Positions 1 through 64,000 of a stretch of DNA of 64,000 bases are shown piece by piece. The stretch spans positions 1,382,521-1,446,520 of the forward strand of contig NZ_CP082286.1 in the NCBI RefSeq assembly GCF_019880245.1. The letters are read 5' to 3'. The translations under genes were made by a program, and so were the position numbers. The notes beneath the pieces were generated by a model. It was given only the letters and a program-made list of their open reading frames with translations, did no database searches and was not told the DNA's origin. How positions within the stretch are numbered: the stretch's first letter is position 1; each line of letters opens with the position of its first letter. This DNA comes from Halobaculum roseum (GTDB taxonomy: Archaea; Halobacteriota; Halobacteria; Halobacteriales; Haloferacaceae).

Positions 1-418
1 TCGACACGTCCCGCTTCCCTATCCAGTACTCCCCGGCCGCGAGCAGCGCATACGCGAGGACGTAGAAGGGAGCGAACACGAACACGAAGAGGAACCCCGG
101 CGAGTCACCCTGTCCCGACCCGATCGGCGGGAACTCCACCAACACGTGCCAGAACAGGAGGATCGCGGCCAACAGCACGGCCGGGCTCTTGAGGTCAGCC
201 CGAAGCCACAGGAAGACGGGGACCCCGACCGTCCCGAGGGCGAACGCCGACTGTATCGCGACCGCGTGCCACAGCGTCCCGGAGATCGAGACGCCCGACG
301 ACGGGAGCAGGCTGTAGCCGAGCACGATGAGCGAGTAGGCGACGCTGACCGCGGCGGCGACGAGGACGGCGGTCGTCGTGCGGTCGCCGAGCGGCAACCG
401 TCGGTGGAGGGCGCCCAT
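1..418 (-). CDS. Hypothetical membrane protein, C-terminus off the window
   Basis: An open frame reads leftward from an ATG at 418 and runs off the left edge without a stop, so at least 139 residues are encoded and the C-terminus is missing. The visible part begins MGALHRRLPLGDRT and has four or more hydrophobic stretches, roughly residues 15-40, 50-72, 82-100 and 110-130, separated by short polar turns. This is the pattern of a small polytopic membrane protein. No family is recognised. It is transcribed away from the hairpin-rich spacer at 419-767. Confidence 0.6.
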   Translation of the reverse strand, partial: MGALHRRLPLGDRTTTAVLVAAAVSVAYSLIVLGYSLLPSSGVSISGTLWHAVAIQSAFALGTVGVPVFLWLRADLKSPAVLLAAILLFWHVLVEFPPIGSGQGDSPGFLFVFVFAPFYVLAYALLAAGEYWIGKRDVS

Positions 419-535
419 GGGCCGTGACTCGACGGCGACGATATGAGCCTTGTTGCCGACGCGATCGGGACGCGTCGCTCGTGTGTATCGAACGGAGAGA
501 AGCTACGGCGCGAGCACGGACGCGCCGTCGGGCCG

Positions 536-765
536 AGACGCTCGCTTCGCCGGCTCGCCGTGGTCGTGGGCGGCGCGCCCACAAGCGCGCCGCCCTTCCT
601 TCGAGGCCTCCCTTCGGTCGGCCTCGCCTCCTTCATGGGCGGAGCGGCACAGGACCGCTCCGCCGTTCATCCGAGCCGGCTTCGCCGGCTCACTGTGTTC
701 GTGGGCGGCGGACCCCGAAGAGTCCGCCGCCGTTACTCCGAGACGCTCGCTTCGCTCGCGTCTCG
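536..765. repeat. Three-copy hairpin array in the 419-767 spacer
   Basis: The 349-base spacer 419-767 has no convincing gene. It holds three strong inverted repeats spaced 66-70 bases apart, each with a 10-bp perfect stem: 568-577/586-595 (8-base loop), 638-647/655-664 (7-base loop) and 704-713/722-731 (8-base loop). The stems differ in sequence but stay fully paired. Each follows a related lead-in ending in TGGGCGG or TGGGCGG-like sequence. Shorter stems with a TTC loop lie between them (673-680/684-691; 739-765 imperfect). The units look like diverged tandem copies of one element. A terminator role between the two leftward transcripts is possible, but an array is more than a terminator needs. 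Confidence 0.75.
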
Positions 766-767
766 CC

Positions 768-1775
768 TTACTCCTCGGACTCGACGCGCCCGCCGTCGGT
801 GGCGGTCGTCGGCTCCGACGCCTCCTGCTCCAGCTGCTTCTGCCAGCGAACGCGCAGCAGGTTCCCGTACATCTGCAGGACGAGCCCGAGCAGCAGCACG
901 AACACGCCCATGTTGATGCCGACGGTCAGCAGGATGTCGGTCGGCCCGCCGCCGATCGCGATCTCCCGTGGCACGGGATACCCCTCGTCGAAGAGGCTCC
1001 CGAGCAACACCGACACGATGCCGATCACCGTCATCGCGCCGACGACCGTCGACGCCATGTTCCACGAGGGCGCCAGCTCGAGCCGCTCGATGCCGGTTCC
1101 CTCGATGTCGTCGTCGTGCTCCTCGGGGATCATCGAGCGCGGGATGAACGCCTTCACCTCCACCGGGTACAGCGCCGGGTGGAAGCCGTGCTCGAAGATG
1201 TGGAACATCACGCCCATCAGCATGATGACGCCGAGCAGCCCGTGGAACGTGACGAACGCCGCGGCGGCGGTCTTCGTCGCCATGAGCTCCATCACGCCGG
1301 TCTTCGACCAGATGAGGAGCCCGGAGATCGTCAACAGCGTCAGCTCGGCCGCGAAGATGAACACGACGCCCTTGCCGATGTAGGTGAGCAGCGGGATCTC
1401 GTCGGCCGTGCCGCCCGCGAACTGGCGGGCGTTCGGGTGGCGCTCGTCGGCGCTGCCCAGGAGGAACCGCACGTCCTGGATGAACGCGTCGAAGTCGCCC
1501 TTCGACGGGAGGATCTCCCGGAAGTTCCCGCGGCCGGTGTCGGTCGTGACCATCATCAGCATCCAGAAGACGATGAGCGCGAGCAGCCCGGCGCCGGCGA
1601 TCCGGTGGACCGCCGAGACGCCGGTTGCGCCGCCCATGAGGTTCACCATCCACCACAGCTCGTCGTTGAACATGAGGCTGTAGCCCGAGAAGAACAGCAC
1701 GAACACGTCCAGCGCCAACAGCGTGTGGAACGTGGTCGTCATCTTGCTGAACTTCCCGTGATCGAGCTGCGTCAT
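768..1775 (-). CDS. Formate dehydrogenase cytochrome b (gamma) subunit
   Basis: This 335-residue membrane protein is the last gene of the formate dehydrogenase operon. It should anchor the enzyme in the membrane and pass electrons from the Fe-S subunit to quinone through b-type haem. Four or so hydrophobic helices are visible (about residues 15-37, 55-77, 145-167 and 185-207). Histidines suited to haem ligation lie in FHTLL near residue 16, HRIAG near 58, FHGLL near 180 and MFHIFEHGFH near 191-200. This fits the FdnI / cytochrome b561 family, although the charged tail from about residue 210 with a further C-terminal helix pair is longer than in E. coli FdnI. Its start overlaps the stop of the upstream gene by 4 bases. 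Function is inferred from context and helix/His pattern. Confidence 0.8.
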   Translation of the reverse strand: MTQLDHGKFSKMTTTFHTLLALDVFVLFFSGYSLMFNDELWWMVNLMGGATGVSAVHRIAGAGLLALIVFWMLMMVTTDTGRGNFREILPSKGDFDAFIQDVRFLLGSADERHPNARQFAGGTADEIPLLTYIGKGVVFIFAAELTLLTISGLLIWSKTGVMELMATKTAAAAFVTFHGLLGVIMLMGVMFHIFEHGFHPALYPVEVKAFIPRSMIPEEHDDDIEGTGIERLELAPSWNMASTVVGAMTVIGIVSVLLGSLFDEGYPVPREIAIGGGPTDILLTVGINMGVFVLLLGLVLQMYGNLLRVRWQKQLEQEASEPTTATDGGRVESEE

Positions 1776-2239
1776 GCGGTCTCACCCCCGTCGTCGCCGG
1801 CGGTGTCGCCGCCGGCGTTTTCGGCCGTCGTCGCGTCCCCTGCCGTCGTTCCGCCCTCGACCTGCCCGCCGTCGGCGGCGACGGCGCTGGAGCCCGAGTC
1901 GCCGGGCTGGCGCATCCGGCTCGCGAGCCGGCGGAACGCGCCCCAGTGGAGGAACACCATGAACAGGATGAACACGCCCATGATCACGTCGGCCGCGTGG
2001 GTGATCGCGATCAGGAAGTCGAGCCAGGCGATCTGGTTCCCGGAGGTCCAGTCGGACCCGACGCCGGCGTTGGCGCCCTCGGCGACCGGCTGAATGCGGA
2101 ACAGCTCCTCGTAGAACACCGCGAAGTCCGCGGCCCACCACAGGACCAGCGCGGTCACCGCGATCGCGACGAGCGCGTTGATCGCGATCGCCGCACGCGG
2201 GTAGCCCTCGGTCTCCGGGAGGTGCTCTCTGTAGCTCAT
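1772..2239 (-). CDS. Small membrane subunit of the formate dehydrogenase operon
   Basis: The 155-residue product has two hydrophobic helices, about residues 15-37 and 72-97, followed by a disordered Gly/Ala/Asp/Glu-rich tail from about residue 112. It sits between the Fe-S subunit and the cytochrome b subunit with 4-base overlaps on both sides, so it is translationally coupled to them and is very probably part of the same membrane complex. I recognise no named family. It could be an extra anchor or quinone-site subunit that compensates for the lack of a C-terminal transmembrane helix in the Fe-S subunit. That role is inference. Confidence 0.75.
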   Translation of the reverse strand: MSYREHLPETEGYPRAAIAINALVAIAVTALVLWWAADFAVFYEELFRIQPVAEGANAGVGSDWTSGNQIAWLDFLIAITHAADVIMGVFILFMVFLHWGAFRRLASRMRQPGDSGSSAVAADGGQVEGGTTAGDATTAENAGGDTAGDDGGETA

Positions 2240-2928
2240 GCGTTACTCCCCTCGAATTCGTCGGCGTCCTCGCCGAAGATGATCTCCATGGCGACGCCGT
2301 TGAAGAACGAGTCGGAGCCGCGCCGGTCGAGCTCGTTCGAGATCTCCTCGGCGTCGCCCACGAGCAGCGCGTCGGTCGCGCACTCCTCGGCGCAGGCGGG
2401 TCCCTTGCCGACGTCCTGGCGCTCCTCGCACATCGTACACTTGTCCATCGTGCCGCCGCCGCCGAACAGCCGCGCGGCGCCCTCGTCGGAGCCGGGGAAC
2501 TGCGGCGCGCCGAACGGGCACGCCGACAGGCAGTACTGGCAGCCGACACAGAGGTTGTCGCGAACGTCGACGAACCCGTTGTCCTTCTTGATCAGCGAGT
2601 CCGTCGGGCACACCGACACGCACGGCGCCTCCTCGCAGTGATAACACTGCATCGGGATCGCCGTCTCGCCGGGCGAGGCGCCCTCCTGTCCGAGCGCGCC
2701 GCCGCTGTTGGTGTTGTACCGCTCCATCGGCTCCGCCGGCTGACCCTCCAGCATCGTCGAGATGCTGATTCGCTGTTCGTCCCTGGGCACGTCCCACGTC
2801 CGCTTGCACGCGACGACGCACCCGCCGCAGTCGATGCAGGCTTCGACATCAGGGAAGATCCGAGCATCGTCGCCGGTGCTCATCACCCCCTGACTCATCA
2901 CCTGCTCGCTGGTTTCGTTAGTTGCCAT
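2236..2928 (-). CDS. Formate dehydrogenase iron-sulfur subunit, four 4Fe-4S clusters
   Basis: The 230-residue protein carries four cysteine groups of the FdnH/DmsB ferredoxin type: CIDCGGCVVAC near residue 31, CYHCEEAPCVSVC near 94, CVGCQYCLSAC near 125, and CTMC with CAEEC near 164-183. These can bind four 4Fe-4S clusters that wire the catalytic subunit to the cytochrome b. Unlike E. coli FdnH, no C-terminal transmembrane helix is seen, so membrane attachment must come from the two downstream subunits. No signal peptide is visible. Such subunits normally travel folded with the Tat-bearing catalytic subunit encoded 6 bases upstream. The first ATG is used; a later in-frame ATG (MSTGDD) is an alternative start. 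Confidence 0.9.
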   Translation of the reverse strand: MATNETSEQVMSQGVMSTGDDARIFPDVEACIDCGGCVVACKRTWDVPRDEQRISISTMLEGQPAEPMERYNTNSGGALGQEGASPGETAIPMQCYHCEEAPCVSVCPTDSLIKKDNGFVDVRDNLCVGCQYCLSACPFGAPQFPGSDEGAARLFGGGGTMDKCTMCEERQDVGKGPACAEECATDALLVGDAEEISNELDRRGSDSFFNGVAMEIIFGEDADEFEGSNA

Positions 2929-2934
2929 TGGGAA

Positions 2935-5900
2935 TCACTGAACCGTGCTGTTGTCGCGGACGTCGAAGTCCTTCTGCCGGCCGAAGCCGTCGCGGTCCTG
3001 CGGGAACTCGTACGACTCGATGTCGACGACGTTCTCCGAGAGGCCGTCCTCCTCGACGGGCCGCATCGACAGCTCCTCGACGACCTCCGGCGTCGCCTTC
3101 TGGATCCGTACCATCGACGCCTTCGTCTCCTGCATCTGCGTCTCCACGTCGTAGCCGCGGGAGGTGATCGCGTTCACCGACTCCCCGATGGCGTACGGCA
3201 CCGTGCCCTCGGGGTAGCGCTCCTCCAGCGACTCGCCCTTGAACATCCCGCCCCAGTGGAACGGGAAGAACGTCTCGCTGTCGTTCGGACGGTGCGTGAC
3301 GCGCGCCTTCAGCAGGATCGAGCCGCGGTCGGTCGTCGAGGCGACGACGAGCTCGCCGCCGTCGATGTCCAGCCGCTCGGCCATGTCCGGGTTGATCTCC
3401 ACGTACATGTGCGGCTGGAGGTCGGCGGTGTGCTTGTTCGAGCGCGTCTCGGAGCCGCCGCCCTGGTGTTCGACCTGGCGGCCGCTCGTGAGGATCGTCC
3501 ACTCGCCGTTGCCCGACTGCTCCTCGAACGCGCCGGCGTCCGTGAGCCGCTGCATGGACTCCTGCTGTGTCGTGCTGTTGTTCTGGTCGAGGCGGTAGAA
3601 GTTCCGCTGCTGGCCGTTGGCGGGCCACTGCTCGACCAGGTCCGGCCGCGGGCTCTCGATGGGCTCGCGGTGGACGGGCGTCGTGTCCAGGAAGCTCCAG
3701 ACGACCCCCCGGGCGCGGCCACGCCCGGTCGGCGCGTCCGGCTGCGGGTTGTCGAACTGGCCGTAGAAGTCCATGTCGTAGTCGGCCCAGTCGTACTTCT
3801 GGTTCATCGCCTCGGCGGCGTCGGCGACGGAGGTGTCCTCCCGGAGCGCGTACTCGTAGGGGACCGTCAGCGCGTCCGCGTTGGACGCGTCGTCCGGCAT
3901 CGTCGTCGCGAAGCCGGGGTACTGCGGGACGCCCTCGATCGTGCCGTTCCACCAGTCGGGATCGTAGGAGTCACGCAGCAGGCTGAGCCCCTCCTCGCCC
4001 TGTTGGTCGTACGTCGTCTGCATCGGGTACGGCTCGTCGGTCGCCATCCCGTCCCACTCCTCGGGCGTGGGCGCCTGCGTGCCCCACCGGGTGCGGAAGT
4101 CCTGGCCCCCGTCGCGGGGGTCCATGTCGTCGTTCCAGAGGATCGGCGTCCCCGGGTGTCCCTCGCCCCAGCACGGCCACGGGAGCATCCAGTACTCCCC
4201 GTCGACGGGCGTGCCGGGCGCGTGCGCCTTCGTGTCCTCGGTGGAGAAGGCGTAGTCGTACTCCAGGTGTTGCTGGAGGCGCGCCGGGTCCTGGCAGTAA
4301 CCGATGGTCCGCATCCCGAGGTTGAACTCCCGGATGACGGACTCGTACGTCGACTTGCCGTTGTACAGCGCCGGACCCGACCCCCAGTCGAAGTGCTCGC
4401 CCATGCCGAGGTGTCCCGCCAGTTCCTGCATGATCTGTAGGTCGGGACGGGAGTTGTGTCCCGGCGGGCGAACCGGCTCCGACCACTGGGTCGCGCGGTG
4501 GGAGTTCGTCAGCGAGCGGTAGTGCTCGTACTGGCTGGAGGCCGCGAGCAGCACGACCTCCGTGTCGGACTCGTCCACGTCGGCCAGCACCGACGCCACC
4601 GACGGGAACACGTCCACGACGACCAGCAGGTCGAGGTTCTCGATCGCCTTGCGCTGTTTCTCCATCTCGGAGATGGAGTTCAGCGAGTGGCCCCACACGA
4701 TCGCCGCCTTCAGCTCGTTCGGCTGGTAGATCGGCGTCTCGTTGAGCCGGTCCTCCTGCGGGAGCGCGGCGTCGAACCAGCGGGCCACCGTCAGGCCCTT
4801 CTGGAACATCATCGAGTTCTCCGCCGGGAACGACTCGTCGATCTCGTCGGCGTTCTCGGTGTTCGTCGACTGCCGGACGTACTTCTCCGGCGGCATCTCG
4901 TCGTACTCCTGATACAGCTCGTCGAAGGTGATCGTCCCCGAGGTCTGTGGCGTGCGCGACCACACGTCGCACCACCACTGCCACGAGCCGGGCGAGCCGA
5001 CCGAGTAGTAGCCCGGCAGGATGTGGCTCGCGACCGCGAGGTCGGTCGCCCCCTGCACGTTCGCGTGACCGCGCATGACCTGCAGGCCGCCGCCCGACTG
5101 GGCCGCGGAGCCCGAGCCGAGCGAGAGCATCGCGTACGAGCGGATGTTCTGGGTCCCGTTGTTGTGCTGGGTCCCGCCCATCGCCCACTCGATCTGCATC
5201 TTGGGGCTGTGCTCGGCGACCAGGTCGGTCAGCTCCTCGATCTCGTCGGTCGAGAGCCACGTGATGTCCGACACCGTCTCGATGTCGTAGTCGTCGAGGT
5301 CGTCCTCGACGTCGGGCCACGCCTGCACGCGCTCGTCGATCATCTCGTCGTCCAGCTCCCCGCGGTCGCGGAGCTGCTTGACGACCCCCATCATGAGGGC
5401 CACGTCGGTGCCGGGGCGCAGGCGGTAGAAGTAGTCGGCGTGGGCCGCGGTCTTCGTGAACCGCGGCTCGACGACGACGATCTTCCCGCCGCGCTTCTGC
5501 CCCTCGAGGATGTGCTGCATCGCGATCGGGTGGGCCTCGGCCGGGTTCTGACCGATGATCAAGTTCATATCGAAGTTTCGATAGTCGTTGATCGAGTTGG
5601 TCATCGCCCCGTAGCCCCACGTGTTCGCGAGGCCGGCGACCGTCGTCGAGTGGCAGATGCGCGCCTGGTGGTCGCAGTTGTTCGTCCCGAACAGCGACGC
5701 CAGCTTCCGGAACGCGTACGACTCCTCGTTGGAGTGGTGCGCGCTCCCGAGCCACATCGTGCTGTCGGCGCCGTACTCGTCTTTGATCCGGGTCAGCTCG
5801 TCGGCGACCGTGGTGTACGCCTCGTCCCACGAGAGCTTCTCCCAGCCGCCGTCGACCCGCCGCATCGGCGACTTCAGCCGCTTCTCGGAGTGCTCCGTCT

Positions 5901-6204
5901 CGTAGATGCCCGCGCCCTTCGAGCAGAGCGACCCGTTGTTCACCGGGTGGTCCTCCCAGGGCTCCTGGCCGACGAACGCGTTGCCCTTCCGCTCGCCGTG
6001 GAAGCCGCACCCGACCGAGCAGTAGTTGCAGATCGTCTTCGTCAGCTCCGTGTGATCCGTGTCCGTTCCGTCCTCTTCCTCGCCGTCGCTCTGCGCCAGC
6101 GCTTGCCCCGCGCCGCCGCCACCGAGGGCGACCGCGCCGGCCAACGCGCTCGCCTTCATGAACGACCGTCTGTCTAGGTCCAGTGAGACCGGTTCCGTGC
6201 TCAT
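2935..6204 (-). CDS. fdhA: Formate dehydrogenase catalytic subunit (Mo/W-bisPGD, Tat-exported)
   Basis: The 1089-residue protein belongs to the DMSO reductase superfamily and should oxidise formate to CO2 at a Mo- or W-bis-pyranopterin. A Tat signal is plain (DRRSFMK, residues 11-17, then a hydrophobic stretch), so it acts outside the membrane. Cysteines 59, 62, 66 and 94 form the N-terminal 4Fe-4S site. ARICHSTTVAGLA places Cys184, encoded by TGC, where E. coli FDH-N has selenocysteine, and the adjacent His is kept. GAMTNS and the AEAHP motif also match FDH-N. The frame is open far upstream; the ATG at 6204 is chosen because it puts the Tat motif at the N-terminus. It leads a four-gene operon and is divergent from the HdrA-like gene. 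Confidence 0.93.
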   Translation of the reverse strand: MSTEPVSLDLDRRSFMKASALAGAVALGGGGAGQALAQSDGEEEDGTDTDHTELTKTICNYCSVGCGFHGERKGNAFVGQEPWEDHPVNNGSLCSKGAGIYETEHSEKRLKSPMRRVDGGWEKLSWDEAYTTVADELTRIKDEYGADSTMWLGSAHHSNEESYAFRKLASLFGTNNCDHQARICHSTTVAGLANTWGYGAMTNSINDYRNFDMNLIIGQNPAEAHPIAMQHILEGQKRGGKIVVVEPRFTKTAAHADYFYRLRPGTDVALMMGVVKQLRDRGELDDEMIDERVQAWPDVEDDLDDYDIETVSDITWLSTDEIEELTDLVAEHSPKMQIEWAMGGTQHNNGTQNIRSYAMLSLGSGSAAQSGGGLQVMRGHANVQGATDLAVASHILPGYYSVGSPGSWQWWCDVWSRTPQTSGTITFDELYQEYDEMPPEKYVRQSTNTENADEIDESFPAENSMMFQKGLTVARWFDAALPQEDRLNETPIYQPNELKAAIVWGHSLNSISEMEKQRKAIENLDLLVVVDVFPSVASVLADVDESDTEVVLLAASSQYEHYRSLTNSHRATQWSEPVRPPGHNSRPDLQIMQELAGHLGMGEHFDWGSGPALYNGKSTYESVIREFNLGMRTIGYCQDPARLQQHLEYDYAFSTEDTKAHAPGTPVDGEYWMLPWPCWGEGHPGTPILWNDDMDPRDGGQDFRTRWGTQAPTPEEWDGMATDEPYPMQTTYDQQGEEGLSLLRDSYDPDWWNGTIEGVPQYPGFATTMPDDASNADALTVPYEYALREDTSVADAAEAMNQKYDWADYDMDFYGQFDNPQPDAPTGRGRARGVVWSFLDTTPVHREPIESPRPDLVEQWPANGQQRNFYRLDQNNSTTQQESMQRLTDAGAFEEQSGNGEWTILTSGRQVEHQGGGSETRSNKHTADLQPHMYVEINPDMAERLDIDGGELVVASTTDRGSILLKARVTHRPNDSETFFPFHWGGMFKGESLEERYPEGTVPYAIGESVNAITSRGYDVETQMQETKASMVRIQKATPEVVEELSMRPVEEDGLSENVVDIESYEFPQDRDGFGRQKDFDVRDNSTVQ

Positions 6205-6399
6205 TGTTTCATGTTGACATTCACCACTGGTTGATGGGCTATCGTGACATGACACGTAATCGACCTTCATTAATCTTCGCACCGAACGTACCTGAATTTT
6301 TTTGGTGTGCCTAAAACAACCGGAAAGATCATCCGAGATAATGCCGTCCGGCGATCTCCCGGCGCAAGGTATATACGCGCCACCCCGTTGACTCCGACG
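6205..6399. promoter_or_regulatory. Divergent promoter region between the FDH operon and the HdrA-like gene
   Basis: This 195-base spacer is clearly more A+T-rich than its surroundings, with ATTTTTTTGG at about 6296-6305. For the rightward gene, GGTATATACG at about 6368-6377 is a TATA element 25-30 bases before the ATG at 6400, which implies a leaderless transcript, common in haloarchaea. For the leftward FDH operon, TTCATTAATC near 6267-6276 is a possible TATA element. Shared regulation of the two units is inferred from the divergent arrangement. Confidence 0.55.
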
Positions 6400-8568
6400 A
6401 TGAACGTCGGGGCATTCGTCTGTTCGTGCGGGGGGACCTGCGACGTGGACCTGGAGTCGGTCCGCGACGGGGTCCGCGACGTCGACGTGGTCGCGTCCTC
6501 CGAGCAGCTGTGCCGGGACGCGCTGCCCGCCGTCGACGGGCTGATCGACGAGTACGACCTCGACCAGCTGATCGTCGGCGCCTGCGACGACGGCTGTAAG
6601 GCGACGTTCGACGACCTCGTCGAGCGCAACGGGCTCCACCCGGACGCGGCAGCCTACGTCGACCACCGCGAGCGGGCCGGCTGGGTCCACGAGCGCGACG
6701 ACGCCACCGACAAGACCGCGCGGCTGTTCAACGCGCGCCGCACCGGCCTGGAGTACGAGGCCGCCACGCGCACCGTCTCCCGGGAGGCCGGCGAGCGCGT
6801 CGTCGTGGTCGGCGACGCCGAGACCGCGGCCGCGCTCGCCGATTCCGCCGAGGTGACACTTCTGGCGGACGGCGCGGAGTACGCCGACGGTCGTCGCGAC
6901 GACGACTCCGACGCGGATCTCTCGGACGTGGACATCGAGCGCGGCCGGATCGTCGGCGTCGAGGGCGGGTTCGGCGAGTTCGAGGTACGGGTCGAGGCCC
7001 GCGTCACCGAGGACTGCATCTCCTGTATGAAGTGCGTGAAGGAGGGCCCCGACGGGATGGTGACGCGCCGCCCCGTCGACATTCACCCGGACGCGCCCGA
7101 CGGCGAGTGGGCCGACTGCTGCCCCACCGACGCGATCGACCTGTCGGGCGTCACGCGCACCGTCGAGGCCGACCAGGTCGTCGACCCCGCGGGCACGTCG
7201 ACCGCCCGCGGCGGCCGGATCGGCTACTACACTGGCCCCGTCGACGCCGCCACGATCGCCTCCGTCGAGTCGCTGCTGGGAGGCGTCTCGAAACCGAAAT
7301 ATCTGGACCTCGACATGGACGTGTGCGCCGCGGGCGACTCCGGCCAGCAGGGGTGTACCGCCTGCGTCGACGCCTGCCCGCACGACGCCGTCGATCGGCC
7401 CGCCGTCGACGAGGTGGAGTTCGACCTGACCGCCTGCGAGAACTGCGGCGCGTGCACCTCGTCGTGCCCGACGGGCGCGACATCGCTGCGGGAGCCGTCG
7501 AACGAGCGGATCGCCCGCGAGGTCGAGGCGCTGCTCAGCCGCGAGACCGACGAGGGCGGCATCTGGCCGTTCACCGGCGGCGACGACGGCATCGAGGCGC
7601 CCGTCGTCGCGTTCACCTGCGACGAGCGCGCCGCCGCGGCGCTCGACGAGTACGGCCGCCGCGCGGCCGCCGGCGAGGACATCACCTACCCGCCGGTGCT
7701 CCCCGTCGAGGTGAACTGCACCGACACCGTCGGCGAGGGGCACGTCATGCACGCGCTGGCGGCCGGCGCCGCCGGCGTCGCGGTCGTGGGCTGCGGCGGC
7801 GACTGCCTCCACTCCGGTCCGGACCCGAAGGCGGAACTCGTCGAGCGGCTCAACCGAGCGACGCGGGATCTGGGCCTGGGCGAACGCGTCGCGTTCTTCG
7901 CGCCCGACCCCCGCGAGCCCGACGAGTTCGTCGAGGAACTGAGCAGCTTCACGGAACTGACGCTGGACCCGACGCCCGTGCCGGAGGGCGAGCACCGCTC
8001 GACGGGCGTCGTCCGCGAGGACAAGCCCAATCCCGCGTTCAATAGCCACGACTGGACGCTCGAATCGGTCCGCCGTATCCTCGAGTTCGCCGAGCCCGAG
8101 CGCGAGACGGTTCGCGGGCTGAAGGACTTCGGCGTGATGTCCGTGAACGACGCCTGCAACCTCACGCCGACGTGTTCGACGCTGTGTCCGACCGACGCGA
8201 TCCGCCGGACGGAGGACGGCAACCTCCAGTTCAACCACGAGGACTGCGTCAACTGCGGGCTCTGTGAGGAGGGCTGCCCCGAGACGGCGATCACGATGGA
8301 ACAAGGGCTCGACCTCGGGCGCCTGCCCGAGAACCGAACGGCCGGCGAGGGCGCCGTCGCCGACGACGACCCGCGCTGGGAGACCGTCCACGACGGCGAG
8401 ATGCTGGAGTGCGTCCGCTGTGGCGACCCGTTCACCTCGGCGGCCTCCGCCGAGCACATCCAGTCGGAGGTCGGCGACCTCGTCGAGGGGATCGCGCCCG
8501 ATTCCGACCACAGCGTCTTCGAGTACTGCGGCGACTGCCGCGCGCAGTTGCTGTTCGACAACCGGTAA
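6400..8568 (+). CDS. HdrA/MvhD-like multi-iron-sulfur protein with collapsed FAD domain
   Basis: The 722-residue protein looks like a soluble electron hub. Its N-terminus (FVCSCGGTC, Cys8/10/14) resembles heterodisulfide reductase HdrA. Residues about 132-160 keep only a worn Rossmann start (VVVVGDAETAAAL) where HdrA has a full FAD domain. Ferredoxin-type cysteine groups follow near residues 206, 319, 346, 586 and 616. Between about 400 and 510 lies a region with VNCTDTVGEGH and VGCGGDCLHSG typical of the MvhD hydrogenase delta subunit, and a zinc-ribbon-like pair (CVRC near 671, CGDC near 709) closes it. It is divergent from formate dehydrogenase and followed by a TorD chaperone, so it probably exchanges electrons with that enzyme. 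The ATG at 6400 fits the TATA spacing; an upstream in-frame ATG at 6307 does not. Confidence 0.8.
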   Translation: MNVGAFVCSCGGTCDVDLESVRDGVRDVDVVASSEQLCRDALPAVDGLIDEYDLDQLIVGACDDGCKATFDDLVERNGLHPDAAAYVDHRERAGWVHERDDATDKTARLFNARRTGLEYEAATRTVSREAGERVVVVGDAETAAALADSAEVTLLADGAEYADGRRDDDSDADLSDVDIERGRIVGVEGGFGEFEVRVEARVTEDCISCMKCVKEGPDGMVTRRPVDIHPDAPDGEWADCCPTDAIDLSGVTRTVEADQVVDPAGTSTARGGRIGYYTGPVDAATIASVESLLGGVSKPKYLDLDMDVCAAGDSGQQGCTACVDACPHDAVDRPAVDEVEFDLTACENCGACTSSCPTGATSLREPSNERIAREVEALLSRETDEGGIWPFTGGDDGIEAPVVAFTCDERAAAALDEYGRRAAAGEDITYPPVLPVEVNCTDTVGEGHVMHALAAGAAGVAVVGCGGDCLHSGPDPKAELVERLNRATRDLGLGERVAFFAPDPREPDEFVEELSSFTELTLDPTPVPEGEHRSTGVVREDKPNPAFNSHDWTLESVRRILEFAEPERETVRGLKDFGVMSVNDACNLTPTCSTLCPTDAIRRTEDGNLQFNHEDCVNCGLCEEGCPETAITMEQGLDLGRLPENRTAGEGAVADDDPRWETVHDGEMLECVRCGDPFTSAASAEHIQSEVGDLVEGIAPDSDHSVFEYCGDCRAQLLFDNR

Positions 8569-8600
8569 GCGACAGGACGACCGCCACACCCACTGACACC

Positions 8601-9233
8601 ATGAGCACCGACGAACTCGCCGTCTACGACGCCCGGATCGAGCTGATCGACTTCTGCATCGAGGTGTTCCACGACGCCCCGACCGAGGAGTTCCTCTCGC
8701 ATCTCCTCTCGGGCGACATGCGCACCCCGGAGGACAGCGTCAACGAGCACCTCGACGCCGGGTTCGAGCACGTCCGGGCGTTCGTCGACGCCCACGAGGG
8801 CGACGACGTGTCCGAGCTGCACAGCGACCTGCGGCGGACGTACACGGAGGTGTTCGTCGGCCCGCGCCCGCCGGTCCTGCTGCACGAGACGAACTACCGC
8901 GACGACACGGAGTTCATCGGCGAGGGGCTCGCGGAGGTGGAGGCCAGCTACGGCGCGGCCGGCTGGACGCCCCCCGAGGAGTATCCCGAGGAGAACGACT
9001 TCGTCGCCGTCGAGCTGGCGTTCCTCCGGTGGCTCGTGACCAAGCAGCGCGAGGGGAGGGACGAGACGTTCGGCTACGAGCGCGTGTTCCTCGACAACCA
9101 CCTCATGACGTGGGTCGACGACGCCGCCGACGACATCCGCGAGGAGACGGACGAGCCCCTGTTCCTGGCGGCCGCGGAGATCCTGGCGGGCCTCGTCGAG
9201 TTCGAGGACGAGATCGTCGCGCAGATGGTGTGA
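8601..9233 (+). CDS. TorD/DmsD-family maturation chaperone
   Basis: The 210-residue, all-helical acidic protein resembles the TorD/DmsD family, cytoplasmic chaperones that bind Tat signal peptides and help insert the bis-pyranopterin cofactor into DMSO-reductase-family enzymes. Family-like features are the aromatic/acidic helix near residues 70-80 (RRTYTEVFVGPRPP), the PPEEYPEENDFVAVEL segment, and a late helix with DNHLMTWVDD. It lies 32 bases after the HdrA-like gene, likely in one transcript, and opposite the formate dehydrogenase operon. The Tat-bearing FdhA is its obvious client. Upstream ATGs in this frame fall inside the preceding gene and were rejected. Confidence 0.82.
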   Translation: MSTDELAVYDARIELIDFCIEVFHDAPTEEFLSHLLSGDMRTPEDSVNEHLDAGFEHVRAFVDAHEGDDVSELHSDLRRTYTEVFVGPRPPVLLHETNYRDDTEFIGEGLAEVEASYGAAGWTPPEEYPEENDFVAVELAFLRWLVTKQREGRDETFGYERVFLDNHLMTWVDDAADDIREETDEPLFLAAAEILAGLVEFEDEIVAQMV

Positions 9234-9297
9234 ACGCGGTCGGCGTCGCCGCGGCGGTCCCCTGCCGCGGCCGCGACCCGGCCGAACCGCGCGTTTC

Positions 9298-9600
9298 TCA
9301 GTCGTCGGCGGGCCGCCGCGTCGACTCCGGATCCGGCCCGGCCGCCGTGTAGACGACCGCGAAGCCGCCGAGCACGGACAGCCCCGCGAAGGTGACGGCG
9401 ACCGGCGTGCCGATCGCCATCGCCTGCTCCATCGCGAAGTACGCGCCCCACGTCTTCCGGCCGATCGACTCGGCGGCGATCGCCATCGCGGCGACGCCCG
9501 CGACCGTCACGAGCAGTCCGAGCACCGACAGCGCCGCGAACGCCCGCGCGAGCCACGCGCCGGAGAGTCGGTCGGAGACCCCGACGCGCCGATCAGACAT
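9298..9600 (-). CDS. Small membrane protein, third gene of a three-gene set
   Basis: This 100-residue protein has two hydrophobic helices, about residues 16-42 and 62-85, and a short charged tail ending in RRPADD. No family is recognised. Its start overlaps the stop of the preceding gene by 8 bases, so the three small membrane proteins at 9298-10109 form one coupled leftward operon. It is convergent with the TorD gene. A role as accessory membrane subunits of a respiratory complex is possible from size and location but not shown. Confidence 0.65.
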   Translation of the reverse strand: MSDRRVGVSDRLSGAWLARAFAALSVLGLLVTVAGVAAMAIAAESIGRKTWGAYFAMEQAMAIGTPVAVTFAGLSVLGGFAVVYTAAGPDPESTRRPADD

Positions 9601-9913
9601 CGAACACCACCCGCGCGGTCAGCGAGACGGCGAGCAAGGGGACCAACAGCGTGAGCAGGCCGCCCATGAGGATCCCCATGTAGCTGATCGTCGATTCGAG
9701 GTGGATCGCCCAGTGCCAGGTCCCCTTGATCTCCGCGATGATCGCCACGGTTCCAACGGTGAGCAGCGAGAGCGCGAGCAGCGACGCGAGCGAGTAGGCG
9801 CCGACCCGCACCCAGTACAGCGCGTCGGCGATCCGGCCGCGGTCGCCGCCGGAAGAGTCGGCGACCTCCCCCCGGCGTCCGCCGTCCTCTGCGGGCGCGG
9901 TCGGGCTACTCAT
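9593..9913 (-). CDS. Small membrane protein, second gene of a three-gene set
   Basis: The 106-residue product has a polar N-terminus and two hydrophobic helices, about residues 36-60 and 78-103, with HWAIHLESTISYMG between them. Two histidines and a glutamate in the inter-helix region are unusual for a protein this small and might bind metal or haem; that is speculation. The ATG at 9913 overlaps the stop of the upstream gene by 8 bases. An earlier in-frame start would lie well inside that gene. No family is recognised. Confidence 0.65.
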   Translation of the reverse strand: MSSPTAPAEDGGRRGEVADSSGGDRGRIADALYWVRVGAYSLASLLALSLLTVGTVAIIAEIKGTWHWAIHLESTISYMGILMGGLLTLLVPLLAVSLTARVVFDV

Positions 9914-10109
9914 CGGCGCCACCCCCCGAGGCGTCGCCGCCGGTACCGGACGCGTCGGCGACTCCCCCCGCCGAACCGTCGACACCCCCCGTCGCGTCGT
10001 ACGACCGGTACGCGTCGTACGTCGCCAGCGCGAGGACGAGCACCCCGACGCCGAGCACGACGAACGCGGGACCGAGCGCGAGCGGGAGGTTCGCGTGTGT
10101 TCCGCCCAT
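9906..10109 (-). CDS. Single-helix small protein, first gene of a three-gene set
   Basis: The 67-residue product starts MGGTHANLPLALG, has one hydrophobic helix (about residues 8-30) and a low-complexity Gly/Ser/Asp tail. The short N-terminal extracellular or cytoplasmic stub and acidic tail suggest a bitopic subunit. It leads the coupled set of three small membrane proteins. I chose the ATG at 10109 because the only further upstream start would add a repetitive arginine-rich stretch that is just the translated TCCGG repeat. Confidence 0.6.
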   Translation of the reverse strand: MGGTHANLPLALGPAFVVLGVGVLVLALATYDAYRSYDATGGVDGSAGGVADASGTGGDASGGGADE

Positions 10110-10186
10110 GATACGGGATGACTCGGTCCGTGGACTCAAAGCGTTTGTGTCGGGGTAGCGACCGCCGACGCGTCGCCTCGGCCGCA

Positions 10187-10240
10187 CCGGTCCGGCCCGG
10201 TCCGGTCCGGTCCGATCCGGTCCTGTCCGCTCCGGCCCGA
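10187..10240. repeat. TCCGG pentanucleotide microsatellite
   Basis: The spacer before the Dyp-like gene contains a run of imperfect 5-base units (TCCGG, with TCCGA, TCCTG and CCCGG variants), about 10 units long. It is non-coding in both adjacent annotations and sits upstream of divergent genes (starts at 10109 and 10291). A 5-base period is free to change length because no reading frame crosses it, so it could act as a slippage-prone spacer in the promoter region. Confidence 0.7.
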
Positions 10241-10290
10241 GGTACCCCGACCGAACGCTTTTGCTCGCGTACACCGTGAAACGTCATAGA

Positions 10291-11484
10291 ATGCCGTCTC
10301 GCCGGAGCATGCTGGGGAGGCTCGCGGTCGCGGCCGGGATCGGCGTCGCCGGCTGCACCACCGGCGCGCCGCCCGGGCTCCCGCTCGACTCCAACCCGCA
10401 CTCGGTGCCGAGCAGACAGTTCGCCCAGCGCGACGTGCTCCGGCGCGACGCCGACGGCAACCCGCTGCAGGCGCGCCACCGACGCGTCCTCCTGTTGGAC
10501 CTGAAGCGCGAACCCTCACGTGAGGCCGCCGAGACCGTCGAGCGCGCCCTCCGGACGGTGGAGGCCGCGTACGACTGGGCGCCGGACGGGCTGTTTCACG
10601 CCCTCGCGTGGGGGTCGACGTACTTCGACGACAACGGCGCGCTCGGACGCGTCCCCATCGAGCACCCGGAGGTTCTCACCCGGACCGACGACGAGGAACT
10701 CCAGCGTTTCGACGCGATGCTCGTGCTGGAGTCGGACGTGCCCTCACATCTCCCGGCCGCCGAGAGCGCGCTGTTCGGCTCGCGCGAGGAGGTGAACGGG
10801 GAGCCGGTCGACCACACGCTGGCGGACGTGTTCCGCCGTCGCGACCGCCGGACGGGCTTCCTCGGCGAGGGGCTGCCCGCCGAGCACGTCGACGTGGAGG
10901 GGCTGGAGGCGGACGCGCCGATGTTCTCGGGGTTCTTCTCCGGACGCGAGGGGAGCCAGGCGAGCGAGGACCGCGTCGCCATCGACGACGGCCCGCTGGC
11001 CGGCGGCACCACCGCGCACCTCTCGCACATCACCTTCGACCTCCCGCAGTGGTTCTCCCTCGACGAGGCGAGCCGGGTCGAGAAGATGTTCTCGCCGGGG
11101 TTCTCGACCGAGGACGTGGCCGACCTCGGGACGGACGTGCCGTTCGCCGACGCGGTGCGCGAGCACGCACGGGAACACGGCAGCGTCGGCCACCACGAGA
11201 AGGTCGCGCGGGTCCGCCGGGACGGCGAGCCGATCGTGCTCCGGCGGGACTTCAACACCGTCGACGACGGCCGGACCGGGGTTCACTTCCTCAGCTACCA
11301 GCGCGAGCTCGCGCACTTCCGGCGGACGCGCAAGTCGATGAACGGCTGGTACCTCCGCGACGACCACCCGGACATCACCGACCGCGAGAACAACGGCATC
11401 CTCGAGTTCATCACCACGCAGTCGCGGGCGAACTTCGTCGTGCCGCCCCGAGAAAAGCGTGCGTTCCCCCTGACGATCACCTGA
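10291..11484 (+). CDS. Tat lipoprotein resembling Dyp-type peroxidases
   Basis: The 397-residue protein begins MPSRRSMLG, a twin-arginine motif, followed by a hydrophobic stretch and a lipobox ending at Cys22 (GVAGC), so it should be exported folded and lipid-anchored. The body resembles haloarchaeal proteins distantly related to Dyp-type haem peroxidases: a mid-protein LDLKRE segment, HLSHITFDLPQWF near 260, and near the end DFNTVDDGRTGVHFLSYQREL, which matches the C-terminal region of that fold. I do not see a clean GXXDG motif, so haem binding and peroxidase activity are uncertain. It stands alone between divergent and convergent neighbours. Confidence 0.6.
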   Translation: MPSRRSMLGRLAVAAGIGVAGCTTGAPPGLPLDSNPHSVPSRQFAQRDVLRRDADGNPLQARHRRVLLLDLKREPSREAAETVERALRTVEAAYDWAPDGLFHALAWGSTYFDDNGALGRVPIEHPEVLTRTDDEELQRFDAMLVLESDVPSHLPAAESALFGSREEVNGEPVDHTLADVFRRRDRRTGFLGEGLPAEHVDVEGLEADAPMFSGFFSGREGSQASEDRVAIDDGPLAGGTTAHLSHITFDLPQWFSLDEASRVEKMFSPGFSTEDVADLGTDVPFADAVREHAREHGSVGHHEKVARVRRDGEPIVLRRDFNTVDDGRTGVHFLSYQRELAHFRRTRKSMNGWYLRDDHPDITDRENNGILEFITTQSRANFVVPPREKRAFPLTIT

Positions 11485-11507
11485 GCGCGGCCGGGCGGAC
11501 CCGTCGC

Positions 11508-11666
11508 TTACTCGTCGTCCTCGGCCGTGACGCCGCCGAGGTCGACCTCGCCCTCGCTCTCGCGACGGTTCTCCTCGTGCGGACCGCTCTCGTACTCCCA
11601 CACCTCGTGGCCCTTGTACTCCTCCAGTCCGCCCTTCGGTCGCCAGCCGGTGTCCTCCGTTGCCAT
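11508..11666 (-). CDS. 52-residue acidic conserved protein
   Basis: A short complete frame from ATG 11666 to TAA 11508 encodes a hydrophilic protein starting MATEDTGWRPKGGLEEYKG and ending VTAEDDE. The WRPKGGLEEYKGHEVWEYE region is rich in aromatic and charged residues and looks like a small folded haloarchaeal protein, not random translation. Codon use is normal for the host (third-position G/C). It is convergent with the Dyp-like gene. Function unknown. Confidence 0.6.
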   Translation of the reverse strand: MATEDTGWRPKGGLEEYKGHEVWEYESGPHEENRRESEGEVDLGGVTAEDDE

Positions 11667-11763
11667 GTGGCAGTGATCAGGATCCGAGAACTTAGCTGTT
11701 GTCCCGGGACGGCTCGCCTCGGCGCCGAGCGGCGTCTCGGGACGGCCGTGTTCGGCGACCGCG

Positions 11764-12111
11764 CTACTCCGTCGGCGGCGCGTTCGGCGGGCGCTCGGCG
11801 TCGTCCTCGAGGAACACGTTCGCGAACAGGTCGACGTGCAGGCGCAGCAGGCGCTCGGCCGACAGCCCCGACTCCTCCGCCTGCCGGTCGAGGAACGTCG
11901 CGAGGTCGTCGCTGGGGGAGAACCGTACCCGCTCGCCCCCGTCCTCGACCTCGAAGGTGACCTCCGTGCCGCCGGAGACGAGGTGTTCGATCTCCAGCAA
12001 CGCCTGTTCGAGCTTCACCTCCAGCGCGCGCTCCTCCTCCATCATGCGCTGGTCGGCCCACTCGTCGGCGGCCTCGCGGAGGCGGTCGCTCGGCTCGAAG
12101 GAGATCGCCAT
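11764..12111 (-). CDS. Conserved haloarchaeal hypothetical protein
   Basis: The 115-residue acidic protein has a helical N-terminus with a long heptad-like stretch (residues about 10-42), then a beta-like segment GGTEVTFEVEDGGERVRF, then SPSDDLATFLDRQAEESGLSAERLLRLHV. The last part resembles a small helical dimerisation or DNA-contact module, but no named family is recognised. Its ATG overlaps by one base the stop of the zinc-ribbon gene just upstream (TGATG), so the two are coupled and may act together. Confidence 0.7.
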   Translation of the reverse strand: MAISFEPSDRLREAADEWADQRMMEEERALEVKLEQALLEIEHLVSGGTEVTFEVEDGGERVRFSPSDDLATFLDRQAEESGLSAERLLRLHVDLFANVFLEDDAERPPNAPPTE

Positions 12112-12248
12112 CAGAACGACACCCCCTGGCCCTCGAACGCCGGCTCCCACAGGGTCACCGTCTCACACACCGGACACTCCCGGCGGACCTCCCCCTCGGG
12201 CGAGCCGACGCGCGTCATCGTGCCGCAGTCGACGCACTCGTACTGCAT
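12111..12248 (-). CDS. 45-residue rubredoxin-like zinc-ribbon protein
   Basis: A short frame from ATG 12248 to TGA 12111 starts MQYECVDCGTMTRVGS and contains a second pair CPVC near residue 25, ending EGQGVSF. Two CxxC knuckles about 20 residues apart define a minimal zinc ribbon that binds one Zn. It precedes and overlaps the 115-residue gene by one base, forming a two-gene unit. Such small zinc-finger proteins are abundant in haloarchaea; the target is unknown. Confidence 0.7.
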   Translation of the reverse strand: MQYECVDCGTMTRVGSPEGEVRRECPVCETVTLWEPAFEGQGVSF

Positions 12249-12347
12249 GGACGGACGAACGGGATCCGGCGTGTTAGCCTTGTCCCCGGTCGGGGGACGC
12301 GGGCGACGCCGGCGACGGTCCCGGCGCGGCGTACGCCTCGGGCGACC

Positions 12348-12614
12348 TCACTCCTCGGGCGGCCACGCCCGCGGCGCGGGGTCGGACTCGCCGAGCTCGG
12401 CCATGTAGACGAACAGCAGCGCGACGATGCCCGCGAGCACCGCGACGCCGGCGAGCCCGCCGACGGCGTTCGTTCCGACGTACGAGCCGGAGAACGCCCA
12501 GAGGTTCTCGCTCGCGGCGAACGTCTGTACCGCGATGTAGGCGCACCACAGCCCGATCCCAGTCGCCATCGCGGTCAGCACCCAGCTTTGCGAGACGGCG
12601 TTTCGAAGTCCCAT
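12348..12614 (-). CDS. Small two- to three-helix membrane protein
   Basis: The 88-residue product begins MGLRNAVSQSW and has hydrophobic helices at about residues 10-32 and 46-72, with an acidic Pro-rich tail. No family is recognised. The gene is single, leftward, with its ATG at 12614 and A-rich sequence (ACAAAAAGTG region, 12638-12648 on the + strand) about 25-35 bases upstream that could serve as a TATA element for a leaderless or short-leader transcript. Confidence 0.65.
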   Translation of the reverse strand: MGLRNAVSQSWVLTAMATGIGLWCAYIAVQTFAASENLWAFSGSYVGTNAVGGLAGVAVLAGIVALLFVYMAELGESDPAPRAWPPEE

Positions 12615-12687
12615 AGGGAGACAGTGACACGGGAATCACAAAAAGTGTACCTCCGGTCGCGGGCGGTCCGACGCCCGCACCTCGCGC

Positions 12688-13632
12688 TCAGTTCTCGTCG
12701 TCAGCGTCGCCGGAGGCGTCGTCCTCGGCGTCATCGCCGTCGTCACCAGCATCGCTCTGGGTGTCCTCGTCTTCTCCCTCCTCGCTATCGACCTCCCACC
12801 CCGACGCCTCGGCGGCCTCCGAGAGCGGGACGAACTCCCAGCCGGCGCGCTCGGCCCACGCGCGCTCGCCCGCCGACTCGACGCCGACGAGCACCATCCG
12901 GTCGGCGTAGAACATCGAGTTCGGGCCGACCTCCTCCAGCCGCTCGCCCGGGCCGGTCCCGGTGCCGTTGAAGAAGTCGAGGTCCAGCCGGTTGTCGCGC
13001 TGGAACTTGTTGATCACGTGGGCGTCCACGTCGCCGACGATCCCGACGTAGTCGGTCCACGTCTCGGCGTCCGCGAGCGCGGCGTGGAGGTTCGACAGCG
13101 AGCGCATCGCCCGGTACGACAGCGCCATCGTCATCTCGCTTTTCGTCTCGCCGTGGGGACCCGTCGCCTCGGGCTGTTCCTGGGTCTCCTCGTCGCGCGC
13201 GTCCGCCGAGACGCCGCCCCCGCCCCCGCCCTCGCGGGGGATGCCGACGGGCTTGTCGTCGTCCGCGTACGGCACCCGCGGCGTCGACGACGAGTCCGCG
13301 CCGAGGTCGTCGTCGTACTCGACGGGGTCGGGCTCGTCGGCGCCCAATTCCTCCGCCCGGGCGGCACCCGAGCGCCAGCCGTCGGCGCCGTCGGCGTCGC
13401 TCGCGTCCGTGCCGTCGGCGTCCGAACCGGTCGCTGGCGCCGACGCGTCGTCGTCGCTGCCGGCTCCGTCGTCCGCGCCGGCCGACCCGTCGTCTCCGTC
13501 GCCCGCCTCCTCGTCGCCGTCGGTCGGCTCGGCGTCCTCGGCGTCGTTCCCCCAGAACCAGTCGCCGCGGTTGGGTCGCTCGTCGTCGTCGGGCTGTACG
13601 TCGAGTTCGTCGAGATCAATCTTGTCGGGCAT
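12688..13632 (-). CDS. Acidic low-complexity protein with a conserved C-terminal domain (DUF7124-like)
   Basis: The 314-residue protein has two parts. Residues 1 to about 165 are disordered, dominated by Asp, Glu, Gly and Ala, with an odd aromatic patch NRGDWFWGND near 20-30. From about 165 to 280 a folded domain begins TMALSYRAMRSLSNLHAAL and runs through WTDYVGIVGDVDAHVINKFQR and DLDFFNGTG; I recall this type of domain as haloarchaeal DUF7124, but that label is from memory. The tail is again acidic. It is in the same direction as, and 11 bases after, the AOR-family gene, so probably co-transcribed with it. Confidence 0.7.
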   Translation of the reverse strand: MPDKIDLDELDVQPDDDERPNRGDWFWGNDAEDAEPTDGDEEAGDGDDGSAGADDGAGSDDDASAPATGSDADGTDASDADGADGWRSGAARAEELGADEPDPVEYDDDLGADSSSTPRVPYADDDKPVGIPREGGGGGGVSADARDEETQEQPEATGPHGETKSEMTMALSYRAMRSLSNLHAALADAETWTDYVGIVGDVDAHVINKFQRDNRLDLDFFNGTGTGPGERLEEVGPNSMFYADRMVLVGVESAGERAWAERAGWEFVPLSEAAEASGWEVDSEEGEDEDTQSDAGDDGDDAEDDASGDADDEN

Positions 13633-13643
13633 CGCTGGTGGTG

Positions 13644-15407
13644 TCAGTCGTCGGCTCGCGTGCGGTCGGCGGATCGGACGGGGGCGTCGGTCGGGAGGTC
13701 CAGCGCGCGACAGCGTTCGGCCGTCGGGATCCCCCGGTCGTCCCACCCGCGGGCGGCGTAGTAGGCGTCGAGCAGGCGCTCGAACGCCTCGCCGTCGACG
13801 GCGCGGCCGGCGGCGGGCGCGTCGCCCTCCGGGAGCGGGTCGCCGAACTGCGGGGGGAGCGTGTCGGCCTCGCGGTCGAACCCCTCGCGGGCGTTGAACA
13901 GCCGCACGAGCGTCCACACCCGGTCGCCGACGCGCCGGAGGTCGTCGTGCGGGACGCCGAGCGCGTCGAGCCACTCGGCGCCCAGATCGTCCCACAGCGT
14001 CTCGCCGGCGAAGTCGTCGACGACGAGGCTCCACAGCGTCGCGCGGGCGTTCTGCGCGCCCACGACCGCCTCGACGCGCCGGGCGGTGTCCCAGTCCTCG
14101 CGGAACACCTCCTCCTCGATGGGGCGCGCGCGGCGGTGGCAGCCGCCGCGGTCGGCGGTCGCGTACGCCAGCGCCATCCCGAGCGCGCCGCGGGGGTCGT
14201 AGGCGGGCAGCTCCATCGACTTCACCGTCGGCACGTAGTCGTCGCCGCCGTAGCGGTCGGCGGCGGCGTCGACGCCCTCCGCGAGCGCGTCCGCGAGGTC
14301 GTCGCCGTCGCTTCGTCGAGCGATCCGCTCGATCAGGCGCCGGGCGCCGTCCTCGTCGCCGAAACCGAAGTCGACCTGGTCGGCTCTGACCGCCCACGCG
14401 ACGGCGTTGCCGGCGGTGATCACGTCGACGCCGAGGCGGTCACAGGCCTCCCCGAGCGCCGCGACCGCGTCGAAGTCGTCCATCCCCAGCCCGGCACCGA
14501 GCGTCATCGGCGCCGCGCCGCGGGGAACCGTCTCGCCGTCGTCGGTCTCGACCCGGAAGCCGCCGGGCACGTCGTCCTCGGGGTACTCACGCTCGGCCGC
14601 TGCGGCCTCGGCCGCCTCGATCCCGATGCCGTCGACCTCGTTTGCGGTGTCGCGCCAGCCGTTCGCGGGCAACACGCCCACCTCGGCGGCGAAGTCGATC
14701 GACTCCAGCGTCTCCCCCGCCGTCTGCCACTTGCCGGCGTCGGCGTCGGCGAAGGCGTCGGCGTACTCCGCGTGGAGGTCGGCGAGATCGTCGGGCACCG
14801 CCGGCGGGTCGCCGCGGGCGACGACCGCCTTCAGGTTCTTCGATCCCATCACCGCGCCGGCGCCGCCGCGGCCCGCGTGGTGGTCGCCGGCGTCGGAGGC
14901 GATCGTCGCGTACGCGACCTCGCGCTCGCCGGCGGGGCCGACGCACGCGACCGCCGCGTCCGGGTACGCCTCCGCGGTGGCGACCGTGTCCGCGCCCGAG
15001 AGGTCGCCCGCGGGCTCCAGCCGCGGGTCGCCGTCGCCGACGACCAGCGCCGTCGGCTCGTCGGCCGCGCCCGTCACGAGCACGCCGAGGCAGTCGGGCA
15101 GCGACCCCGCGAGCCGGTCGGGAAAGGTCCCGCCGGAGTAGGAGTCGAGGAACGCGCCCGTCAGCGGCGACTTCGTCACCGCGGCGTAGCGCGACTCGCC
15201 CGGGAGCGCCCCCGACAGCGGCCCGAGCATGAACCCGAGGCGGTTCTCGGGGCCGCGGGGGTCCGCGCCCGCGTCCAGTTCGTCGTACAGATACCGGGCG
15301 CCGAGGCCCTTCCCGCCGAGGTAGCGGCGGCGCCGCTGCTCGGGGACCGTCTCGAACGCGACGGTCCCCGCCGAGAGGTCGACGCGGAGAACCCGGGTCC
15401 GTTCCAT
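13644..15407 (-). CDS. AOR-family oxidoreductase lacking all 4Fe-4S cysteines
   Basis: The 587-residue protein aligns over its whole length with tungsten aldehyde:ferredoxin oxidoreductases, which oxidise aldehydes to acids at a W-bispyranopterin next to a 4Fe-4S cluster. Domain 1 landmarks are present (GGKGLGARYLYDEL near 31, SYSGGTFPDRLAGS near 89, GRGGAGAVMGSKNLKAV near 179). Domains 2-3 keep LPAYDPRGALGMALAYATADRG near 400. The CxxCxxxC cluster motif expected near 272-285 is replaced by EYPEDDVPGGF, and the fourth cysteine near 457-463 is absent (TLWSLVVDDF). The cofactor pocket thus looks intact while the electron exit is lost, so it may be inactive, re-wired or a cofactor-handling protein. 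The ATG at 15407 fits the family N-terminus. Confidence 0.85.
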   Translation of the reverse strand: MERTRVLRVDLSAGTVAFETVPEQRRRRYLGGKGLGARYLYDELDAGADPRGPENRLGFMLGPLSGALPGESRYAAVTKSPLTGAFLDSYSGGTFPDRLAGSLPDCLGVLVTGAADEPTALVVGDGDPRLEPAGDLSGADTVATAEAYPDAAVACVGPAGEREVAYATIASDAGDHHAGRGGAGAVMGSKNLKAVVARGDPPAVPDDLADLHAEYADAFADADAGKWQTAGETLESIDFAAEVGVLPANGWRDTANEVDGIGIEAAEAAAAEREYPEDDVPGGFRVETDDGETVPRGAAPMTLGAGLGMDDFDAVAALGEACDRLGVDVITAGNAVAWAVRADQVDFGFGDEDGARRLIERIARRSDGDDLADALAEGVDAAADRYGGDDYVPTVKSMELPAYDPRGALGMALAYATADRGGCHRRARPIEEEVFREDWDTARRVEAVVGAQNARATLWSLVVDDFAGETLWDDLGAEWLDALGVPHDDLRRVGDRVWTLVRLFNAREGFDREADTLPPQFGDPLPEGDAPAAGRAVDGEAFERLLDAYYAARGWDDRGIPTAERCRALDLPTDAPVRSADRTRADD

Positions 15408-15535
15408 CGGTACGGACGAGTCGGTCGACGCCGTTAAGCGTTTGCCAGGAGGCGAGTCGCATTCCGCGCGGGGACCCGGCCGCCGCACCCGATCCGGGCG
15501 CGGGAGTTTTTACCCGGGGCGACGGATCGCCGGTC

Positions 15536-16168
15536 ATGACCCGGTACGCGGCGATCGTCGCCGGCGGACGCTCGACACGGTTCGGAGACCGCGACAAGGC
15601 CGTCGCCGACCTCGCGGGCGTCCCGATGGTCCGGCGGGTGGCCGACCGGCTCTCGGACATCGCCGACCGCCTCGTCGTCAACTGTCGCCCCGACCAGCGC
15701 GAGGCCATCGGGGCGGCGCTGGACGGCTACCCGCTCCCCGTCCGCTACGCCGAGGACCCCACGCCCGACCAAGGGCCGATGGCGGGCATCCGCACGGCCC
15801 TCCGCGGCGTCGAGGGGTGGGGCGACGCCGACGCGGCGGCGTTCGTCGTCGCCTGCGACATGCCGTTCGTCGACCCGCGGTTCGTGGCGGCGCTGTTCGA
15901 CCGGCTCGACGGCCACGACGCGGTCGTCCCGCGCGTCAACGACGAGTGGTTCCAGACGACCCACGCGGTGTACCGTGCCGGCCCGATGGCGGAGGCCTGC
16001 GAGGCCGCCCTGGAACGGGGCGACCGAAAGATCGTCGCGCCCCTGCTCGATCTGGACCACGTGGTCGTCGGCGCCGACGAACTGACCGCCCTCGGGGTCG
16101 ACGACCGGACCTTCGAGAACCTCAACACGCGCGAGGAGTTCGAGGCGGCCGCGGAGGCGTTCGAGTGA
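15536..16168 (+). CDS. mobA: Molybdenum cofactor guanylyltransferase
   Basis: The 210-residue protein transfers GMP from GTP to molybdopterin to make the guanine dinucleotide form used by formate dehydrogenase and its relatives. The N-terminal signature is AGGRSTRFGDRDKA (residues 9-22), the nucleotide-binding loop of MobA. VNCRPDQ near 44, EDPTPDQGPMAGI near 72-84 and VVACDMPFVDP near 102, whose Asp binds Mg, follow the family order, and length is normal. It is divergent from the AOR-family gene, 128 bases away, and convergent with the YqeC-like gene. With FDH, TorD and AOR in the same 16 kb, it completes a local Mo/W cofactor theme. Confidence 0.9.
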   Translation: MTRYAAIVAGGRSTRFGDRDKAVADLAGVPMVRRVADRLSDIADRLVVNCRPDQREAIGAALDGYPLPVRYAEDPTPDQGPMAGIRTALRGVEGWGDADAAAFVVACDMPFVDPRFVAALFDRLDGHDAVVPRVNDEWFQTTHAVYRAGPMAEACEAALERGDRKIVAPLLDLDHVVVGADELTALGVDDRTFENLNTREEFEAAAEAFE

Positions 16169-16192
16169 GGGGACGGGGACGACGCGGTCGCG

Positions 16193-16951
16193 TCAGGCGT
16201 CGATCACGTCCACGACCCGACCCTCCCCGAGCGCCGCCAGAACCACCCGGTCGATCCGTCCCGCCCCGTCCGCGTCGAGCGCCGCCCGAGCGATCTCGCG
16301 GGCGACGGCCTCGTCGTCGGCGTCGTCGACCTTGTTCACGAGCGCGACCGCCTCGGCGTCGGCGGGGACGTCCTTTAGCCCGCCGTCGGGCGACGCGAGC
16401 ACCCGACCGACCGCCTCGGCGGTCACCTCGTCGCCCTCGTCGATGCCCGCGATCGCGGCGACGCGCTCGGGGCGGTGGACCACCGCGTCCGTCAGGGGTT
16501 CGCCGACGACGTGTGCGGAGGCGATCGGTACGACCGTGTCGGCGCCGTCGGGGATCTGCGGCTCCCGGTCGTCGGGCGCCTTGAACTCGCGCATCCGCGC
16601 GCCGTCGGCCTTCACGAGCACCGGGCCGTCGTGGGCGCCCGCGAGGTCGTCGACGACCGACGGGTCGTAGCCGAGGTAGCGGTCGTCCCGTTCTTGTTCC
16701 GGGACGAGCCCGAGCGGCCAGTCGACGCCGATGTCGGCGTCCGCGGCGTGGCGCTCCAGCGCGGCGACCGCGTCGCGGTCGACGACGACGCGCGCGACGT
16801 GGTCGTCGAAGATGGGGATGCGAACCGTCGCGGAGACGACCGCGCGGTCGAGGCGGTTCGCGAGCGTGTAGAGGGTCGTCTTCTTGCCGCCGGCGCCGAC
16901 GACGCAGACGAGACCCTCGGTCGGGAGGGCCTCCTCGGGCGCGTTGGTCAT
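16193..16951 (-). CDS. yqeC: YqeC-like Mo/Se-enzyme accessory protein
   Basis: The 252-residue protein matches the YqeC family, described in bacteria as accessory to selenium-dependent molybdenum hydroxylases. The N-terminal VVGAGGKKTTLYTLAN (residues 17-32) is its modified P-loop. VKADGARMREFKAPDDREPQIP near 113-133 is highly characteristic, as are PIASAHVVG and the late ALVNKVDD. The gene ends near MobA and starts 4 bases inside the downstream membrane-protein gene's coding neighbourhood (start of one overlaps stop of the other). No selenium-dependent hydroxylase is visible in the window, so a role in Mo/W enzyme maturation more generally, perhaps for FDH or AOR, is inferred. Confidence 0.82.
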   Translation of the reverse strand: MTNAPEEALPTEGLVCVVGAGGKKTTLYTLANRLDRAVVSATVRIPIFDDHVARVVVDRDAVAALERHAADADIGVDWPLGLVPEQERDDRYLGYDPSVVDDLAGAHDGPVLVKADGARMREFKAPDDREPQIPDGADTVVPIASAHVVGEPLTDAVVHRPERVAAIAGIDEGDEVTAEAVGRVLASPDGGLKDVPADAEAVALVNKVDDADDEAVAREIARAALDADGAGRIDRVVLAALGEGRVVDVIDA

Positions 16952-17439
16952 ACCTCGCTGTTCGTGTGCGCCGCCGAGTAGCTTGCGTCGCGGGACCCGT
17001 CGGTCGCGTTCCGGGCACGCGAGAGCGCCGCCCCGGCGACGCCGCCGGCGACGAACGGGACCGTCCGCCCGGCGACGCCCGCGGCCGCGGCGAGCGGCGG
17101 GGTCACGCCCGCGTTCGGCGCGAGCAACCCGAACACGACCGCCGCCGCCGCGTACGCGAGGACCGCGGCGCCCGCGAACACGATCACGGTCCGAAGGACG
17201 GTCCCCGCCTCGGCGTCGCGCAGTCCGGCGGCGTAGCCGGCCGCACCCGCGACCAGCGCGGCGACGAGCGACGACAGCGCGCCGGCGGCGGAGATCAGCC
17301 AGACGGTCTCGGTCGAGAGGTCGATCAGAGTCGGGACGAGTCCCTGCGCGGTGCCGGCGACCGCGGCGACGATCGCGGCAGCCAACGCGAACGCGATCTG
17401 TCGGCCGAGGCTCCCGGCGTCATTCGTGGCGGAGGGCAT
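16948..17439 (-). CDS. Four- to five-helix membrane protein coupled to yqeC
   Basis: The 163-residue protein is mostly Ala/Val/Gly-rich hydrophobic helices, at about residues 13-33, 45-67, 80-103, 108-126 and 130-145, with a polar C-terminus. Its stop overlaps the yqeC start by 4 bases, so it is the upstream gene of a coupled pair. There is no binding motif or charged pore residue that suggests transport. No family is recognised. Confidence 0.65.
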   Translation of the reverse strand: MPSATNDAGSLGRQIAFALAAAIVAAVAGTAQGLVPTLIDLSTETVWLISAAGALSSLVAALVAGAAGYAAGLRDAEAGTVLRTVIVFAGAAVLAYAAAAVVFGLLAPNAGVTPPLAAAAGVAGRTVPFVAGGVAGAALSRARNATDGSRDASYSAAHTNSEV

Positions 17440-17545
17440 CGTCCGGGGCTCTCGGCCGCGGGTGACAAAACTTCCGCCGGTGCGACATCGACAGATCGGC
17501 GCCGGGGAGTGCCGGGGCGTCGCTTGGGCGTCGCCTGGGCGTCGC

Positions 17546-17584
17546 CGCCGACGCTACCGTGTCGTCGCCGACGCTACCGTGTCG
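17546..17584. repeat. 20-base tandem duplication across the peroxiredoxin stop codon
   Basis: The 19-base string CGCCGACGCTACCGTGTCG occurs at 17546-17564 and again at 17566-17584. The second copy contains the stop codon of the peroxiredoxin gene (CTA on the + strand at 17574). The duplication looks recent because the copies are identical, and it leaves a decayed copy of the gene's 3' end downstream. Confidence 0.8.
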
Positions 17585-18146
17585 CCTCGGCGACCGCCGC
17601 CTCCACCTCGTCGGTGTCGGGGAACGTCAGCGGCTCGGTCGCCAGCCACGTGTAGGAGACGGTGCCGTCAGGGGCGACCACGAACACCGCGCGGTTCGCG
17701 ATGCCCGCCACGATCGACTCCTCGCGCTCTCGCGGGTCGGTTCCCTCCCCGCTCGCGTCCTCCTGGGCGCTTCGCGCCCCGCGGCGAACCCCGAAGTCCG
17801 CGATGATCGAGTTGTTGAACCCCGACACGAGCGGGTACTGCAGGTCGTACTCGTCGATGAACGCCAACAGCGACCACGGGGTGTCGGCGCTGACGCCGTA
17901 CAGCGGCGCGTCCGCCTCCGCGAGGTCGGCCTTCCAGTCGCGAAGCTCACACAGCTCCTGCGTGCAGGTCCGGGAGTAGACGCCGGGGTAGAAGGCGAGG
18001 ACGACCGGGCCCTCGTCGAGCGCGTCCGCGAGCGAGAACTCGCTCACGTCGCCGCTCGTGTAGCTTCCGCGGTCGGTTTCCCGCGCTGCCTCGGGAGTCG
18101 CCATCGGTGCGGTTACCTCGGGGGCGTCGTCGCCTGCGTCGAGCAT
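17574..18146 (-). CDS. Peroxiredoxin (AhpC/TSA, Bcp-like)
   Basis: The 190-residue thioredoxin-fold protein should reduce peroxides with a peroxidatic cysteine. The catalytic segment AFYPGVYSRTC gives Cys61, with Pro54 and Thr60 before it as in the family PxxxTxxC motif. Cys66 five residues later is positioned like the resolving cysteine of Bcp/PrxQ enzymes. VYGVSADTPWSL near 83 and the late FVVAPDGTVSYTW strand are also standard. An insertion of about 25 charged residues (RRGARSAQEDASGEGTDPRE) near 120-145 is longer than in usual Bcp. The gene is single and leftward. Confidence 0.88.
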   Translation of the reverse strand: MLDAGDDAPEVTAPMATPEAARETDRGSYTSGDVSEFSLADALDEGPVVLAFYPGVYSRTCTQELCELRDWKADLAEADAPLYGVSADTPWSLLAFIDEYDLQYPLVSGFNNSIIADFGVRRGARSAQEDASGEGTDPREREESIVAGIANRAVFVVAPDGTVSYTWLATEPLTFPDTDEVEAAVAEATR

Positions 18147-18346
18147 TGTCGGCGTGGTATGGCGGCGGCGGCTAAACCCTTCGTGCCGCGGTAGTTCGAT
18201 TCGTGGTCGAGGTGGTTGTGATCGTCGCTGTTGACTGTGTTGAGTAGCCGACCGCGGAAGCCCCCGCGGCCCCTTCCATTCCCGCCCCGCAGTCGGACGG
18301 GTGTCGTCGCAGGCGGACCCGCCCGAACACGACCCGCGGCGGTGGG

Positions 18347-20158
18347 TCAGTCGTCGCCGTCGGCGGTCTCGCCTTCGTCGTCGGCCTCGTACCCGTACGC
18401 CTCGCGCGCCGCCTCGGGGGTCAGCTTGCCGAGTCGCAGGTCGCGCTCGATGGCGTCGACGTCGCGGTCGGCGGGGTCGCCGTAGCCGCCGCCGCCCGGC
18501 GTGCGGACGCTGACGACGGAGCCGGCGGGGAGGTCGCGGGTGTGCTTCGCGGGCAGTTTCTCCAGTTCGTCGCCGTCGTCGTCGACCAGATAGGCGGCGC
18601 CGTTGGCGCCCTCGACGCCGCCGGCGAGGCCGTACGGGTGTGACTCGTGGCGCTCGGCGAGCAGGCTGAATCGCGCGGTGTGGTCGCGGACGCGGATATC
18701 GCGCCGGAGGCCGAGTCCCCCGCGGTGTTCGCCCGCGCCGCCGGAGTCGGGGCGGAGTTCGTAGCGCTCGATCCGGAGCGGGTAGGCGGTCTCCAGCACC
18801 TCCGCGGGCGTGTTCAGCGTGTTGCTCATGTGGACGTGGACGCCGTCCATGCCGTCGCCGCTCGCGCGGCCGCCGAAGCCGCCGCCCTGCGTCTCGTAGA
18901 AGGCGTACGGCGTCGGGTCGTCGCCCCGCGGGTCCCTGCCCCCGAGCGTGACGTTGTTCATCGTCCCCTGGCCCGCGGCGGCGACGGCCTCGGGCGCCGC
19001 CTCCGCGAGCGCGCCCAGCACCGCGTCCGTGACGCGCTGGCTCGTCTCCAGGTTGCCGCCGACCACGGCTGCGGGCGGCCGCGGGTTCACGATGGTCCCC
19101 TCCGGCGCGACGACCTCGATCGGGCGGTAGCAGCCGTGGTTCGGCGGGATGTCCGGGTCCGTCACACAGCGGACGGCGTAGTACGTCGCCGACGCGGTCA
19201 CCGCGAGGACCGCGTTGATCGGCCCGTCGGTCTGGTCTGCCGTGCCGGTGAAGTCGACGGTCACCTCGTCGCCGTCGACGGTGAGCGCCACCTCGATCGC
19301 GAGGTTTGCGTTGCCCCGGCCGTCGTCGTCGAGGGCGTCCGCGAACTCGTAGGTGCCGTCCGGCAGCGCCGCGAGTTCGGCGCGCATCCGGCGCTCGGAG
19401 TAGTCCTTGATCTCCTCCAGCGCGGGGGCGAGATCCGAGCCATGCTCGGCGGCGAGGTCCCGGAAGCGACGTCGCCCGGTCGCGTTCGCAGCCACCTGTG
19501 CGCGGAGGTCGCCGCGGCGTTCCTCGGGGGTCCTGACGTTCGCGAGGATCATCGACAGCACGTCCTCGCGGACCTCGCCCTCGGGCGCGCCGTCCTCGGC
19601 GACGGCGCCCGTCCCCGCCTCGAACTTCACCGGCGGGATGCGCAGGCCCTCCTGGTAGATCTCGGTGGAGTCGGCCGCCACGGAGCCGGCCGTGGATCCG
19701 CCGATGTCGGCGTGGTGCGCGCGGTTGGCGGCGAACGCGATCACGTCCTCGCCGTCGGCGTCGTGGATCGGCGTCACGAGCGTGAGATCCGGGAGGTGTG
19801 CACCGCCCCGGAACGGGTCGTTCAGGAGGACCGAGTCGCCGGGATCCAACGTCTCCGGCGGGAACGCCTCGACCGCCGCGGCGACGGAGTACGGCATCGC
19901 GCCGAGGTGGACCGGCATCGTCTCCGCCTGCGCGATCATCTCGCCGGCGGCGTCGAACAGCGCCGTCGAGCAGTCGCGGCGCTCCTTGATGTTCGGCGAG
20001 TAACCCGTCCGCACGAGCGTCGCGTTCATTTCCTCGGCGACCGCCTCACAGCCGTTGCGGATCACCTCGAGGGTAACCGAGTCGACGCCGCCGTCGACGG
20101 TGTCGTCGCCGCGGGCGTCCCCGCCGCCGGCGCCGCCGACGGCTCCGTCGTCGCTCAT
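18347..20158 (-). CDS. hyuB: Hydantoinase B / oxoprolinase B-type subunit
   Basis: The 603-residue protein is the B subunit of an ATP-dependent hydantoinase, 5-oxoprolinase or acetone-carboxylase-like enzyme. Family hallmarks are VTLEVIRNGCEAVAEEMN near 28, TLVRTGYSPNIKERRDCSTA near 46, LNDPFRGGAHLPDLT near 110, and late GGGFGGRASGDGMDGVHVHMSNT near 410. It follows hyuA with a 4-base overlap, so the two are coupled and form a complex. Which amide ring is opened cannot be told from sequence; oxoproline is attractive because gamma-glutamyltransferase and pyroglutamyl peptidase genes lie in the same window. Confidence 0.9.
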   Translation of the reverse strand: MSDDGAVGGAGGGDARGDDTVDGGVDSVTLEVIRNGCEAVAEEMNATLVRTGYSPNIKERRDCSTALFDAAGEMIAQAETMPVHLGAMPYSVAAAVEAFPPETLDPGDSVLLNDPFRGGAHLPDLTLVTPIHDADGEDVIAFAANRAHHADIGGSTAGSVAADSTEIYQEGLRIPPVKFEAGTGAVAEDGAPEGEVREDVLSMILANVRTPEERRGDLRAQVAANATGRRRFRDLAAEHGSDLAPALEEIKDYSERRMRAELAALPDGTYEFADALDDDGRGNANLAIEVALTVDGDEVTVDFTGTADQTDGPINAVLAVTASATYYAVRCVTDPDIPPNHGCYRPIEVVAPEGTIVNPRPPAAVVGGNLETSQRVTDAVLGALAEAAPEAVAAAGQGTMNNVTLGGRDPRGDDPTPYAFYETQGGGFGGRASGDGMDGVHVHMSNTLNTPAEVLETAYPLRIERYELRPDSGGAGEHRGGLGLRRDIRVRDHTARFSLLAERHESHPYGLAGGVEGANGAAYLVDDDGDELEKLPAKHTRDLPAGSVVSVRTPGGGGYGDPADRDVDAIERDLRLGKLTPEAAREAYGYEADDEGETADGDD

Positions 20159-22218
20159 TCGCCGTCACCCCCGGTGTCGACGACCAGGTTCGCGTCGCCG
20201 TCGACGCGCGCTCGCTGGCCGGGGTGGACGACGACGGTGCTCTCGCTCCCCTCGACGACCGCGGGACCGTCGAACGCCGCGTCCGTCGGCAGGCGCTCGC
20301 GGTCGTACACCGGCGTGTCGCGGTCGCCGTCGCCGAAGCCGACCCGACGGGTCTCCGTGATCGCGTCGTCGGGGTCGCCGGCGCGCTCCTCGACCGCGAG
20401 TTCGGGCGGCTCGACGAGCCCGCGGGCGCGCAGGCGGACCGTCACCAGCTCCACGGGTTCCTCGGGCGAGGCGTGCCCGTACCGGCGCTCGTGGGCCGCG
20501 TGGAAGCGCTCCTCGACGCGGTCGAGTTCGTCGCCGTCGAGGTCGCCCTCGACGGACACCGACAGGTCGAACGACTGGCCAGCGTACCGGAGATCGAGCG
20601 TGCGCTCGAACGCCATCGCGTCGTCCGCGCGGCCGGCGTCGCGCAGTTCCGCCCGGCCCTCGGCCTCGAACTCGGCGAACGCGTCGCGGACGGCGGCCGG
20701 GTCCACGTCGTCCAGGCGGCGCACCATCGAGGTGGAGTAGTCGTACACCACGTCGCTGATGAGCAGCCCGAGCGCCGAGAGCACGCCGGCGGCCCGCGGG
20801 ACGACCACCTCGGGGATGTCGAGGGCGTCCGCGAGCGCGGTCGCGTGGAGGGGCCCGGCGCCGCCGAAGGCGACGAGCGCGAACTCGCGGGGGTCGTAGC
20901 CGCGCTCGACGCTGACGACCCGCAGCGCGCGGCGCATGTTCGCGTTCGCCACGTCGAGCAGCCCCCGGGCGGCGGCCTCCGTCGCCTCGGGGTCGCCGGC
21001 GACGGTCTCGGCGAGGGGCACGAACGCCTCCCGCACCGCCGCGGCGTCGCGACCGAGCGCGTCCGGGAGGAACCCCGAGGGGTCGATGCGGCCGAGCACG
21101 AGGTGGGCGTCGGTGACGGTCGGCTCGCTCCCGCCGCGGTTGTAGCAGACCGGCCCGGGCTGAGCGCCGGCCGAGCGCGGGCCGACGCGCAGGGCGCCGC
21201 CCGTGTCCACGTAGCCGATCGAGCCGCCGCCGGCGCCGACGGTGTGGATGTCGACCGTGGGCACGGAGACGGGGTACTCGCCGACCTCGGTGTCCGTCGT
21301 CACGAGCGGGTCGCCGTCGCGCACGAGGCTCACGTCGCAGGAGGTGCCGCCCATGTCCATCGTGATCAGGTCGTCGACGCCGCGGCGGCCCGCGACGTGG
21401 GTGGCGCCGCGGACGCCCGCCGCGGGGCCCGAGAGGAGGGTGTTGACGGGGCGCTCGCGGGCGGCGTCGGCCGCCATCAGCCCGCCGTTCGACCCCATCA
21501 CGCGAAGCGGGGCGTCGACGCCGAGGTCGCCGGCGGCGGCGGCCAGCGACCCGAGGTAGGCGTCCATCACTGGCTTGAGCGCGGCGTTCATCGCGGTCGT
21601 CAGGGTGCGCTCGTACTCGCGGATCTCCGGGAGGACATCCGAGGAGAGCGAGACGCTGGCGTCGACGCCCTCCTCGCGGAGGATCTCGCGGACGCGACGC
21701 TCGTGGGCCGGATGCTCGAAGGAGAACAGCAGCGAGACGGCGACGCTCTCGACCCCCGACTCCCGGAGGTCGCGGGCGCGGGCGCGGACGGTCGCCTCGT
21801 CGAGGTCGCGGAGGACGGCGCCGCGCTCGTCGACGCGCTCGGGCACCTCGAACCGGCGGTCGCGCGGGACCACCGGGTCGGGCTTGGTCGCGTCGAAGTC
21901 GTAGATGTCCGGGCGGGTCTGGCGGCCGATCTCGACGGCGTCGCGAAAGCCCTCGGTCGTCAGGAGGGCGGTGTCGGCCCACTCGCCCTCCAGTACGGCG
22001 TTGGTCGCGACGGTCGTCCCGTGGCCGAGAAAGTCCACCTCGGCGAGCGGCGCGTCCAGTTCCCGGAGGCCCGTCACGACGCCCTCGTCGGGCGCGTCCG
22101 GGGTCGAGGGCGTCTTGTCGACGCGGATCCGGCCGTCCCGGACCGTCACGAGGTCCGTGAACGTGCCGCCCACGTCGACGCCGACGCGCGTGCCCGCCGG
22201 CGCGTGGTCGTCGGTCAT
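20155..22218 (-). CDS. hyuA: Hydantoinase A / oxoprolinase A-type subunit
   Basis: The 687-residue ATP-using subunit begins near GVDVGGTFTDLVTV, the actin-like ATPase phosphate-1 motif of the family. Further landmarks are DFLGHGTTVATNAVLE near 68-83, the MGSNGGLM region near 260, TMDMGGTSCDVSLV near 290-303 and PVCYNRGG plus DAHLVLGRID near 360-380. Length is typical. Its start is the ATG at 22218; the frame stays open upstream but that extension lacks homology and is low complexity. It heads the hyuA-hyuB pair. Confidence 0.9.
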   Translation of the reverse strand: MTDDHAPAGTRVGVDVGGTFTDLVTVRDGRIRVDKTPSTPDAPDEGVVTGLRELDAPLAEVDFLGHGTTVATNAVLEGEWADTALLTTEGFRDAVEIGRQTRPDIYDFDATKPDPVVPRDRRFEVPERVDERGAVLRDLDEATVRARARDLRESGVESVAVSLLFSFEHPAHERRVREILREEGVDASVSLSSDVLPEIREYERTLTTAMNAALKPVMDAYLGSLAAAAGDLGVDAPLRVMGSNGGLMAADAARERPVNTLLSGPAAGVRGATHVAGRRGVDDLITMDMGGTSCDVSLVRDGDPLVTTDTEVGEYPVSVPTVDIHTVGAGGGSIGYVDTGGALRVGPRSAGAQPGPVCYNRGGSEPTVTDAHLVLGRIDPSGFLPDALGRDAAAVREAFVPLAETVAGDPEATEAAARGLLDVANANMRRALRVVSVERGYDPREFALVAFGGAGPLHATALADALDIPEVVVPRAAGVLSALGLLISDVVYDYSTSMVRRLDDVDPAAVRDAFAEFEAEGRAELRDAGRADDAMAFERTLDLRYAGQSFDLSVSVEGDLDGDELDRVEERFHAAHERRYGHASPEEPVELVTVRLRARGLVEPPELAVEERAGDPDDAITETRRVGFGDGDRDTPVYDRERLPTDAAFDGPAVVEGSESTVVVHPGQRARVDGDANLVVDTGGDGE

Positions 22219-22306
22219 ACCCGAGGGTACGGGGGCTGGGTTGTATGCGTTCGCTTCGCGGCGCAGGTCGCTGCCGAACGGCGGGGCGCCGGCGGCGACG
22301 CGGGCA

Positions 22307-22798
22307 TCAGCGTTCGCGTTCGCGCTCGACCTCGCGATCGGCGGTCGCGTCGCCGCCGCGGTTCCGGACGCGCTCGCGGGCTGTCTCGGCGTCGGCGTCC
22401 TCCGTCTCGAGCAGGAGGTCGAGGCGGCGCTCGAACTCGACCTCGTCGATGTCTCCCTCGGCGTACCGCTCGCGGAGCCTGTCGACCGGGTCGCGCTCGT
22501 CTGTCGGGCCGTCGGTCGTGGCGTCGCTCGGGCCGTCGGGTCGGCTCCCGGCGTCGTCGGCCCGCCACTCGCGCAACGCGTCGAGGGCGCGTTCGAGGTC
22601 TTCGTCGCCGTCGTCGACCTCGAACACCTCATTCAGGAGGACCGCCGACAGCGGCGTGAGGAGGAACCAGCCGAGGATCGCGACGACCGCGGCCGCCTGC
22701 CCGCCGACGAGGATCGCCGCGAGCGCGACCGCCGGGAGCGTCGTCACGGCGAACAGCGCCGGGGCCGCCCGGACGAGTCGATGGCGAGGGCTGGTCAC
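22307..22798 (-). CDS. Two-helix membrane protein with SHOCT domain
   Basis: The product (163 residues from a GTG at 22798) has two adjacent hydrophobic helices (about residues 8-30 and 33-52), an acidic linker, and DPVDRLRERYAEGDIDEVEFERRLDLLLE, a SHOCT module (short C-terminal oligomerisation helix pair). The end is highly charged. A TTG start at 22825 would add nine residues (MPSVVDPSA). SHOCT membrane proteins of this architecture are common in haloarchaea and of unknown function. It lies between hyuA and arcS, all leftward. Confidence 0.75.
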   Translation of the reverse strand: MTSPRHRLVRAAPALFAVTTLPAVALAAILVGGQAAAVVAILGWFLLTPLSAVLLNEVFEVDDGDEDLERALDALREWRADDAGSRPDGPSDATTDGPTDERDPVDRLRERYAEGDIDEVEFERRLDLLLETEDADAETARERVRNRGGDATADREVERERER

Positions 22799-22846
22799 GG
22801 CAGAGGGATCCACGACGGAAGGCAAAACCGTTGCCCACGCGGCCGG

Positions 22847-24625
22847 CTACAGCTCCTCGGAGTGGCGCACGTCCACCGCGATCCCGCGGGTCGACGAGCG
22901 CATCTCCGCGCCGTGCATCTCCGCGCGACCGACCGCGAACGCCTTCGGTCCCTCGACGACGACCTCGTCGCCGACGCGGATGTCGTCGTCCGCGTCGACG
23001 ACGCCGGGGGCGAGGACGCTCCCCTGCGGGACGAACGCGTCGATCTCGACGGTCTTCGTCGGCGCGTCGCTGTCGACCCACTGTCGGGCGCCCGCGAGGG
23101 TGAAGGCGAGGGCGCCGTAGGTCGGCACCATCGTCGCCAGCAGCTCCTCGTCGTCGTCGCGGACCTGGAGCTTCGGGTACCGCGAGCGCGTGTTCAGCTC
23201 GTCGAACAGGCCGTCGCCGGCGCCGTCGCCGAGCATGTAGTCGGCGATGGCGCGGACGGTGTTGTGCTCGCGCTCCCGCTTCGTGTACTTCAGTTCGCCG
23301 TCGAGCGTGGACATGAGGTTCCCGATGGACTCGGTCGTCGTCGGGTGGTCCTCGACGGTGTACTCGAACGGCACGTCGACCTGCTCCGCGACGCGTTCGC
23401 AGATGTCGCGGTAGCCGTCCTCGGGGACGTGCGCGATGACTCGGGGGTACTCGTTGCGCTCCAGATAGCGCCGGAGGACCTCGGCGACGAACCCCTTCTC
23501 GTCCTCGGACCACCGCCCCGTAACCACGGTGTCGTAGTGCTGTGCGGGGTAGGTGAGTTCGAGTTCCTGCGGGACGACGCCGATGGGCGAGGTCATCGAC
23601 GCGAGGTGCGCGCGGAACTGGATCGCGTCGTGGAACTGCCCGTGGCTCTGGCTCTCGGAGTACGGCTTCTTCGCCGAGCAGGGAACCAGCACGAGGGGGT
23701 TGCGGAAGCGGTTGACGTAGCGCTCGGACACGCGCTGGGCGAAGCGCTGGATCTCCGGGCGACGGATCGTGTCGCTCGTCGCGGCCGCGAGTTCGTTGTT
23801 GCGGGCGACGGGCGCGCGCTCCTCGACGTAGCCGTACTGCTGGTCCAACTCGCGGAACGCGGCGGTGAGCCACTGCTCGTGGCGGGCCTGTCCCTCGACG
23901 TAGTCGCGGAGACGCCCCTCCCGGGTCCGCCGACGGACGCGACGCAGTTCGGCTTCCAGCGCGTTGACGTTGTGCTCCTCGCAGGCGGCGCGGTCGAACT
24001 CCTCGCGGGGCACCTGACACGCCGGGCACGAGCACGGCAGTTCCTCGAGGTCCTCCAGGAAGCGCTCGCCCTCGTCGGTGAGGTACTTCCCCTGGCTTCC
24101 CTTCACCCGCGCGCGTTTCGCGTCGACGAGGTCGACGCCGGCGTACACGAGCGTGGCGGCGTTCAGCGGCGTGGCGACCCCCGACAGATAGAGCGCGGTG
24201 TCGGCGGGAACCGCCTCGCGCACGTCGATCACGGCCTCCGCGAACGCCGAGGCGTGGCCGACGACGCCCTGCGCGTTCGAGAGGACGTACGCGTCGACGG
24301 GCGCGGCGGCGGCCCCGCCCGAGTTCGGCGCGTCGCTCGTGATCACCGCGGCGGTCGGCCCGTCGACGGCGGCCGCCGAGTCGGGGTAGTCGGGGGCGAA
24401 GGCGTCGACGACCTCCTCGCGGGTGCCCGCGGGGTACGCGCGGTGGGGCAGGACCGTGAGGGCGGACTCGTCGCCCTCGGGCACGTCTCGCTCGGCGTTC
24501 CACAGCGACCCGGCGTCGCGGACCACGTCGTCGGCGAGCGCCGGGGTCGTGAGGGGCGAATCGAGGCGAAGCTCCCCGAGGCGGGCGGCCCCGTCCCGCT
24601 CGTGGACCTCGAAGTAGTCGGTCAT
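22847..24625 (-). CDS. arcS: Archaeosine synthase ArcS
   Basis: The 592-residue protein converts preQ0 at tRNA position 15 to archaeosine by adding an amidine. It is a TGT paralogue: an N-terminal TGT-like domain, the zinc motif PCSCPAC with a later CEEH near residues 197-220, and a C-terminal PUA domain from about 510 (DAFVPQGSVLAPGVV, VGDEVVVEGPKAFAVGRA). The ArcS signature PCSAKKPYSESQSH near 324-337 separates it from true transglycosylases. It lies directly downstream of tgtA in the same direction, the order expected for a shared archaeosine pathway. Confidence 0.93.
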   Translation of the reverse strand: MTDYFEVHERDGAARLGELRLDSPLTTPALADDVVRDAGSLWNAERDVPEGDESALTVLPHRAYPAGTREEVVDAFAPDYPDSAAAVDGPTAAVITSDAPNSGGAAAAPVDAYVLSNAQGVVGHASAFAEAVIDVREAVPADTALYLSGVATPLNAATLVYAGVDLVDAKRARVKGSQGKYLTDEGERFLEDLEELPCSCPACQVPREEFDRAACEEHNVNALEAELRRVRRRTREGRLRDYVEGQARHEQWLTAAFRELDQQYGYVEERAPVARNNELAAATSDTIRRPEIQRFAQRVSERYVNRFRNPLVLVPCSAKKPYSESQSHGQFHDAIQFRAHLASMTSPIGVVPQELELTYPAQHYDTVVTGRWSEDEKGFVAEVLRRYLERNEYPRVIAHVPEDGYRDICERVAEQVDVPFEYTVEDHPTTTESIGNLMSTLDGELKYTKREREHNTVRAIADYMLGDGAGDGLFDELNTRSRYPKLQVRDDDEELLATMVPTYGALAFTLAGARQWVDSDAPTKTVEIDAFVPQGSVLAPGVVDADDDIRVGDEVVVEGPKAFAVGRAEMHGAEMRSSTRGIAVDVRHSEEL

Positions 24626-24649
24626 GCCCCGAGGTGTGCGGCCCGGGCG

Positions 24650-26185
24650 TTATTCGCTTTCGCTTCGGGATTCGGCGGATCCGTCCGCGTCGTCGACCGC
24701 GTCAGCGTGTGCGTCGGCGTGCAGATCCTCCAGCGTCACCGACTCGGGGACGACCCCGAGCGCGCCCGCGCTCCACCCCTCGTGTGCGAGCGTCACGTCC
24801 GTGTCGGGGTTCGCCTCGACGAGCGCCCGGACCCCCTCGGCGGCGGCGCGCTCGGCGGCGGCGTCGGTGCGGTCGGGCACCTCCGCGGTGAGCGGGTACG
24901 TCTCCGAGAGGGCGCGGGGGAACGGACCGAACGGCGGCACGACGCGCCACACCTCGTCGTAGTCGTGGTCCGAAGGCTCGCCGTACTCCGAACACAGCAG
25001 GGAGTCGGGAACGGACAAGCGCGCGAGGCGGTCGTGGTGGCGCCGAACCTCGGGGCGGTCGGCCGACTCGTGGGAGAGCCCGAAGAACGTACCCTTGGAG
25101 GCGCTGTCGATGCGCTCCAGTTGGTCGGCGTGATCGAGGAGGGCGCGGTAGCCGTCGGCCATCGCGGGGTGGCCGCGGGCGCGCCGCTCGACGAGTTCGA
25201 GCAGGTCGCCGTCGCGGATGGCCTGCTTCACCCGGCGTAGTTCCTCGAAGGTGACGTGGAGGTTGTGCTCCGCGAGGAGTGCCTCGCGCTCGTCGCCCTG
25301 TGCGGCCCGGAGCTCCTCGGGCGTGTGCTCGTGGCAGATGGGACACGAGCACGGTAGGTACTCCAGATCGTCCAGTTGCTCGGTGCCGGAGACGGTGAGG
25401 TAGCGGCCGTCGCGCGCCATCAGCGCGTAGGCGGCCGAGTCGAACAGGTCGCAGCCGAGCGCGACCGCCAGCGCGAACATCATGGGGTGACCCGCACCGA
25501 ACAGGTGAACGGGACAGTCCTCGCTCAGTCCGCGTTTCGCGGCGGCGACGGCGTCGACCATGTCGTCGTAGCGGTAGCTGTTCATCATCGGGACGACCGC
25601 GCCGACCGGGAACACGTCGAGATCCGTCGCGGCAGCCTCGCGGCCGGCCTGCTCGCGTAGGTCCGGGTAGGTGCTCCCCTGCACGGGCGCGTTGACCAGC
25701 ATGTCGCCGACGTCGACCGCCTCGGCGTCGGCGAGCGCCTGTCGGGTGACCTCCAGGTCCGATTCGGCCCGCTCGCGGCTCGCGTCCGGCGGGGTGGGAA
25801 TGTCGACCGGGGTTCCGATGTCGCTGCCGATGTCGTGCTGGAACTCCAGAATCTCCGTCGTCGTCGTGTCGATCTCGCCGTACTCCGCGAGCTGGAAGCT
25901 CCCCGAGTCGGTCATGATCGCGCCGTCGAAGCCGAGCATGTCGTGGAGCCCCTCCTCCAAGGCCCGCTCGCGCACGTCCTCGGTCGTGCGGATGATGTAG
26001 GAGTTGGTGATCAGCATGTCCGCGCCGAACTCCGAGCGGAGCCGGCCCGGATCGATCGTCTCGATGTTTGGGTTGATCACCGGGAGGAGCGCGGGCGTCT
26101 CGACGGTGACGCCGGCGCGGGGGACGGTCAACTCCCCGATGCGACCGGCGGCGTCGTGGTCCCGGATCTCGAAGTGCTCGCGCAT
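24650..26185 (-). CDS. tgtA: tRNA-guanine(15) transglycosylase TgtA
   Basis: The 511-residue enzyme exchanges guanine 15 in the tRNA D-loop for preQ0, the first tRNA-bound step of archaeosine synthesis. [12 protein letters not shown] near 55, the catalytic MTDSGSFQL near 91-99, [13 protein letters not shown] near 171, and the zinc ligands [11 protein letters not shown] near 279 match archaeal TGT. The C-terminal region is shorter and more acidic than in PUA-bearing homologues; the PUA domain is on ArcS next door. The ATG at 26185 gives the standard N-terminus (MREHFEI); upstream in-frame starts would only add Arg-rich low-complexity sequence. Confidence 0.93.
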
Positions 26186-26477
26186 TGTGGCGAGGTTCCC
26201 GGGAACGCGAGTAAGGGTGTCGCTCCGACGCCGTCGCTGTGGGTGGGGGCGAACGGACGACACGCGGGGCGGCATCGGTCGGGACCGTCGCCGACGACGG
26301 GATGTGTCCGGTCGAGAACCGAACGCGGTCACCGACCGACTCGCGCGGGGCGGGCGTGTCGTCGCGTCGCGGCACGCCCCGCGGCGGGTCAGTGCACGGG
26401 TGCGACGGGGTGGTCCCGTCATCGGTGAAGAACCCTCGGACGTTCGATGGGCGGATTGCCGGCGACCGGATGTAGGA
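26186..26477. other. Spacer with no gene seen
   Basis: The 292 bases between the tgtA start and the CPBP gene end carry several short open frames that are arginine- and glycine-rich translations of G+C-rich DNA, with no start context or family resemblance. I see no hairpin array, tRNA or strong repeat. It should contain the tgtA promoter near 26190-26225. Confidence 0.5.
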
Positions 26478-27311
26478 TCAGACGAGCGGGACGGCCCCGA
26501 GCAGGTCGGCGAACGCCATGGTCGCGGCCTGCTCCGTCGACCCCGCCTCGGGGCCGTATACGACGACGATGTACAGCCCCGCGAACAGCACGGCGTCGTA
26601 GGCGCCGTGGATGAACGAGGGGACGACGAGGTTGTCGGTGTACTCGTAGGTCGCGCCGAACACGAGCGTCAGCGTCGAGAGGATGCCGATCGTGACGATC
26701 CGGCCGGGCGCGGCGCCGGTGAGCGCGACGTAGTGGACCGCCCCGAAGATGACGCTCGCGAGGGGGATCGCGACCCACGGCGAGAACGCCTCGCGGAGTC
26801 GGTCCTGGACGACGCCGCGGAACAGGATCTCCTCGCCCGGGCCGATGAAGACGAACGCCGCGGGGATGAGCAACAGCAACACCTCCGGGTTCTCCGCGCC
26901 GATCTGTGCGACCTCGTTCTCGGCGGTCGGCGCGCCGGCCTGCTGGACCGCCGCGCTCGCCGCGATCAGGATCGCCAGCGACCCGAAGAAGCCGCCGACG
27001 GCGACGGCGATATCCCGGAGCGTCGGGACCCGAAACAGCGACAGCGGCGACCGACCGGTCCGGATCAGGTAGATCGAGGCGACGCCGCCGAAGGAGATCC
27101 CCTGCACGAGCACGAGCGACAGGCCGATGAGCACCAGCGGTGACGGCTGATAGCCGACGATGCCGAGCGCGATCAACACGACGAGGACGATGATCCCCGC
27201 CGCCAGGATGCCCGAGAAGCCGATCGCGGGCGCGACGACGAGAGCCTGTATCCGCGGGTCCAGCGACCGGAACCACGCGATCAGCGACTGGAGCGGGGCG
27301 AACGAGACCAT
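26478..27311 (-). CDS. CPBP-family intramembrane metalloprotease
   Basis: The 277-residue polytopic membrane protein has the CPBP (CAAX protease/bacteriocin-processing) signature: EE at 160-161 followed by R165 in [10 protein letters not shown], then FGAVH with His193, then HGAYD with His235 and Asp239. These residues form the intramembrane zinc site. About seven or eight hydrophobic helices surround it. Substrates of archaeal CPBP proteases are mostly unknown; prenylated or lipid-anchored peptides are possible. The ATG at 27311 starts just before the first helix; an in-frame ATG at 27359 would add 16 polar residues. Confidence 0.85.
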
Positions 27312-27397
27312 ACCCGACCTCCGGGTGCCTCCGTGAAAGACCTGACCCAGCGACGACATCCAGTCTAGCGCCGGGAGCCCTTCGGGAGCCGGGGCGC

Positions 27398-28054
27398 TTA
27401 CTCCGCGTCGCTTCCGTCGTGGGCCCCTTCGTACAGCGAGACGCCGAGGACGGCGCGACCGTCGCGGACCTCGCCCGCGAACACCGCATCGCGGAAGCGG
27501 TCGTAGTCGGCGGTCGCCGGACGGATGCTCTCGTTGAAATCGAGTTCGAGGTCCGCCGACGGGGTGCACCCGCGTGCGAGGAAGTAGTGATGCACGGAGT
27601 TCGCGAAGCCGTTCGCGGGTTCGATCGCCCGGAGCCGGTCGATCGACTCGGCCTCGTATCCGGTCTCCTCGCGGAGTTCCCGCCGCGCGGCGGCGGCCAG
27701 ATCCGCGTCGTCGTCCTCGACGCCGCCGGCGGGGAGCCCGCGGTTCACCCGCCCGACGGCCTGGCGCCACTCCTCGACGAGCACCACGTCGCCGTCGGGG
27801 GTCAACGGCAGGATCACGACCGTCCGTGGCTCGTCGACGTAGTGGAAATCAGTCTCGGTGCCGTCGGGCAGGCGAACGTCGTCGCGGCGCACGTCGAAGC
27901 CGGGACACGAGTAGTCGATGTCGCTGTCGAGCGTCTCCCACGCGAGGTCGTCCGCGTCGGTGCTGTCGCCGCGGTCGGCGGCGGCGACGTTGCCGTCGAT
28001 GTCACCGCCGTCGCCCATGTCACCGCCGCCGTCGTCGATGTCGTCGTCGCTCAT
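27398..28054 (-). CDS. Nudix hydrolase, ADP-ribose pyrophosphatase-like
   Basis: The 218-residue protein has an acidic, low-complexity N-terminus (about 45 residues) and a Nudix domain resembling ADP-ribose pyrophosphatases (HYVDEPRTVVILPLTPDGDVVLVEEWR near 85-110, then the helix AAARRELREETGY). The Nudix box is near-canonical but has Ala in place of the first conserved Glu of GX5EX7REUXEEXGU; the catalytic REL-EE core is kept. ANGFANSVHHYFLA near 160 also fits the family. Expected reaction is hydrolysis of ADP-ribose or a related nucleoside diphosphate. It lies between divergent-function neighbours, all leftward. Confidence 0.85.
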   Translation of the reverse strand: MSDDDIDDGGGDMGDGGDIDGNVAAADRGDSTDADDLAWETLDSDIDYSCPGFDVRRDDVRLPDGTETDFHYVDEPRTVVILPLTPDGDVVLVEEWRQAVGRVNRGLPAGGVEDDDADLAAAARRELREETGYEAESIDRLRAIEPANGFANSVHHYFLARGCTPSADLELDFNESIRPATADYDRFRDAVFAGEVRDGRAVLGVSLYEGAHDGSDAE

Positions 28055-28109
28055 CGGGTTCGGGTCGGTGGGCCGCCGGGAAAAGCGTGACAGAAGTCGG
28101 TTGCGTGCC

Positions 28110-29495
28110 TCAGCTCCCCAATCGCGTCCGAACCGCGGTGGCGCCGCCCGCGAGCACGAGCGCCAGCGACACGAGGGTGAGCCCGACCTGCGTCTCGCCG
28201 AACCACACCGGCGCCCACGGCGCGGCCGCGCGGACGCCGACGACGAGCGTCGAGAGCACCGGGATCCCGGATCCGCTCGCCGCACCGTCGTCGAGGTTCA
28301 CGCCGTCGCTCGTCGCCACCGGGAGGTCGCGCTCGGTCCCCTGGAACTCCCGCGGGACGCGGTCGGCCTCGTAGGGGATGCGCTCGGTCGGGTACGCCCA
28401 GACGGCGGTTCCGTTCTCGTCGATCTCGACGACCCGCTTGTTCAGGGTGTCCGTGATCAGCGTGTGGCCGTTCTCCAGGCGGTCGGCGTCACGCGGCCAA
28501 TGTAGCGAGCGGCCGTCGACGCTCGTCACGGTCCAGGCGGCCTCCCACTCGCCGTCGTCGTTCCGGTGGAGTTCGACGACGCGGTCGTTGTCCGAGTCGG
28601 CCACGAGCACCGCGGCGTCCTCGGAGACGGTCCGGTCGCCCGGCTCGCCCTCGATGCTCCCCGCGACCCACTGCGGGTTGTGCTGGTGATCGAGCACCTC
28701 GGGGTTCCCGCAGCGCACGTCGCCGTCGCCGTCGGTGTCCGCCAGTTGGCCGCTGCCGGTGCAGGAGTCGTCGGAGGAGCCCTCCTCGTCGGCGTTGATC
28801 ACCTCCACGACCTCGCTCCCGCCGTCGTCGGTGCGCTCGACGATCACGAGTTGGTTCGCGTTGCGGACGGAGACGAGGAACACGTCCTCCTCGATCCGGT
28901 CGATGTCGTTGATGTGGAGCCAGTCGGTGCGGGTGGGGTCCTCGGGCTCGTCGTACAGCTCCGAGGCGTTCCACGTCCACGTCACCTCGCCGTCCTCCAC
29001 GATCATGATCCGCTCGTTGTCCATGTCCGTCATGGCGAAGCCGCCGTCCGGGAGCGGCTCGGCGTCGTGGATCTCGCTGTTCGACTGCGAGCGGACCGGG
29101 AAGCTGTACTCCTCGACGACCGTCGCGCCGCCGTCGGCGTCGGGGTCGATCAGTCGGATCCCGGTGTGGGCGCACGGCGACTCGTACGGGCCGCACTCCT
29201 CGTAGCCGCTGTCCATGAACCCCGCGAGCACGCGCCCGTCGGAGAGCCGCTGCACGTCGAAGTAGCTGTCCGCGGAGTCCTCTCGCCACTCGACATCGGT
29301 GCCGTTGAGCAGGTAGGCGCTTCCGTGTTCGTGCCAGCCGGGACCGCCGCCCTGCGAGCCGACGAGCGTCGCTCGCTCGGCGCCGTCGTCGACGGCGGCC
29401 GTCGAGCGGTCCGGCGCGACCAGCGCGCTCCCGGCGACGGTCAATCCGAACAGGAGGACGCCCGCGAGGACCAACTCGACCGCACGTGTGCTCAT
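28110..29495 (-). CDS. Arylsulfotransferase-like membrane-anchored beta-propeller protein
   Basis: The 461-residue protein has an N-terminal signal anchor (about residues 8-28), a large extracellular domain and a C-terminal transmembrane helix (about 435-455). The domain shows repeating blades with His-bearing motifs: EIHDAEPLPDGGFAMTD near 165, DWLHINDIDRI near 215, VLDHQHNPQWV near 300 and DADRLENGHTLITDT near 365. This pattern is that of arylsulfotransferase (ASST) family beta-propellers. Sulfotransferase activity is not assured; many haloarchaeal members are uncharacterised. The ATG at 29495 is chosen because it starts the signal anchor; further upstream the frame crosses a tandem repeat. 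Confidence 0.75.
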   Translation of the reverse strand: MSTRAVELVLAGVLLFGLTVAGSALVAPDRSTAAVDDGAERATLVGSQGGGPGWHEHGSAYLLNGTDVEWREDSADSYFDVQRLSDGRVLAGFMDSGYEECGPYESPCAHTGIRLIDPDADGGATVVEEYSFPVRSQSNSEIHDAEPLPDGGFAMTDMDNERIMIVEDGEVTWTWNASELYDEPEDPTRTDWLHINDIDRIEEDVFLVSVRNANQLVIVERTDDGGSEVVEVINADEEGSSDDSCTGSGQLADTDGDGDVRCGNPEVLDHQHNPQWVAGSIEGEPGDRTVSEDAAVLVADSDNDRVVELHRNDDGEWEAAWTVTSVDGRSLHWPRDADRLENGHTLITDTLNKRVVEIDENGTAVWAYPTERIPYEADRVPREFQGTERDLPVATSDGVNLDDGAASGSGIPVLSTLVVGVRAAAPWAPVWFGETQVGLTLVSLALVLAGGATAVRTRLGS

Positions 29496-29551
29496 CGGTG
29501 AACGCGAGCCATGCGCCGAGCAAAAGCCTTCGGTCTCGCGGTCCCTCGGGA

Positions 29552-29612
29552 CACGGGGTCTCCCCGGTAATCGGCACGGGGTCTCCCCGGTAATCGGCAC
29601 GGGGTCCCCCGA
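29552..29612. repeat. 23-base tandem repeat, about 2.6 copies
   Basis: The unit CACGGGGTCTCCCCGGTAATCGG begins at 29552, 29575 and, truncated, 29598. The two full copies are identical. Each unit contains GGGGTCTCCCC, a small inverted repeat. The array fills the space between the start of the arylsulfotransferase-like gene and the stop of the P-loop gene at 29613. Confidence 0.9.
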
Positions 29613-30110
29613 TCAAAACAGCGACCGCACCCGCGCGAGCGTCGCGTCGAGGTCGCCGGAGTTGTCGACGACGACCGGGTCCTCGACCGGCTCGAACTCC
29701 TCGCGGAGCAGGTCGTAGACATCGGTGTCGGCGTCCGAGGGGTCGTCCTCCCGCGACCGGATGCGGGCCTTCGCGGTCCGCTCGTCACATCGGACGCGGA
29801 CCAACCGGGCCGCGACGCCGCGACGCTCGGCGAGCGAGCGCGCCTCCCGCCGTCGGTTCGCCCGACGGAACGTCCCGTCGAGGACGACCGGGTCGCCGGC
29901 GGCGAGGCGGTCGTCCGCGCGCTCGAACAGCGCCTCGTACGTCCGCCGCGACTCCTCCTCGGTGTAGGACGGATCCGGGAAGAGCTCCTTGCGGACCACA
30001 TCGGTACGGAGGACCGTGGCGTCGAGGCGGTCGGCGACCGCCGACGCGACGGTCGACTTCCCCGCCCCGGGGAGCCCGCAGACGACGACGAGGCGCGTGG
30101 TGTCGGACAT
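29613..30110 (-). CDS. P-loop kinase-like AAA protein
   Basis: The 165-residue protein begins with a Walker A motif (CGLPGAGKST, residues 11-20) and has LRTDVVRKELF near 34 and VVLDGTFRRANRRREA near 74-89, the layout of small ATP-dependent kinases of the zeta-toxin/gluconate-kinase-like group that phosphorylate small molecules. VRVRCDERTAKARIRSR near 103-119 resembles a lid. Substrate is unknown. It is single-domain, with no antitoxin-like neighbour, so a toxin role is unlikely. Confidence 0.75.
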   Translation of the reverse strand: MSDTTRLVVVCGLPGAGKSTVASAVADRLDATVLRTDVVRKELFPDPSYTEEESRRTYEALFERADDRLAAGDPVVLDGTFRRANRRREARSLAERRGVAARLVRVRCDERTAKARIRSREDDPSDADTDVYDLLREEFEPVEDPVVVDNSGDLDATLARVRSLF

Positions 30111-30292
30111 CCGATTCCGTTCGTCCGGTCTCCGCTCGGGAACGAGTATCCGTCGGTTCGCCCGCGCCGGGACCCGACGGGTGCCCGTCGCCTCGTCCGG
30201 CGAAAATCAGACTCGATAAATTCAGCGATAAGCATTAAACGGAGATCCCGGAACGGAGAAACACTCCAGAACAGGGAGTGGACAACCACAGA

Positions 30293-30898
30293 ATGTTCGA
30301 ATTCATCACGGACGAGGAAGAGCGCGGGCAAGTTGGTATCGGGACGCTCATCGTGTTCATCGCGATGGTACTCGTGGCGGCGATCGCCGCGGGTGTCCTG
30401 ATCAACACCGCGGGCTTCCTCCAGAGCAAGTCGCAGGAAACGGGACAACAGAGCAGTAAGCAGGTCAGCGACCGCGTGCAGGAGGTCGCCACCGTCGGGA
30501 ACGTTAACAGTGCCGGCGACGCGGTCGACTACGTCAACGTGACGGTGACGCAGGCCGCCGGCGCCGGCGAGATCGACCTGCAGAACACCACGGTGACCTG
30601 GATCGGTCCGAGCGGGACCTACCAGCTGATCGCCGCCGCCGACTTCGACAACACGTCGGCAGCCACCGGCGAGACGTTCACCTACGACGTCGTCAAGGAC
30701 GGCGACGGCAGCGCGCCCGTCCTCAACGACAACGACGACCGACTGCAGTACATCTTCGACGTCGACCAGTTCGCCGGGAGTAACCTCGGCGAGGGCGACG
30801 AGGTGACGATCAAGGTCAACACGATGGCCGGCGCGACCACCGAGATCCGCTTCACCGTGCCCGAGTCGCTCGGGAACAAGGAAGCCGTCGAGCTGTAA
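30293..30898 (+). CDS. Archaellin (archaeal flagellin)
   Basis: The 201-residue protein has the class III archaellin signal: [22 protein letters not shown], where prepilin peptidase PibD/FlaK cuts next to RGQ/VGIG, followed by the hydrophobic helix [17 protein letters not shown] that packs in the filament core. The rest is a Thr/Asn/Asp-rich outer domain with NVT, NTT and NTS glycosylation sequons. It should polymerise into archaella or archaellum-like filaments. No arl/fla motor or chemotaxis genes are near, so it is a stand-alone archaellin. The ATG at 30293 is used; an upstream in-frame start would add only MDNHR. A+T-rich sequence at about 30207-30240 (CGATAAATTC, GCATTAAAC) is the likely promoter. 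Confidence 0.92.
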
Positions 30899-31075
30899 GT
30901 CGGCTCTCCCCCTTCTCTCGGTTCGCTTCGACGAGCAGTCACAACGATCGCCGGGCGGCCGGCCGGAGGGCGTTCGCGGCCGACGACGGCGAAGCGGTCG
31001 CATCCGGGGGCACGGCGCCGCGGGCGCCGCAAGCGCCGGATAACCAAGTTCCCCGCCGGCGTCTGTGAACGGGAG

Positions 31076-32299
31076 ATGAACGAGGACGACGGCGGGGGTG
31101 GCGACGGATCGTGGAGTAGACGAGGCGTCCTGACGGCGCTGGGGACCGGTGCCATCGCGGCGGCACTGGGCGAACCGACGGCGGCCGCGGCGTCCGATCC
31201 CGAGCCATCGTACGTCGTCGAGCAGGGGTCGACCTGCGTCCCGGTTCGTCCCGTTCAAGGGTCGGAAACCGCCGAGCAGTTCTACGAGTACCAGCTGCCG
31301 TCGCGATACGTCTCCGAGGAGAACGGCGCGGTCGTCGGCGACGAGGACCGATACAACTCGGCGGGAACGCGCGACCTCCAGCGCGCCGACACCAGCATCC
31401 TCTTGCTGTACGACGGCCCGGAGGGCGTGAGCCTGGTCGTCGTCCACGGCGGCCCGGACAGCCCCGACGGCGGGTCGGCGACGTTCACTTTCGACGGGCT
31501 CCCGACCGGCGGCGAGTGGGTCGTCGCCGACGACCTGTACGACGCCGACTCGAACTACGACCGGTGGAACGTCGACGGCGAGCCCCAGCGTATCGACTGG
31601 ACCTGGGCCGACGGCCGCACCGACGGCGGCGTCTTTCGCCCCCTCGGGGACGACCTCGACGCGACGATCGACCCCGCGTTCAACGAGGCCGCGGAACTGT
31701 TCGGCGTCTACTACGAAGGGCGCGTGACCGACTGGCAACTCCTCTCGGCGACCGACGACGGCGTCGAACGCGTGTCGCTGGCCCTCGACGAGCCGATCCG
31801 TGTGAGGGTCGGCACGTGCGGCTCCGACGGGACGGGCGGCGACGGGGACGACGATGATTCCGACGGCGATGAGGACACGCCGGACGACGACTCCGACGAT
31901 GACGAAGATCGCGAACGTGAGGACGGAGACGATGACGGCGATGACGACGAGGGCGACGAAGAGGAAGCGGACGACGACGAAGACCGCGAACGCGACAATG
32001 AGGACAGCGATGACGACGATGAGGATGAGGACGATGACGAGGACGAAGAGGCAGACGACGTTGGACCGCCGGACGATGCGGGACCACCCGACGACGCCGG
32101 TCCACCGGATGACGCGGGGCCGCCCGACGGAGCAGGACCACCCGAGGATGCCGGACCGCCCGACGGAGCAGGACCACCCGAGGATGCCGGACCGCCCGAG
32201 GATGCTGGACCACCCGACGACGCAGGTCCACCCAACGGCGGGGGACCGCCGGATGACGCCGGTCCCCCCGGTGACGACGATGACGAGGAGGACGACTGA
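31076..32299 (+). CDS. Tat-exported protein with acidic linker and GPP-repeat tail
   Basis: The 407-residue protein has a Tat signal (SRRGVLTALG from about residue 14, cleavage probably after ...PTAAAA near 39). Residues about 45-245 form a folded domain with a conserved-looking N-terminus (YVVEQGSTCVPVRPVQG) and paired blocks such as SLVVVHGGPDSPDGGSATFTFDG. Residues about 250-335 are almost all Asp/Glu with a few Arg. The last 75 residues are 12 GPP triplets, mostly in a six-residue unit DDAGPP or EDAGPP. There is no C-terminal anchor. The tail may be an extended spacer or salt-tolerant stalk. The folded domain is common in haloarchaeal exported proteins but its function is unknown. Confidence 0.75.
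   Translation: MNEDDGGGGDGSWSRRGVLTALGTGAIAAALGEPTAAAASDPEPSYVVEQGSTCVPVRPVQGSETAEQFYEYQLPSRYVSEENGAVVGDEDRYNSAGTRDLQRADTSILLLYDGPEGVSLVVVHGGPDSPDGGSATFTFDGLPTGGEWVVADDLYDADSNYDRWNVDGEPQRIDWTWADGRTDGGVFRPLGDDLDATIDPAFNEAAELFGVYYEGRVTDWQLLSATDDGVERVSLALDEPIRVRVGTCGSDGTGGDGDDDDSDGDEDTPDDDSDDDEDREREDGDDDGDDDEGDEEEADDDEDRERDNEDSDDDDEDEDDDEDEEADDVGPPDDAGPPDDAGPPDDAGPPDGAGPPEDAGPPDGAGPPEDAGPPEDAGPPDDAGPPNGGGPPDDAGPPGDDDDEEDD
32064..32270 (+). repeat. 18-base in-frame tandem repeats encoding DDAGPP units
   Basis: About 11 units of 18 bases encode the GPP-rich tail of the Tat-exported protein. Within them the 36-base block encoding DGAGPPEDAGPP occurs twice in near-identical form (around 32136-32207), evidence of a recent duplication. 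Unit length is a multiple of three, so copy-number change would alter tail length without a frameshift. Confidence 0.85.
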
Positions 32300-32322
32300 A
32301 CACTGAACCCTCTCCGAAACTG

Positions 32323-32350
32323 GAAATGCGGGAGAAGTGGGCCGGCGCGA
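32323..32350. repeat. Left attachment site (attL), 28-bp direct repeat
   Basis: GAAATGCGGGAGAAGTGGGC plus eight more bases (CGGCGCGA) is identical to 37157-37184. Five further bases just left (GAAAC) also match at the same distance with two mismatches between. Only 13 bases of the tRNA 3' end are present here, so this is the copy without a tRNA gene. Confidence 0.9.
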
Positions 32351-32615
32351 TAGCTATCTGGGGTGACAGAATCCTCGAATATATCGGCGGAAATGATGGC
32401 GAGAGAGTCAGTGAGGTCGGTGACCACGAGCTATTCAGAGTCGGCAACTCGCAGATTCCTTATAAGCTCAAGAAGCTTGGTGGTCACGGACTTCCCGGAG
32501 TGTTGGGGGCGCCTACGTGATCACAGAGGAGGGGAAACAGTATCTCGCGGGCGAACTCGACGCCGGCGACCTCGTAGATGAGAGCGAGGAGAGCAACGGG
32601 GAGGCCGCCGCGTAG
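32326..32615 (+). pseudogene. phiH1-repressor-like winged-helix gene, frameshifted
   Basis: The frame from ATG 32326 reads a winged-helix protein of the haloviral phiH1 repressor type (IWGDRILEYIGGNDGERVSEVG, then PYKLKKLGGHGLPGVLG) and hits a stop at 32518. The expected continuation GAYVITEEGKQYLAGELDAG is found in another frame and runs to a stop at 32613-32615. One extra base in the GGGGG run near 32503-32508 would join them, so there is a single-base deletion or a sequencing error there. The ATG lies inside the attachment core, so integration decides what lies upstream of this gene. Confidence 0.75.
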
Positions 32616-32618
32616 TCC

Positions 32619-32939
32619 ATGCGATGGCACGGCGACTGGATGCAGGGACTCGATGAGCGCGTGCTGGAGCGACTCGCCGAGCAGGGAAACGCTCCCGCGA
32701 GGATGATCGCCTCGGATATCGACGAGCCGCGGCTTCGCGTCGCGCGGCTGTGTAAGGTGCTCGCGGAGGCTGAATTCATCGAACGTGAGGAGCGTGAGGG
32801 CTTCGCCGACGAGCGGTATATCACGAGTTGGGGGCTGCTGTATCTGGCAGGCGAGTTGAATGCAGAGCTGCGTCGCCCCGAGCCTGGGATGCGGCCGGGC
32901 GGTCGGATTCGGCCCGGGTGGTACACGGGCTTCAGCTAA
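32619..32939 (+). CDS. Winged-helix DNA-binding protein, phiH1-repressor-like
   Basis: The 106-residue protein has a winged-helix pattern: MRWHGDWMQGLDERVLERLAEQGNAPARMIA, then DEPRLRVARLCKVLAEAEFIERE and a wing-like DERYITSWGLLYLAGEL. This resembles small haloarchaeal and haloviral repressors. It begins 3 bases after the frameshifted relative at 32326-32615, with GGGGAGG about 15 bases before the ATG, and may now be the element's only working repressor. It has host-like high G+C. Its stop (32939) is one base from the stop of the convergent A+T-rich operon. Confidence 0.75.
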   Translation: MRWHGDWMQGLDERVLERLAEQGNAPARMIASDIDEPRLRVARLCKVLAEAEFIEREEREGFADERYITSWGLLYLAGELNAELRRPEPGMRPGGRIRPGWYTGFS

Positions 32940-32940
32940 A

Positions 32941-34089
32941 CTATTCTAGCGCTAATGTTGTTTCCCCAGAGAGGTACTCATCATACCGATTTAGGACCTG
33001 TTCACGGAATTCTTCTCTGATGTCACGACGCCTAGTGGCGCTGAAATCACTCTTGATCCAACCTGATTCTGATTGTAGCTTTGTCTCAGTAATACTCACC
33101 TCAAATGTGACTCTACGTGAGGTCTTGAAGTCAATCTCGACCACGACTCGTCTAGCAACGTCCTTGTGTTCGTACCGAACCTCTACCTGACTCAGATAGA
33201 AACCGTTCTTCTCGCATTTTTGAACAAATTCATTATTATCCAAATTATTCCCTGACAGCGCAGCGTTACGGATACCGTCCAACTCCGCATCTAGATCTTC
33301 ATCCTCTTCATCTTCGCCAACAGTTTCATCTCTCTGTACCTGGACCCCTTCCACGTTCTTACGGGTCCAATTTTCTGTCTCCATCGTCATCAAGTCGCGG
33401 ACGTATGCTACTCTGTTACGGATACCAAGCTCCGTGAGCGAGACAGGATCAGTGCTCACTGGCTCTTTACCAGCGGCTTCGCGTTGTTCATTCCAACCAT
33501 CAAGAAACTCAGTAATTGCAGTTTGCTGATTCACTTTATCATATTCATGAAGAACCGTAGATGTTCCATCCGAGTCGAAATTTTTCACCGTGAATTTTGT
33601 AGATTTTCTTCTACGTGCCAGTCCCTGGAGTTTGCCTCTTTTTTCAACTGTGAATTCCAAGTTGACCTCTAGATCGTCTCCATCCTCAGAAACATCTCTG
33701 ACGTGTACCTTCTTTTCACCATGAGCTGTTGCTTTGCGCTTCTGTTCTCTGAGGTCTGACAACACTTCCCGCTGAGATGACTCAGAATGCCATCTGAATG
33801 CGGACGACTTAGTGGTTGTATCCGATTCCAGTGCCTCTCTCTGGAAGAATTTGAAGCTATCATATCCATAGAATATTCTCCGTGATGCGTCAGCGATTGT
33901 AGATGTGCTATGATTGCACATCAACAAACCTGCTCTACGCTTGTGATGCTCGATGATTGCTTCTCGTGAGAGATAATCATCAATTATTTTCTCAAATTCT
34001 CTATCGGCTGGATACTGCAATTTCTCCATTTTGTCTTTTTTGTCCACGATAGCATCACTGTCGACTGTTGACTGTGAATTCTGACTCAT
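32941..34089 (-). CDS. Third gene of the A+T-rich cassette, unknown function
   Basis: The 382-residue protein is hydrophilic, without a signal or membrane helix. The N-terminal third (residues 1 to about 130) is helical and charged, with an REAIIEHHKRRAGLL segment and SRRIFYGYDSFKFFQREAL. A middle beta-rich part (about 130-190) contains EVNLEFTVEKRGKLQGLARRR and KFTVKNFDSDG. An acidic hinge (about 265-280, DEEDEDLD) precedes a second beta-rich part ending near VVVEIDFKTSRRVTFEVSITETK. I recognise no family. Its ATG overlaps the stop of the nuclease-like gene by one base (TAATG), so the two are coupled. Base and codon use are unlike the host, with many AT-ending codons: signs of transfer. Confidence 0.75.
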   Translation of the reverse strand: MSQNSQSTVDSDAIVDKKDKMEKLQYPADREFEKIIDDYLSREAIIEHHKRRAGLLMCNHSTSTIADASRRIFYGYDSFKFFQREALESDTTTKSSAFRWHSESSQREVLSDLREQKRKATAHGEKKVHVRDVSEDGDDLEVNLEFTVEKRGKLQGLARRRKSTKFTVKNFDSDGTSTVLHEYDKVNQQTAITEFLDGWNEQREAAGKEPVSTDPVSLTELGIRNRVAYVRDLMTMETENWTRKNVEGVQVQRDETVGEDEEDEDLDAELDGIRNAALSGNNLDNNEFVQKCEKNGFYLSQVEVRYEHKDVARRVVVEIDFKTSRRVTFEVSITETKLQSESGWIKSDFSATRRRDIREEFREQVLNRYDEYLSGETTLALE

Positions 34090-34985
34090 TATCGGTTGTC
34101 AAGGTGGTTCAAGTCTGCCATTGTCTGGAGCGTCTTGAATTCAATATCCGTATTTGCGTCTTCATCAGAGAACGTCCGAACAAATTCTTCTTCGACAGGT
34201 TCTGTGTGATGTCCACGGTCGGGGACGAAGATCTCGATCCTCTCGTGGTTCGACAGTAGCTGATAATGTCTTAATGATTTGTACATGAAGAGTAAGGAGT
34301 CAAAATCCATCTCACCAAAGTAGAATACAAAGCCAACATCCGAGCGTTCACCACTTGTGAGGAATATGAAATCAGATAGCAAATAGTCCATTGTCGCAAG
34401 ATCATACATACCTCCATCTGTGTCAGTCAAATCCGGGTAATAGAATTGTATATTGTCGTAATCCTTACTCAGTCTGTGGTATTGATCTTCTATACCAGCA
34501 ATTCGTTGTAATTGGTCATTCCCCCAAATAACGATCTTTGACAGATCCCAATTTTTCTTCACATCAAGTGATTGAACATACTGGTGGAACTCATCAGGTT
34601 CAAATCCATCAGTCGCCCAGAGAGCAACAATACCTGTATTAGTTATATCTGCTTCATTAGAGATATTGTGTGTTTCTTCGAAATACTCTGATTTGGGAGC
34701 TTTATCGACTTTTTCTAACAGAGTTTCAAAGAAACCTTCCACCTTCGATCTACTCACACTATCCCATTTCCACGACTTGGACTCGATTATGTTTCCGTGG
34801 ATATGTGGAGTGTAAGGATGTTTATATGTTAGATATGCGTCCAGGCCATACCCGTGCTTCCGGTCTTCGTCATCGACCTGAGCATCCACGTCAGTCTTGC
34901 TTTTTAGTGTCCATCCAAGTCCTTGGAATAGTTTGACTATTCTCTCAGTGGCTCGGTCACCCTTTCGGTTAGCATCTTCAGGCAT
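34089..34985 (-). CDS. PD-(D/E)xK nuclease-like protein, second gene of the A+T-rich cassette
   Basis: The 298-residue protein has the residue order of a PD-(D/E)xK nuclease core near its N-terminus: Glu14 in the first helix (RATERIVKLFQGLGW), Asp49 in GYGLDAYLTY, and Glu68-Ser-Lys70 in GNIIESKSW, followed by a helix (VSRSKVEGFFETLLEKV). This fold is used by restriction and many anti-phage nucleases. The rest (about 110-298) shows alternating strands and helices with no known motif (VALWATDGFEPDEF, KIVIWGNDQLQRI, FIFLTSGERSDVGFVFYFGE). It overlaps the upstream gene by 8 bases and the downstream gene by one. The ATG at 34985 is preferred to an in-frame earlier start (MIFFLRWL) that lies inside the upstream gene. 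Nuclease activity is inferred from motif spacing only. Confidence 0.7.
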   Translation of the reverse strand: MPEDANRKGDRATERIVKLFQGLGWTLKSKTDVDAQVDDEDRKHGYGLDAYLTYKHPYTPHIHGNIIESKSWKWDSVSRSKVEGFFETLLEKVDKAPKSEYFEETHNISNEADITNTGIVALWATDGFEPDEFHQYVQSLDVKKNWDLSKIVIWGNDQLQRIAGIEDQYHRLSKDYDNIQFYYPDLTDTDGGMYDLATMDYLLSDFIFLTSGERSDVGFVFYFGEMDFDSLLFMYKSLRHYQLLSNHERIEIFVPDRGHHTEPVEEEFVRTFSDEDANTDIEFKTLQTMADLNHLDNR

Positions 34986-35688
34986 CGGCAACCACCTCAG
35001 AAAGAAGATCACGAATCAGCGGTAGAAGTTCAGAGTCACGAGAGCTGTTGGAAAACAGTCTAACTGAGCCACTTCTGTAAATTCCTACTGTAACCTCTTC
35101 GTCAGGTGCCAAATTAATATTCAAACAGATATATGACACGTCTCCTTCGTATCTTGAGACCAGTTCCGATGCAACTTGATTGGTATAAGTTTCCAAATAG
35201 CAGTTGCCACTCGTTTGGGGCTCGGGTGAGATGTTGTTTATTCTGAGGGCACTCACATCGATCTCGTGGGGGGAGCGCCGTGATACCTCAAGTATTTGAT
35301 CAATATCGAGATTGAGGCTTTGGCTAACAAATTGAGGAACAACTTGGCCAAGTCGGTTTAGCAGCTCGCTATTCCCGTCTCGGTCTGTGTAACCCTCAAG
35401 AAATCCATTCTGTAAGTCAATTCGAAACGGAACTCGATCCGCGGTGGTTACGTTATCCTCTGTTGGCTCTCCAGTCTCAGGGTCTATTCTGGTTATTGAG
35501 GTATATGAATTCGATATGAGGACTCCCTCGACAGATCCCTCATTACGCCGAACTTGCCTGAATCCAAACGTCGAATTCTCAGAGTAGCTATTACTCCGAA
35601 GTTTGGATACTAAGGCTTCCTGTGGGGGGCATTCAATCCTACTCACGTTTATCGTGGCAGGTGTTTCAGCTATTTCTCCGTCAGGCAT
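34978..35688 (-). CDS. First gene of the A+T-rich cassette, unknown function
   Basis: The 236-residue protein (ATG 35688) looks soluble and beta-rich in its first half (ATINVSRIECPP, SVEGVLISNSYTSITRIDPETGEP, VPFRIDLQNGFLEGYTD) and helical in the middle (ELLNRLGQVVPQFVSQSLNLDIDQIL). The C-terminal third again alternates strands (DVSYICLNINLAPDEEVTVGIYRSGSVRLF) and ends with a helix. I recognise no family or catalytic motif. A TTG start at 35715 would add nine residues; ATG is preferred since TTG puts the start very close to the TATA element. It leads the cassette and overlaps the nuclease-like gene by 8 bases. Confidence 0.7.
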   Translation of the reverse strand: MPDGEIAETPATINVSRIECPPQEALVSKLRSNSYSENSTFGFRQVRRNEGSVEGVLISNSYTSITRIDPETGEPTEDNVTTADRVPFRIDLQNGFLEGYTDRDGNSELLNRLGQVVPQFVSQSLNLDIDQILEVSRRSPHEIDVSALRINNISPEPQTSGNCYLETYTNQVASELVSRYEGDVSYICLNINLAPDEEVTVGIYRSGSVRLFSNSSRDSELLPLIRDLLSEVVADA

Positions 35689-35726
35689 TGGATAGAAAAT
35701 AGAGCTACAATACAAGTATCTGTCGA

Positions 35727-35742
35727 GTAATAATTAATTATC
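35727..35742 (-). promoter_or_regulatory. TATA-type promoter of the A+T-rich cassette
   Basis: ATAATTAATTAT at 35730-35741, with flanking A/T, stands 40-55 bases before the cassette's first ATG (35688) on the minus strand. It is the only long A/T run between the operon and the recombinase remnant. A start of transcription 25-28 bases downstream would give a leader of about 15 bases. The core TAATTAATTA is also a perfect palindrome and could bind a dimeric regulator. Confidence 0.55.
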
Positions 35743-35879
35743 TGACATACAGACGATGGTCGAACAATAGATCGGTCAGGTTAGTGACGCCATCAAGTGA
35801 ATGTATTGTCTATTTCCGTAGTCTCGCTTTTATTTAACCTCGGTATTCGATGTTCCAGGCCCTCACGGAGGCCTAGCTG

Positions 35880-36343
35880 TCACCACAATTCCTCTGCTTC
35901 CGCATCTAACTGCGTCCCGGCGTACTGCAAGTAGTCATTCGCACTCGACAGGTCCGCGTGCCCCATCGTCTGCCGGATATACTGCGGCGTCGCACCCCGT
36001 GCGGCAATGAGCGTCCCGTAGGTGTGACGGAGCACGTGTGGCGTGATCTTCTTCCGGAGGTCCGTCTCGGCCGCCACGCGCTTCACTCGATTCGTCACTG
36101 TCTGCCTTGTCGCCCCATACTCGGCGTGATACCCGAAGTAATCCCGGAGCCGCCGCAGTGTTCCGGGGTGCTTCACCGGGATCGTCCGCGCGGCGTGCTC
36201 GGTCTTCGACGTCCAGTCTCCCTCGACGGCCGGCACGCGCAGCAGCTCGTTCTGCCAGTCCATCCAGTCGTCGGTCATGTACGCTAGCTCGTCGGCACCG
36301 ATCCCGCTGTGTGCGAGCGTGTAGAGGTAGTTCAGTAGGGTTC
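35880..36343 (-). pseudogene. Tyrosine recombinase (integrase) remnant
   Basis: The C-terminal catalytic domain of a tyrosine recombinase is readable from about codon LNYLYTLAHSG (near 36340) to the stop at 35880. The box HVLRHTYGTLIA, MGHADLSS and the tyrosine in ANDYLQYAG are present. The first catalytic Arg, expected in a TGLRADEL-type motif, is replaced: the sequence is SGIGADELAYM. The N-terminal core-binding domain is missing, and recognisable homology starts right where the vapC stop codon lies, so vapBC replaced the 5' part. The only ATG start (36278) gives 132 residues. It cannot be expected to recombine. Confidence 0.8.
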
Positions 36344-36718
36344 GACGGGCACGCCGTGGCGTTCGAAGTCGTCGACGTTCCGCGTAACGACCGCCTCGCC
36401 TTCCACGTCGGCGGTTGCCGCGATCACCGCGTCACCCTTCTTGCGCTTGTACGTCGAGGGGTCCAGGCGGCCGATCATCCGCCCCGCTTCCTCGGCGATC
36501 TGCGGGTCCATCGCTACCCGTGGGACGCCGTCCAGAATTCGACGTATCTCGCGCGCTTCCTCTTCTCCGGTGTACGCTTCGATGCCGATGTACAGCTCCA
36601 GCACCGTCATCGTGGAGAGCTTCAACACGGCACCGTTCGCCTCCAACTCGTCCAGTTTCTCGTGTGCCGCCGGGAGATCGGCCATCAGGTCGAGCACGAA
36701 CGCGGTATCGAGGATCAT
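36332..36718 (-). CDS. vapC: VapC toxin, PIN-domain ribonuclease
   Basis: The 128-residue PIN-domain protein keeps the acidic active-site set: Asp4 (MILDTAFVLD), Glu41 (TMTVLELYIG), Asp near 95 (KKGDAVIAATA) and Asp near 115 (TRNVDDFERHG). It should cut a structured RNA, usually tRNA or rRNA, when freed from VapB. Its start overlaps the vapB stop by 4 bases, standard for the pair. The 3' end abuts the integrase remnant directly. It may stabilise the element or be an independent acquisition. Confidence 0.92.
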   Translation of the reverse strand: MILDTAFVLDLMADLPAAHEKLDELEANGAVLKLSTMTVLELYIGIEAYTGEEEAREIRRILDGVPRVAMDPQIAEEAGRMIGRLDPSTYKRKKGDAVIAATADVEGEAVVTRNVDDFERHGVPVEPY

Positions 36719-36948
36719 TCGAAGCGCTCGGCGATTTCTTCGACCTCCTCGGCGTCGTCGTCCTCGGCCGCCTCGATGGTCTCGCGCATCGTCTCGACCG
36801 TCTCGCTATCGAGGATTCCCCCGAGGTCCCGCAGCGACGGCCCGCCGATCAGGCGCTCGATAGCCTCCGAAAAGGTTTCGTCGTCCCGTTTGTGGGCCTT
36901 GATCCGGTTGTACACGTCCTCATCCAGCCGAACTGGTTTCGTACTCAT
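36715..36948 (-). CDS. vapB: VapB antitoxin
   Basis: The 77-residue antitoxin has an N-terminal ribbon-helix-helix part, KPVRLDEDVYNRIKAHKRDDETFSEAIERL, and a C-terminal acidic tail that would wrap VapC (ETVETMRETIEAAEDDDAEEVEEIAERFE). The protein pairs with the following vapC by a 4-base overlap. A perfect palindrome sits two bases before its ATG and probably is its own operator. Closely similar in layout to the second pair at 58718-58951. Confidence 0.92.
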   Translation of the reverse strand: MSTKPVRLDEDVYNRIKAHKRDDETFSEAIERLIGGPSLRDLGGILDSETVETMRETIEAAEDDDAEEVEEIAERFE

Positions 36949-36950
36949 GC

Positions 36951-36966
36951 GTATACGTTCGTATAC
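36951..36966. promoter_or_regulatory. Palindromic operator of the first vapBC
   Basis: GTATACG-TT-CGTATAC is a perfect inverted repeat with 7-base arms and a 2-base centre, 2 bases upstream of the vapB ATG. The position and form fit a site for the VapB dimer or VapBC complex, which normally represses its own transcription. The same arm and spacer lengths recur upstream of the second vapBC with a different sequence. Confidence 0.75.
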
Positions 36967-37156
36967 AGCGCGTTTGAATCTTCTGCCGGATCGGAGGGAC
37001 CCGGCTCGAGGAGCTCTCCGGCCGTTCGTCTACTCAGCCGGCGGACTGCTACAGTTCGCTTTGTCTACCACTCACGACGAACTCGTCCGACGAGACACCA
37101 GCCGGTACCTGAACCATACGACGCTGGAGAACCTACCAGGTACGCTCCTGAAACGC

Positions 37157-37184
37157 GAAATGCGGGAGAAGTGGGCCGGCGCGA
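37157..37184. repeat. Right attachment site (attR), 28-bp direct repeat
   Basis: The sequence is identical to 32323-32350. The last 13 bases (37172-37184) are the 3' end of the tRNA-Pro gene, i.e. its acceptor strand and part of the T stem. This is the copy attached to the intact tRNA gene, so the left junction lacks one. Confidence 0.9.
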
Positions 37185-37244
37185 ATTTGAATCGCGGTTA
37201 CGGCCACCCGAAGGCCGAAGGATACCAAGCTACCCCACCGGCCC
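37172..37244 (-). tRNA. tRNA-Pro (anticodon CGG)
   Basis: Reading the minus strand, 73 bases fold into a cloverleaf. The acceptor is GGGCCGG paired with CCGGCCC plus discriminator A. The D-arm is GGGT...ATCC with a GGT in the loop. The anticodon stem CGGCC/GGCCG has loop TTCGGGT, anticodon CGG. The T-arm is CGCGA/TCGCG with loop TTCAAAT. CCA is not encoded. The 3' end carries the attachment core of the integrated element. Confidence 0.93.
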
Positions 37245-37333
37245 GCACACGGAGGGAGGCGAGCCGCTCTGTTAAGGCTTCCGAACCCCGGGCAATCGCC
37301 GGCTCGCGGCCCGGTCCCGCACACACCAGCGGC

Positions 37334-37924
37334 TCAGTAGCGCGCGTAACCGTCGGTGTCGAGGTAGTTGTTCGCCACCGCGATCGCGTGGTCCGCGTGG
37401 ATCGCCTCGGGCCCGAGCCTGACCCGCCGGTCCGCCCGGTCGGCGAGGAGGGCCGCCTCCTCGTCGGTGAAGTCCGAGTGGTCCGAGAGGACGAACACCG
37501 GGTCATCGGGCGGGTCGATCTCGGCGACTGGGTCGCCGTCCTCGTGCAGTTGGACGAGGGTGCCGTCGAGCGTGTCGAGGGTCGTTTCCAGACCCATCCG
37601 GTACAGTTCGACGCCGGGCGACACCTCCGCGGGCATGTGGCCGATGGCGTCCTCGCGGGAGTCGAGCGCGTCGCGGACGCGAGCGGCGGTCGTGCGCTCG
37701 TCGGGGTGGAGTCCGCGGGCGGTGGCGCCCGAGAACCGGACGGTGTACTCGTCGCCGAGGACGAGGTGGACGCGGCTGTCCTCGCGGATGCCGTGCGAGA
37801 GAAACAGGCCGGCGTTGACACAGCGACACAGCAGATCCAGGCGCCCGGCCCCGCCCGCGAGGTCGTCGAGGCTGAAGTCGGGCGTCGTGGGGGCGTCGTG
37901 GCCGCAGACGACGAACTGGCGCAT
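37334..37924 (-). CDS. trmY: tRNA pseudouridine(54) N1-methyltransferase TrmY
   Basis: The 196-residue SPOUT methyltransferase makes N1-methylpseudouridine at tRNA position 54, after Pus10 has formed the pseudouridine (pus10 is at 56055). It begins [22 protein letters not shown], and contains [15 protein letters not shown] near 41-55 and [14 protein letters not shown] near 147-160, the knot region that binds SAM. Length is normal. The ATG at 37924 gives the family N-terminus; the frame is open upstream without homology. The gene sits just outside attR next to the tRNA-Pro gene. Confidence 0.92.
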
Positions 37925-38030
37925 ACCGTTCGTCCCGGCGGCGACGACCTGTACGTTCTGGTCCGACGGCGAAAAGGGACGGCAGACGTACGGTGGGAAC
38001 ACACGCGCAGATCCCCACATGCGTATGCAC

Positions 38031-38090
38031 AACCGTGCGATGATGGGTGAAATCGTGACGAACCGTGCGTTGATGAGTGATATCGTGACG
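38031..38090. repeat. 30-base direct repeat upstream of the peptide ABC operon
   Basis: Two adjacent 30-base units, 38031-38060 and 38061-38090, start AACCGTGCG and end ATCGTGACG and differ at three positions. They lie 15-20 bases before CGCTTTTATG (about 38104-38113), a TATA-like element of the ABC operon. Adjacent direct repeats of this length right upstream of a TATA element fit tandem regulator-binding sites. No protein start lies in them. Confidence 0.8.
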
Positions 38091-38159
38091 ACAGCGAACG
38101 GCACGCTTTTATGTCTCAATTTTCCATGACAGAGTATCCCATCGTTGAGGGACACAACC

Positions 38160-39860
38160 ATGACAAACGAAGGAAAGCAGTACGTCCTCGATCGTATCAA
38201 CCGGCGGTCGTTCATCGCGGGTACCGGCGCGGCCGGCGTCACGGCGCTGGCCGGCTGTGCCGGCGGCGGCGGCGACGACGGCGGCGATGACACTACCGAA
38301 GACGACGGCGGCAACGGCGGCGGCGACACCGACGACAGCACGCCGACGCCGGAGGAGTCGACCGGCGGGACGCTCAACCTCGCACAGGTGAAGAGCCCGA
38401 TCGAGTTCGACCCGGTCGTCCTGAACGACGTTCCGTCCGACCAGGTCTCCCAGCTGATCTTCGACTCACTGTACGCCTACGGCGAGGGCACCGGCATCGG
38501 CCCGAGCATGGCGACCGGCGAGCCGGAGATAACCAACGACGGCCAGCGGTACGTCGTCGAGATCAACGAGGACGCCGCGTTCCAGAACGGCGACCCGGTG
38601 ACCGCCGAGGACGTGAAGTACAGCTTCGAGGCACCCGTCGACGAGGAGACGGAGAACGCCTCCGAGGTCAACATGATCGACTCGATCACGGCCGTCGACG
38701 AGAAGACGGTCCAGTTCGACCTCCTGTACCCCTACGGCGCGTTCATGACCGTGCTCGCGGGCCGCGACATCGTACCGATGTCCGTGCGCGAGGAGGACAA
38801 GGACGCGTTCAACACGTCGAACCCGGTCGGCTCCGGGCCCTTCGAGTTCGACAGCTGGCAGGAGGGCGACTACGTCGACCTCGTCCGCAACGACGACTAC
38901 TGGGGCGAGCCGGTGCCGAACCTCGCGGAGATCCACTTCACGCCCGTCGAGGAGGCGACGACTCGCGTCACCACGCTCCGCAACGGCGAGAACGACGTCA
39001 TCGAGGAGATCCCGCCGAAGCTCTACTCCACGGTCCGCAGCATCGAAGACGCCAGCATCGACGAGGTGCCCGGCATCGGGTACTTCTACCTCGCGTTCAA
39101 CTGCAACGAGGGGCCGACGGCCGACCCCCGGGTCCGCGAGGCGATCGACTACTGCTTCTCGATGGACGACGCGGTGGCGAACTACGTCGAGCCGACCGGC
39201 GTCCGCCAGTACAGCCCGTTCCCGGCGTCCATCGCGGACGAGTGGGACTTCCCGGTCGACCAGTGGTCGGAGATCCCCCACGGCAAGAACATCGACGAGG
39301 CGACGGCGCTGTTCGAGGAGGCCGGCGTCGACATGGACTACTCGTGGCGGATCATCGTCCCGCCGGACGACAAGCGCGAACAGATCGGCATCTCCGTCTC
39401 GAACGGCCTGAAGGAGGCCGGCTTCAGCAACGTCTCGGTCCAGCGGCTCGACTGGGGCGCGTTCCTGGAGCAGTACGTCACGGGGAGCGAGGACGACTAC
39501 AACATGTACACGCTCGGCTGGTCCGGCTCGCCCGACCCCGACGCGTTCACCTACTACATGTTCGGCCGGACCGACGACACGCTCGGCGTCACGAACGGCA
39601 CGTACTACGGCGCCAACAGCGAGCGCGGCAAGGAGGCCGCCGAGAAGCTCGTCACGGCCCGCGAGTCCGCCGACCGTGAGGAGCGCAAGCAGCTCTACAC
39701 CGAGGCGGTCACGACGATCCTCGAGGACCGCGCGCACCTGCCCGCGTACAACCTCAAGAACAGCTTCGGCGTGAAGGAGTACGTCAACAACTTCGCGGCA
39801 CACCCGGTCGACTCGTTCCACCTCGCCTCCGAGAGCAACAACGTGTCGGTCGACAAGTAA
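38160..39860 (+). CDS. Peptide ABC transporter substrate-binding lipoprotein
   Basis: The 566-residue protein is a family 5 solute-binding protein (DppA/OppA) that delivers di- or oligopeptides to the permease encoded next. It has a Tat lipoprotein signal: [20 protein letters not shown], lipid-modified at Cys33, then a disordered Gly/Asp/Thr stalk of about 40 residues that spans the cell-surface layer. The family motif [14 protein letters not shown] near 140 and the [16 protein letters not shown] and [11 protein letters not shown] segments are normal. The ATG at 38160 is used; TTG at 38145 would add five residues. A 30-base tandem repeat upstream may control it. Confidence 0.93.
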
Positions 39861-39866
39861 CGTCTG

Positions 39867-39884
39867 ACGGCCGCTTCCGGCCGT
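39867..39884 (+). terminator. Stem-loop after the substrate-binding protein gene
   Basis: ACGGCCG-CTTC-CGGCCGT is a perfect 7-bp stem with a 4-base loop, starting 6 bases after the stop codon and followed by TTCCCGTTTCG. In ABC operons a hairpin here often causes partial termination or protects the upstream mRNA, so that binding protein is made in excess over permease. TTTATA at 39895-39900 could restart transcription of the permease genes. Confidence 0.55.
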
Positions 39885-39942
39885 TCCCGTTTCGTTTATA
39901 CCGGAAGCCGGCAAACGCACGCTAACGACACCAACTCAGACA

Positions 39943-40941
39943 ATGGGACGCGCACAGTACACCATTCGACGCATACTTCAGGCGATTCCGGTCCTCGTGG
40001 GCGTCGCCGCCATCACCTATTTCCTGATGGAGGCGATGCCGGGCGACCCCGTGAGCATCATGCTCGGCCCGTCACCCAGCGCCCAGCAGGCCGCCGCCAT
40101 CCGGGCGAAGTACGGGCTGGACCAGCCCGTATGGCTCCGGTTCCTGAACTACCTCTGGGACGCGATCCAACTCGATCTCGGCCAGAGCCTCTACTACAAG
40201 GTCCCGGTTACACAGAAGATCGCGGAACGACTGCCCGTGACGCTGCTGTTGCTGCTCTCGAGCTTCACGTTCGCCGTCGTCACGGCCGTCCCGCTCGGCA
40301 TCATCTCTGCCAAGCGGCGCAACAAGCCGACCGACCACGTCTCGCGGATCGTCGCGCTGATCGGCGTGTCGACCCCGTCGTTCTGGATCGGCCTGATGCT
40401 CATCATCGTCTTCGCCTACCGGCTCGACGTGTTGCCGGCGACGAACCTCGTCCTGCCGTGGGCGCCCGTCGCGGCAGTCGACGGCGCGAACAGCCGACTG
40501 GGCGTGCTCGTGGAGACCGGCGAGCACCTCCTGTTGCCGACGCTGTCGCTCGGGACGCTCCAGATGGCGGCGCTCACCCGCATCGAGCGCTCCTCGATGC
40601 TCGAGGTGCTCGGCGAGGACTACGTGAAGCTCGCACGCGCCTACGGCGTGAGCGAGTTCACCATCCTCAGGAAACACGCCTTCCGCAACGCACAGCTCCC
40701 GCTCATCACGCTGCTCGGGCTTCAGCTCACCAGCGCCATCGGCGGCGCCGTGCTGACCGAGACCGTGTTCTCGATCAACGGGATGGGGCGACTCATCATT
40801 ACCGCGATCAACAATCAGGACTTCGCGCTGGTCACCGGCACCACGCTCGTGTTCGGCTTCGTGTTCGTGGTCGGCGTGATCATCACCGACCTCTCGTACG
40901 CGTATATCGACCCGCGCGTCACCTTCGACGAGAATGACTGA
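39943..40941 (+). CDS. dppB: Peptide ABC transporter permease, DppB type
   Basis: The 332-residue membrane protein has six helices and a typical DppB start (RRILQAIPVLVGVAAITYFLMEAMPGDP). The EAA loop is near residues 235-255 (YVKLARAYGVSEFTILRKHAFRNAQLP) and would contact the ATPases. It forms the translocation path with DppC, which starts 7 bases after its stop. A possible promoter lies at 39895-39900. Confidence 0.93.
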   Translation: MGRAQYTIRRILQAIPVLVGVAAITYFLMEAMPGDPVSIMLGPSPSAQQAAAIRAKYGLDQPVWLRFLNYLWDAIQLDLGQSLYYKVPVTQKIAERLPVTLLLLLSSFTFAVVTAVPLGIISAKRRNKPTDHVSRIVALIGVSTPSFWIGLMLIIVFAYRLDVLPATNLVLPWAPVAAVDGANSRLGVLVETGEHLLLPTLSLGTLQMAALTRIERSSMLEVLGEDYVKLARAYGVSEFTILRKHAFRNAQLPLITLLGLQLTSAIGGAVLTETVFSINGMGRLIITAINNQDFALVTGTTLVFGFVFVVGVIITDLSYAYIDPRVTFDEND

Positions 40942-40947
40942 CTGACA

Positions 40948-41988
40948 ATGGCTACGACCACCGATACAGACACGGACCAGACCCGCAGCCACGACCCCGA
41001 GGAGGCGGGCGCTGCCGAGCAGCCCGAAGCCCGCGTCGGGTGGCGGTACACCCTCACACAGGTGCGCCGCGACCCGACCGCGCTCGCCGGCCTGACCATC
41101 ATCAGCGTCGCCACGGCCGTCGCCGTCGTCGCCTTCGTCGACGACGTCGTCTTCGAGTACCTGAACCAGTACCAGCTGTTCGCGAGCATGGGCATCGAGC
41201 AGTACGCCATCGCTCAGGCGGTGTGGGTGAGCCCCATCGCCGAGACGGGTGCGCCCATCCTCCGCCCGCCGATGTACATCGTCAACCAGCTGTACCCGAA
41301 CGACCCGGGGACGCTGGCACACCCGCTGGGGACCGATCACCGCGGGCGGGACGTGCTCGTCCGGCTGTTCTACGGGACGCGCATCGCCATCACCGTCGGC
41401 GTCGTCTCGACCGGCGTGGCGATGATCGTCGGGATGATCGTCGGCTCGGTCGCCGGCTACTACGGCGGCCTGATCGACGACGCGCTCATGCGCGGTGCCG
41501 AGACGCTGTACGCCATCCCGTTCCTGGTGCTCGTCATCGTGTTCATGGTGGCGTTCGACCGGAGCCTCACCTACGCGATGATCGGCGTCGGGATCGCGAC
41601 CATCCCCACGTTCGCCCGGCTCATCCGCTCGCGGGTACTGTCGGTCCGCGAGGAGGACTACGTCGAGGCCGCACGCGCGGCCGGCGTCCGCGACCGGAAC
41701 ATCATCTTCCGCCACGTCATCCCGAACAGCTTCGCGCCCGTGCTCGTCCAGGCCACGCTCCAGGTGGGCGTCGCGATCCTCATCGTCGCCGGCCTGTCGT
41801 TCCTCGGCTACGGCGCCCAGCCCCCGACGCCGTCGTGGGGGCAGATGCTCAACAACTCCAGGGACTACATGCTGCCGAACCCGTGGTTCAGCGTCTGGCC
41901 CGGCCTCGCCATCCTGATCACCGTGGTCGGGTTCAACCTGGTCGGCGACGGCCTGCGCGACGCACTCGACCCCCGTATCAACAACTAA
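40948..41988 (+). CDS. dppC: Peptide ABC transporter permease, DppC type
   Basis: The 346-residue partner permease has an N-terminal cytoplasmic stub and DppC-type motifs: LGTDHRGRDVLVRLFYGTRIAI near 130, an EAA loop DYVEAARAAGVRDRNIIFRHVIPN near 235-258, and LSFLGYGAQPPTPSWGQML near 287. An insertion between the first helix and the core (about 50-115) is larger than in bacterial DppC and lies outside. Its stop overlaps the dppD start by one base (TAATG). Confidence 0.93.
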   Translation: MATTTDTDTDQTRSHDPEEAGAAEQPEARVGWRYTLTQVRRDPTALAGLTIISVATAVAVVAFVDDVVFEYLNQYQLFASMGIEQYAIAQAVWVSPIAETGAPILRPPMYIVNQLYPNDPGTLAHPLGTDHRGRDVLVRLFYGTRIAITVGVVSTGVAMIVGMIVGSVAGYYGGLIDDALMRGAETLYAIPFLVLVIVFMVAFDRSLTYAMIGVGIATIPTFARLIRSRVLSVREEDYVEAARAAGVRDRNIIFRHVIPNSFAPVLVQATLQVGVAILIVAGLSFLGYGAQPPTPSWGQMLNNSRDYMLPNPWFSVWPGLAILITVVGFNLVGDGLRDALDPRINN

Positions 41989-43142
41989 TGAGTCACGAAG
42001 AGCCACTACTGAAAGTCGAGAACCTGAAGACCCAGTTCTTCACCGAGGAGGGAACCGTCCGTGCCGTGGACGGCGTGAGTTTCGAGGTACAGCACGGCGA
42101 ACTCGTCGGACTCGTCGGCGAGTCCGGCGCCGGGAAGTCGGTCGCCGCACAGTCGATCATGCGGCTCGTCGAGGAGCCGGGCCGCATCGTCGACGGGACG
42201 GTGACCTACAAGGGCCGCAAGCTCGTCGACATCGAGGAGCGGTCCGACGGCACCCTCGAGGAGTCGGAGGAGATGCTCACCCAACAGGAGATGCGCCGCG
42301 ACATCCGCGGGAAGGAGATCGCCATCATCTTCCAGGACCCGATGGAGTCGCTCAACCCCGTCTTCAAGGTGGGCGGCCAGCTTCGGGAGTTCATCGAGCT
42401 GAACCGCGACGTGAGCTCCGCCGAGGCCGAGGAGATCGCCGTGGACATGCTCCGCGAGGTGGGCATCCCCGAGCCGGAGAAGCGGTACGACGAGTACCCG
42501 CACCAGTTCTCCGGCGGGATGCGCCAGCGCGTGCTCATCGCCATGGCGCTGGCGTGCGAGCCGAGCCTCATCATCGCCGACGAGCCGACGACCGCCCTCG
42601 ACGTCACGGTCGAGGGGCAGATCCTCGACCTCGTCGAGGACCTCCGCGAGAAGTACAACACCGCCTTCGTCTGGGTCACCCACGACATGGGCGTCGTCGC
42701 GGAGATCTGCGACAGCGTGAACGTGATGTACCTCGGCGAAGTCATCGAGCAGGCCGAGGTCGAGGACCTGTTCTACGACACCAAGCACCCGTACACCGAG
42801 GCGCTGCTCCGGTCGATCCCCCGACCCGACCGGACGGTGGAGTCGCTCGACCCCATCAGCGGGGTGATGCCGGAGGCGATCAACCCGCCGTCCGGCTGCC
42901 GGTTCCACACGCGCTGTCCCGAGGCGCGGGAGGTGTGCCGGGAGGCGCATCCGAAGCACGGGCCGCCCGAGGAGGGCGTCACCGACCGGGAGGCAGCGGA
43001 GGGCGCGACCGAGCACCTCGTCTCGTGCGTGAAGTACGAGAACGTCGACTACGAACACAGCGAGCCGCTGGACAACGAGTCCACCGAGGCGTTCGCGGGC
43101 GGGCTCAGCGAGCTCCGTGCAGGGGGTGATGACGGTGAGTGA
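41988..43142 (+). CDS. dppD: Peptide ABC transporter ATP-binding protein, DppD type
   Basis: The 384-residue ATPase has Walker A GESGAGKS near 43, signature FSGGMRQR near 170, Walker [14 protein letters not shown] near 186 and the H-loop THDMG near 224. The C-terminal oligopeptide-transporter extension includes [13 protein letters not shown] near 306 with the cysteines that mark this family, and a haloarchaeal acidic tail. It starts at 41988, overlapping dppC by one base, and overlaps dppF by 14 bases. Confidence 0.93.
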
Positions 43143-44424
43143 CGCGGACACGCTGTTGCGCGTGGAGAACCTCACCAAACACTTCAGCCAGTCGAGCGGT
43201 ATCCTCGACACCTTCCTCTCGAACCCGCCGGTACGGGCGGTCGACGGCGTCTCCTTCGACATCCGCGAGGGGGAGACGCTCGGGCTCGTCGGCGAGTCCG
43301 GCTGCGGCAAGTCGACGCTCGCGCGCACCGTGTTGCGACTGGTCGACCCGACCGACGGCGCGGTGTACTTCAACGGGGCCAACCTGGCGGAACTCTCCGG
43401 CAGCGACCTCCGGGAGCAGCGCCGCGACATGCAGATGATCTTCCAGGACCCCCAGTCGAGCCTCGACCCGCGGATGAAGGTCGGCCCGATCGTCGAGGAG
43501 CCGATGAAGGCCCACGGGCTCTACAAGGGCGAACGGGAGGAGCGCGTCCGGGAGCTGCTCGAGAAGGTGGGGCTCGACCCCCAGCACTACAACCGCTACC
43601 CGCACCAGTTCTCCGGCGGGCAGCGCCAGCGCATCAACCTGGCGCGCGCGCTGGCGGTGAACCCGGACTTCATCGTCTGTGACGAGCCCGTCTCCGCGCT
43701 GGACGTCTCGATCCAGGCGCAGGTGCTCAACACGATGCAGGAGCTGCAGGACGAGTTCGGGCTCACCTATCTGTTCATCGCGCACGACCTCTCGGTCATC
43801 CGCCACATCTCCGACCGCGTCGCCGTGATGTACCTCGGCAACCTCGTCGAACTCGCCGAGACCGAGGAGCTGTTCGAGAACCCGCAACACCCCTACACCG
43901 AGGCGCTGCTCGACTCGATCCCGGTCCCCGACCCGCGCGCGAGCGGCAAGCGCGGCGTGCTCGAGGGCGACGTTCCCTCGCCGATCGAACCGCCGTCCGG
44001 GTGTCGGTTCCGGACGCGCTGTCCGGAGCTCATCCAGCCGGACGAGTACGCGATGGACGGCGACACGTGGGACGAGGTGCTGGCGTTCACCAGGGCGGTG
44101 AAGCGCCGCAGCTTCGAGGCGCCCGATAGGACGACGGTCAACCGCGAGTTCTTCGAGGGCGACACCCCCGACGGCGAGGTCGGCGAGGTCGTCGACCGCG
44201 CCCTCGACGAGGTGCTCGCGGACGAGTGGGACGCCGCCGCCGAGCGGCTCTCGGAGACGTTCGAGGAGCCGAGTATCTGCGCCCGCGAGGAGCCGAGCTA
44301 CACCGTCGAGTCGGAGTACGGCACCGGCGAGCACCTCGCCGCCTGCCACCTCCATCGCGACGACGCGGCGGCGACCCGGGACGGAACCGAGGGCGCACCG
44401 GGCGCCGCGTCCGCCGACGACTGA
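43129..44424 (+). CDS. dppF: Peptide ABC transporter ATP-binding protein, DppF type
   Basis: The 431-residue ATPase has Walker [10 protein letters not shown] near 57, signature FSGGQRQR near 163, Walker [13 protein letters not shown] near 182 and AHDLS at the H-loop. After the [13 protein letters not shown] motif near 287 it carries an extra domain of about 120 residues containing [23 protein letters not shown]; such long tails are seen in haloarchaeal homologues. It starts inside dppD (ATG 43129; GTG 43117 or 43135 are alternatives), so the last two operon genes are coupled. Confidence 0.92.
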
Positions 44425-44535
44425 CCGGTCGAACGCGCGTCGTTCCCGTCGAACGTCGCGTTCCCTAATCCCTTCGGGGCTACCGACGCCGACGCCCGCG
44501 AGCGGCGCGCCGATCTGGCGACGCCACCGGCCCAG

Positions 44536-45027
44536 TCACTCGATCCGAAACGTCGTCGTGGCGGCGGGCCGCTCGCTCGCCGTGGCGAGGAACGCGCGGA
44601 GCTCGTGTTCGCCGGGGTCGAGCGGGACCGACCGCTCCCGATCGTCGGTGACCTGTTTCACCCGGCCGTCCCACGTCCACGCGAAGGACTTCCGCTCGCG
44701 GGCCCTGAACGCGAGCGCGCCGCGGCCTCCCGGGTCGCGCCGAGGCTCGTCGCTTCCCTCCAGCAACCCGTCGATCTCCCAGCCCCAGCGTCGACGCGAC
44801 GCGGTCGCCACCTCGACCGGCACGGGGTACGCGTTCCGGAGCTCGACGCGGACGCCGATCGGGTCGCCCGGGGCGTACACGTCGCCGTCGGTCTCGACCG
44901 AGACGGACAGCCCGCGGCGCAGCAGCCGACCCGGCAGCAGCCGGGAGACGGCCGCGCCGAGGTGGTCGCGCGTGTCGTCGAAGCCGTACCGGTCCGTCTC
45001 CCCCGACCGGTTGCGCGGCTGTGGCAT
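44536..45027 (-). CDS. Ig-like (BsuPI-type) domain protein
   Basis: The 163-residue protein has a basic start (MPQPRNRSGETD), then a beta-sandwich pattern: LSVSVETDGDVYAPGDPIGVRVELRN with PVPVEV, a Trp-rich stretch (RRRWGWEIDGLLEG), FAWTWDGRVKQV and LDPGEHELRAFLATA. This resembles the BsuPI intracellular proteinase inhibitor-like domain found in many archaeal proteins. No signal peptide is seen. It is convergent with dppF. The specific function is unknown. Confidence 0.6.
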   Translation of the reverse strand: MPQPRNRSGETDRYGFDDTRDHLGAAVSRLLPGRLLRRGLSVSVETDGDVYAPGDPIGVRVELRNAYPVPVEVATASRRRWGWEIDGLLEGSDEPRRDPGGRGALAFRARERKSFAWTWDGRVKQVTDDRERSVPLDPGEHELRAFLATASERPAATTTFRIE

Positions 45028-45100
45028 GGATGACGGAAGGAAACCGACGGGCTTCGGTCTGTCGGTGCCCCTGGCGGGGCGCGTGAGCTCCCCCGCGGAC

Positions 45101-46738
45101 TCAGTACCCCTGTGCGTTGCCGTCTTTGCGCGGCTCGGTCGCCGCCGAGAGCACGCCGTCGGCGTTCCTGACGATCTGGGCGCCGCCGAACAGCGCCGGC
45201 GGGAGCGTCCTCACGTCGTGTCCCTTGCGGACGAGTTTCGCGGCGACGGTGCCGTCGAACTGCGGCTCCAGCGCGAGGCTTCCCTCCTCCCGGTAGCGCC
45301 AGCGGACGCTGTCGAGGGCCGTCTGGAGCGGCTGGTCGTAGTCGACGATGTTCGAGATCAGTTGCACGTGTCCCTGCGGCTGCATGTACCCGCCCATGAC
45401 GCCGAAGGCGGCCCAGTCGTCGGTCCCGTCGTCCTCGGGGGCGAAGTCCGCCAGCGCCGGGATCAGGGTGTGGAACGGTCGCTTGCCGGGCGCGAGCGCG
45501 TTCGGGTGGTCCGGGTCCAGCGAGAACGACGACCCGCGGTTCTGGAGCGCGATCCCGGTGTCGCCGGCGACCAGCCCGGAGCCGAAGCCGGCGAACCGGG
45601 AGTTGATGAACGAGACGACGTTGCCCTCGTCGTCGGCGACACACAGGAGCACGGTGTCCGCGTCCTCCGCGTTCGCGTCCGGAACGCCGAAGGTCACGTC
45701 GTCGTTGCACTCCTCGCCGACCTCCCGTGCACGCGTCGCGGCCCAGTCCTTGCTCGCCAGGGGCGGGTGCTCCTCGAACTCGGGGTCGGTGATGTAGCGG
45801 TGGCCGTCGTGGAACGCCAGCTTCAGCGCCTCCGCGAAGTAGTGGACACGCTCGGGGGAGTCGTAGTCGTGCTCGCCGGCGCCGAGTTCCTCCGCGATGT
45901 TCAGCGCCTCCAGCGCGATGAGCCCCTGGTTGTTCGGCGGCAGCTCGTACACCTCGGTCCCGTTGTAGGTGGTCGAGACGGGATCGGGGAACTCCGGCTC
46001 GAACTCGGCCAGGTCCTCGACGGTGAGGAAGCCGCCCTGCTCTTGCACCTCGGCGGCGATCTGTTCGCCGATCTCGCCCTCGTACACCACGTCGGCGCCC
46101 TCCTCGGCGATCCGCCGCAGCGACTCGCCCAGTTCCGGGAGGGTGACGTGCTGGCCCACGTCGGGAGCCTCGCCGTCGAAGAGGTACGCCTCGCGGGCGT
46201 GGTCGGTCTCGAACAGCTCCTCGCCGTGCTGCCACTGGGCGGAGACGACCTCCGAGACTGGGTAGCCGTCGATCGCGTAGCGGATCGCCGGGCGAAGCAG
46301 CTCGTCGAGGGATTTGCTGCCGAAGCGCTCGGCGGTGGCCTCCCAGCCGCGTGCGGTGCCGGGGACCGTCACCGCGTGGGCGCCGGTGTCGGGCATCTCG
46401 GCGTCGGCCGGGTCGATCCCCTCCTCGTCGGCGACGGCCTCGCGCACGGTCTCGATCGTCGCCTCGGCGGGCGCCGGGCCGCACGAGCGCATCGCGCCGA
46501 CCTCGCCGTCGGCGGTGCGGTACAGCGCGAACACGTCGCCGCCCAGCCCCGTCGAGGTCGGCTCGACGACGTTCAACGCGGCGGCGGTCGCGACCGCGGC
46601 GTCGAACGCGTTGCCGCCGTCCTCGAGCACGGAGATCCCGGCCTGCGACGCGAGCGGCTGGCTGGTCGCCACGACGCCGCGCTGGCCGTACACCGTCGAC
46701 CGTCGCGACGCGAACCGATCGACATCTGGGTCGTCCAT
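45101..46738 (-). CDS. ggt: Gamma-glutamyltransferase
   Basis: The 545-residue protein is an N-terminal-nucleophile amidohydrolase of the GGT family, which self-cleaves and then hydrolyses or transfers gamma-glutamyl groups. The small-subunit start is expected at Thr362 in ADTVLLCVADDEGN, with FINSRFAGFGSG and TGIALQNRG after it. Large-subunit marks are GNAFDAAVATAAALNVVEPTSTGLGGD near 43-69 and VPGTARGWEA near 125. No signal peptide is seen, so it probably acts in the cytoplasm. Haloarchaea use gamma-glutamylcysteine as their thiol, a possible substrate. The ATG at 46738 gives the family N-terminus. Confidence 0.92.
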   Translation of the reverse strand: MDDPDVDRFASRRSTVYGQRGVVATSQPLASQAGISVLEDGGNAFDAAVATAAALNVVEPTSTGLGGDVFALYRTADGEVGAMRSCGPAPAEATIETVREAVADEEGIDPADAEMPDTGAHAVTVPGTARGWEATAERFGSKSLDELLRPAIRYAIDGYPVSEVVSAQWQHGEELFETDHAREAYLFDGEAPDVGQHVTLPELGESLRRIAEEGADVVYEGEIGEQIAAEVQEQGGFLTVEDLAEFEPEFPDPVSTTYNGTEVYELPPNNQGLIALEALNIAEELGAGEHDYDSPERVHYFAEALKLAFHDGHRYITDPEFEEHPPLASKDWAATRAREVGEECNDDVTFGVPDANAEDADTVLLCVADDEGNVVSFINSRFAGFGSGLVAGDTGIALQNRGSSFSLDPDHPNALAPGKRPFHTLIPALADFAPEDDGTDDWAAFGVMGGYMQPQGHVQLISNIVDYDQPLQTALDSVRWRYREEGSLALEPQFDGTVAAKLVRKGHDVRTLPPALFGGAQIVRNADGVLSAATEPRKDGNAQGY

Positions 46739-46840
46739 GGTGGATTTTGGCGGACGAAGCGGCGAAAGCTCCAACCCAAATAGTTTCGGGTTGCTTGCGC
46801 GACCACCTCGACGGAGGTCGGTCCACCCGCCCGCGGAGAA

Positions 46841-46908
46841 CGGCCAACTGTCCGACCGATCAACGGCCAGCTGTCCGACCGACCAACGACCAAGTACCCG
46901 ATCGCCCG
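46841..46908. repeat. 23-base tandem repeat between ggt and the HTH regulator
   Basis: Units starting CGGCCAACTGTCCGACCGAT lie at 46841-46863 and 46864-46886, differing at two positions (A/G, T/C), with a decayed third copy at 46887-46908. They sit between divergent starts (46738 leftward, 46992 rightward), where promoters for both genes must be. Tandem sites for a regulator are a plausible role. Confidence 0.8.
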
Positions 46909-46991
46909 GTAGACGGCCGGCGCCGTCGCGTGAGTCCGGCCGGTGGTACCACCTGAGGAAGGTTGATAGTGCGGCACCCACCATGATCGGT

Positions 46992-47756
46992 ATGGACGAG
47001 GAGTCCCGCGACGACACGGGCGTCAGGCCGATGCGCGAGGTGGCGCTCAAGATCAAACACGTCGGACAGCCCGAGACGGCCGCCTCCGAGCGGTATCCCG
47101 ACGTGACGATGCGGTCGGTGTCGTCGATGACGGGACGCGAGCGCGAGCGCAAGCGGATCGTCGAGGTGACCGGCGACCCCGAGGACGTGACCGGATTCAT
47201 CGCGGAGTACGCCGCCGGCGACCCCGTCATCACGGCCGAGCCGATCACTCCCATCGGGGAGCCGACCGTCTTCGTCGCGGTCACGATCGAGGTGCCGGCG
47301 TGGGACAGTATCACCGAGCTGTTCGCGGAGCTGGGGCTTCACTACCGGATGGGAACGGTGATCACCGGCGGCTACGAGCGGTGGACGCTGTATCTCGATC
47401 ACGACGACGACCTCGGCGCGGTGATCGACGCGATCGAGGCCCGCGGCAACGAGGTCGAGCTGGTTCGCCAACTGGAGATGCACGAGGTGGACCACGCGCC
47501 GCGCTTCGAGACCGCGGGCGTCCTCCACGACCTGACGCCGCGCCAACGCGAGGCGCTCGCGGCCGCGATCGGCGCCGGCTACTACGGCCACCAGAAGGAC
47601 GCCGGCGTCGAGGACGTCGCCGCGGAACTCGGCGTCAGCACGACGACCGCCTGGGAACACCTCGCCCGCGCCGAGGGCAAGGTGATGAGCGACCTCGGCG
47701 AGTTCCTCGGTCGCGACGGGGACGGCCGCGACGCCGACGAGGAACGGTCGGCCTGA
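46992..47756 (+). CDS. HTH-10 / Bat-type transcription regulator
   Basis: The 254-residue protein has a central alpha/beta sensing-like region (about 15-160) and a C-terminal helix-turn-helix of the HTH-10 family: VLHDLTPRQREALAAAIGAGYYG, then VEDVAAELGVSTTTAWEHLARAEGKVM near 185-232, as in the bacterioopsin activator Bat. It should bind DNA and activate or repress nearby genes; divergence from ggt across 23-base repeats makes ggt a candidate target. The ATG at 46992 is used; ATG 46983 would add three residues. Confidence 0.85.
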   Translation: MDEESRDDTGVRPMREVALKIKHVGQPETAASERYPDVTMRSVSSMTGRERERKRIVEVTGDPEDVTGFIAEYAAGDPVITAEPITPIGEPTVFVAVTIEVPAWDSITELFAELGLHYRMGTVITGGYERWTLYLDHDDDLGAVIDAIEARGNEVELVRQLEMHEVDHAPRFETAGVLHDLTPRQREALAAAIGAGYYGHQKDAGVEDVAAELGVSTTTAWEHLARAEGKVMSDLGEFLGRDGDGRDADEERSA

Positions 47757-47766
47757 GCCGACGGCG

Positions 47767-49116
47767 TCACTCCAGGTCCGCGTACGGCCAGCGCCCGCCC
47801 ATCCGCAGCTCCTGTTCGTACCCCTCGTCGATGGCGTCGCGCATCTCCGCGCGGGTCAGCCCCGGCGTCTCCACGTCCGCGGACGCGAAGCGCGCGACCG
47901 CCTCGGCGACCTGCACGGCCACGTCGCGCAGGTCCCGCGAGTCGAGCTTGTCCAGCGTGTCGGCGTGGGTGTGGCCCCAGCCGCGGCCGGACTGATCGGA
48001 GGTGGTCGAGGTCATCACCGCCGGGACGCCCTCCTGGACGAACGCCCACTGGTCGCCGTGCGGGGAGATGGTGTCGTCCGTCGAGAGGCTCGCATCGAGG
48101 TCGTCGGTCACCGACTCGAACACCGACCCCATCTCCTCGAAGCCGTTCGTCCCCACGCGGAGGTTCCGCGAGGAACAGGCGCCGTCGAGGTTGACGACGC
48201 ACTTCGTGTCGTCCAGGTCCGTCGTCTCCGCGCAGCGGTACGCGCCCCACAGCCCGATCTCCTCGGAGCCGAAGGTGACGAGGCGCACGCGGGTGTCCAG
48301 CTCCACGTCGTCGCGGGCGAGGATCCGGCCGACCTCGGCGACGAGCGCCGAACCGGCGCCGTTGTCGTTGGCGCCGTCGGCGATGTCGTGGGCGTCGACG
48401 TGGGCGGTGACGAGCACGTGCTCGTCGGTGTCGGGGCCGACCTCGGCCTCGACATTCACGGAGGTCGTCGGCTCGTTGCGGCAGTCGACGGAGACGGTCG
48501 CCTCACAGCCCTCCTCGGCGTAGCGCGCCAGGCGCTTGCCGACCTCACAGGAGACGCCGACGGCTGGGATCGGCCCCGGGCGCTCGTGGTAGCCGACCTC
48601 GCCGGTCGGCGGCAGTGAGCCGTCGAGGTGGTTGCGGAAGACGAACGCGACGGCGCCGTGGTCCGCGGCGTTGACGTACTTCTCCATCCGGTGGATCCAC
48701 CGGTCCACGTCCTCCGGCGTCGCCGACGACGCCATGGCGATGGCCCCCTCCAGCTCGTCGGCCTTCTCCTCGAACTCGTCGTAGGTGCCGTCGCCCACGT
48801 CGACGACGCGGCCGGTCGCCTCCCCCGCCGGACAGCCGGGGAGCGCGAGCACGTCCTGCCGGCCGTCGTGGACGCGCTCGTGTGGCTCGCGGATCGACAG
48901 CGAGGACTCGCCGCGCCACCAGCCGGGGATCTCGAACTCCTCGATCCGCGCGTCGCGAACGCCCGCGCGTTCGAAGGCGTCGCACACGACCTCGGCGCCC
49001 CGTCGTTCGCCCTCCTGGCCGGCCATCCGGCTCCCCACGTCGACCAGGTCGGTCAGCACGTCCCATCCGAAGCCGCTCGTCTGTGCGTCGCCCACGGCCG
49101 CGTTCGGCAGTCGCAT
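47767..49116 (-). CDS. M28-family zinc aminopeptidase
   Basis: The 449-residue protein is an M28 peptidase with the di-zinc ligand set: AHVDAHD near 254, GANDNGAG near 265-272 (bridging Asp), FGSEEIGLWG near 302 (catalytic Glu pair), VNLDGA near 330 and GWGHTHADTLDKLD near 405. A PA-like insert lies between about 100 and 215. No signal peptide is seen, so it likely trims peptides in the cytoplasm after import by the neighbouring ABC transporter. The start is taken at ATG 49116; ATG 49164 would add 16 residues. Confidence 0.9.
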   Translation of the reverse strand: MRLPNAAVGDAQTSGFGWDVLTDLVDVGSRMAGQEGERRGAEVVCDAFERAGVRDARIEEFEIPGWWRGESSLSIREPHERVHDGRQDVLALPGCPAGEATGRVVDVGDGTYDEFEEKADELEGAIAMASSATPEDVDRWIHRMEKYVNAADHGAVAFVFRNHLDGSLPPTGEVGYHERPGPIPAVGVSCEVGKRLARYAEEGCEATVSVDCRNEPTTSVNVEAEVGPDTDEHVLVTAHVDAHDIADGANDNGAGSALVAEVGRILARDDVELDTRVRLVTFGSEEIGLWGAYRCAETTDLDDTKCVVNLDGACSSRNLRVGTNGFEEMGSVFESVTDDLDASLSTDDTISPHGDQWAFVQEGVPAVMTSTTSDQSGRGWGHTHADTLDKLDSRDLRDVAVQVAEAVARFASADVETPGLTRAEMRDAIDEGYEQELRMGGRWPYADLE

Positions 49117-49226
49117 ACGACCCGGGTTCGACGCGACCGCCTTGAGTTCCCGGATCCCGGCCACCCGCCGCCATCGACCCCCGGACGGCTCGACCCCGGC
49201 GACAGATTCATGAGCATTGGTACCGA

Positions 49227-49547
49227 ATGACGCAAAAGATGCCCGAACCCAGCGATCTCTCCGACGCCGACGAGCGAGTGCTGCGCCACCTTGACGGGTC
49301 GAGCGCGGACTATCCCGCGCTCGTCGCTGCCAACACGGGGCTCCACATCCCGCTCGTGGAGCGCCGGTTGGCGACGCTCTCGGAGCGTGGGTTCGTGGAG
49401 GCGGTGACCGACGAGCAGATCTTCCGGATCACCGAGCGGGGTCGACGGGCGCTGGCGGGAAAACCGGGCGCGGCGGCGGCCGCGGACGCGACCCCGACAC
49501 GTGAGGCCGCCGCCCCCGACGGCGGGTCGCCGGTCGACACCGACTGA
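49227..49547 (+). CDS. Winged-helix DNA-binding protein
   Basis: The 106-residue protein has a compact winged helix (about residues 9-75): LSDADERVLRHLDGSSADYPALVAANTGL, then PLVERRLATLSERGFVEAV and a wing EQIFRITERGRRAL. This is the phiH1-repressor/MarR-like small regulator type common in haloarchaea. The last 30 residues are Ala/Asp-rich and disordered. It is divergent from the M28 peptidase gene, 110 bases away, and may control it. Confidence 0.75.
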   Translation: MTQKMPEPSDLSDADERVLRHLDGSSADYPALVAANTGLHIPLVERRLATLSERGFVEAVTDEQIFRITERGRRALAGKPGAAAAADATPTREAAAPDGGSPVDTD

Positions 49548-49648
49548 GCCGCTCGGGGGTCGCTCTCGTTCTCGTCGTCGCCGTTCTCGCCACCATCGTC
49601 GTTCTCGTGACCCTCGCTACGTACGTCCTCCCCGGCATTCGTCCCCCG

Positions 49649-50299
49649 CTACTCGTCGCCGCTGAGCGCCGCCTCGAACGCGATCTCGACCGCGCGCTCG
49701 TCCAGCGCCCGCGGGAGGCTCGGGGTGACGCTTCCCCCGCGAGCCGCGTCGCCGTCGTTCGCGGCCCTTGCGGCCGTGGCGGCCTGTTCGGGCGTCGCCG
49801 GGAAGTGGAGGAAGCCGGCCGGCACGTCCGTCCCCGAGAGCAGCCCGAGCGTCCGGTAGAGGATGCCGTTGCAGAGGTGCGTGCCCGCGGTGTTCGAGAC
49901 GCGTGCCGGGACGCCCGCCTCCAGACAGGCCTCGACCGTCTCCCGGACGGGCAGCGTCGAGAGGCGGGCGTCCGGTCCGTCCGGGTCGACCCGGTCGTCG
50001 ACCGGGTCGTTGCCCGCGTTGTCCGGGACGCCGACGGTGTCGGCGACATTGATCGCGACGCGCTCGACCCCGACCGCCTCCCGCCCCGCCGCCAGCCCGG
50101 TGGCGACGACCGCGGCCGGGTCGTGCTCGTCGATCAGGTCGGCCATGCGCTCCTCGGCGGGACCGAACGCGACCGGGAGCACCCGGCCGACGACCTCGTG
50201 GCCCGCGACGGTTCGGCCGTCGAGCGCCTCGGCGACCTCGCCGGAGGGGTTCGCCTCGTGGTCGCCGAACGGCTCGTAGCCGGTACAGAGTACGGTCAT
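49649..50299 (-). CDS. pcp: Pyroglutamyl-peptidase I
   Basis: The 216-residue cysteine peptidase removes N-terminal pyroglutamate from peptides. The triad is in place: Glu79 in AVGVERVAIN, Cys143 in SNTAGTHLCNGILY and His165 in GFLHFPATPEQ. CTGYEPFGDHEANPSG opens the protein as in the family. Pyroglutamate released here would need an oxoprolinase to become glutamate, which the HyuAB pair at 18-22 kb might be. Confidence 0.92.
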   Translation of the reverse strand: MTVLCTGYEPFGDHEANPSGEVAEALDGRTVAGHEVVGRVLPVAFGPAEERMADLIDEHDPAAVVATGLAAGREAVGVERVAINVADTVGVPDNAGNDPVDDRVDPDGPDARLSTLPVRETVEACLEAGVPARVSNTAGTHLCNGILYRTLGLLSGTDVPAGFLHFPATPEQAATAARAANDGDAARGGSVTPSLPRALDERAVEIAFEAALSGDE

Positions 50300-50445
50300 A
50301 TTCGTCCACAGCGTCGCCAGCGCCTAAGACTTCGCGTCGGCCGCGCGGGTCCCCGACGGTATCGCCGGTGCGGCCCCCGACCGACGGGGTCATGGGACGC
50401 CGGACGAAGCGGCTCGTTCGCGCGACGCGCTCGCTCGACCTCGCC

Positions 50446-51729
50446 TCAGTCGTCCCCCGGCACCGCCGCCGCGTCGGTCGCCGAGTCGTCCCGCAGCGTC
50501 GTCGCGGCGATGACCCCCGCGACGACGACGAGCCCGACGCACGCGAGATACTCGCCGGAGAGGCCGATCTCGGCCGCCAGCGGGAGCGCCACCAGCGGGC
50601 CGAGCGTCGAGCCCAGGTCGCCGAAGACGTTGTAGACGCCGCCGAGCTTGCCCACGTCGCCTCCGGGGGCGATGTCGCCGAGGTACGCGAGCAGCGGCGG
50701 GCCGGTCAGCCCGGCGCCCGCGCCGACGAGGCCGACGCCCGCAAGCACGCCCGGCGCGGTCGGCACCAGCGCCGTGAGCGCGAAGCCCGAGCCGAACAGG
50801 GCGAGCCCGGGGACGACGGTCGTGAGCCGGCCCATGCTGTCGGAGAGGCGGCCGACCGCGAGGTTCGCCCCCGCCAGCGCGACGACCGACACCGCCATCA
50901 CGAGGCCGCTCGTGCCGGCGCCGGCGAACCCGCCCAGCGAGATGTCGTTGGCCTCGGTGTACAACACGACCGTCGAGAGCAGGACGCCCGCATAGAGGAA
51001 CCGGATCGTGAAGTTGACCGCGCCGACGGCGCCGATCCTCGGGTCCGCGCGCACGAGCGCCGGCACGTCGCGCAGGCGGCTCTTCTCGCCGACCTCCGGC
51101 GAGACGTCCGGGAGCACGCGGTAGGCGACCGCCGCCGCGAACAGCCCCGCGACGCCGGCGACGGCGAACGCCTCGCCGTAGCCGTACAGCTCCGTGACGA
51201 CGCCGCCGAGGATTAGCCCCGTCGGGAAGCCGAGGCTCTGCCCGCCGCGCATGTAGCCGACCCAGCGGCCCCGGTTCGCCGAGGTCGTCACGTGCGTCAC
51301 CGTGGAGAACGCGCCGACGAACACGAACGCCGAGCCGATCCCCCACGCCGCACGCGACGCCAGGAAGACGGCCGACGACGGCAGCCCGAACGGCGGGTTC
51401 AGCCCGACGAGGTAGCCGAACGGGACGAGCCCCTGCACGAGAAAGCCCGCGATCATCGGCCGGCGCGTTCCCATGCGGTCGAGGATGCTCCCCGCCGGCG
51501 TCGACATCACCAGCCGCGTGAACCGGTTGATCGAGAGGATCAAGCCGACGAGCAGCGGCGTGATACCGAGGACCGACCCCAGCGCCGGAATGGTCGGGAA
51601 CGCGACGCCGCCGCCCATCCCGCCGAAGAAGACGCCGGCGACGAGGCTGAGCACGACCGTCCGCACCTGCTGCTCGGAGTATGCTGGCGCGTCGTCCGGG
51701 CCGTCGGTCGTGTCTTGCGTGTCGGTCAC
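50446..51729 (-). CDS. Major facilitator superfamily transporter
   Basis: The 427-residue protein has about 12 hydrophobic helices and the MFS loop 2-3 motif in the form GSILDRMGTRRPMIAGF near 82-98. A second copy is seen in the second half (GRLSDSMGRLTTVVPG near 278). It should move a small molecule using an ion gradient; substrate cannot be told. The start codon is GTG (51729) before an acidic N-terminal stub. It is leftward, downstream of the amidohydrolase. Confidence 0.9.
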   Translation of the reverse strand: MTDTQDTTDGPDDAPAYSEQQVRTVVLSLVAGVFFGGMGGGVAFPTIPALGSVLGITPLLVGLILSINRFTRLVMSTPAGSILDRMGTRRPMIAGFLVQGLVPFGYLVGLNPPFGLPSSAVFLASRAAWGIGSAFVFVGAFSTVTHVTTSANRGRWVGYMRGGQSLGFPTGLILGGVVTELYGYGEAFAVAGVAGLFAAAVAYRVLPDVSPEVGEKSRLRDVPALVRADPRIGAVGAVNFTIRFLYAGVLLSTVVLYTEANDISLGGFAGAGTSGLVMAVSVVALAGANLAVGRLSDSMGRLTTVVPGLALFGSGFALTALVPTAPGVLAGVGLVGAGAGLTGPPLLAYLGDIAPGGDVGKLGGVYNVFGDLGSTLGPLVALPLAAEIGLSGEYLACVGLVVVAGVIAATTLRDDSATDAAAVPGDD

Positions 51730-51922
51730 GTCTGGCGGGTTCCAGTCGAACTCGGGGGTGAACGTGGCAGTCGGTGATCGGTACGTGGTCGCAATCCTGA
51801 ACGAACGGAGCGAGCGGGACCGGGACGGCCCCGGGCGCTCGCGTCGGTCGTCCGTCGCTACCGCGGTCGGCTGTCGGCGCCGACGTGGTCGCGTGACGAG
51901 GGCTCCCGTCGGTCGACCGCGC

Positions 51923-53134
51923 TCACCACGCGTACTCCTCGCGCGGGTCCACGTCGTCGCGCTCGCGGTCGAACACGACCTCGCCGTCGACGACGACGTA
52001 CCGGCTGCGGGTGTCCATCTCGTGGAACGGGCCGTCCCACACGACCAAGTCGGCGTCGGTTCCCTCGGCGAGGTCGCCGACGCGGTCGCCGATCCCGAGG
52101 ATGTCGGCGGGGTTCGTCGTCACGGCGTCCAGCGCCGCCTCCTCCGGGAACCCCTCGCGGACCGCGAGGCCGACGCACACGTCGAGGTGCTGCTGGGGGA
52201 GCACCGGCGCGTCGGTCTGGATCGCGACGGTGACGCCCGCCTCGTGGAGGATCCCGGGCGTCTCGAAGGTGATGTTGCGGAGCTCGTACTTCGCGCCCGA
52301 ATACAGCGACGGGCCGACGATCGCGGGCACGTCGCGCTCGGCGAACTCCTCGGCGACGACGTGGCCCTCGGTGGCGTGTTCGATCGAGAGCGCGTCGATG
52401 CCGAACTCCTCGGCGATGCGGAACACCGTCATGATGTCGTCCGAGCGGTGCGCGTGGACGCGCAGCGGCAGGTCGCCCTCCAGCACGCGAGCGAGGTTCT
52501 CGCGGCCGAGGTCGCGTTCGAACGGCTCGCCGTTCTCGCGGGCGTGCTCGCGGGCCTCGACGTAGTCCTCGGTCGCCATGAGCTCCTCGCGGAGGGTGGC
52601 GGCGACGCCCGGGCGCGTCGACGGCTGGCGGCCCTCGCGCTCTCCGTGGAAGCGCTTGGGGTTCTCGCCCATCGCGGCCTTCATGCCGTCCTCCCTGATG
52701 AACATCCGGTCGGCGACCGTGCCGTACGTCTTCATCGAGCAGATGATCCCGCCGATGACGTTGCCCGAGCCCATCCGGGCGGAGACGGTCGTGACGCCGT
52801 TCTGGAACGCCCCCTTCAGCTCCTCGTCGCGCGGGTGGAAGCCGTCGAGCGCGTTGACGTGCGGCGTCGTCGCGCTCGTCCCCTCGTTGAAGTCGCCGTC
52901 CTCCGGTTCGCCCCACTCGGCCATTCCCGCGTGGCTGTGGGCGTCGATCAGTCCGGGCGTGACCTCCAGCCCCGTCGCGTCGATCTCGGTCGCCCCGGCC
53001 GGCGCCTCCACGTCGCCGACGGCCGCGATCTCGCCGTCGACGACGAGGACATCGCCCTCGATCGTTCCCCGGTCGGTCTGCGTGTGCACGGTCCCGCCCC
53101 GGACGACGAGCCCGTCCGCGTCTGCGTCGGTCAT
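51923..53134 (-). CDS. Amidohydrolase (imidazolonepropionase/dihydroorotase-like)
   Basis: The 403-residue metallo-amidohydrolase carries the usual metal ligands: HSHAG near 62-66 in TPGLIDAHSHAGM, HAHRSDD near 222 (His), EHATEGH near 249, and QTDAPVLPQQHLD near 297 with the catalytic Asp. NPADILGIGDRVGDLAEGTDADLVVWDG near 340-367 is the standard return to the beta-sandwich domain. It probably opens a cyclic amide or cuts a small dipeptide-like substrate. ATG 53134 gives the proper N-terminus; the longer open frame upstream is low-complexity. Confidence 0.9.
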   Translation of the reverse strand: MTDADADGLVVRGGTVHTQTDRGTIEGDVLVVDGEIAAVGDVEAPAGATEIDATGLEVTPGLIDAHSHAGMAEWGEPEDGDFNEGTSATTPHVNALDGFHPRDEELKGAFQNGVTTVSARMGSGNVIGGIICSMKTYGTVADRMFIREDGMKAAMGENPKRFHGEREGRQPSTRPGVAATLREELMATEDYVEAREHARENGEPFERDLGRENLARVLEGDLPLRVHAHRSDDIMTVFRIAEEFGIDALSIEHATEGHVVAEEFAERDVPAIVGPSLYSGAKYELRNITFETPGILHEAGVTVAIQTDAPVLPQQHLDVCVGLAVREGFPEEAALDAVTTNPADILGIGDRVGDLAEGTDADLVVWDGPFHEMDTRSRYVVVDGEVVFDRERDDVDPREEYAW

Positions 53135-53199
53135 TGGCACGCGGTTGGCGAACCGCTCGGAAAGCGTTTCGGTTCGAAACGGTGGGTTCGGCCGGGCGG

Positions 53200-53991
53200 C
53201 TACAGCTCCCGGCGGATGGTGGCCGCGAGCTCGGCGACGGCGTCGGGCCGATACGTCCAGATCCCGCGCCAGATCCGGGGGTCGTCCTCCAGCGCGAGCA
53301 GGCCGGCCGGCGACGAGTGCGCCCCCGTCGCCTCGGCGGGCGGGTCGAACACCACGAACCACGAGTCGCTGTAGCCGTCGCCGTAGCCGCCGTGGGCCGT
53401 CACGTCGAGTTCGGTCTCGGGATCCCAGTCCGGTTCGCCGTAGACGTGCACGTCCACGCCCGAGTCTGCGAGCCGCTCGTAGGTGCGCCGGGTTCCCACC
53501 TCGTCGTCGATGCGGGAGAGCCGCTGGAACGACGAGTGGAGTTCCCCGCCGTCGGCGCGACGAGCCCGTAGCTCGATCTGTCTGCTGATGGCGATGAGCA
53601 GGAGCTTCTCCTTGTGCGCCAGCGGGTAGCCGCGGAGGCGAAACGGCACGTCCGCCAGGCCGGTCAACACCGCGGGGAGGTCGGCGTCGGCCAGACCGAT
53701 GGTCCCCGTCGTGTAGAGGTCGGAGTTCACCAAGAGGATCGCCCGCTCCAGCGCCGCGAGCGGCGAGGTCGCCACCACCTCGCCGTCCTCGACCAGCACC
53801 GCCACGTCGTCCTCGCCGGTCGCTCCCGCCGGCCCGCTCCCGTCGCTCGTGGCGATCGATACCGGCTGGTCCTCGAACAGTCGTCCGAGCATCGAATCGA
53901 GCGGCGTCCCGCCGTCGCGACGGATCACCGCGAGTCGCCTGTCCGTCGAGCCGCCGGACGCGAGCGTTTCGTACTGCGCGTCGAGTACCAT
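53200..53991 (-). CDS. DICT-type sensory domain protein
   Basis: The 263-residue protein resembles the DICT domain, a cytosolic sensory module often tied to light or redox responses and histidine kinases in haloarchaea. Features are DDVAVLVEDGEVVATSPLAALERAIL near 60-86, LLLIAISRQIELRARRADGGELHSSFQRLSRIDDE near 125-160 and DVHVYGEPDW near 175. The late SWFVVFDPP and DPRIWRGIWTYRPDAV stretches are also typical. No kinase or GGDEF part is fused. The start is ATG 53991; GTG 54012 would add seven residues. It is downstream of the variant TFB gene. Confidence 0.75.
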   Translation of the reverse strand: MVLDAQYETLASGGSTDRRLAVIRRDGGTPLDSMLGRLFEDQPVSIATSDGSGPAGATGEDDVAVLVEDGEVVATSPLAALERAILLVNSDLYTTGTIGLADADLPAVLTGLADVPFRLRGYPLAHKEKLLLIAISRQIELRARRADGGELHSSFQRLSRIDDEVGTRRTYERLADSGVDVHVYGEPDWDPETELDVTAHGGYGDGYSDSWFVVFDPPAEATGAHSSPAGLLALEDDPRIWRGIWTYRPDAVAELAATIRREL

Positions 53992-54064
53992 TCGTGTCTC
54001 CCGAGTCGACACGCCACGGTGTGAAAAGCGGATCCGCCCGGGAATCAGGGTTGAAACCCCGAGG

Positions 54065-55018
54065 TCAGAGCGCGCCGAGGTCGACGGCGTTCATCTGCTC
54101 CTTGTACCGGTTTCTGACCGTGACGACGGTCACGTCGGCCACGTCCGCGACCTCCGACTGGGTTCGCTTCTCGTCCGACAGCATCGACGCGAGGTAGATC
54201 GCCGCCGCGGCGAAGCCCGTCGGCGACTTCCCGGCGTGCAGTCCCTGCACGGTCGTCTCGTCGACGATGCGCGTGGCGCGGCGCTTCACCTCCTCCGGCA
54301 GCCCCAGCTCCGAGCAGAACCGCGGGACGTGCTCGGCGGGGTCCACCGGCTTCAGCGCGAGGCGGAGTTCCCCGGAGATGTACCGGTAGGCCCTCGCGAT
54401 CTCGCGCCGTTCGACGCGCGCGACGCCGACGAAGTTGTCGAGCGAGCGGGGGATCCCCTCCTGGCGACAGGCGGCATAGAGGCTCGCCGTCGCCATCGCC
54501 TCGATCGACCGCCCGCGGATGAGGTCCTCCTGCAGCGCGCGGCGGTAGATCATCGAGGCGATCTCCCGGACCGACTTCGGGACGCCCTGCGCGGAGGACA
54601 TCCGCTCGACCTCCGAGAGCGCGAACTGGAGGTTGCGCTCGCCGGCGTCCTGCGTGCGGATACGCTCCTGCCACGTGCGGAGTCGCTCCATCCGCGAGCG
54701 CTTCTCCGCCGACAGCTGGCGACCGCTCGCGTCGCGGTTGCGCCAGTCGATGCTGGTGGTGAGGCCCTTGTCGTGTATCGTCCGGGTCATCGGCGAGCCG
54801 ACGCGGCTCTTGCGGTCGCGCTCGGCGGCGTTGAACGCCCGCCACTCGGGGCCGCGGTCGACGGTGTCCTCCTCGACGATCAGTCCCGTCGGCTCGTGCA
54901 TCAGCTCGCCGTCGTCCGTGCGAACGAGCTCCTCCTCGTCCACCTCGTCGGGATCGATCGTGTCGAGGTCGCGTTCCGCCGAGCGCTCGCGTTCGCGTTC
55001 CCGCTTCGTAGTCGTCAC
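54065..55018 (-). CDS. Transcription initiation factor TFB without zinc-ribbon cysteines
   Basis: The 317-residue protein is an archaeal TFB: the B-reader/linker region EEDTVDRGPEWRAFNAAERD near 49-68 and two cyclin-like repeats (about 120-210 and 215-310) that bind TBP and BRE DNA are intact. The N-terminal zinc ribbon, which normally recruits RNA polymerase with CPEC...CEDCG, is gone as a metal site: residues 21-45 read IDPDEVDEEELVRTDDGELMHEPTG with no cysteine. The start codon is GTG. Haloarchaea have many TFB paralogues that set different programmes; this one may work with weakened polymerase recruitment or as a competitor. Confidence 0.93.
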   Translation of the reverse strand: MTTTKRERERERSAERDLDTIDPDEVDEEELVRTDDGELMHEPTGLIVEEDTVDRGPEWRAFNAAERDRKSRVGSPMTRTIHDKGLTTSIDWRNRDASGRQLSAEKRSRMERLRTWQERIRTQDAGERNLQFALSEVERMSSAQGVPKSVREIASMIYRRALQEDLIRGRSIEAMATASLYAACRQEGIPRSLDNFVGVARVERREIARAYRYISGELRLALKPVDPAEHVPRFCSELGLPEEVKRRATRIVDETTVQGLHAGKSPTGFAAAAIYLASMLSDEKRTQSEVADVADVTVVTVRNRYKEQMNAVDLGAL

Positions 55019-55293
55019 TGAATCGCTCGCGTCACACCCGTCTCCGGGATCAAAGCAGCCGTGTTCGACCGTGTTGTACCCCCGAGGGTTGGGGTGGGCG
55101 ACCGGGTTCGAAAACGCTCGAACCCTCGCTGCGTACGTGCCGGCATTCCGATTACCTTCAACGGAGTGTTAATCATAAACGTTCCGCCGGAATCGCGGTC
55201 CCCGACGGACCTTGCCAACGCGTGTCATTGATCAGGAAGAATTAAGAATTGCGCCCACATCGGCGAAGATACGACGAACCACGGAGGCTCCCG

Positions 55294-55497
55294 ATGACCG
55301 ACCACACCGCCCTCACACCCCGCTCGCCGCTCGGTAGCGACGGGGACGGGTGGTCGGTCGCCGGCGCCCCCGCCGCTCCCGCCGCCGTCCGTGCCGCGTT
55401 CGCCGCGCCGAAGGCGAACGCGACCGGGACCGGCGTGGGTGCGGCCGCGGGGAATATCGCCTCCGCGTACGGACCGTCCGTCTCCATCGCCGCGTGA
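55294..55497 (+). CDS. Possible small Ala/Gly-rich protein
   Basis: A 67-residue frame starts MTDHTALTPRSPLGSDGDGW and ends YGPSVSIAA. A GGAGG lies 8 bases before the ATG, which decides this start, and A+T-rich sequence (AGAATTAAGAATTG, about 55237-55250) could be a promoter. Composition is Ala/Gly-rich without hydrophobic helix. The opposite strand has a competing frame (about 55242-55484) of similar composition. The A-G-T-rich amino-acid run and leader-like size would also suit a secreted or ribosomally made peptide precursor, but nothing proves it. Confidence 0.35.
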   Translation: MTDHTALTPRSPLGSDGDGWSVAGAPAAPAAVRAAFAAPKANATGTGVGAAAGNIASAYGPSVSIAA

Positions 55498-55683
55498 TCC
55501 GGCGACGTGTCTCGGGGTCGACCCGAGCGGAGGCGGACGCCGTTTTCCACCTACCGTTCACGATCCCGTGACTCCGTCAGCCGGCTCGCGCGGCCGACCC
55601 GCTCCCCGGGAAGGCCCGCAGTCGCGTTCGAGCCGCGCAGGGAGTCTATGTCGGTCCACCGACATCGACTGGCCGACGCCAGC

Positions 55684-55986
55684 ATGACCATCGCAGTGTC
55701 CAGAGCCGCACCCGGCGACCTCGCCGAGGGTGCCGAAACGAAGCTCGCCCGCGCCGACGCCGTCGGCGCCGTCGAGTCGCTCGACATCCGCGGCCTCCAG
55801 CCCGGCCTCAACGACCTCACGGTCGAGGCCGACGCCACGGTCGCGCTCGCGAGCGACGCGGGCGAGGACCGCGAGGCCGTCGCCGACGCGCTCGCCGAGA
55901 CGTTCGGCGTGAACGACGTGTCGGTGACGGCCGTCCGGTCGGTCCCGCCCGATAGCGCCGACGGCGCCGCCGTCGCCGGCGAGTAG
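55684..55986 (+). CDS. Small conserved acidic protein upstream of pus10
   Basis: The 100-residue protein has a strand-helix pattern: MTIAVSRAAPGDLAEGAETKLARADAV, then SLDIRGLQPGLNDLTVEADATVALA and a helix DREAVADALAETFGVNDV followed by a last strand VSVTAVRSV. No named family is recognised. It lies 68 bases before pus10 and is co-directional. The stop region is duplicated (GGCGAGTAGC twice, 55978-55997). ATG 55648 would add 12 residues; 55684 is preferred since the beta-strand begins directly. Confidence 0.65.
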   Translation: MTIAVSRAAPGDLAEGAETKLARADAVGAVESLDIRGLQPGLNDLTVEADATVALASDAGEDREAVADALAETFGVNDVSVTAVRSVPPDSADGAAVAGE

Positions 55987-56054
55987 CGGCGAGTAGCGGC
56001 GGGGTCGTCGCCTGCGACCGAAAGGGCCTACCGCCCGCCGCGACGAAGGCCGGT

Positions 56055-57542
56055 ATGACCGACTCCGACGCTCCCGCGGACGCGTCCGTCGCCGACGCGG
56101 ACGCGGACGAAGCCGTCGACGCCGACGCCGACACGGACGAACCCGCCGGCGGCGACACGGATGGGACGGACGCGACCCCCGCCCCCGACGTGCTCGACAC
56201 CGCCCGCGCCCTCCTGGCGACGGGACCGCTCTGTGACCACTGCCTCGGCCGCCCCTTCGCCGAGCACTCGTTCGGGCTCGGCAACCACGAGCGCGGCCGC
56301 GGGCTCCGTGTCGCCGTGGCGCTCGCGGACGACGACGATTTCCAACCCGGCGCCGCGGGCGACTGCTGGGTGTGCGAGGGCGTCTTCGAGCGCGTCGACG
56401 AGCTCGCCGAGCGCGCCGCCGACGCGGTCGCCGACTACGAGTTCTCCACCTACCAGGTCGGCACGCGCGTCCCGCCGCTCGCGGAGGAGAACGACCGCCT
56501 GCTCCGGGAGGACGCCGGGATGGACCCCGACGCGGGCGAGCCGCTCCGCAAGGAGCTCAACCGCGAGGTCGGCAAGCGCGTCGGGCAGGTCACCGGGGCC
56601 GAGGTCGACTTCGAGCGCCCGCACGTCCAGTTCCTGCTCGACGTGGACGCCGACCGCGTCGAGGCGACGGTCAACTCCGCGCACGTGTACGGCCGCTACC
56701 GGAAGCTGGAGCGCGACATCCCCCAGACGGAGTGGCCCTGCTCGGACTGCCGCGGCTCCGGCCGGCAGGGACGCGAGCCGTGCGACACCTGCGACGGCTC
56801 GGGCTACCTGTACCCCGAGAGCGTCGAGCAGCTCACCGCGCCCGTCGTCGAGGACGTGATGGAGGGCGTCGACTCCACCTTCCACGGCGCGGGCCGCGAG
56901 GACGTGGACGCGCTGATGCTCGGCACCGGCCGCCCGTTCGTGATCGAGGTCGACGAGCCCCGCCGCCGCGCCGTCGACGCCGAGCGACTGGAGGCGGACA
57001 TCAACGCCTTCGCCGAGGGGAAAGTCGAGGTCGAGGGCCTGCGCCTGTGTGAGCACACGATGGTCGAGCGCGTGAAGGAGCTGAACGCCACCAAGCGCTA
57101 CCGCGCGCAGGTGGAGTTCGGCGCCGACCTGAGCGCCGACGACCTCGCGGACGCGCTCGCGGACCTCGACGGCGCGACAATCGAGCAGTACACGCCGAAC
57201 CGGGTCGACCACCGGCGCGCCGCGAAGACGCGGACCCGCGTCGCCCACGAGGTCACGGGCGAGCTGGAGGACCCGCGCCACGCGACGGTCGAGGTCCACG
57301 GCGCCGGGGGCCTCTACATCAAGGAGCTGATCAGCGGCGACGAGGGGCGGACCGAACCGAGCCTCGCGGGGCTGCTCGGGGTCGACAGCGAGGTGACGGC
57401 GCTGGACGTGCTCGCGGTCGAGGGGCGCGACGAGCCGTTCGAGCACTCCGGGTTCTTCCTGAAGGACGGTCGCGCCGACGGCGACGGCGGCGAAACCGGC
57501 GGCGACGACGACAGCGACGACGGGAACGGAGACGAGCAGTAG
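56055..57542 (+). CDS. pus10: tRNA pseudouridine(54/55) synthase Pus10
   Basis: The 495-residue enzyme makes pseudouridine at tRNA positions 54 and 55. After an acidic 45-residue extension, a zinc site is formed by Cys60, Cys63, Cys104 and Cys107 (CDHC, CWVC). THUMP-like sequence follows; two CxxCxGxG motifs (CSDCRGSG, CDTCDGSG) appear near 230-252, an unusual DnaJ-like pair. The catalytic-domain motif GREDVDALMLGTGRPF near 278-293 holds the active Asp. It supplies the substrate for TrmY. The tail is acidic and low complexity. It probably shares a transcript with rnhB 60 bases downstream. Confidence 0.92.
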   Translation: MTDSDAPADASVADADADEAVDADADTDEPAGGDTDGTDATPAPDVLDTARALLATGPLCDHCLGRPFAEHSFGLGNHERGRGLRVAVALADDDDFQPGAAGDCWVCEGVFERVDELAERAADAVADYEFSTYQVGTRVPPLAEENDRLLREDAGMDPDAGEPLRKELNREVGKRVGQVTGAEVDFERPHVQFLLDVDADRVEATVNSAHVYGRYRKLERDIPQTEWPCSDCRGSGRQGREPCDTCDGSGYLYPESVEQLTAPVVEDVMEGVDSTFHGAGREDVDALMLGTGRPFVIEVDEPRRRAVDAERLEADINAFAEGKVEVEGLRLCEHTMVERVKELNATKRYRAQVEFGADLSADDLADALADLDGATIEQYTPNRVDHRRAAKTRTRVAHEVTGELEDPRHATVEVHGAGGLYIKELISGDEGRTEPSLAGLLGVDSEVTALDVLAVEGRDEPFEHSGFFLKDGRADGDGGETGGDDDSDDGNGDEQ

Positions 57543-57602
57543 CCTGCCGACCGCCCCGACCGCGAACCGCACGCTTTTGCCGTCGCTCGCGGACCGTGAG
57601 CC

Positions 57603-58298
57603 ATGCTCGGCGCAGACGAGGCGGGGAAAGGGCCCGTCCTGGGGCCGATGGTCGCCGCGGCGGTTCGCGCCGACCCCGCGGCGATCCCCGACGACGTGGA
57701 CGACTCCAAGCGCCTCCCCCCGGCGCGACGCGAGGAACTGGACGCCGCCCTCCGCGACGACGACCGCGTCGCCGTCGGGGTCGCCCGCGTCACGGTCGAC
57801 CGCATCGACGACCCCGAGACGGACATGAACACGCTCACCGTCGCCGGACAGGCGGAGGCGCTCGCCGCGGTCGCACGCGACGGCGACCGCGCGGTCGTCG
57901 ACGCCGGCGACGTGAGCGAGTCGCGGTTCGCCGACCGCGTCGCCGAGGCGGTCGCCGCCGGCGGAGGCGGCACGGGCACGACCGCCGGCGGGGCCACGGG
58001 CCTCGCCGTCGACGTGACGGCCGAACACGGCGCCGACGAGTCGTACCCCGTCGTCGCCGCCGCGAGCGTCGTCGCGAAGGTGGAGCGCGACCGGGTCGTC
58101 GCCGAGTTGGACGCCGCCTACCGCGACCGCGGCTACGACGGGATCGGCAGCGGCTACCCCTCGGACCCGAACACCCGCGAGTTCCTGCGGGAGTTCGTCG
58201 CCCGCGAGGGCGACCTGCCGGAGTGCGCCCGCACGTCGTGGAGCACCTGCGACGACGTGCTCGCGGCGAACGAGCAGTCGGCGCTCGGTGAGTTCTAA
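57603..58298 (+). CDS. rnhB: Ribonuclease HII
   Basis: The 231-residue enzyme cuts RNA in RNA-DNA hybrids, for example at misinserted ribonucleotides. It starts at the active-site loop: GADEAGKGPVLGP with Asp5 and Glu6. DDSKRLPPARREEL near 33, AVVDAGDV near 97 (third acidic) and AASVVAKVERDRV near 158-170 follow the family. A Gly/Thr-rich insert (about 119-131) is peculiar. Length and order are otherwise normal. It is convergent with the second vapBC. Confidence 0.93.
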   Translation: MLGADEAGKGPVLGPMVAAAVRADPAAIPDDVDDSKRLPPARREELDAALRDDDRVAVGVARVTVDRIDDPETDMNTLTVAGQAEALAAVARDGDRAVVDAGDVSESRFADRVAEAVAAGGGGTGTTAGGATGLAVDVTAEHGADESYPVVAAASVVAKVERDRVVAELDAAYRDRGYDGIGSGYPSDPNTREFLREFVAREGDLPECARTSWSTCDDVLAANEQSALGEF

Positions 58299-58328
58299 CC
58301 TAGACCCATCACCGGAAGTACTGTCGCC

Positions 58329-58721
58329 TCAGTACGTTTCTGCATCGAGATTCGGAATTCGCTCGAAATGGGATACGTTTCGGGTCAGAACCGGCTCGTT
58401 CTCTCGGATCGCGGTCGCCGCGATGATGCAGTCCTCCCGATCTATCTGGTCGCCGTTAGCGATGAGCGTACCGCCCAGTTCCCCAGCCCGCTTCATCACG
58501 CCGTGGTCGGCCGGGATCACGTGTTTGGAATCGAGCACGCGAAGCACCTCCCGTTTTTCGTCCTCGGGTCTGTCGGAACGGTGGATCCCTTCGTACAGTT
58601 CCAGCGAAGTGATCGAGGCGATCTTCTCGGGGCGGTTCTCCCGTTCGAGGAGATCGAGGGCATCCAGCGCGTCAGTATCCCCGTTCAGTACGTCGATCAG
58701 AAAGCTCGTGTCCTGAATCAT
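58329..58721 (-). CDS. vapC: VapC toxin, PIN-domain ribonuclease (second pair)
   Basis: The 130-residue PIN-domain protein keeps Asp4 (MIQDTSFLIDVL), Glu41 (SITSLELYEG), Asp near 98 in REDCIIAATA and Asn/His in TRNVSHFERI where other PINs have Asp. It pairs with vapB through a 4-base overlap. It is only about 35% like the first VapC by eye. It is not on a recognisable element; flanks are ordinary host genes (rnhB and a membrane protein). Confidence 0.92.
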   Translation of the reverse strand: MIQDTSFLIDVLNGDTDALDALDLLERENRPEKIASITSLELYEGIHRSDRPEDEKREVLRVLDSKHVIPADHGVMKRAGELGGTLIANGDQIDREDCIIAATAIRENEPVLTRNVSHFERIPNLDAETY

Positions 58722-58951
58722 TCCGTCAGGTCGTCGGCGATCCGATCACGTCGCTCGCGGGATCGTTCACGCCCTTCCTCGATCGCCGCTTCGAGTTCGT
58801 CCGCCTCGCCCTCCCAGATCCCGGCGACCTCTCGCCACGATCGTTCGCCGGCGAGTCGCTTGACGACGGTGCTGAAGCTCTCGCCCTCTCGCTTGTGGGC
58901 TCTCAGCCGCTCGTACGCCTCGTCGTCGAGGGAGATCGTTTTCGTCCCCAT
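58718..58951 (-). CDS. vapB: VapB antitoxin (second pair)
   Basis: The 77-residue antitoxin starts MGTKTISLDDEAYERLRAHKR, a ribbon-helix-helix dimer motif, and ends in an acidic/Arg helix (DELEAAIEEGRERSRERRDRI) that would bind VapC. ATG 58951 is chosen; an upstream GTG at 58966 lies inside the palindromic operator. The stop overlaps vapC by 4 bases. Layout matches the first pair. Confidence 0.92.
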   Translation of the reverse strand: MGTKTISLDDEAYERLRAHKREGESFSTVVKRLAGERSWREVAGIWEGEADELEAAIEEGRERSRERRDRIADDLTE

Positions 58952-58955
58952 GCGC

Positions 58956-58971
58956 ACACAGTACACTGTGT
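58956..58971. promoter_or_regulatory. Palindromic operator of the second vapBC
   Basis: ACACAGT-AC-ACTGTGT is a perfect inverted repeat, arms 7 bases, centre 2 bases, ending 4 bases before the vapB ATG. TATATTTATAAAC (58971-58983) just beyond is the TATA element on the minus strand, so a protein on the palindrome would block the start of transcription. The same geometry with another sequence lies before the first vapBC. Confidence 0.8.
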
Positions 58972-59026
58972 ATATTTATAAACTCTCGCCGGGGCTGGAC
59001 CGTCGTTCGGAGAGCAGGGAGCGGAG

Positions 59027-59365
59027 TCACCGAAACGGCGGCAGTCGCCAGCCGTAGGCGACGAGCGCGGCCGCGGCGAGCAGCGCCGCGATCGCGAGCA
59101 ACGGGATCGGAACCCCCACGTCGGCCAGCGTCCCGAGGACGACCCCCGACAGCGGGATCAGCACGAACAGGCCGGCGATCACTCCCGCGAGGACCGTCCA
59201 CACGGACCCGGAGCGGTCGTCGCGATCGTCGAGTTCCTCGCGGACGACGCGGCGGACGATCCGCTCGACGTCGGCCTCGGTGAGCGGTTCCCCGTCGTCC
59301 TCGAAACGCTCGCCGTCCTCGGGAGGGTCCGCGGACTCAGGCCGGTCGGCTGACTCGGAGGGCAT
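59027..59365 (-). CDS. Two-helix membrane protein with acidic N-terminus
   Basis: The 112-residue product has an acidic, Pro/Ser-rich start, a helix with paired arginines and acids (LTEADVERIVRRVVREELDDRDDR, about 28-51), then two hydrophobic helices at about 54-80 and 84-105. The arginine/acid helix resembles an amphipathic coupling helix. No family is recognised. It lies beside secD, separately transcribed. Confidence 0.65.
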   Translation of the reverse strand: MPSESADRPESADPPEDGERFEDDGEPLTEADVERIVRRVVREELDDRDDRSGSVWTVLAGVIAGLFVLIPLSGVVLGTLADVGVPIPLLAIAALLAAAALVAYGWRLPPFR

Positions 59366-59442
59366 ACGCGCCGAGTCACACGAACGGGAGAAAAACGTTC
59401 GCCGCGTCGGGGCTGGTCAGGTCGGGGCGGCCCGGGACGGGT

Positions 59443-61008
59443 TCAGCGGTCGGTCAGCAGCGCGCGGAGGATGTCCCCGTACGCCGGACGGGTGATGAGT
59501 ACGCCGACGAGCACGCCGAGGATCGTGAAGATGGCGAAGCCCTGGAGGTCGCCAAGCGAGAGCCACGGCGAGGCCAGCGGCGACATCGCGACGATCGTCG
59601 TCGCCGCGGCGGCGCCGACCACCCAGAACGCCTTCCGGAAGCGCGACCGGAACACGCGCCGGGAGTTCACGTCGCCCTCGGCCATCACCTCGTCGGCGAT
59701 GATCACGAGGTCGTCCACCCCCGTTCCGATGACGGCGATGAACCCGGCGATGACCGACAGATCGAGCGGGTACTGGATGAACGCCGCGAACCCGAGGAGG
59801 ACGACCACCTCGGAGAACGCGGTGACGACCATCGGCGCGGCGACCTTCGGGTCGCCGTAGCGGAAGAACACCACGCCGGCGACCGTGAACACCGCGAGCA
59901 GCCCGATTATCAGCGAGTCGCGCTTGAAGTCCTCACCCTGTGCGGCGCTGATGGCGGTCGCGGTCCCCTCGTCGAGCGCGAGTCCGGCCGGGAGCGCGCC
60001 GGCGCGGAGGTCGACCGAGACCTGCTGGGCGCGCTCGAACGAGCCGGTGACGAGGATGAACTGCGGGTCCTGAGCCCACTCGCCGTTGCGCATCGACTGC
60101 GCGAGCGAGGGGTCCATCCCGAACGAGGAGACGACGCTCCCGTCGCGGATGATCAGGATACACGGCTCGGTCGACTGTGGGTCGTCGCTGTAGGTGCACT
60201 CGGTGCCGCCCTGTCCGGCGACGCCCGTCTCGACGAACTGATCCTGGACGCGCTCGGCCTCGCTTTGCTGAACCGACACGGGGACGTGCGGCCCGGGACC
60301 CTGCTCGCCCTGTTGAGCGGTGCCGACCGTCTGGAAGTCCTCCTGCCGGATGACGGTCGTGTTCACGTACTCGGTCGTGTTGTTCCGTTCGACCTCATGG
60401 TACGCCGCGATCTGGACCGTCCCGCGGGAGTTCACCAGGTCGCGAACCTCGCTCAGGTCGTCGTTGGGGACCTCGATGAGCACGAAGTCGCCGTCGCCGA
60501 TCGTCCGGACCGTCCCCCCGGAGAGGCCGGCGGCGTTGATCTTCGATTCGAGGACCTCGATCGTCTGCTGGCGGGTCTCGTCGGTGACGCCGTCGCGGAC
60601 GGTCTCGTACTCGTAGCCGGCCGCATCGAGCGCGCTCCGGAGGTCCGCCTGCGTCGCGTTCTCGCTGACGAGCTCGACGGTGCCGCTGGTGTTCGTCGAG
60701 AACCGCGCGATCACGTCGGAGCTGTCGCCGGTTTCCAGCTCCGCGGCGACCTCGCGTTCGACCTCGGCGGTGTCGTCGCCTCCGAACTGCACCTCCTCGG
60801 CGGTGACGCCGACGAGGGGCGCGCGGATCCGCGACCCGCCCGACAGCTCAAGCCCGTACTGGAGGTTCGTTGCGCTCTCTTGAGCGGCCGGCCCCTGGTT
60901 CCCGGACGGCTCGAACGCCGGCGCGAACAGGAACAGCGACGAGAGCACGAGCATGAACACCAGCAGGACGACCCGCCAGTTGTCCTTGGCCGTCTCCCAG
61001 GCGCTCAT
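59443..61008 (-). CDS. secD: Protein-export protein SecD
   Basis: The 521-residue protein helps protein export through SecYEG from the far side, using the ion gradient. It has six helices: the first near 12-30 and five in the last 170 residues. The large extracytoplasmic P1 domain lies between. Family motifs are LQYGLELSGGSRIR near 49-62, and in the membrane part IAGFIAVIGTGVDDLVIIADEV near 420-441. It overlaps secF by 4 bases in the archaeal order secF-secD. Confidence 0.95.
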   Translation of the reverse strand: MSAWETAKDNWRVVLLVFMLVLSSLFLFAPAFEPSGNQGPAAQESATNLQYGLELSGGSRIRAPLVGVTAEEVQFGGDDTAEVEREVAAELETGDSSDVIARFSTNTSGTVELVSENATQADLRSALDAAGYEYETVRDGVTDETRQQTIEVLESKINAAGLSGGTVRTIGDGDFVLIEVPNDDLSEVRDLVNSRGTVQIAAYHEVERNNTTEYVNTTVIRQEDFQTVGTAQQGEQGPGPHVPVSVQQSEAERVQDQFVETGVAGQGGTECTYSDDPQSTEPCILIIRDGSVVSSFGMDPSLAQSMRNGEWAQDPQFILVTGSFERAQQVSVDLRAGALPAGLALDEGTATAISAAQGEDFKRDSLIIGLLAVFTVAGVVFFRYGDPKVAAPMVVTAFSEVVVLLGFAAFIQYPLDLSVIAGFIAVIGTGVDDLVIIADEVMAEGDVNSRRVFRSRFRKAFWVVGAAAATTIVAMSPLASPWLSLGDLQGFAIFTILGVLVGVLITRPAYGDILRALLTDR

Positions 61009-61901
61009 CGTGCCACCCCCTCGTACTTGTACCAGCGAAGCAGCGACACGTTCAGCAGGTACGTGTTCATCAGGTCGGCGACGAGCCCGAACACGAGGAT
61101 AGTCCCGATGCTCGCGAGCAGCCCGATGCCGAAGAACGACGCGACGATCGCCATCACGGCCATCGCCGCGATCGAGGTGAGCGTCATCGTGACGCCGGTG
61201 CGCATCGCCCGGTAGGTCGACTCGTAGAAGTCGCCCGAGCGCCGGAGCACGCTGTTGTTCAACAGGATGTCGGAGTCGACGGAGTACCCGATGAGCATCA
61301 ACAGCGCCGCGACCGTCCCGAGGGTGAGTTCGATCCCGAGGGCGTTCATCAGCGCGACCGGGATGACGATGTCCGAGAACGCCGAGATCACGACGGCGAT
61401 GCTGGGGACGAACGTCCGGAACAGCGCGAACACGAGCGCGGCCATCCCGGCGAACGCGGCGACGACGCCGATCAGCGCGCGCTGTTGGGTCTCCGACCCG
61501 AACGCTGCCCCGACACCCTCGATCGAGCGCACGTCGAAGCCGGCCTCGCCGGCCTCGGATTCGAGCTGTCGAGTGAACTCGTTCTGTGCGGTCTCAGTTC
61601 CCTCGGTCTGGAAGGTGACGATGTACACGTCGCTGGTTCCGACCCGCTGGATGCTGTCGGGCGTCGCGGTGAACGCCGCACGGATGTCCTCGCGTGCCTG
61701 TGCGTCGCTCGGAGCGTCGACGGCGACCCGGAGTTCCGTCCCGCCGGTGAAGTCGAGCCCGGGGTCGACCGGCGCGCCCGTCGTCGCGTACGCGCCGCCG
61801 ATGACGAGGAGGGCCACGGTCAACACCACGAGCGGGATCGCGGCGAGTTGCCGGTTGGAGTACCGGGTGTAATCGACCTCCGGTACCTCGAATCGAGCCA
61901 T
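61005..61901 (-). CDS. secF: Protein-export protein SecF
   Basis: The 298-residue partner of SecD has six helices, the P4-type periplasmic domain between helices 1 and 2 (about 50-135), and the motifs DPGLDFTGGTELR near 48-60 and LMLIGYSVDSDILLNNSVLR near 201-220. Length and order match archaeal SecF. It is the first gene of the pair and starts at ATG 61901, with CGAATAAGCC about 25 bases upstream as a weak TATA element for a short leader. Confidence 0.95.
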   Translation of the reverse strand: MARFEVPEVDYTRYSNRQLAAIPLVVLTVALLVIGGAYATTGAPVDPGLDFTGGTELRVAVDAPSDAQAREDIRAAFTATPDSIQRVGTSDVYIVTFQTEGTETAQNEFTRQLESEAGEAGFDVRSIEGVGAAFGSETQQRALIGVVAAFAGMAALVFALFRTFVPSIAVVISAFSDIVIPVALMNALGIELTLGTVAALLMLIGYSVDSDILLNNSVLRRSGDFYESTYRAMRTGVTMTLTSIAAMAVMAIVASFFGIGLLASIGTILVFGLVADLMNTYLLNVSLLRWYKYEGVAR

Positions 61902-62209
61902 GGGTTCCGGTCCCCCCGCGCCCCGAATAAGCCTTCTTCTTCACGGCTACCGCCGTTTCAGCGGGATCCGCCGTTCACGGTGCCGAACCCGCGCGATCCG
62001 GGGGTGTGCCTCCCCCGCGATCCTCGCCGGTCGGATTCCCCTCGGCGGTGAACACGCCGGACAGCGAACCCACGCCATACAGTGAATTACGCGATATCGA
62101 ATCCGGCGTTCGCCGGACGACCCCGGAGTTCGGCTGCGGGGGCTCCGGTCCGACGCCGCGCGGGCACGCCGGCGACAGGTCGATGTACCGACGGCCCGTA
62201 TCCGCGGGT
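61902..62209. other. 308-base spacer with no gene seen
   Basis: Between the divergent starts of secF and the gene at 62210 I see no supported gene. Short frames are arginine/proline translations of G+C-rich DNA. TACAGTGAATTACGCGATATC (about 62078-62098) is the only A+T-richer patch and could hold the promoter of the rightward gene, although it is over 100 bases from its ATG. Confidence 0.45.
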
Positions 62210-62521
62210 ATGAGCGACGACGCGGCGCGCGTGGTGCTCTCGTTCCCGGACGGCCTGAGCGAGTGGGGCCGCGACCAGATCCGGACGGACCGCTACCGCA
62301 ACTACCTCCGGCGGATGCTCGACGAGCCGCGCGTCGGCGACGAGCGCGAGGAGTTCGTCGATATCGGCTGCTGCGGCGACTCGCTGGATCTCACCTTCCG
62401 CGTGGAGGCCGTCGAGGACGGGACCCGCGTCGGCGACGGGACGGTCGTCGAGTTGGTCGAGCGCGCCGGCGACGTGGAGGGCGGCTGGCGCGTGCAGTCG
62501 GCCGCCGGGCCGACCGAGTGA
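62210..62521 (+). CDS. Small conserved haloarchaeal protein
   Basis: The 103-residue protein starts MSDDAARVVLSFPDGLSEWGRD and contains YRNYLRRMLDEPRVGDEREEFVDIGCCGDSLDLTFRVE. The vicinal cysteines CCGD near 60 in a predicted strand-turn are conserved-looking and might bind metal or form a redox pair. The C-terminal part is beta-rich. No named family is recognised with certainty. It stands alone, divergent from secF. Confidence 0.7.
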   Translation: MSDDAARVVLSFPDGLSEWGRDQIRTDRYRNYLRRMLDEPRVGDEREEFVDIGCCGDSLDLTFRVEAVEDGTRVGDGTVVELVERAGDVEGGWRVQSAAGPTE

Positions 62522-62742
62522 GCGGCGCGCGCAGAGCCTGAGAGCGAGCCGGGAGCGGATCCGGAGCCAAACTACCGATTTATCCCGCCAGCGACGCCCG
62601 CACCGGCGGATACGGCCGGACGGCTGATCCGCCCGAGCCGACATTGAATATCGCGGTATGAGATTTATCGGCTGATGCGGCGAGGGAACGGTCCGGGGAG
62701 GATATCGATCCGAACGGGCCGAGAAGTGTCGATCTCGAGGCG

Positions 62743-63309
62743 TTAGGGCATGTAGCGCACGACGACGACGCCGGGGGCCGACCGGATCTCCACGCGGTTC
62801 ACGCCGAGGCGGGCCGCGCGGGTTCGGCTGGCGTCGGCGTCGTCGCGCACGTCGGCGACGGCCCGGTCGGTGTCGTCCTCGGGGACGGAGATGACGTGGA
62901 TCTCGCCGGTGCCCGCGCGCTCGGTTCGCGTGAGGTCGCCGACGGGCTGGTCGGCCGCGAGATCGAGCGAGTGCTGGGTCGGCGGCTCCTCGCTCTCCTC
63001 GACAGGGATGTGGCGGCGCTCCTCGACCTCGACGAGCTGCCAGGAGACGTTCATCGGCGGGTCGGGGGCGACGACGCCCTCGACGGCCTCGCCCTCGGCG
63101 ACGCCGGGATTCGACGAGAGCGTGTGTACCTGGCCGGAGGCGACGTCGCGGAGCACGGCCGAGCCGTCGTCGGCGTGGGTGACGAGGAACGTGCCGTCCT
63201 TCTCGCCGTCGTCGGTGTCGGCGGGGCCGGCGTCGCCGGCGGCGGCCGCCAGCGCGTCGCGGACGGCGTCCAACTCGGATCCGTCGGATTCGGGGTCGCG
63301 ATCGGTCAT
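62743..63309 (-). CDS. Conserved haloarchaeal protein (DUF5812-like)
   Basis: The 188-residue acidic protein has a disordered start, then a beta-rich domain: GTFLVTHADDGSAVLRDVASGQVHTLSSNPG near 39-69, VEGVVAPDPPMNVSWQLVEVEER and a helix ending RAARLGVNRVEIRSAPGVVVVRYMP. I recall this type as DUF5812 in haloarchaea; the label is from memory. No catalytic motif is seen. Single gene, leftward. Confidence 0.7.
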   Translation of the reverse strand: MTDRDPESDGSELDAVRDALAAAAGDAGPADTDDGEKDGTFLVTHADDGSAVLRDVASGQVHTLSSNPGVAEGEAVEGVVAPDPPMNVSWQLVEVEERRHIPVEESEEPPTQHSLDLAADQPVGDLTRTERAGTGEIHVISVPEDDTDRAVADVRDDADASRTRAARLGVNRVEIRSAPGVVVVRYMP

Positions 63310-63391
63310 GAAGCGGGGTAGGCGGCCGAGACTTTTGCCCGTGTCGCTCCGCGGATACGGCGGCGACGGGGAGTAGAACCGGTCGAACCGG

Positions 63392-63850
63392 CTATCGTCG
63401 GAGGTAGTGCGCGGCGGCGATCAACAGACAGCCGACGGCGGGAAACGCCAGCCCCAGCGACGGCGGGAGGGGCGTGATTTCGGCGCCGACGGCCGCGCCC
63501 GCGTACAGCGAGGCGAGGAAGGCGTAGCCCGCGAGCGCGAGACCGGCGTCGTAGCCGGCCGCACGTCCCTCCCCGCGGCGCCGCGAGCGGGCGACGAGGA
63601 GCACGGGCGCGATGGTCGGGCCGACGGCGCCGAGCCCGACCAGCACGTAGAACGCGCGGACGACGGAGAACCGCGCCTCGGCGGTCACGCCGAACAGCAC
63701 CACGAGCGCCAGCCCGAACAGGACCGTGAGCAACAGGGCGGCGAGTCCGCCGAGGGCGACGTACGACTTGCAGATCAGCGAGTCGGTCGCGCGGAACGCG
63801 TACGGGAACGCCCCGAACACCCCCCGATAGCCGGCGTCGGCGTCGGTCAT
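63392..63850 (-). CDS. Four-helix membrane protein
   Basis: The 152-residue protein begins MTDADAGYRGVFGAFPYAFRATDSLICKSYV and has hydrophobic helices at about 30-55, 63-87, 105-128 and 132-148. The N-terminal FGAFPYAFRATDS motif before the first helix looks conserved and is seen in haloarchaeal proteins of unknown role. The ATG at 63850 is chosen; upstream in-frame starts add Arg-rich sequence. Nothing is seen from 63851 to the window end. Confidence 0.65.
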   Translation of the reverse strand: MTDADAGYRGVFGAFPYAFRATDSLICKSYVALGGLAALLLTVLFGLALVVLFGVTAEARFSVVRAFYVLVGLGAVGPTIAPVLLVARSRRRGEGRAAGYDAGLALAGYAFLASLYAGAAVGAEITPLPPSLGLAFPAVGCLLIAAAHYLRR

Positions 63851-64000
63851 CGCCCGTCGTTGGACCGCGCCGGGGTTAAGCCCCCCGTCCGCCGTCCGTC
63901 GTTCACGGATCGCCGTTCGACGTTCGCTGTCCGTCGACCGCCGCCGACGGGCGGGCCCGGCGAGCGCTCGCACGTGGACGGCAGGGTTTTGCCGGCGGCG

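Follow-up and report, generated by a model that had tools for sequence, protein, structure and literature searches.

The 3HP system is known from the P2 prophage hotspot (Rousset et al. 2022, PMC9122126), and it protected Escherichia coli against phage P1 when cloned alone (PMC9122126). Its three genes were said to have "no clear predicted domain", and a table published in 2024 enters its mechanism as unknown (PMC10855318). A literature search returned no reported mechanism for 3HP. Also relevant here is RdgC, a DNA-encircling protein whose fold is akin to those of lambda RexA and kinetochore Iml3. According to the RexA structure paper, RdgC, RexA and Iml3/Chl4 share one DNA-binding fold, RexA is a phage exclusion protein that binds DNA, RdgC reduces the activity of RecA, and RexA has an effect on prophage induction (PMC11077077).

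The window analyzed here, a stretch of 64,000 nucleotides from Halobaculum roseum (contig NZ_CP082286.1), bears three genes on its minus strand in the order A, B, C: gene A of 236 residues (34978-35688), gene B of 298 residues (34089-34985) and gene C of 382 residues (32941-34089), with overlaps of 8 bp (A/B) and 1 bp (B/C). These open reading frames agree with an earlier first-pass annotation of the same DNA, and so does their composition, which was said to be unlike that of the host: the G+C content is 46% in gene A, 42% in gene B and 45% in gene C versus 69% in the whole window, and it is 35% in each of the sequence lines starting at 33961 and 34441. The A+T-rich stretch TAATTAATTATTA, located about 45 nt upstream of gene A, is a plausible TATA element.

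Homology of the Trio to 3HP

Scans of the three window proteins against Pfam, NCBIfam and PADLOC gave nothing convincing (the PADLOC scan, a check proposed in the first-pass annotation, returned no match), and PDB sequence searches gave chance matches only. In PHROGs, the window proteins match phrog_7059 (2.9e-13) and phrog_6531 (2.4e-8), both of which are phage families without a function. With tblastn, the trio turned up on haloarchaeal plasmids, on a gut contig (Bacteroidota-like) and in a Pf filamentous phage. Searches starting from the Pf copy led to further copies in P2-like prophages, in a Vibrio phage and on plasmids from several Proteobacteria and Campylobacterota. In one Vibrio phage record the depositor labels the genes Rst_3HP Hp1, Hp2 and Hp3. 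The PADLOC models for Hp1, Hp2 and Hp3 match the E. coli copy over its full length and also give clear matches to the Vibrio copy and the second Pf copy; the E. coli copy is located between a portal gene and a replication gene (gpA), that is, in the P2-type hotspot.

Profile-profile comparison of alignments of 5 haloarchaeal and 9 bacterial members pairs gene B with bacterial Hp1 (99.2%, E = 7.6e-20, 308 columns), gene C with bacterial Hp2 (98.2%, E = 3.7e-14, 310 columns) and gene A with bacterial Hp3 (98.8%, E = 1e-16, 206 columns), and hhalign detected no homology among Hp1, Hp2 and Hp3 themselves. Homologs of all three components are thus co-localized in the window, adjacent, overlapping and on the same strand. 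Gene order was treated as not defining 3HP, because the DefenseFinder paper presents its models as lists of mandatory proteins. Judged by these profile comparisons, the trio is a distant homolog of 3HP.

Like 3HP (Rst_3HP, PADLOC PDLC03004-3006), the trio consists of three homologous, similar-sized proteins in one operon, and carriage by prophages, plasmids and integrative elements is a further likeness. It differs from 3HP in gene order (Hp3-Hp1-Hp2 versus Hp1-Hp2-Hp3), in its catalytic motif (E-x-K versus the usual D-x-K) and in having an archaeal rather than a bacterial host; its proteins go undetected by PADLOC, and identity is at most 22-36% within the archaeal and Bacteroidota set. None of the three PADLOC models detects the Halolamina, Bacteroidota-like or window proteins. 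The Hp1 model finds a haloarchaeal relative, a Natronorubrum protein, over nearly its full length (3.1e-6), and the Hp2 and Hp3 models miss the Natronorubrum relative. The three models look narrow; their lengths equal those of one E. coli-type sequence set, which they match full length. Because the models miss nearly all of its tested proteins, the archaeal/Bacteroidota branch is nearly invisible to PADLOC.

Distribution, Gene Order and Neighbors

Gene neighborhoods, another check that the first-pass annotation had proposed, were compared at 107 loci, some of which repeat one place, leaving about 95 distinct loci at which the trio is conserved together. All three genes lie on one strand in 98 of the 107, the remaining loci being mostly cut by contig ends or carrying a diverged Hp2. 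Among these 98 complete loci, 73 have the order Hp1-Hp2-Hp3 and 25 have Hp3-Hp1-Hp2. Its recurrence as a block in many unrelated genomes and phages puts the trio far beyond chance. The three genes are co-inherited, with pairwise identities that correlate between genes (rho = 0.67-0.88, uncorrected for shared ancestry). In a midpoint-rooted tree of 54 non-redundant members, the archaea and the Bacteroidota-like member are separated from the Proteobacteria with full support, and the two clades coincide with the two gene orders, Hp1-Hp2-Hp3 in Proteobacteria and Hp3-Hp1-Hp2 in archaea/Bacteroidota. This archaeal and Bacteroidota-like branch of 3HP, with its permuted gene order, is new. Of 391 genomes from the host's class, 8 have the family, which also occurs in three genomes from other families within the phylum.

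Archaeal copies adjoin an ApeA-like HEPN gene, an Mrr endonuclease, a DNA methylase or an integrase; the ApeA-like HEPN gene (PADLOC PDC-S58) adjoins an archaeal 3HP at locus L117:9794-11152. On an Aliarcobacter plasmid, a Septu-like pair of ATPase and HNH genes (PADLOC PDC-M01A/B) is located beside 3HP (L015:2625-5412). Two Pseudomonas Pf filamentous phages (L005 and L010) bear 3HP at their accessory end, and Hp3 of the latter is annotated as "RdgC-like exonuclease". No archaeal copy borne by a virus came up when viral contigs were scanned with the archaeal Hp1 alignment.

The Carrying Element

The trio is located within a 4.83-kb insert flanked by 35-bp direct repeats that are identical at 33 of 35 positions. 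One repeat (37150-37184, plus strand), supported by repeat search, tRNA call and sister-genome comparison, lies at the 3' end of a tRNA-Pro (CGG) gene (37171-37244, minus strand, called by ARAGORN), the intact integration target. The other (32316-32350, plus strand), found by repeat search and present as a single copy in the sister genome, is the distal attachment-site copy. In the closest sister genome, that of a sister species, the flanks join at one repeat copy and the segment is absent. The repeats at the tRNA 3' end and the empty site in a relative identify an integrative element at a tRNA gene. Because the segment holds the trio, a VapBC pair, part of an integrase and a helix-turn-helix ORF together with the repeats, and the sister site is empty, the trio is cargo on an integrated element, as the first-pass annotation had proposed.

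The integrase is a tyrosine integrase of which the C-terminal half alone is left (35880-36278, minus strand; Pfam Phage_integrase positions 103-167 of 172, E = 3.4e-12), and its frame runs on upstream without any N-terminal half. The intact integrase of a self-mobile element is therefore missing from the segment. Since the integrase keeps its C-terminal half only, the element is probably a former or trans-mobilized one, whose own movement is no longer possible. The VapBC pair (36332-36948) directly adjoins the integrase gene on its truncated 5' side, which suggests that recombination removed the N-terminal half.

Regulators and a toxin-antitoxin pair had been named as neighbors of the trio. 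The pair stands by Pfam matches, as a VapC-type PIN toxin (36332-36718, minus strand; PF01850, E = 8e-14) and a VapB-type antitoxin (36715-36948, minus strand; PF02697, E = 2.7e-11). The regulator comes down to a small helix-turn-helix ORF (32619-32939, plus strand) with weak TrmB/IclR matches below the Pfam cut-off, and its end is 2 bp away from the gene C stop codon. This ORF is G+C-rich and convergent with the trio, whose A+T-rich DNA runs up to the Hp2 stop codon (32937-32943). Outside the segment, an ORF with an 18-nt tandem repeat (GPPDDA-like; 31076-32299) directly adjoins the distal attachment-site copy, and the sister genome aligns less well over this ORF.

The Predicted Nuclease Hp1

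Hp1 comprises an N-terminal nuclease domain (residues 1-155; 34521-34985, minus strand), marked by conserved E3, D49, E68 and K70 and by its core fold, and a C-terminal domain (residues 156-298; 34092-34520, minus strand), supported by a VIA-align match to chain E of the ASFV RNA polymerase. Glu14, Asp49 and Glu68-x-Lys70 had been put forward as residues spaced as in PD-(D/E)xK nucleases. Asp49 and Glu68-x-Lys70 (K70 codon at 34776-34778) are conserved: E3, D49 and K70 are invariant in all 54 non-redundant diverse homologs, and position 68 is D or E in all 54. Glu14 is not conserved, and we rejected it as a catalytic residue; most relatives have K, L, I and others at this position, and the invariant N-terminal acid is Glu3 instead.

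The AlphaFold model of Hp1 (pLDDT 86, from 39 homologs) shows a helix-strands-helix-strand core, with strands at residues 50-55 and 62-72 that carry the D...(D/E)-x-K motif as expected. In VIA-align, residues 1-155 match AF1548 (Z = 10.3 over 116 residues, 2.7 A), XisH (Z = 8-9) and Card1, Cdn1, HamA and FokI (Z = 7-8), and the matches include Card1/Can2, HamA of Hachiman and SduA of Shedu. Foldseek alone gave no significant match of Hp1 in the PDB (best E = 0.018), and its list also holds restriction enzymes. Both the motif and the core fold of the PD-(D/E)xK superfamily are thus present in Hp1, and the nuclease core expected for the middle protein is borne out by the model. By its predicted fold and conserved active site, Hp1 is a PD-(D/E)xK nuclease, presumably a metal-dependent one. 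The core fold and the catalytic triad are shared with Card1/Can2, HamA and SduA; in contrast to these proteins, Hp1 comes without a CARF or helicase partner, has a C-terminal domain of its own and is accompanied by two other proteins. Residues 159-289 in the C-terminal domain match chain E of the ASFV RNA polymerase in VIA-align (Z about 10, Foldseek support weak), and the domain resembles both EcoT38I and the N-terminal jaw domain of Rpb5. It has no ExK motif and is likely to be non-catalytic.

Hp3 and Hp2

For Hp3, the E. coli-type protein was modeled with a pLDDT of 97. Two programs gave RdgC as the top PDB match of this bacterial Hp3 model, with Z = 11.5 (211 residues, rmsd 4.9, full-length alignment) for RdgC 2owl and a Foldseek E value of 5.5e-7 (probability 1.0) for RdgC 2owy. 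Yeast Iml3 and human CENP-L follow RdgC, lambda RexA comes lower in the list, and a search of a viral library with the same model returned proteins annotated as recombination-associated. The predicted fold of a bacterial Hp3 is thus like that of RdgC, lambda RexA and yeast Iml3-Chl4 (CENP-L/CENP-N). It differs from RdgC in being about 70 residues shorter, in lacking detectable sequence similarity and in having a fixed genomic partner nuclease. Membership of the RdgC family by sequence was ruled out by the absence of a match to the RdgC Pfam profile among 41 Hp3 members and by an hhalign comparison of Hp3 with seven RdgC sequences that was not significant, and we do not file Hp3 as RdgC. By homology to the modeled E. 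coli-type relative, we infer an RdgC/RexA-type fold for the window Hp3. The RdgC-type assignment of Hp3 and the nuclease assignment of Hp1, both based on predicted models, are new for 3HP.

Other haloarchaeal Hp2 proteins usually end in a helix-hairpin-helix (HhH) domain (HHH_5, E down to 1.9e-11). The window Hp2 stops before this tail, as do bacterial Hp2 proteins, and the tail of its relatives may have been lost at the junction 32937-32943. The N-termini of bacterial Hp2 match DUF4518 (best 1.5e-5 among nine members; 17.3 bits, below the cut-off of 27, where inspected). Any likeness of Hp2 to SAP-like or CENP-N-like parts is pure conjecture. The suggestion that the two outer proteins could sense or guide becomes more specific with these results: it now reads as an RdgC/RexA-type fold for Hp3 (from the bacterial model) and an HhH domain that is usual in haloarchaeal Hp2, and absent from the window copy.

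Discussion

The best reading of the cassette is an archaeal variant of a DNA-clamp-plus-nuclease defense system, and we consider it fairly probable that it is an archaeal 3HP anti-phage member on a tRNA-integrated element, in which Hp3, perhaps with Hp2, binds DNA and Hp1 cuts it. Hp3, being of the RdgC/RexA type, would bind and probably embrace invading or replicating viral DNA; Hp2, which in many relatives has additional DNA-binding modules, would serve as a partner or adaptor; and Hp1 would cut DNA marked in this way, or the host's own DNA as part of an abortive response. We infer defense activity in this archaeon, the formation of a complex, the DNA target and the order of events. Neighbors of archaeal relatives such as ApeA and an Mrr endonuclease speak for this reading; the silence of the PADLOC models on the window proteins, the changed gene order, the lack of a sequence match to RdgC and the lack of a significant Foldseek match of Hp1 in the PDB speak against it. 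The first-pass proposal of a candidate defense system gains from the homology to 3HP, the conservation of the trio and its carriage as mobile cargo. A more far-reaching version can be held only tentatively, as rather unlikely in full: 3HP would be a DNA-clamp-licensed nuclease, in which a ring or horseshoe of Hp3 and Hp2 on viral DNA precedes activation of Hp1, and the archaeal/Bacteroidota clade would be a large undetected branch. By analogy, such a ring or horseshoe would be like the RdgC dimers or the kinetochore Iml3-Chl4 (CENP-L-CENP-N) heterodimer.

Several other explanations have to be weighed. The cassette had been called undescribed, with no protein matching a family, and the missing Pfam, NCBIfam and PADLOC matches of the window proteins would fit a defense family unrelated to known systems. 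This is highly improbable, being contradicted by the significant profile-profile homology of all three proteins to components of 3HP, a system validated against P1 in E. coli (PMC9122126), and by the haloarchaeal relative that the PADLOC Hp1 model detects. The window copy could instead be decaying, because its Hp2 lacks the HhH tail and the integrase is truncated; it would then be a homolog of 3HP that no longer functions here, a remnant stranded on an element with a broken integrase, and the A+T-rich DNA that ends at the Hp2 stop codon points the same way. However, the three frames are intact and overlapping, the catalytic residues are kept, and bacterial Hp2 likewise has no HhH tail, which makes this loss of function somewhat unlikely.

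The RdgC fold of the bacterial Hp3 could also point to another role for the trio, as an exclusion or recombination-control module in the manner of RexA/RdgC that benefits the element, rather than as a dedicated antiviral nuclease. Hp3 and Hp2 would then act on recombination or replication intermediates, such as RecA/RadA filaments, and Hp1 would trim them. The reduction of RecA activity by RdgC, the effect of RexA on prophage induction and the occurrence of the system mainly in prophages and mobile elements (also in the DefenseFinder survey) are consistent with such a role. We nevertheless regard it as unlikely: a clone of 3HP by itself shielded E. coli from P1 (PMC9122126), the conservation of the active site suggests an active nuclease, and archaeal copies adjoin other defense genes. 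It is less likely still that plasmids or other mobile elements, not viruses, are the target. Homologs do occur on plasmids and conjugative elements, but the known activity is against phage P1, although P1 itself is a plasmid-prophage.

Under the preferred reading of an anti-phage system, the predicted parts list, with a nuclease (Hp1) and an RdgC/RexA-type DNA binder (Hp3), makes the mechanism of 3HP directly testable. The range of 3HP is widened to archaea and Bacteroidota, where the tested profile models mostly miss the system. Moreover, one DNA-binding fold, as predicted for Hp3, would tie together phage exclusion, as by RexA, recombination control, as by RdgC, and nuclease defense.

Follow-up and report, generated by a model that had tools for sequence, protein, structure and literature searches.

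A salt-loving archaeon carries at a tRNA-Pro gene an element of 4834 bp from repeat to repeat (~4.8 kb), in which an intact vapBC pair is followed by the 5'-truncated remnant of a tyrosine recombinase gene. We consider it probable that this element once had the order vapBC, palindrome, recombinase, and that a small deletion then left a dead recombinase beside a retained vapBC. The ancestral 4.8-kb element would have held vapBC, a palindromic site and a gene for a 178-aa recombinase, reading away from tRNA-Pro. The deletion would have run from 6-8 bp past the vapC stop codon to recombinase codon 31, with a 3-bp overlap at the join, so that the first 30 codons would have been lost together with the promoter region and the palindrome. 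A further lesion turned the first catalytic Arg into Gly, the order of the two being one that we infer; the recombinase would be dead, and vapBC would have been kept under purifying selection, presumably as an addiction module.

The tRNA-Pro element and its genes

Positions are those of the window, by which we mean the whole stretch of 64,000 nucleotides that was analysed. The integration target is a tRNA-Pro(CGG) gene (37171-37244, minus strand), in agreement with the tRNA-Pro site supposed in an earlier note on this DNA, and att repeats bound the element. The tRNA-proximal copy (37157-37184) takes in the last 14 nt of tRNA-Pro, and the distal copy (32323-32350) repeats the tRNA 3' end and its flank exactly over 28 bp, or over 35 bp at 94%. 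In genome G014, which is 95-97% identical here, the flanks join at a single att copy, that is, at an empty site. Direct att repeats at the 3' end of a tRNA and an empty site, by which tRNA-integrated elements are recognised, were both found.

The tRNA-Pro flank is present in 11/11 genus genomes searched. Judging by BLAST coordinates, the site is occupied in the window, G019 and G010, whereas less than 0.5 kb separates the last flank match from the tRNA in G011, G013, G014, G015, G017 and G018, so these six genomes should have no sizeable element; the gaps in G012 and G016 are about 0.9 and 1.9 kb. A distal att copy was searched for in the G019 island and not found. Separately, G016 shows a tandem partial duplication at tRNA-Pro (L093 2085-2283; 69 bp exact, 130 bp apart), and the host gene beside the window element (31076-32299) ends in 18-bp repeats of the GPPDDA type, of which G014 has fewer by eye.

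The two genes nearest to tRNA-Pro are both intact and overlap by 4 bp, namely vapB (36715-36948, minus strand; PF02697 VAPB_antitox, E=3e-11) and vapC (36332-36718, minus strand; PF01850 PIN, E=8e-14). A PIN toxin and an antitoxin encoded by overlapping genes are what a VapBC type II toxin-antitoxin system (PIN / VAPB_antitox) comprises, and nothing unusual was found in the window pair apart from its neighbour. Relatives of vapC are 91% and 88% identical; dN/dS against two relatives is 0.10-0.14 for vapB and, against the same two, 0.11-0.15 for vapC. As judged from sequence, vapBC is under purifying selection, and it should be a candidate addiction module that is still acting. Elsewhere in the window (58359-58721, minus strand) a second VapC-like protein is encoded, 39% identical to the first over 120 residues.

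The middle of the element is a three-gene operon (32941-35715, minus strand; 38-48% G+C) of cargo genes with no identified function: A (34978-35715, 245 aa), B (34089-35012, 295-307 aa by start codon) and C (32941-34089, 382 aa). Pfam, NCBIfam and PADLOC gave no identification for the cargo proteins of the window, where one weak PADLOC match was seen (E=0.018), and no relatives of gene C were found in viral contigs. Gene C has relatives in 7/391 other genomes searched, accompanied by gene B at 7/7 and by gene A at 6/7 of these loci; a scan of one relative showed an HhH (helix-hairpin-helix) domain at its C-terminus, and compared with it the window copy is shorter. We regard the A-B-C operon as a candidate defence or plasmid cassette.

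At the distal end lies a small plus-strand gene (32619-32939) whose winged-helix match (TrmB, E=7e-4) is weak and does not reach the Pfam cut-off; the G019 island has similar DNA (73%) at its corresponding end. In place of A-B-C, that island (L086 10333-12257) encodes an AriA-like (PARIS-type) ATPase, called by PADLOC at E=6e-30 among many related ATPase models matched, together with a partner of 199 aa that has no match. The window element thus resembles tRNA-integrated islands with interchangeable cargo, both in its att at the tRNA 3' end with an empty site in a sister genome, and in the different cargo that the window and G019 hold between similar ends; it differs from them in that no working integrase was found in it.

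The recombinase remnant and its short relatives

Reading away from tRNA-Pro on the minus strand, vapB and vapC are followed by an integrase frame that begins LYTLAHSGIGADEL, just past the vapC stop, and ends at its own stop codon (35880-35882). This remnant (35880-36326) corresponds to codons 31-178 plus the stop of a 178-aa tyrosine recombinase, matches PF00589 (Phage_integrase) with E=6e-13 over profile positions 35-167 of 172, and runs through 148 codons without stop or frameshift. Its identity to six full-length copies, from five genomes of the same genus, is 82-87%, a sequence likeness that is beyond chance. The head of the frame has no start codon, the first ATG being codon 47 (at 36278), and codons 1-30 of 178 are absent together with the upstream region. 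At codon 40 (36297-36299, minus strand), alignment with intact copies places GGT, encoding Gly, where the TGLR motif has its Arg. The window copy therefore lacks the first catalytic Arg of tyrosine recombinases, just as the earlier note had read from the sequence. Since it is both 5'-truncated and without this residue, the window recombinase should be dead.

That same note took the N-terminal domain to be gone, which the intact relatives contradict. Six intact copies are found in five genus genomes (G010, G011, G014, G015 twice, and G016) and a further six in other genera, all of 178 aa and without stops, with MAWTREPL or a similar sequence at the N-terminus; a copy on a Halobaculum marinum plasmid is likewise annotated with 178 aa in its record. 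In the one full copy scanned, PF00589 matches from position 3 to 167 and only 7 residues precede the match. By sequence and structural model, this recombinase family is naturally short, consisting of a catalytic domain without any N-terminal domain in front of it, and the headless look of the remnant, easily misread, can stem from this. A match at E<=1e-25 occurs in 12/392 genomes of the order. Ten of the 12 have a full-length 178-aa copy without stops, and the other two, the window's own genome and G061, have degenerate copies only. Intact short recombinases, which the earlier note had considered as a possible refutation if they were widespread and carried Gly, do exist in these ten genomes, but the Gly is confined to the window, Arg40 being kept in 12/12 intact copies compared.

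Across 13 intact copies, R40, K71, H127, R130, H153 and Y162 are invariant, giving the RKHRH-type pentad and Tyr nucleophile, with catalytic columns assigned by motif. Passages of PMC8138268 name this catalytic pentad of tyrosine recombinases, and describe the simple ones as a core-binding plus a catalytic domain. The short family departs from that architecture, given its PF00589 match from position 3 and its catalytic-fold model. Indeed, the best predicted structure shows nothing but the catalytic fold; of five models a single one was confident (89 vs 43-47), and the fold call rests mainly on the sequence match and Foldseek. Among solved structures, XerA (5hxy) comes closest both in sequence and in fold (Foldseek). 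The first three helices are predicted at H10-21, H25-37 and H41-45, and the residues missing from the window copy would amount to helix 1 and half of helix 2. According to passages of Badel et al. 2021 (PMC8371274), archaeal tyrosine recombinase families with PF00589 only include HSTV2-like, fam30-07, fam30-17 and fam30-28. The intact relatives, likened by description, fit these single-domain families in having the Phage_integrase domain only, and the window copy differs in being broken.

Four distant relatives (25-28%) were found in viral contigs, and when seven genes neighbouring intact copies were compared with PHROG, the outcome was one family without a known function and a single marginal match. 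In two genomes, large genes that look surface-glycoprotein-like by eye (L037 5340-8099; L039 3576-6671) adjoin an intact recombinase, and on plasmid PL47 (L108) an annotated cell surface glycoprotein gene lies about 5 kb from the recombinase copy.

Compared with its nearest relative, the window integrase has a dN of 0.073 and a dS of 0.762, a ratio of 0.10 that resembles intact pairs of similar distance. It departs from otherwise invariant sites at three positions (T37S, R40G and P70S), no excess in number given the 0-4 such departures of intact copies. The low dN/dS, the lack of any stop or frameshift and the few departures indicate that most of this divergence predates the loss, and that the death of the gene is recent. 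An open frame with low dN/dS could also belong to a working minimal recombinase, or a regulator, started from the internal ATG (codon 47, 132 aa). We find this highly unlikely, as such a start drops the catalytic Arg region and, in the model, the first three predicted helices, and a low dN/dS can be mostly pre-loss history.

Gene order and the origin of the junction

Upstream of the intact copies lies a palindrome of the TTTTACAG-N10-CTGTAAAA type. The pattern ACAG-N10/11-CTGT, with 9-bp arms, stands before 13/13 intact genes scanned and also before a 14th (L168), and its outer edge is 97-134 bp from the ATG in 13/13 intact copies measured. Subgroup differences in the outer arm bases change together on both sides, as seen by eye. 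This palindrome is putatively the recombinase's site, or it may be regulatory, as an operator of the recombinase gene. In the window, a looser search gave five matches, one of them inside the element at 34190, which is the level of shuffled sequence (2-6 matches per 64 kb window in mononucleotide shuffles).

Another replicon of G014 carries the same vapBC (vapBC1), 88% identical in DNA to that of the window, with TTTTACAGAGATACAACTCTGGAAAA 35 bp after vapC. This stretch agrees at 24/26 positions with the palindrome that precedes the L129 gene, an intact copy, compared with a best of 15/26 in five shuffles of the 18-kb G014 locus; no integrase piece follows the palindrome on this replicon. At the same tRNA-Pro as in the window, G010 has a different pair (vapBC2), then the palindrome, and then the first 28 recombinase codons, cut off at a host gene. 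In G019, vapBC1 and vapBC2 stand in tandem at tRNA-Pro, and neither palindrome nor recombinase of the short family was found in the island. The row of vapBC1, palindrome and intact integrase was found in no genome seen. Since vapBC adjoins the palindrome in G014 and G010, and integrase codons follow in G010, the ancestral order was probably tRNA, vapBC, palindrome, recombinase, as a composite of G014, G010 and the window.

The earlier note described the vapC stop codon as fused to an integrase fragment. VapC is indeed intact and the fragment real, but the join lies 6-8 bp past the stop. Homology to the vapC flank of G019 reaches 36317 by BLAST and 36323 by eye, and integrase homology starts at 36325 in all six intact genus copies (L036-L041). 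In a base-by-base comparison by eye, 3 bp (TCT; 36323-36325, minus strand) belong both to the vapC flank and to integrase codons 31-32, and mark the inferred deletion breakpoint. Because the two homologies overlap in this way, the junction suggests a deletion between neighbours, a 3-bp overlap being weak evidence when taken alone.

The alternative put forward in the earlier note, that vapBC entered the integrase gene by insertion or recombination and took the place of its 5' half as an adaptive lock, draws on the state of vapBC, which is intact and constrained and lies directly beside the remnant, and on its mobility, as it occurs at tRNA-Pro in two species and on the other replicon in G014. 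We nevertheless judge it unlikely. Far from half of the gene, only codons 1-30 of 178 are missing, and some vapC flank survives beyond the stop, which a deletion joining two adjacent genes would be expected to leave. The gene order elsewhere fits a deletion as well, with vapBC already tRNA-proximal without integrase in G019, and with the palindrome next to vapBC in G014 and next to vapBC2 in G010. The proximity of a C-terminal piece to a tRNA also recalls the suicide integrases of the SSV type, in which integration splits the gene at att into N and C pieces, and N-terminal pieces of the family do occur elsewhere, at the tRNA-Pro of G010 and, as some six codons read by eye, at C1:2945454 of the window's own genome. 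However, 832 bp, including vapBC, separate the break from the att copy, and searches with the first 36 residues of 13 intact copies recovered no N-terminal piece from the element (best E 0.014, in scattered short stretches). We thus rejected a split integrase, which has almost no probability left.

A further possibility, compatible with the deletion and towards which we lean slightly, is that the integrase was a passenger, and that another recombinase, acting in trans or since lost, made the 28-bp att insertion. The best match to the palindrome within the element is 16/26, none occurs in the window with up to 3 mismatches, and the tRNA-Pro att does not resemble it. The G019 island has no integrase of the short family, 0/14 intact copies lie within 2.4 kb downstream of a tRNA, and the window's own genome has seven other loci above the PF00589 cut-off, with open frames of 273-447 codons. 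That the remnant integrase made the tRNA-Pro insertion is unproven, as is the idea that its loss locks the element in place, given the dissimilar att and these seven loci. Pointing the other way, both tRNA-Pro islands with integrase pieces keep the order tRNA, vapBC, integrase, and 6/15 degenerate copies are found on the strand of a tRNA, 0.03-2.4 kb downstream of it (one-sided Fisher 0.011 for 6/15 against 0/14, or 0.020 without the window). The 15 degenerate copies include eight weak ones, all without a tRNA, and the count excludes more distant partial matches, assigned by judgement to other recombinase families. This association may reflect either tRNA targeting or decay inside islands.

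No exact downstream repeat of at least 13 bp was found at the tRNA-linked loci L043, L045, L006, L095 and L086. The window's own genome holds three further family remnants (L160 7454; L043 6450-6733; L042 6728-7002), two of them downstream of tRNA-Val(GAC) and tRNA-Thr(TGT); the L160 copy did not come from a search but was recognised by eye, from the palindrome and some six codons. In L135 (1984-2506), a C-terminal recombinase remnant follows tRNA-Val(CAC) after 30-45 bp.

The palindrome as a possible docking site

Five intact copies are syntenic, and what lies beyond the outer edge of their palindrome varies. An 88-aa gene follows directly in G014 and G016, and an insert of 0.96-1.5 kb precedes this gene in G010, G011 and G015. 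In G095 (L168 2667-7100), an intact and a truncated recombinase copy each have two palindromes before the start codon, and the outer ones form a direct repeat with a spacing of 3.75 kb and agree at 28 of 29 positions, as an insertion at the palindrome would leave them. In L040 (8138-8503), two palindromes with different spacers stand 340 bp apart upstream of one recombinase gene.

On the basis of the inserts in 3/5 syntenic copies, the vapBC beside the palindrome in G014 and G010, and the palindrome repeat in G095, it is tempting to speculate, although we hold it to be doubtful, that haloarchaea possess a compact module of a 178-aa, catalytic-domain-only recombinase and a palindromic dock ~100 bp upstream, with small cargo inserted time and again at the outer edge of the dock. 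The cargo of this tentative module would be toxin-antitoxin pairs and single unknown genes, and the whole might form a minimal platform akin to integrons or dif modules, though separate from the IntI integrons. A simple docking model is opposed by the three inserts (G010, G011 and G015), at whose far end no second palindrome was seen, and by spacers that differ between insert-bearing and insert-free syntenic copies.

As for known systems, the short family resembles XerA/dif and XerH/difH in having XerA 5hxy as its closest solved relative and a palindromic site with a short spacer, but it has no core-binding domain and its site lies beside the recombinase gene. The dif site is given as 11-6-11 in a passage of PMC8371274, against arms of 9 and a spacer of 10-11 in the short family by our own reading. 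Archaeal integrons are described with a canonical IntI in a passage of PMC9668308, and the NCBIfam integron model scores the window fragment at 31 bits, with a cut-off of 265. In the titles and opening lines of abstracts among the matches listed for archaeal and haloarchaeal recombinases, vapBC and integrons, which lie mostly outside subscription journals, neither the vapC-integrase junction nor the palindrome-linked short family was named.

Decay of the integrase with retention of the addiction module is a common fate of integrated elements. The deletion scar itself appears ordinary; it is the short family and its palindromic sites that merit a closer look. If recombinase and palindrome do form a cargo dock, they would be among the smallest archaeal site-specific recombination systems, and could explain the turnover of toxin-antitoxin and defence genes in haloarchaeal islands.
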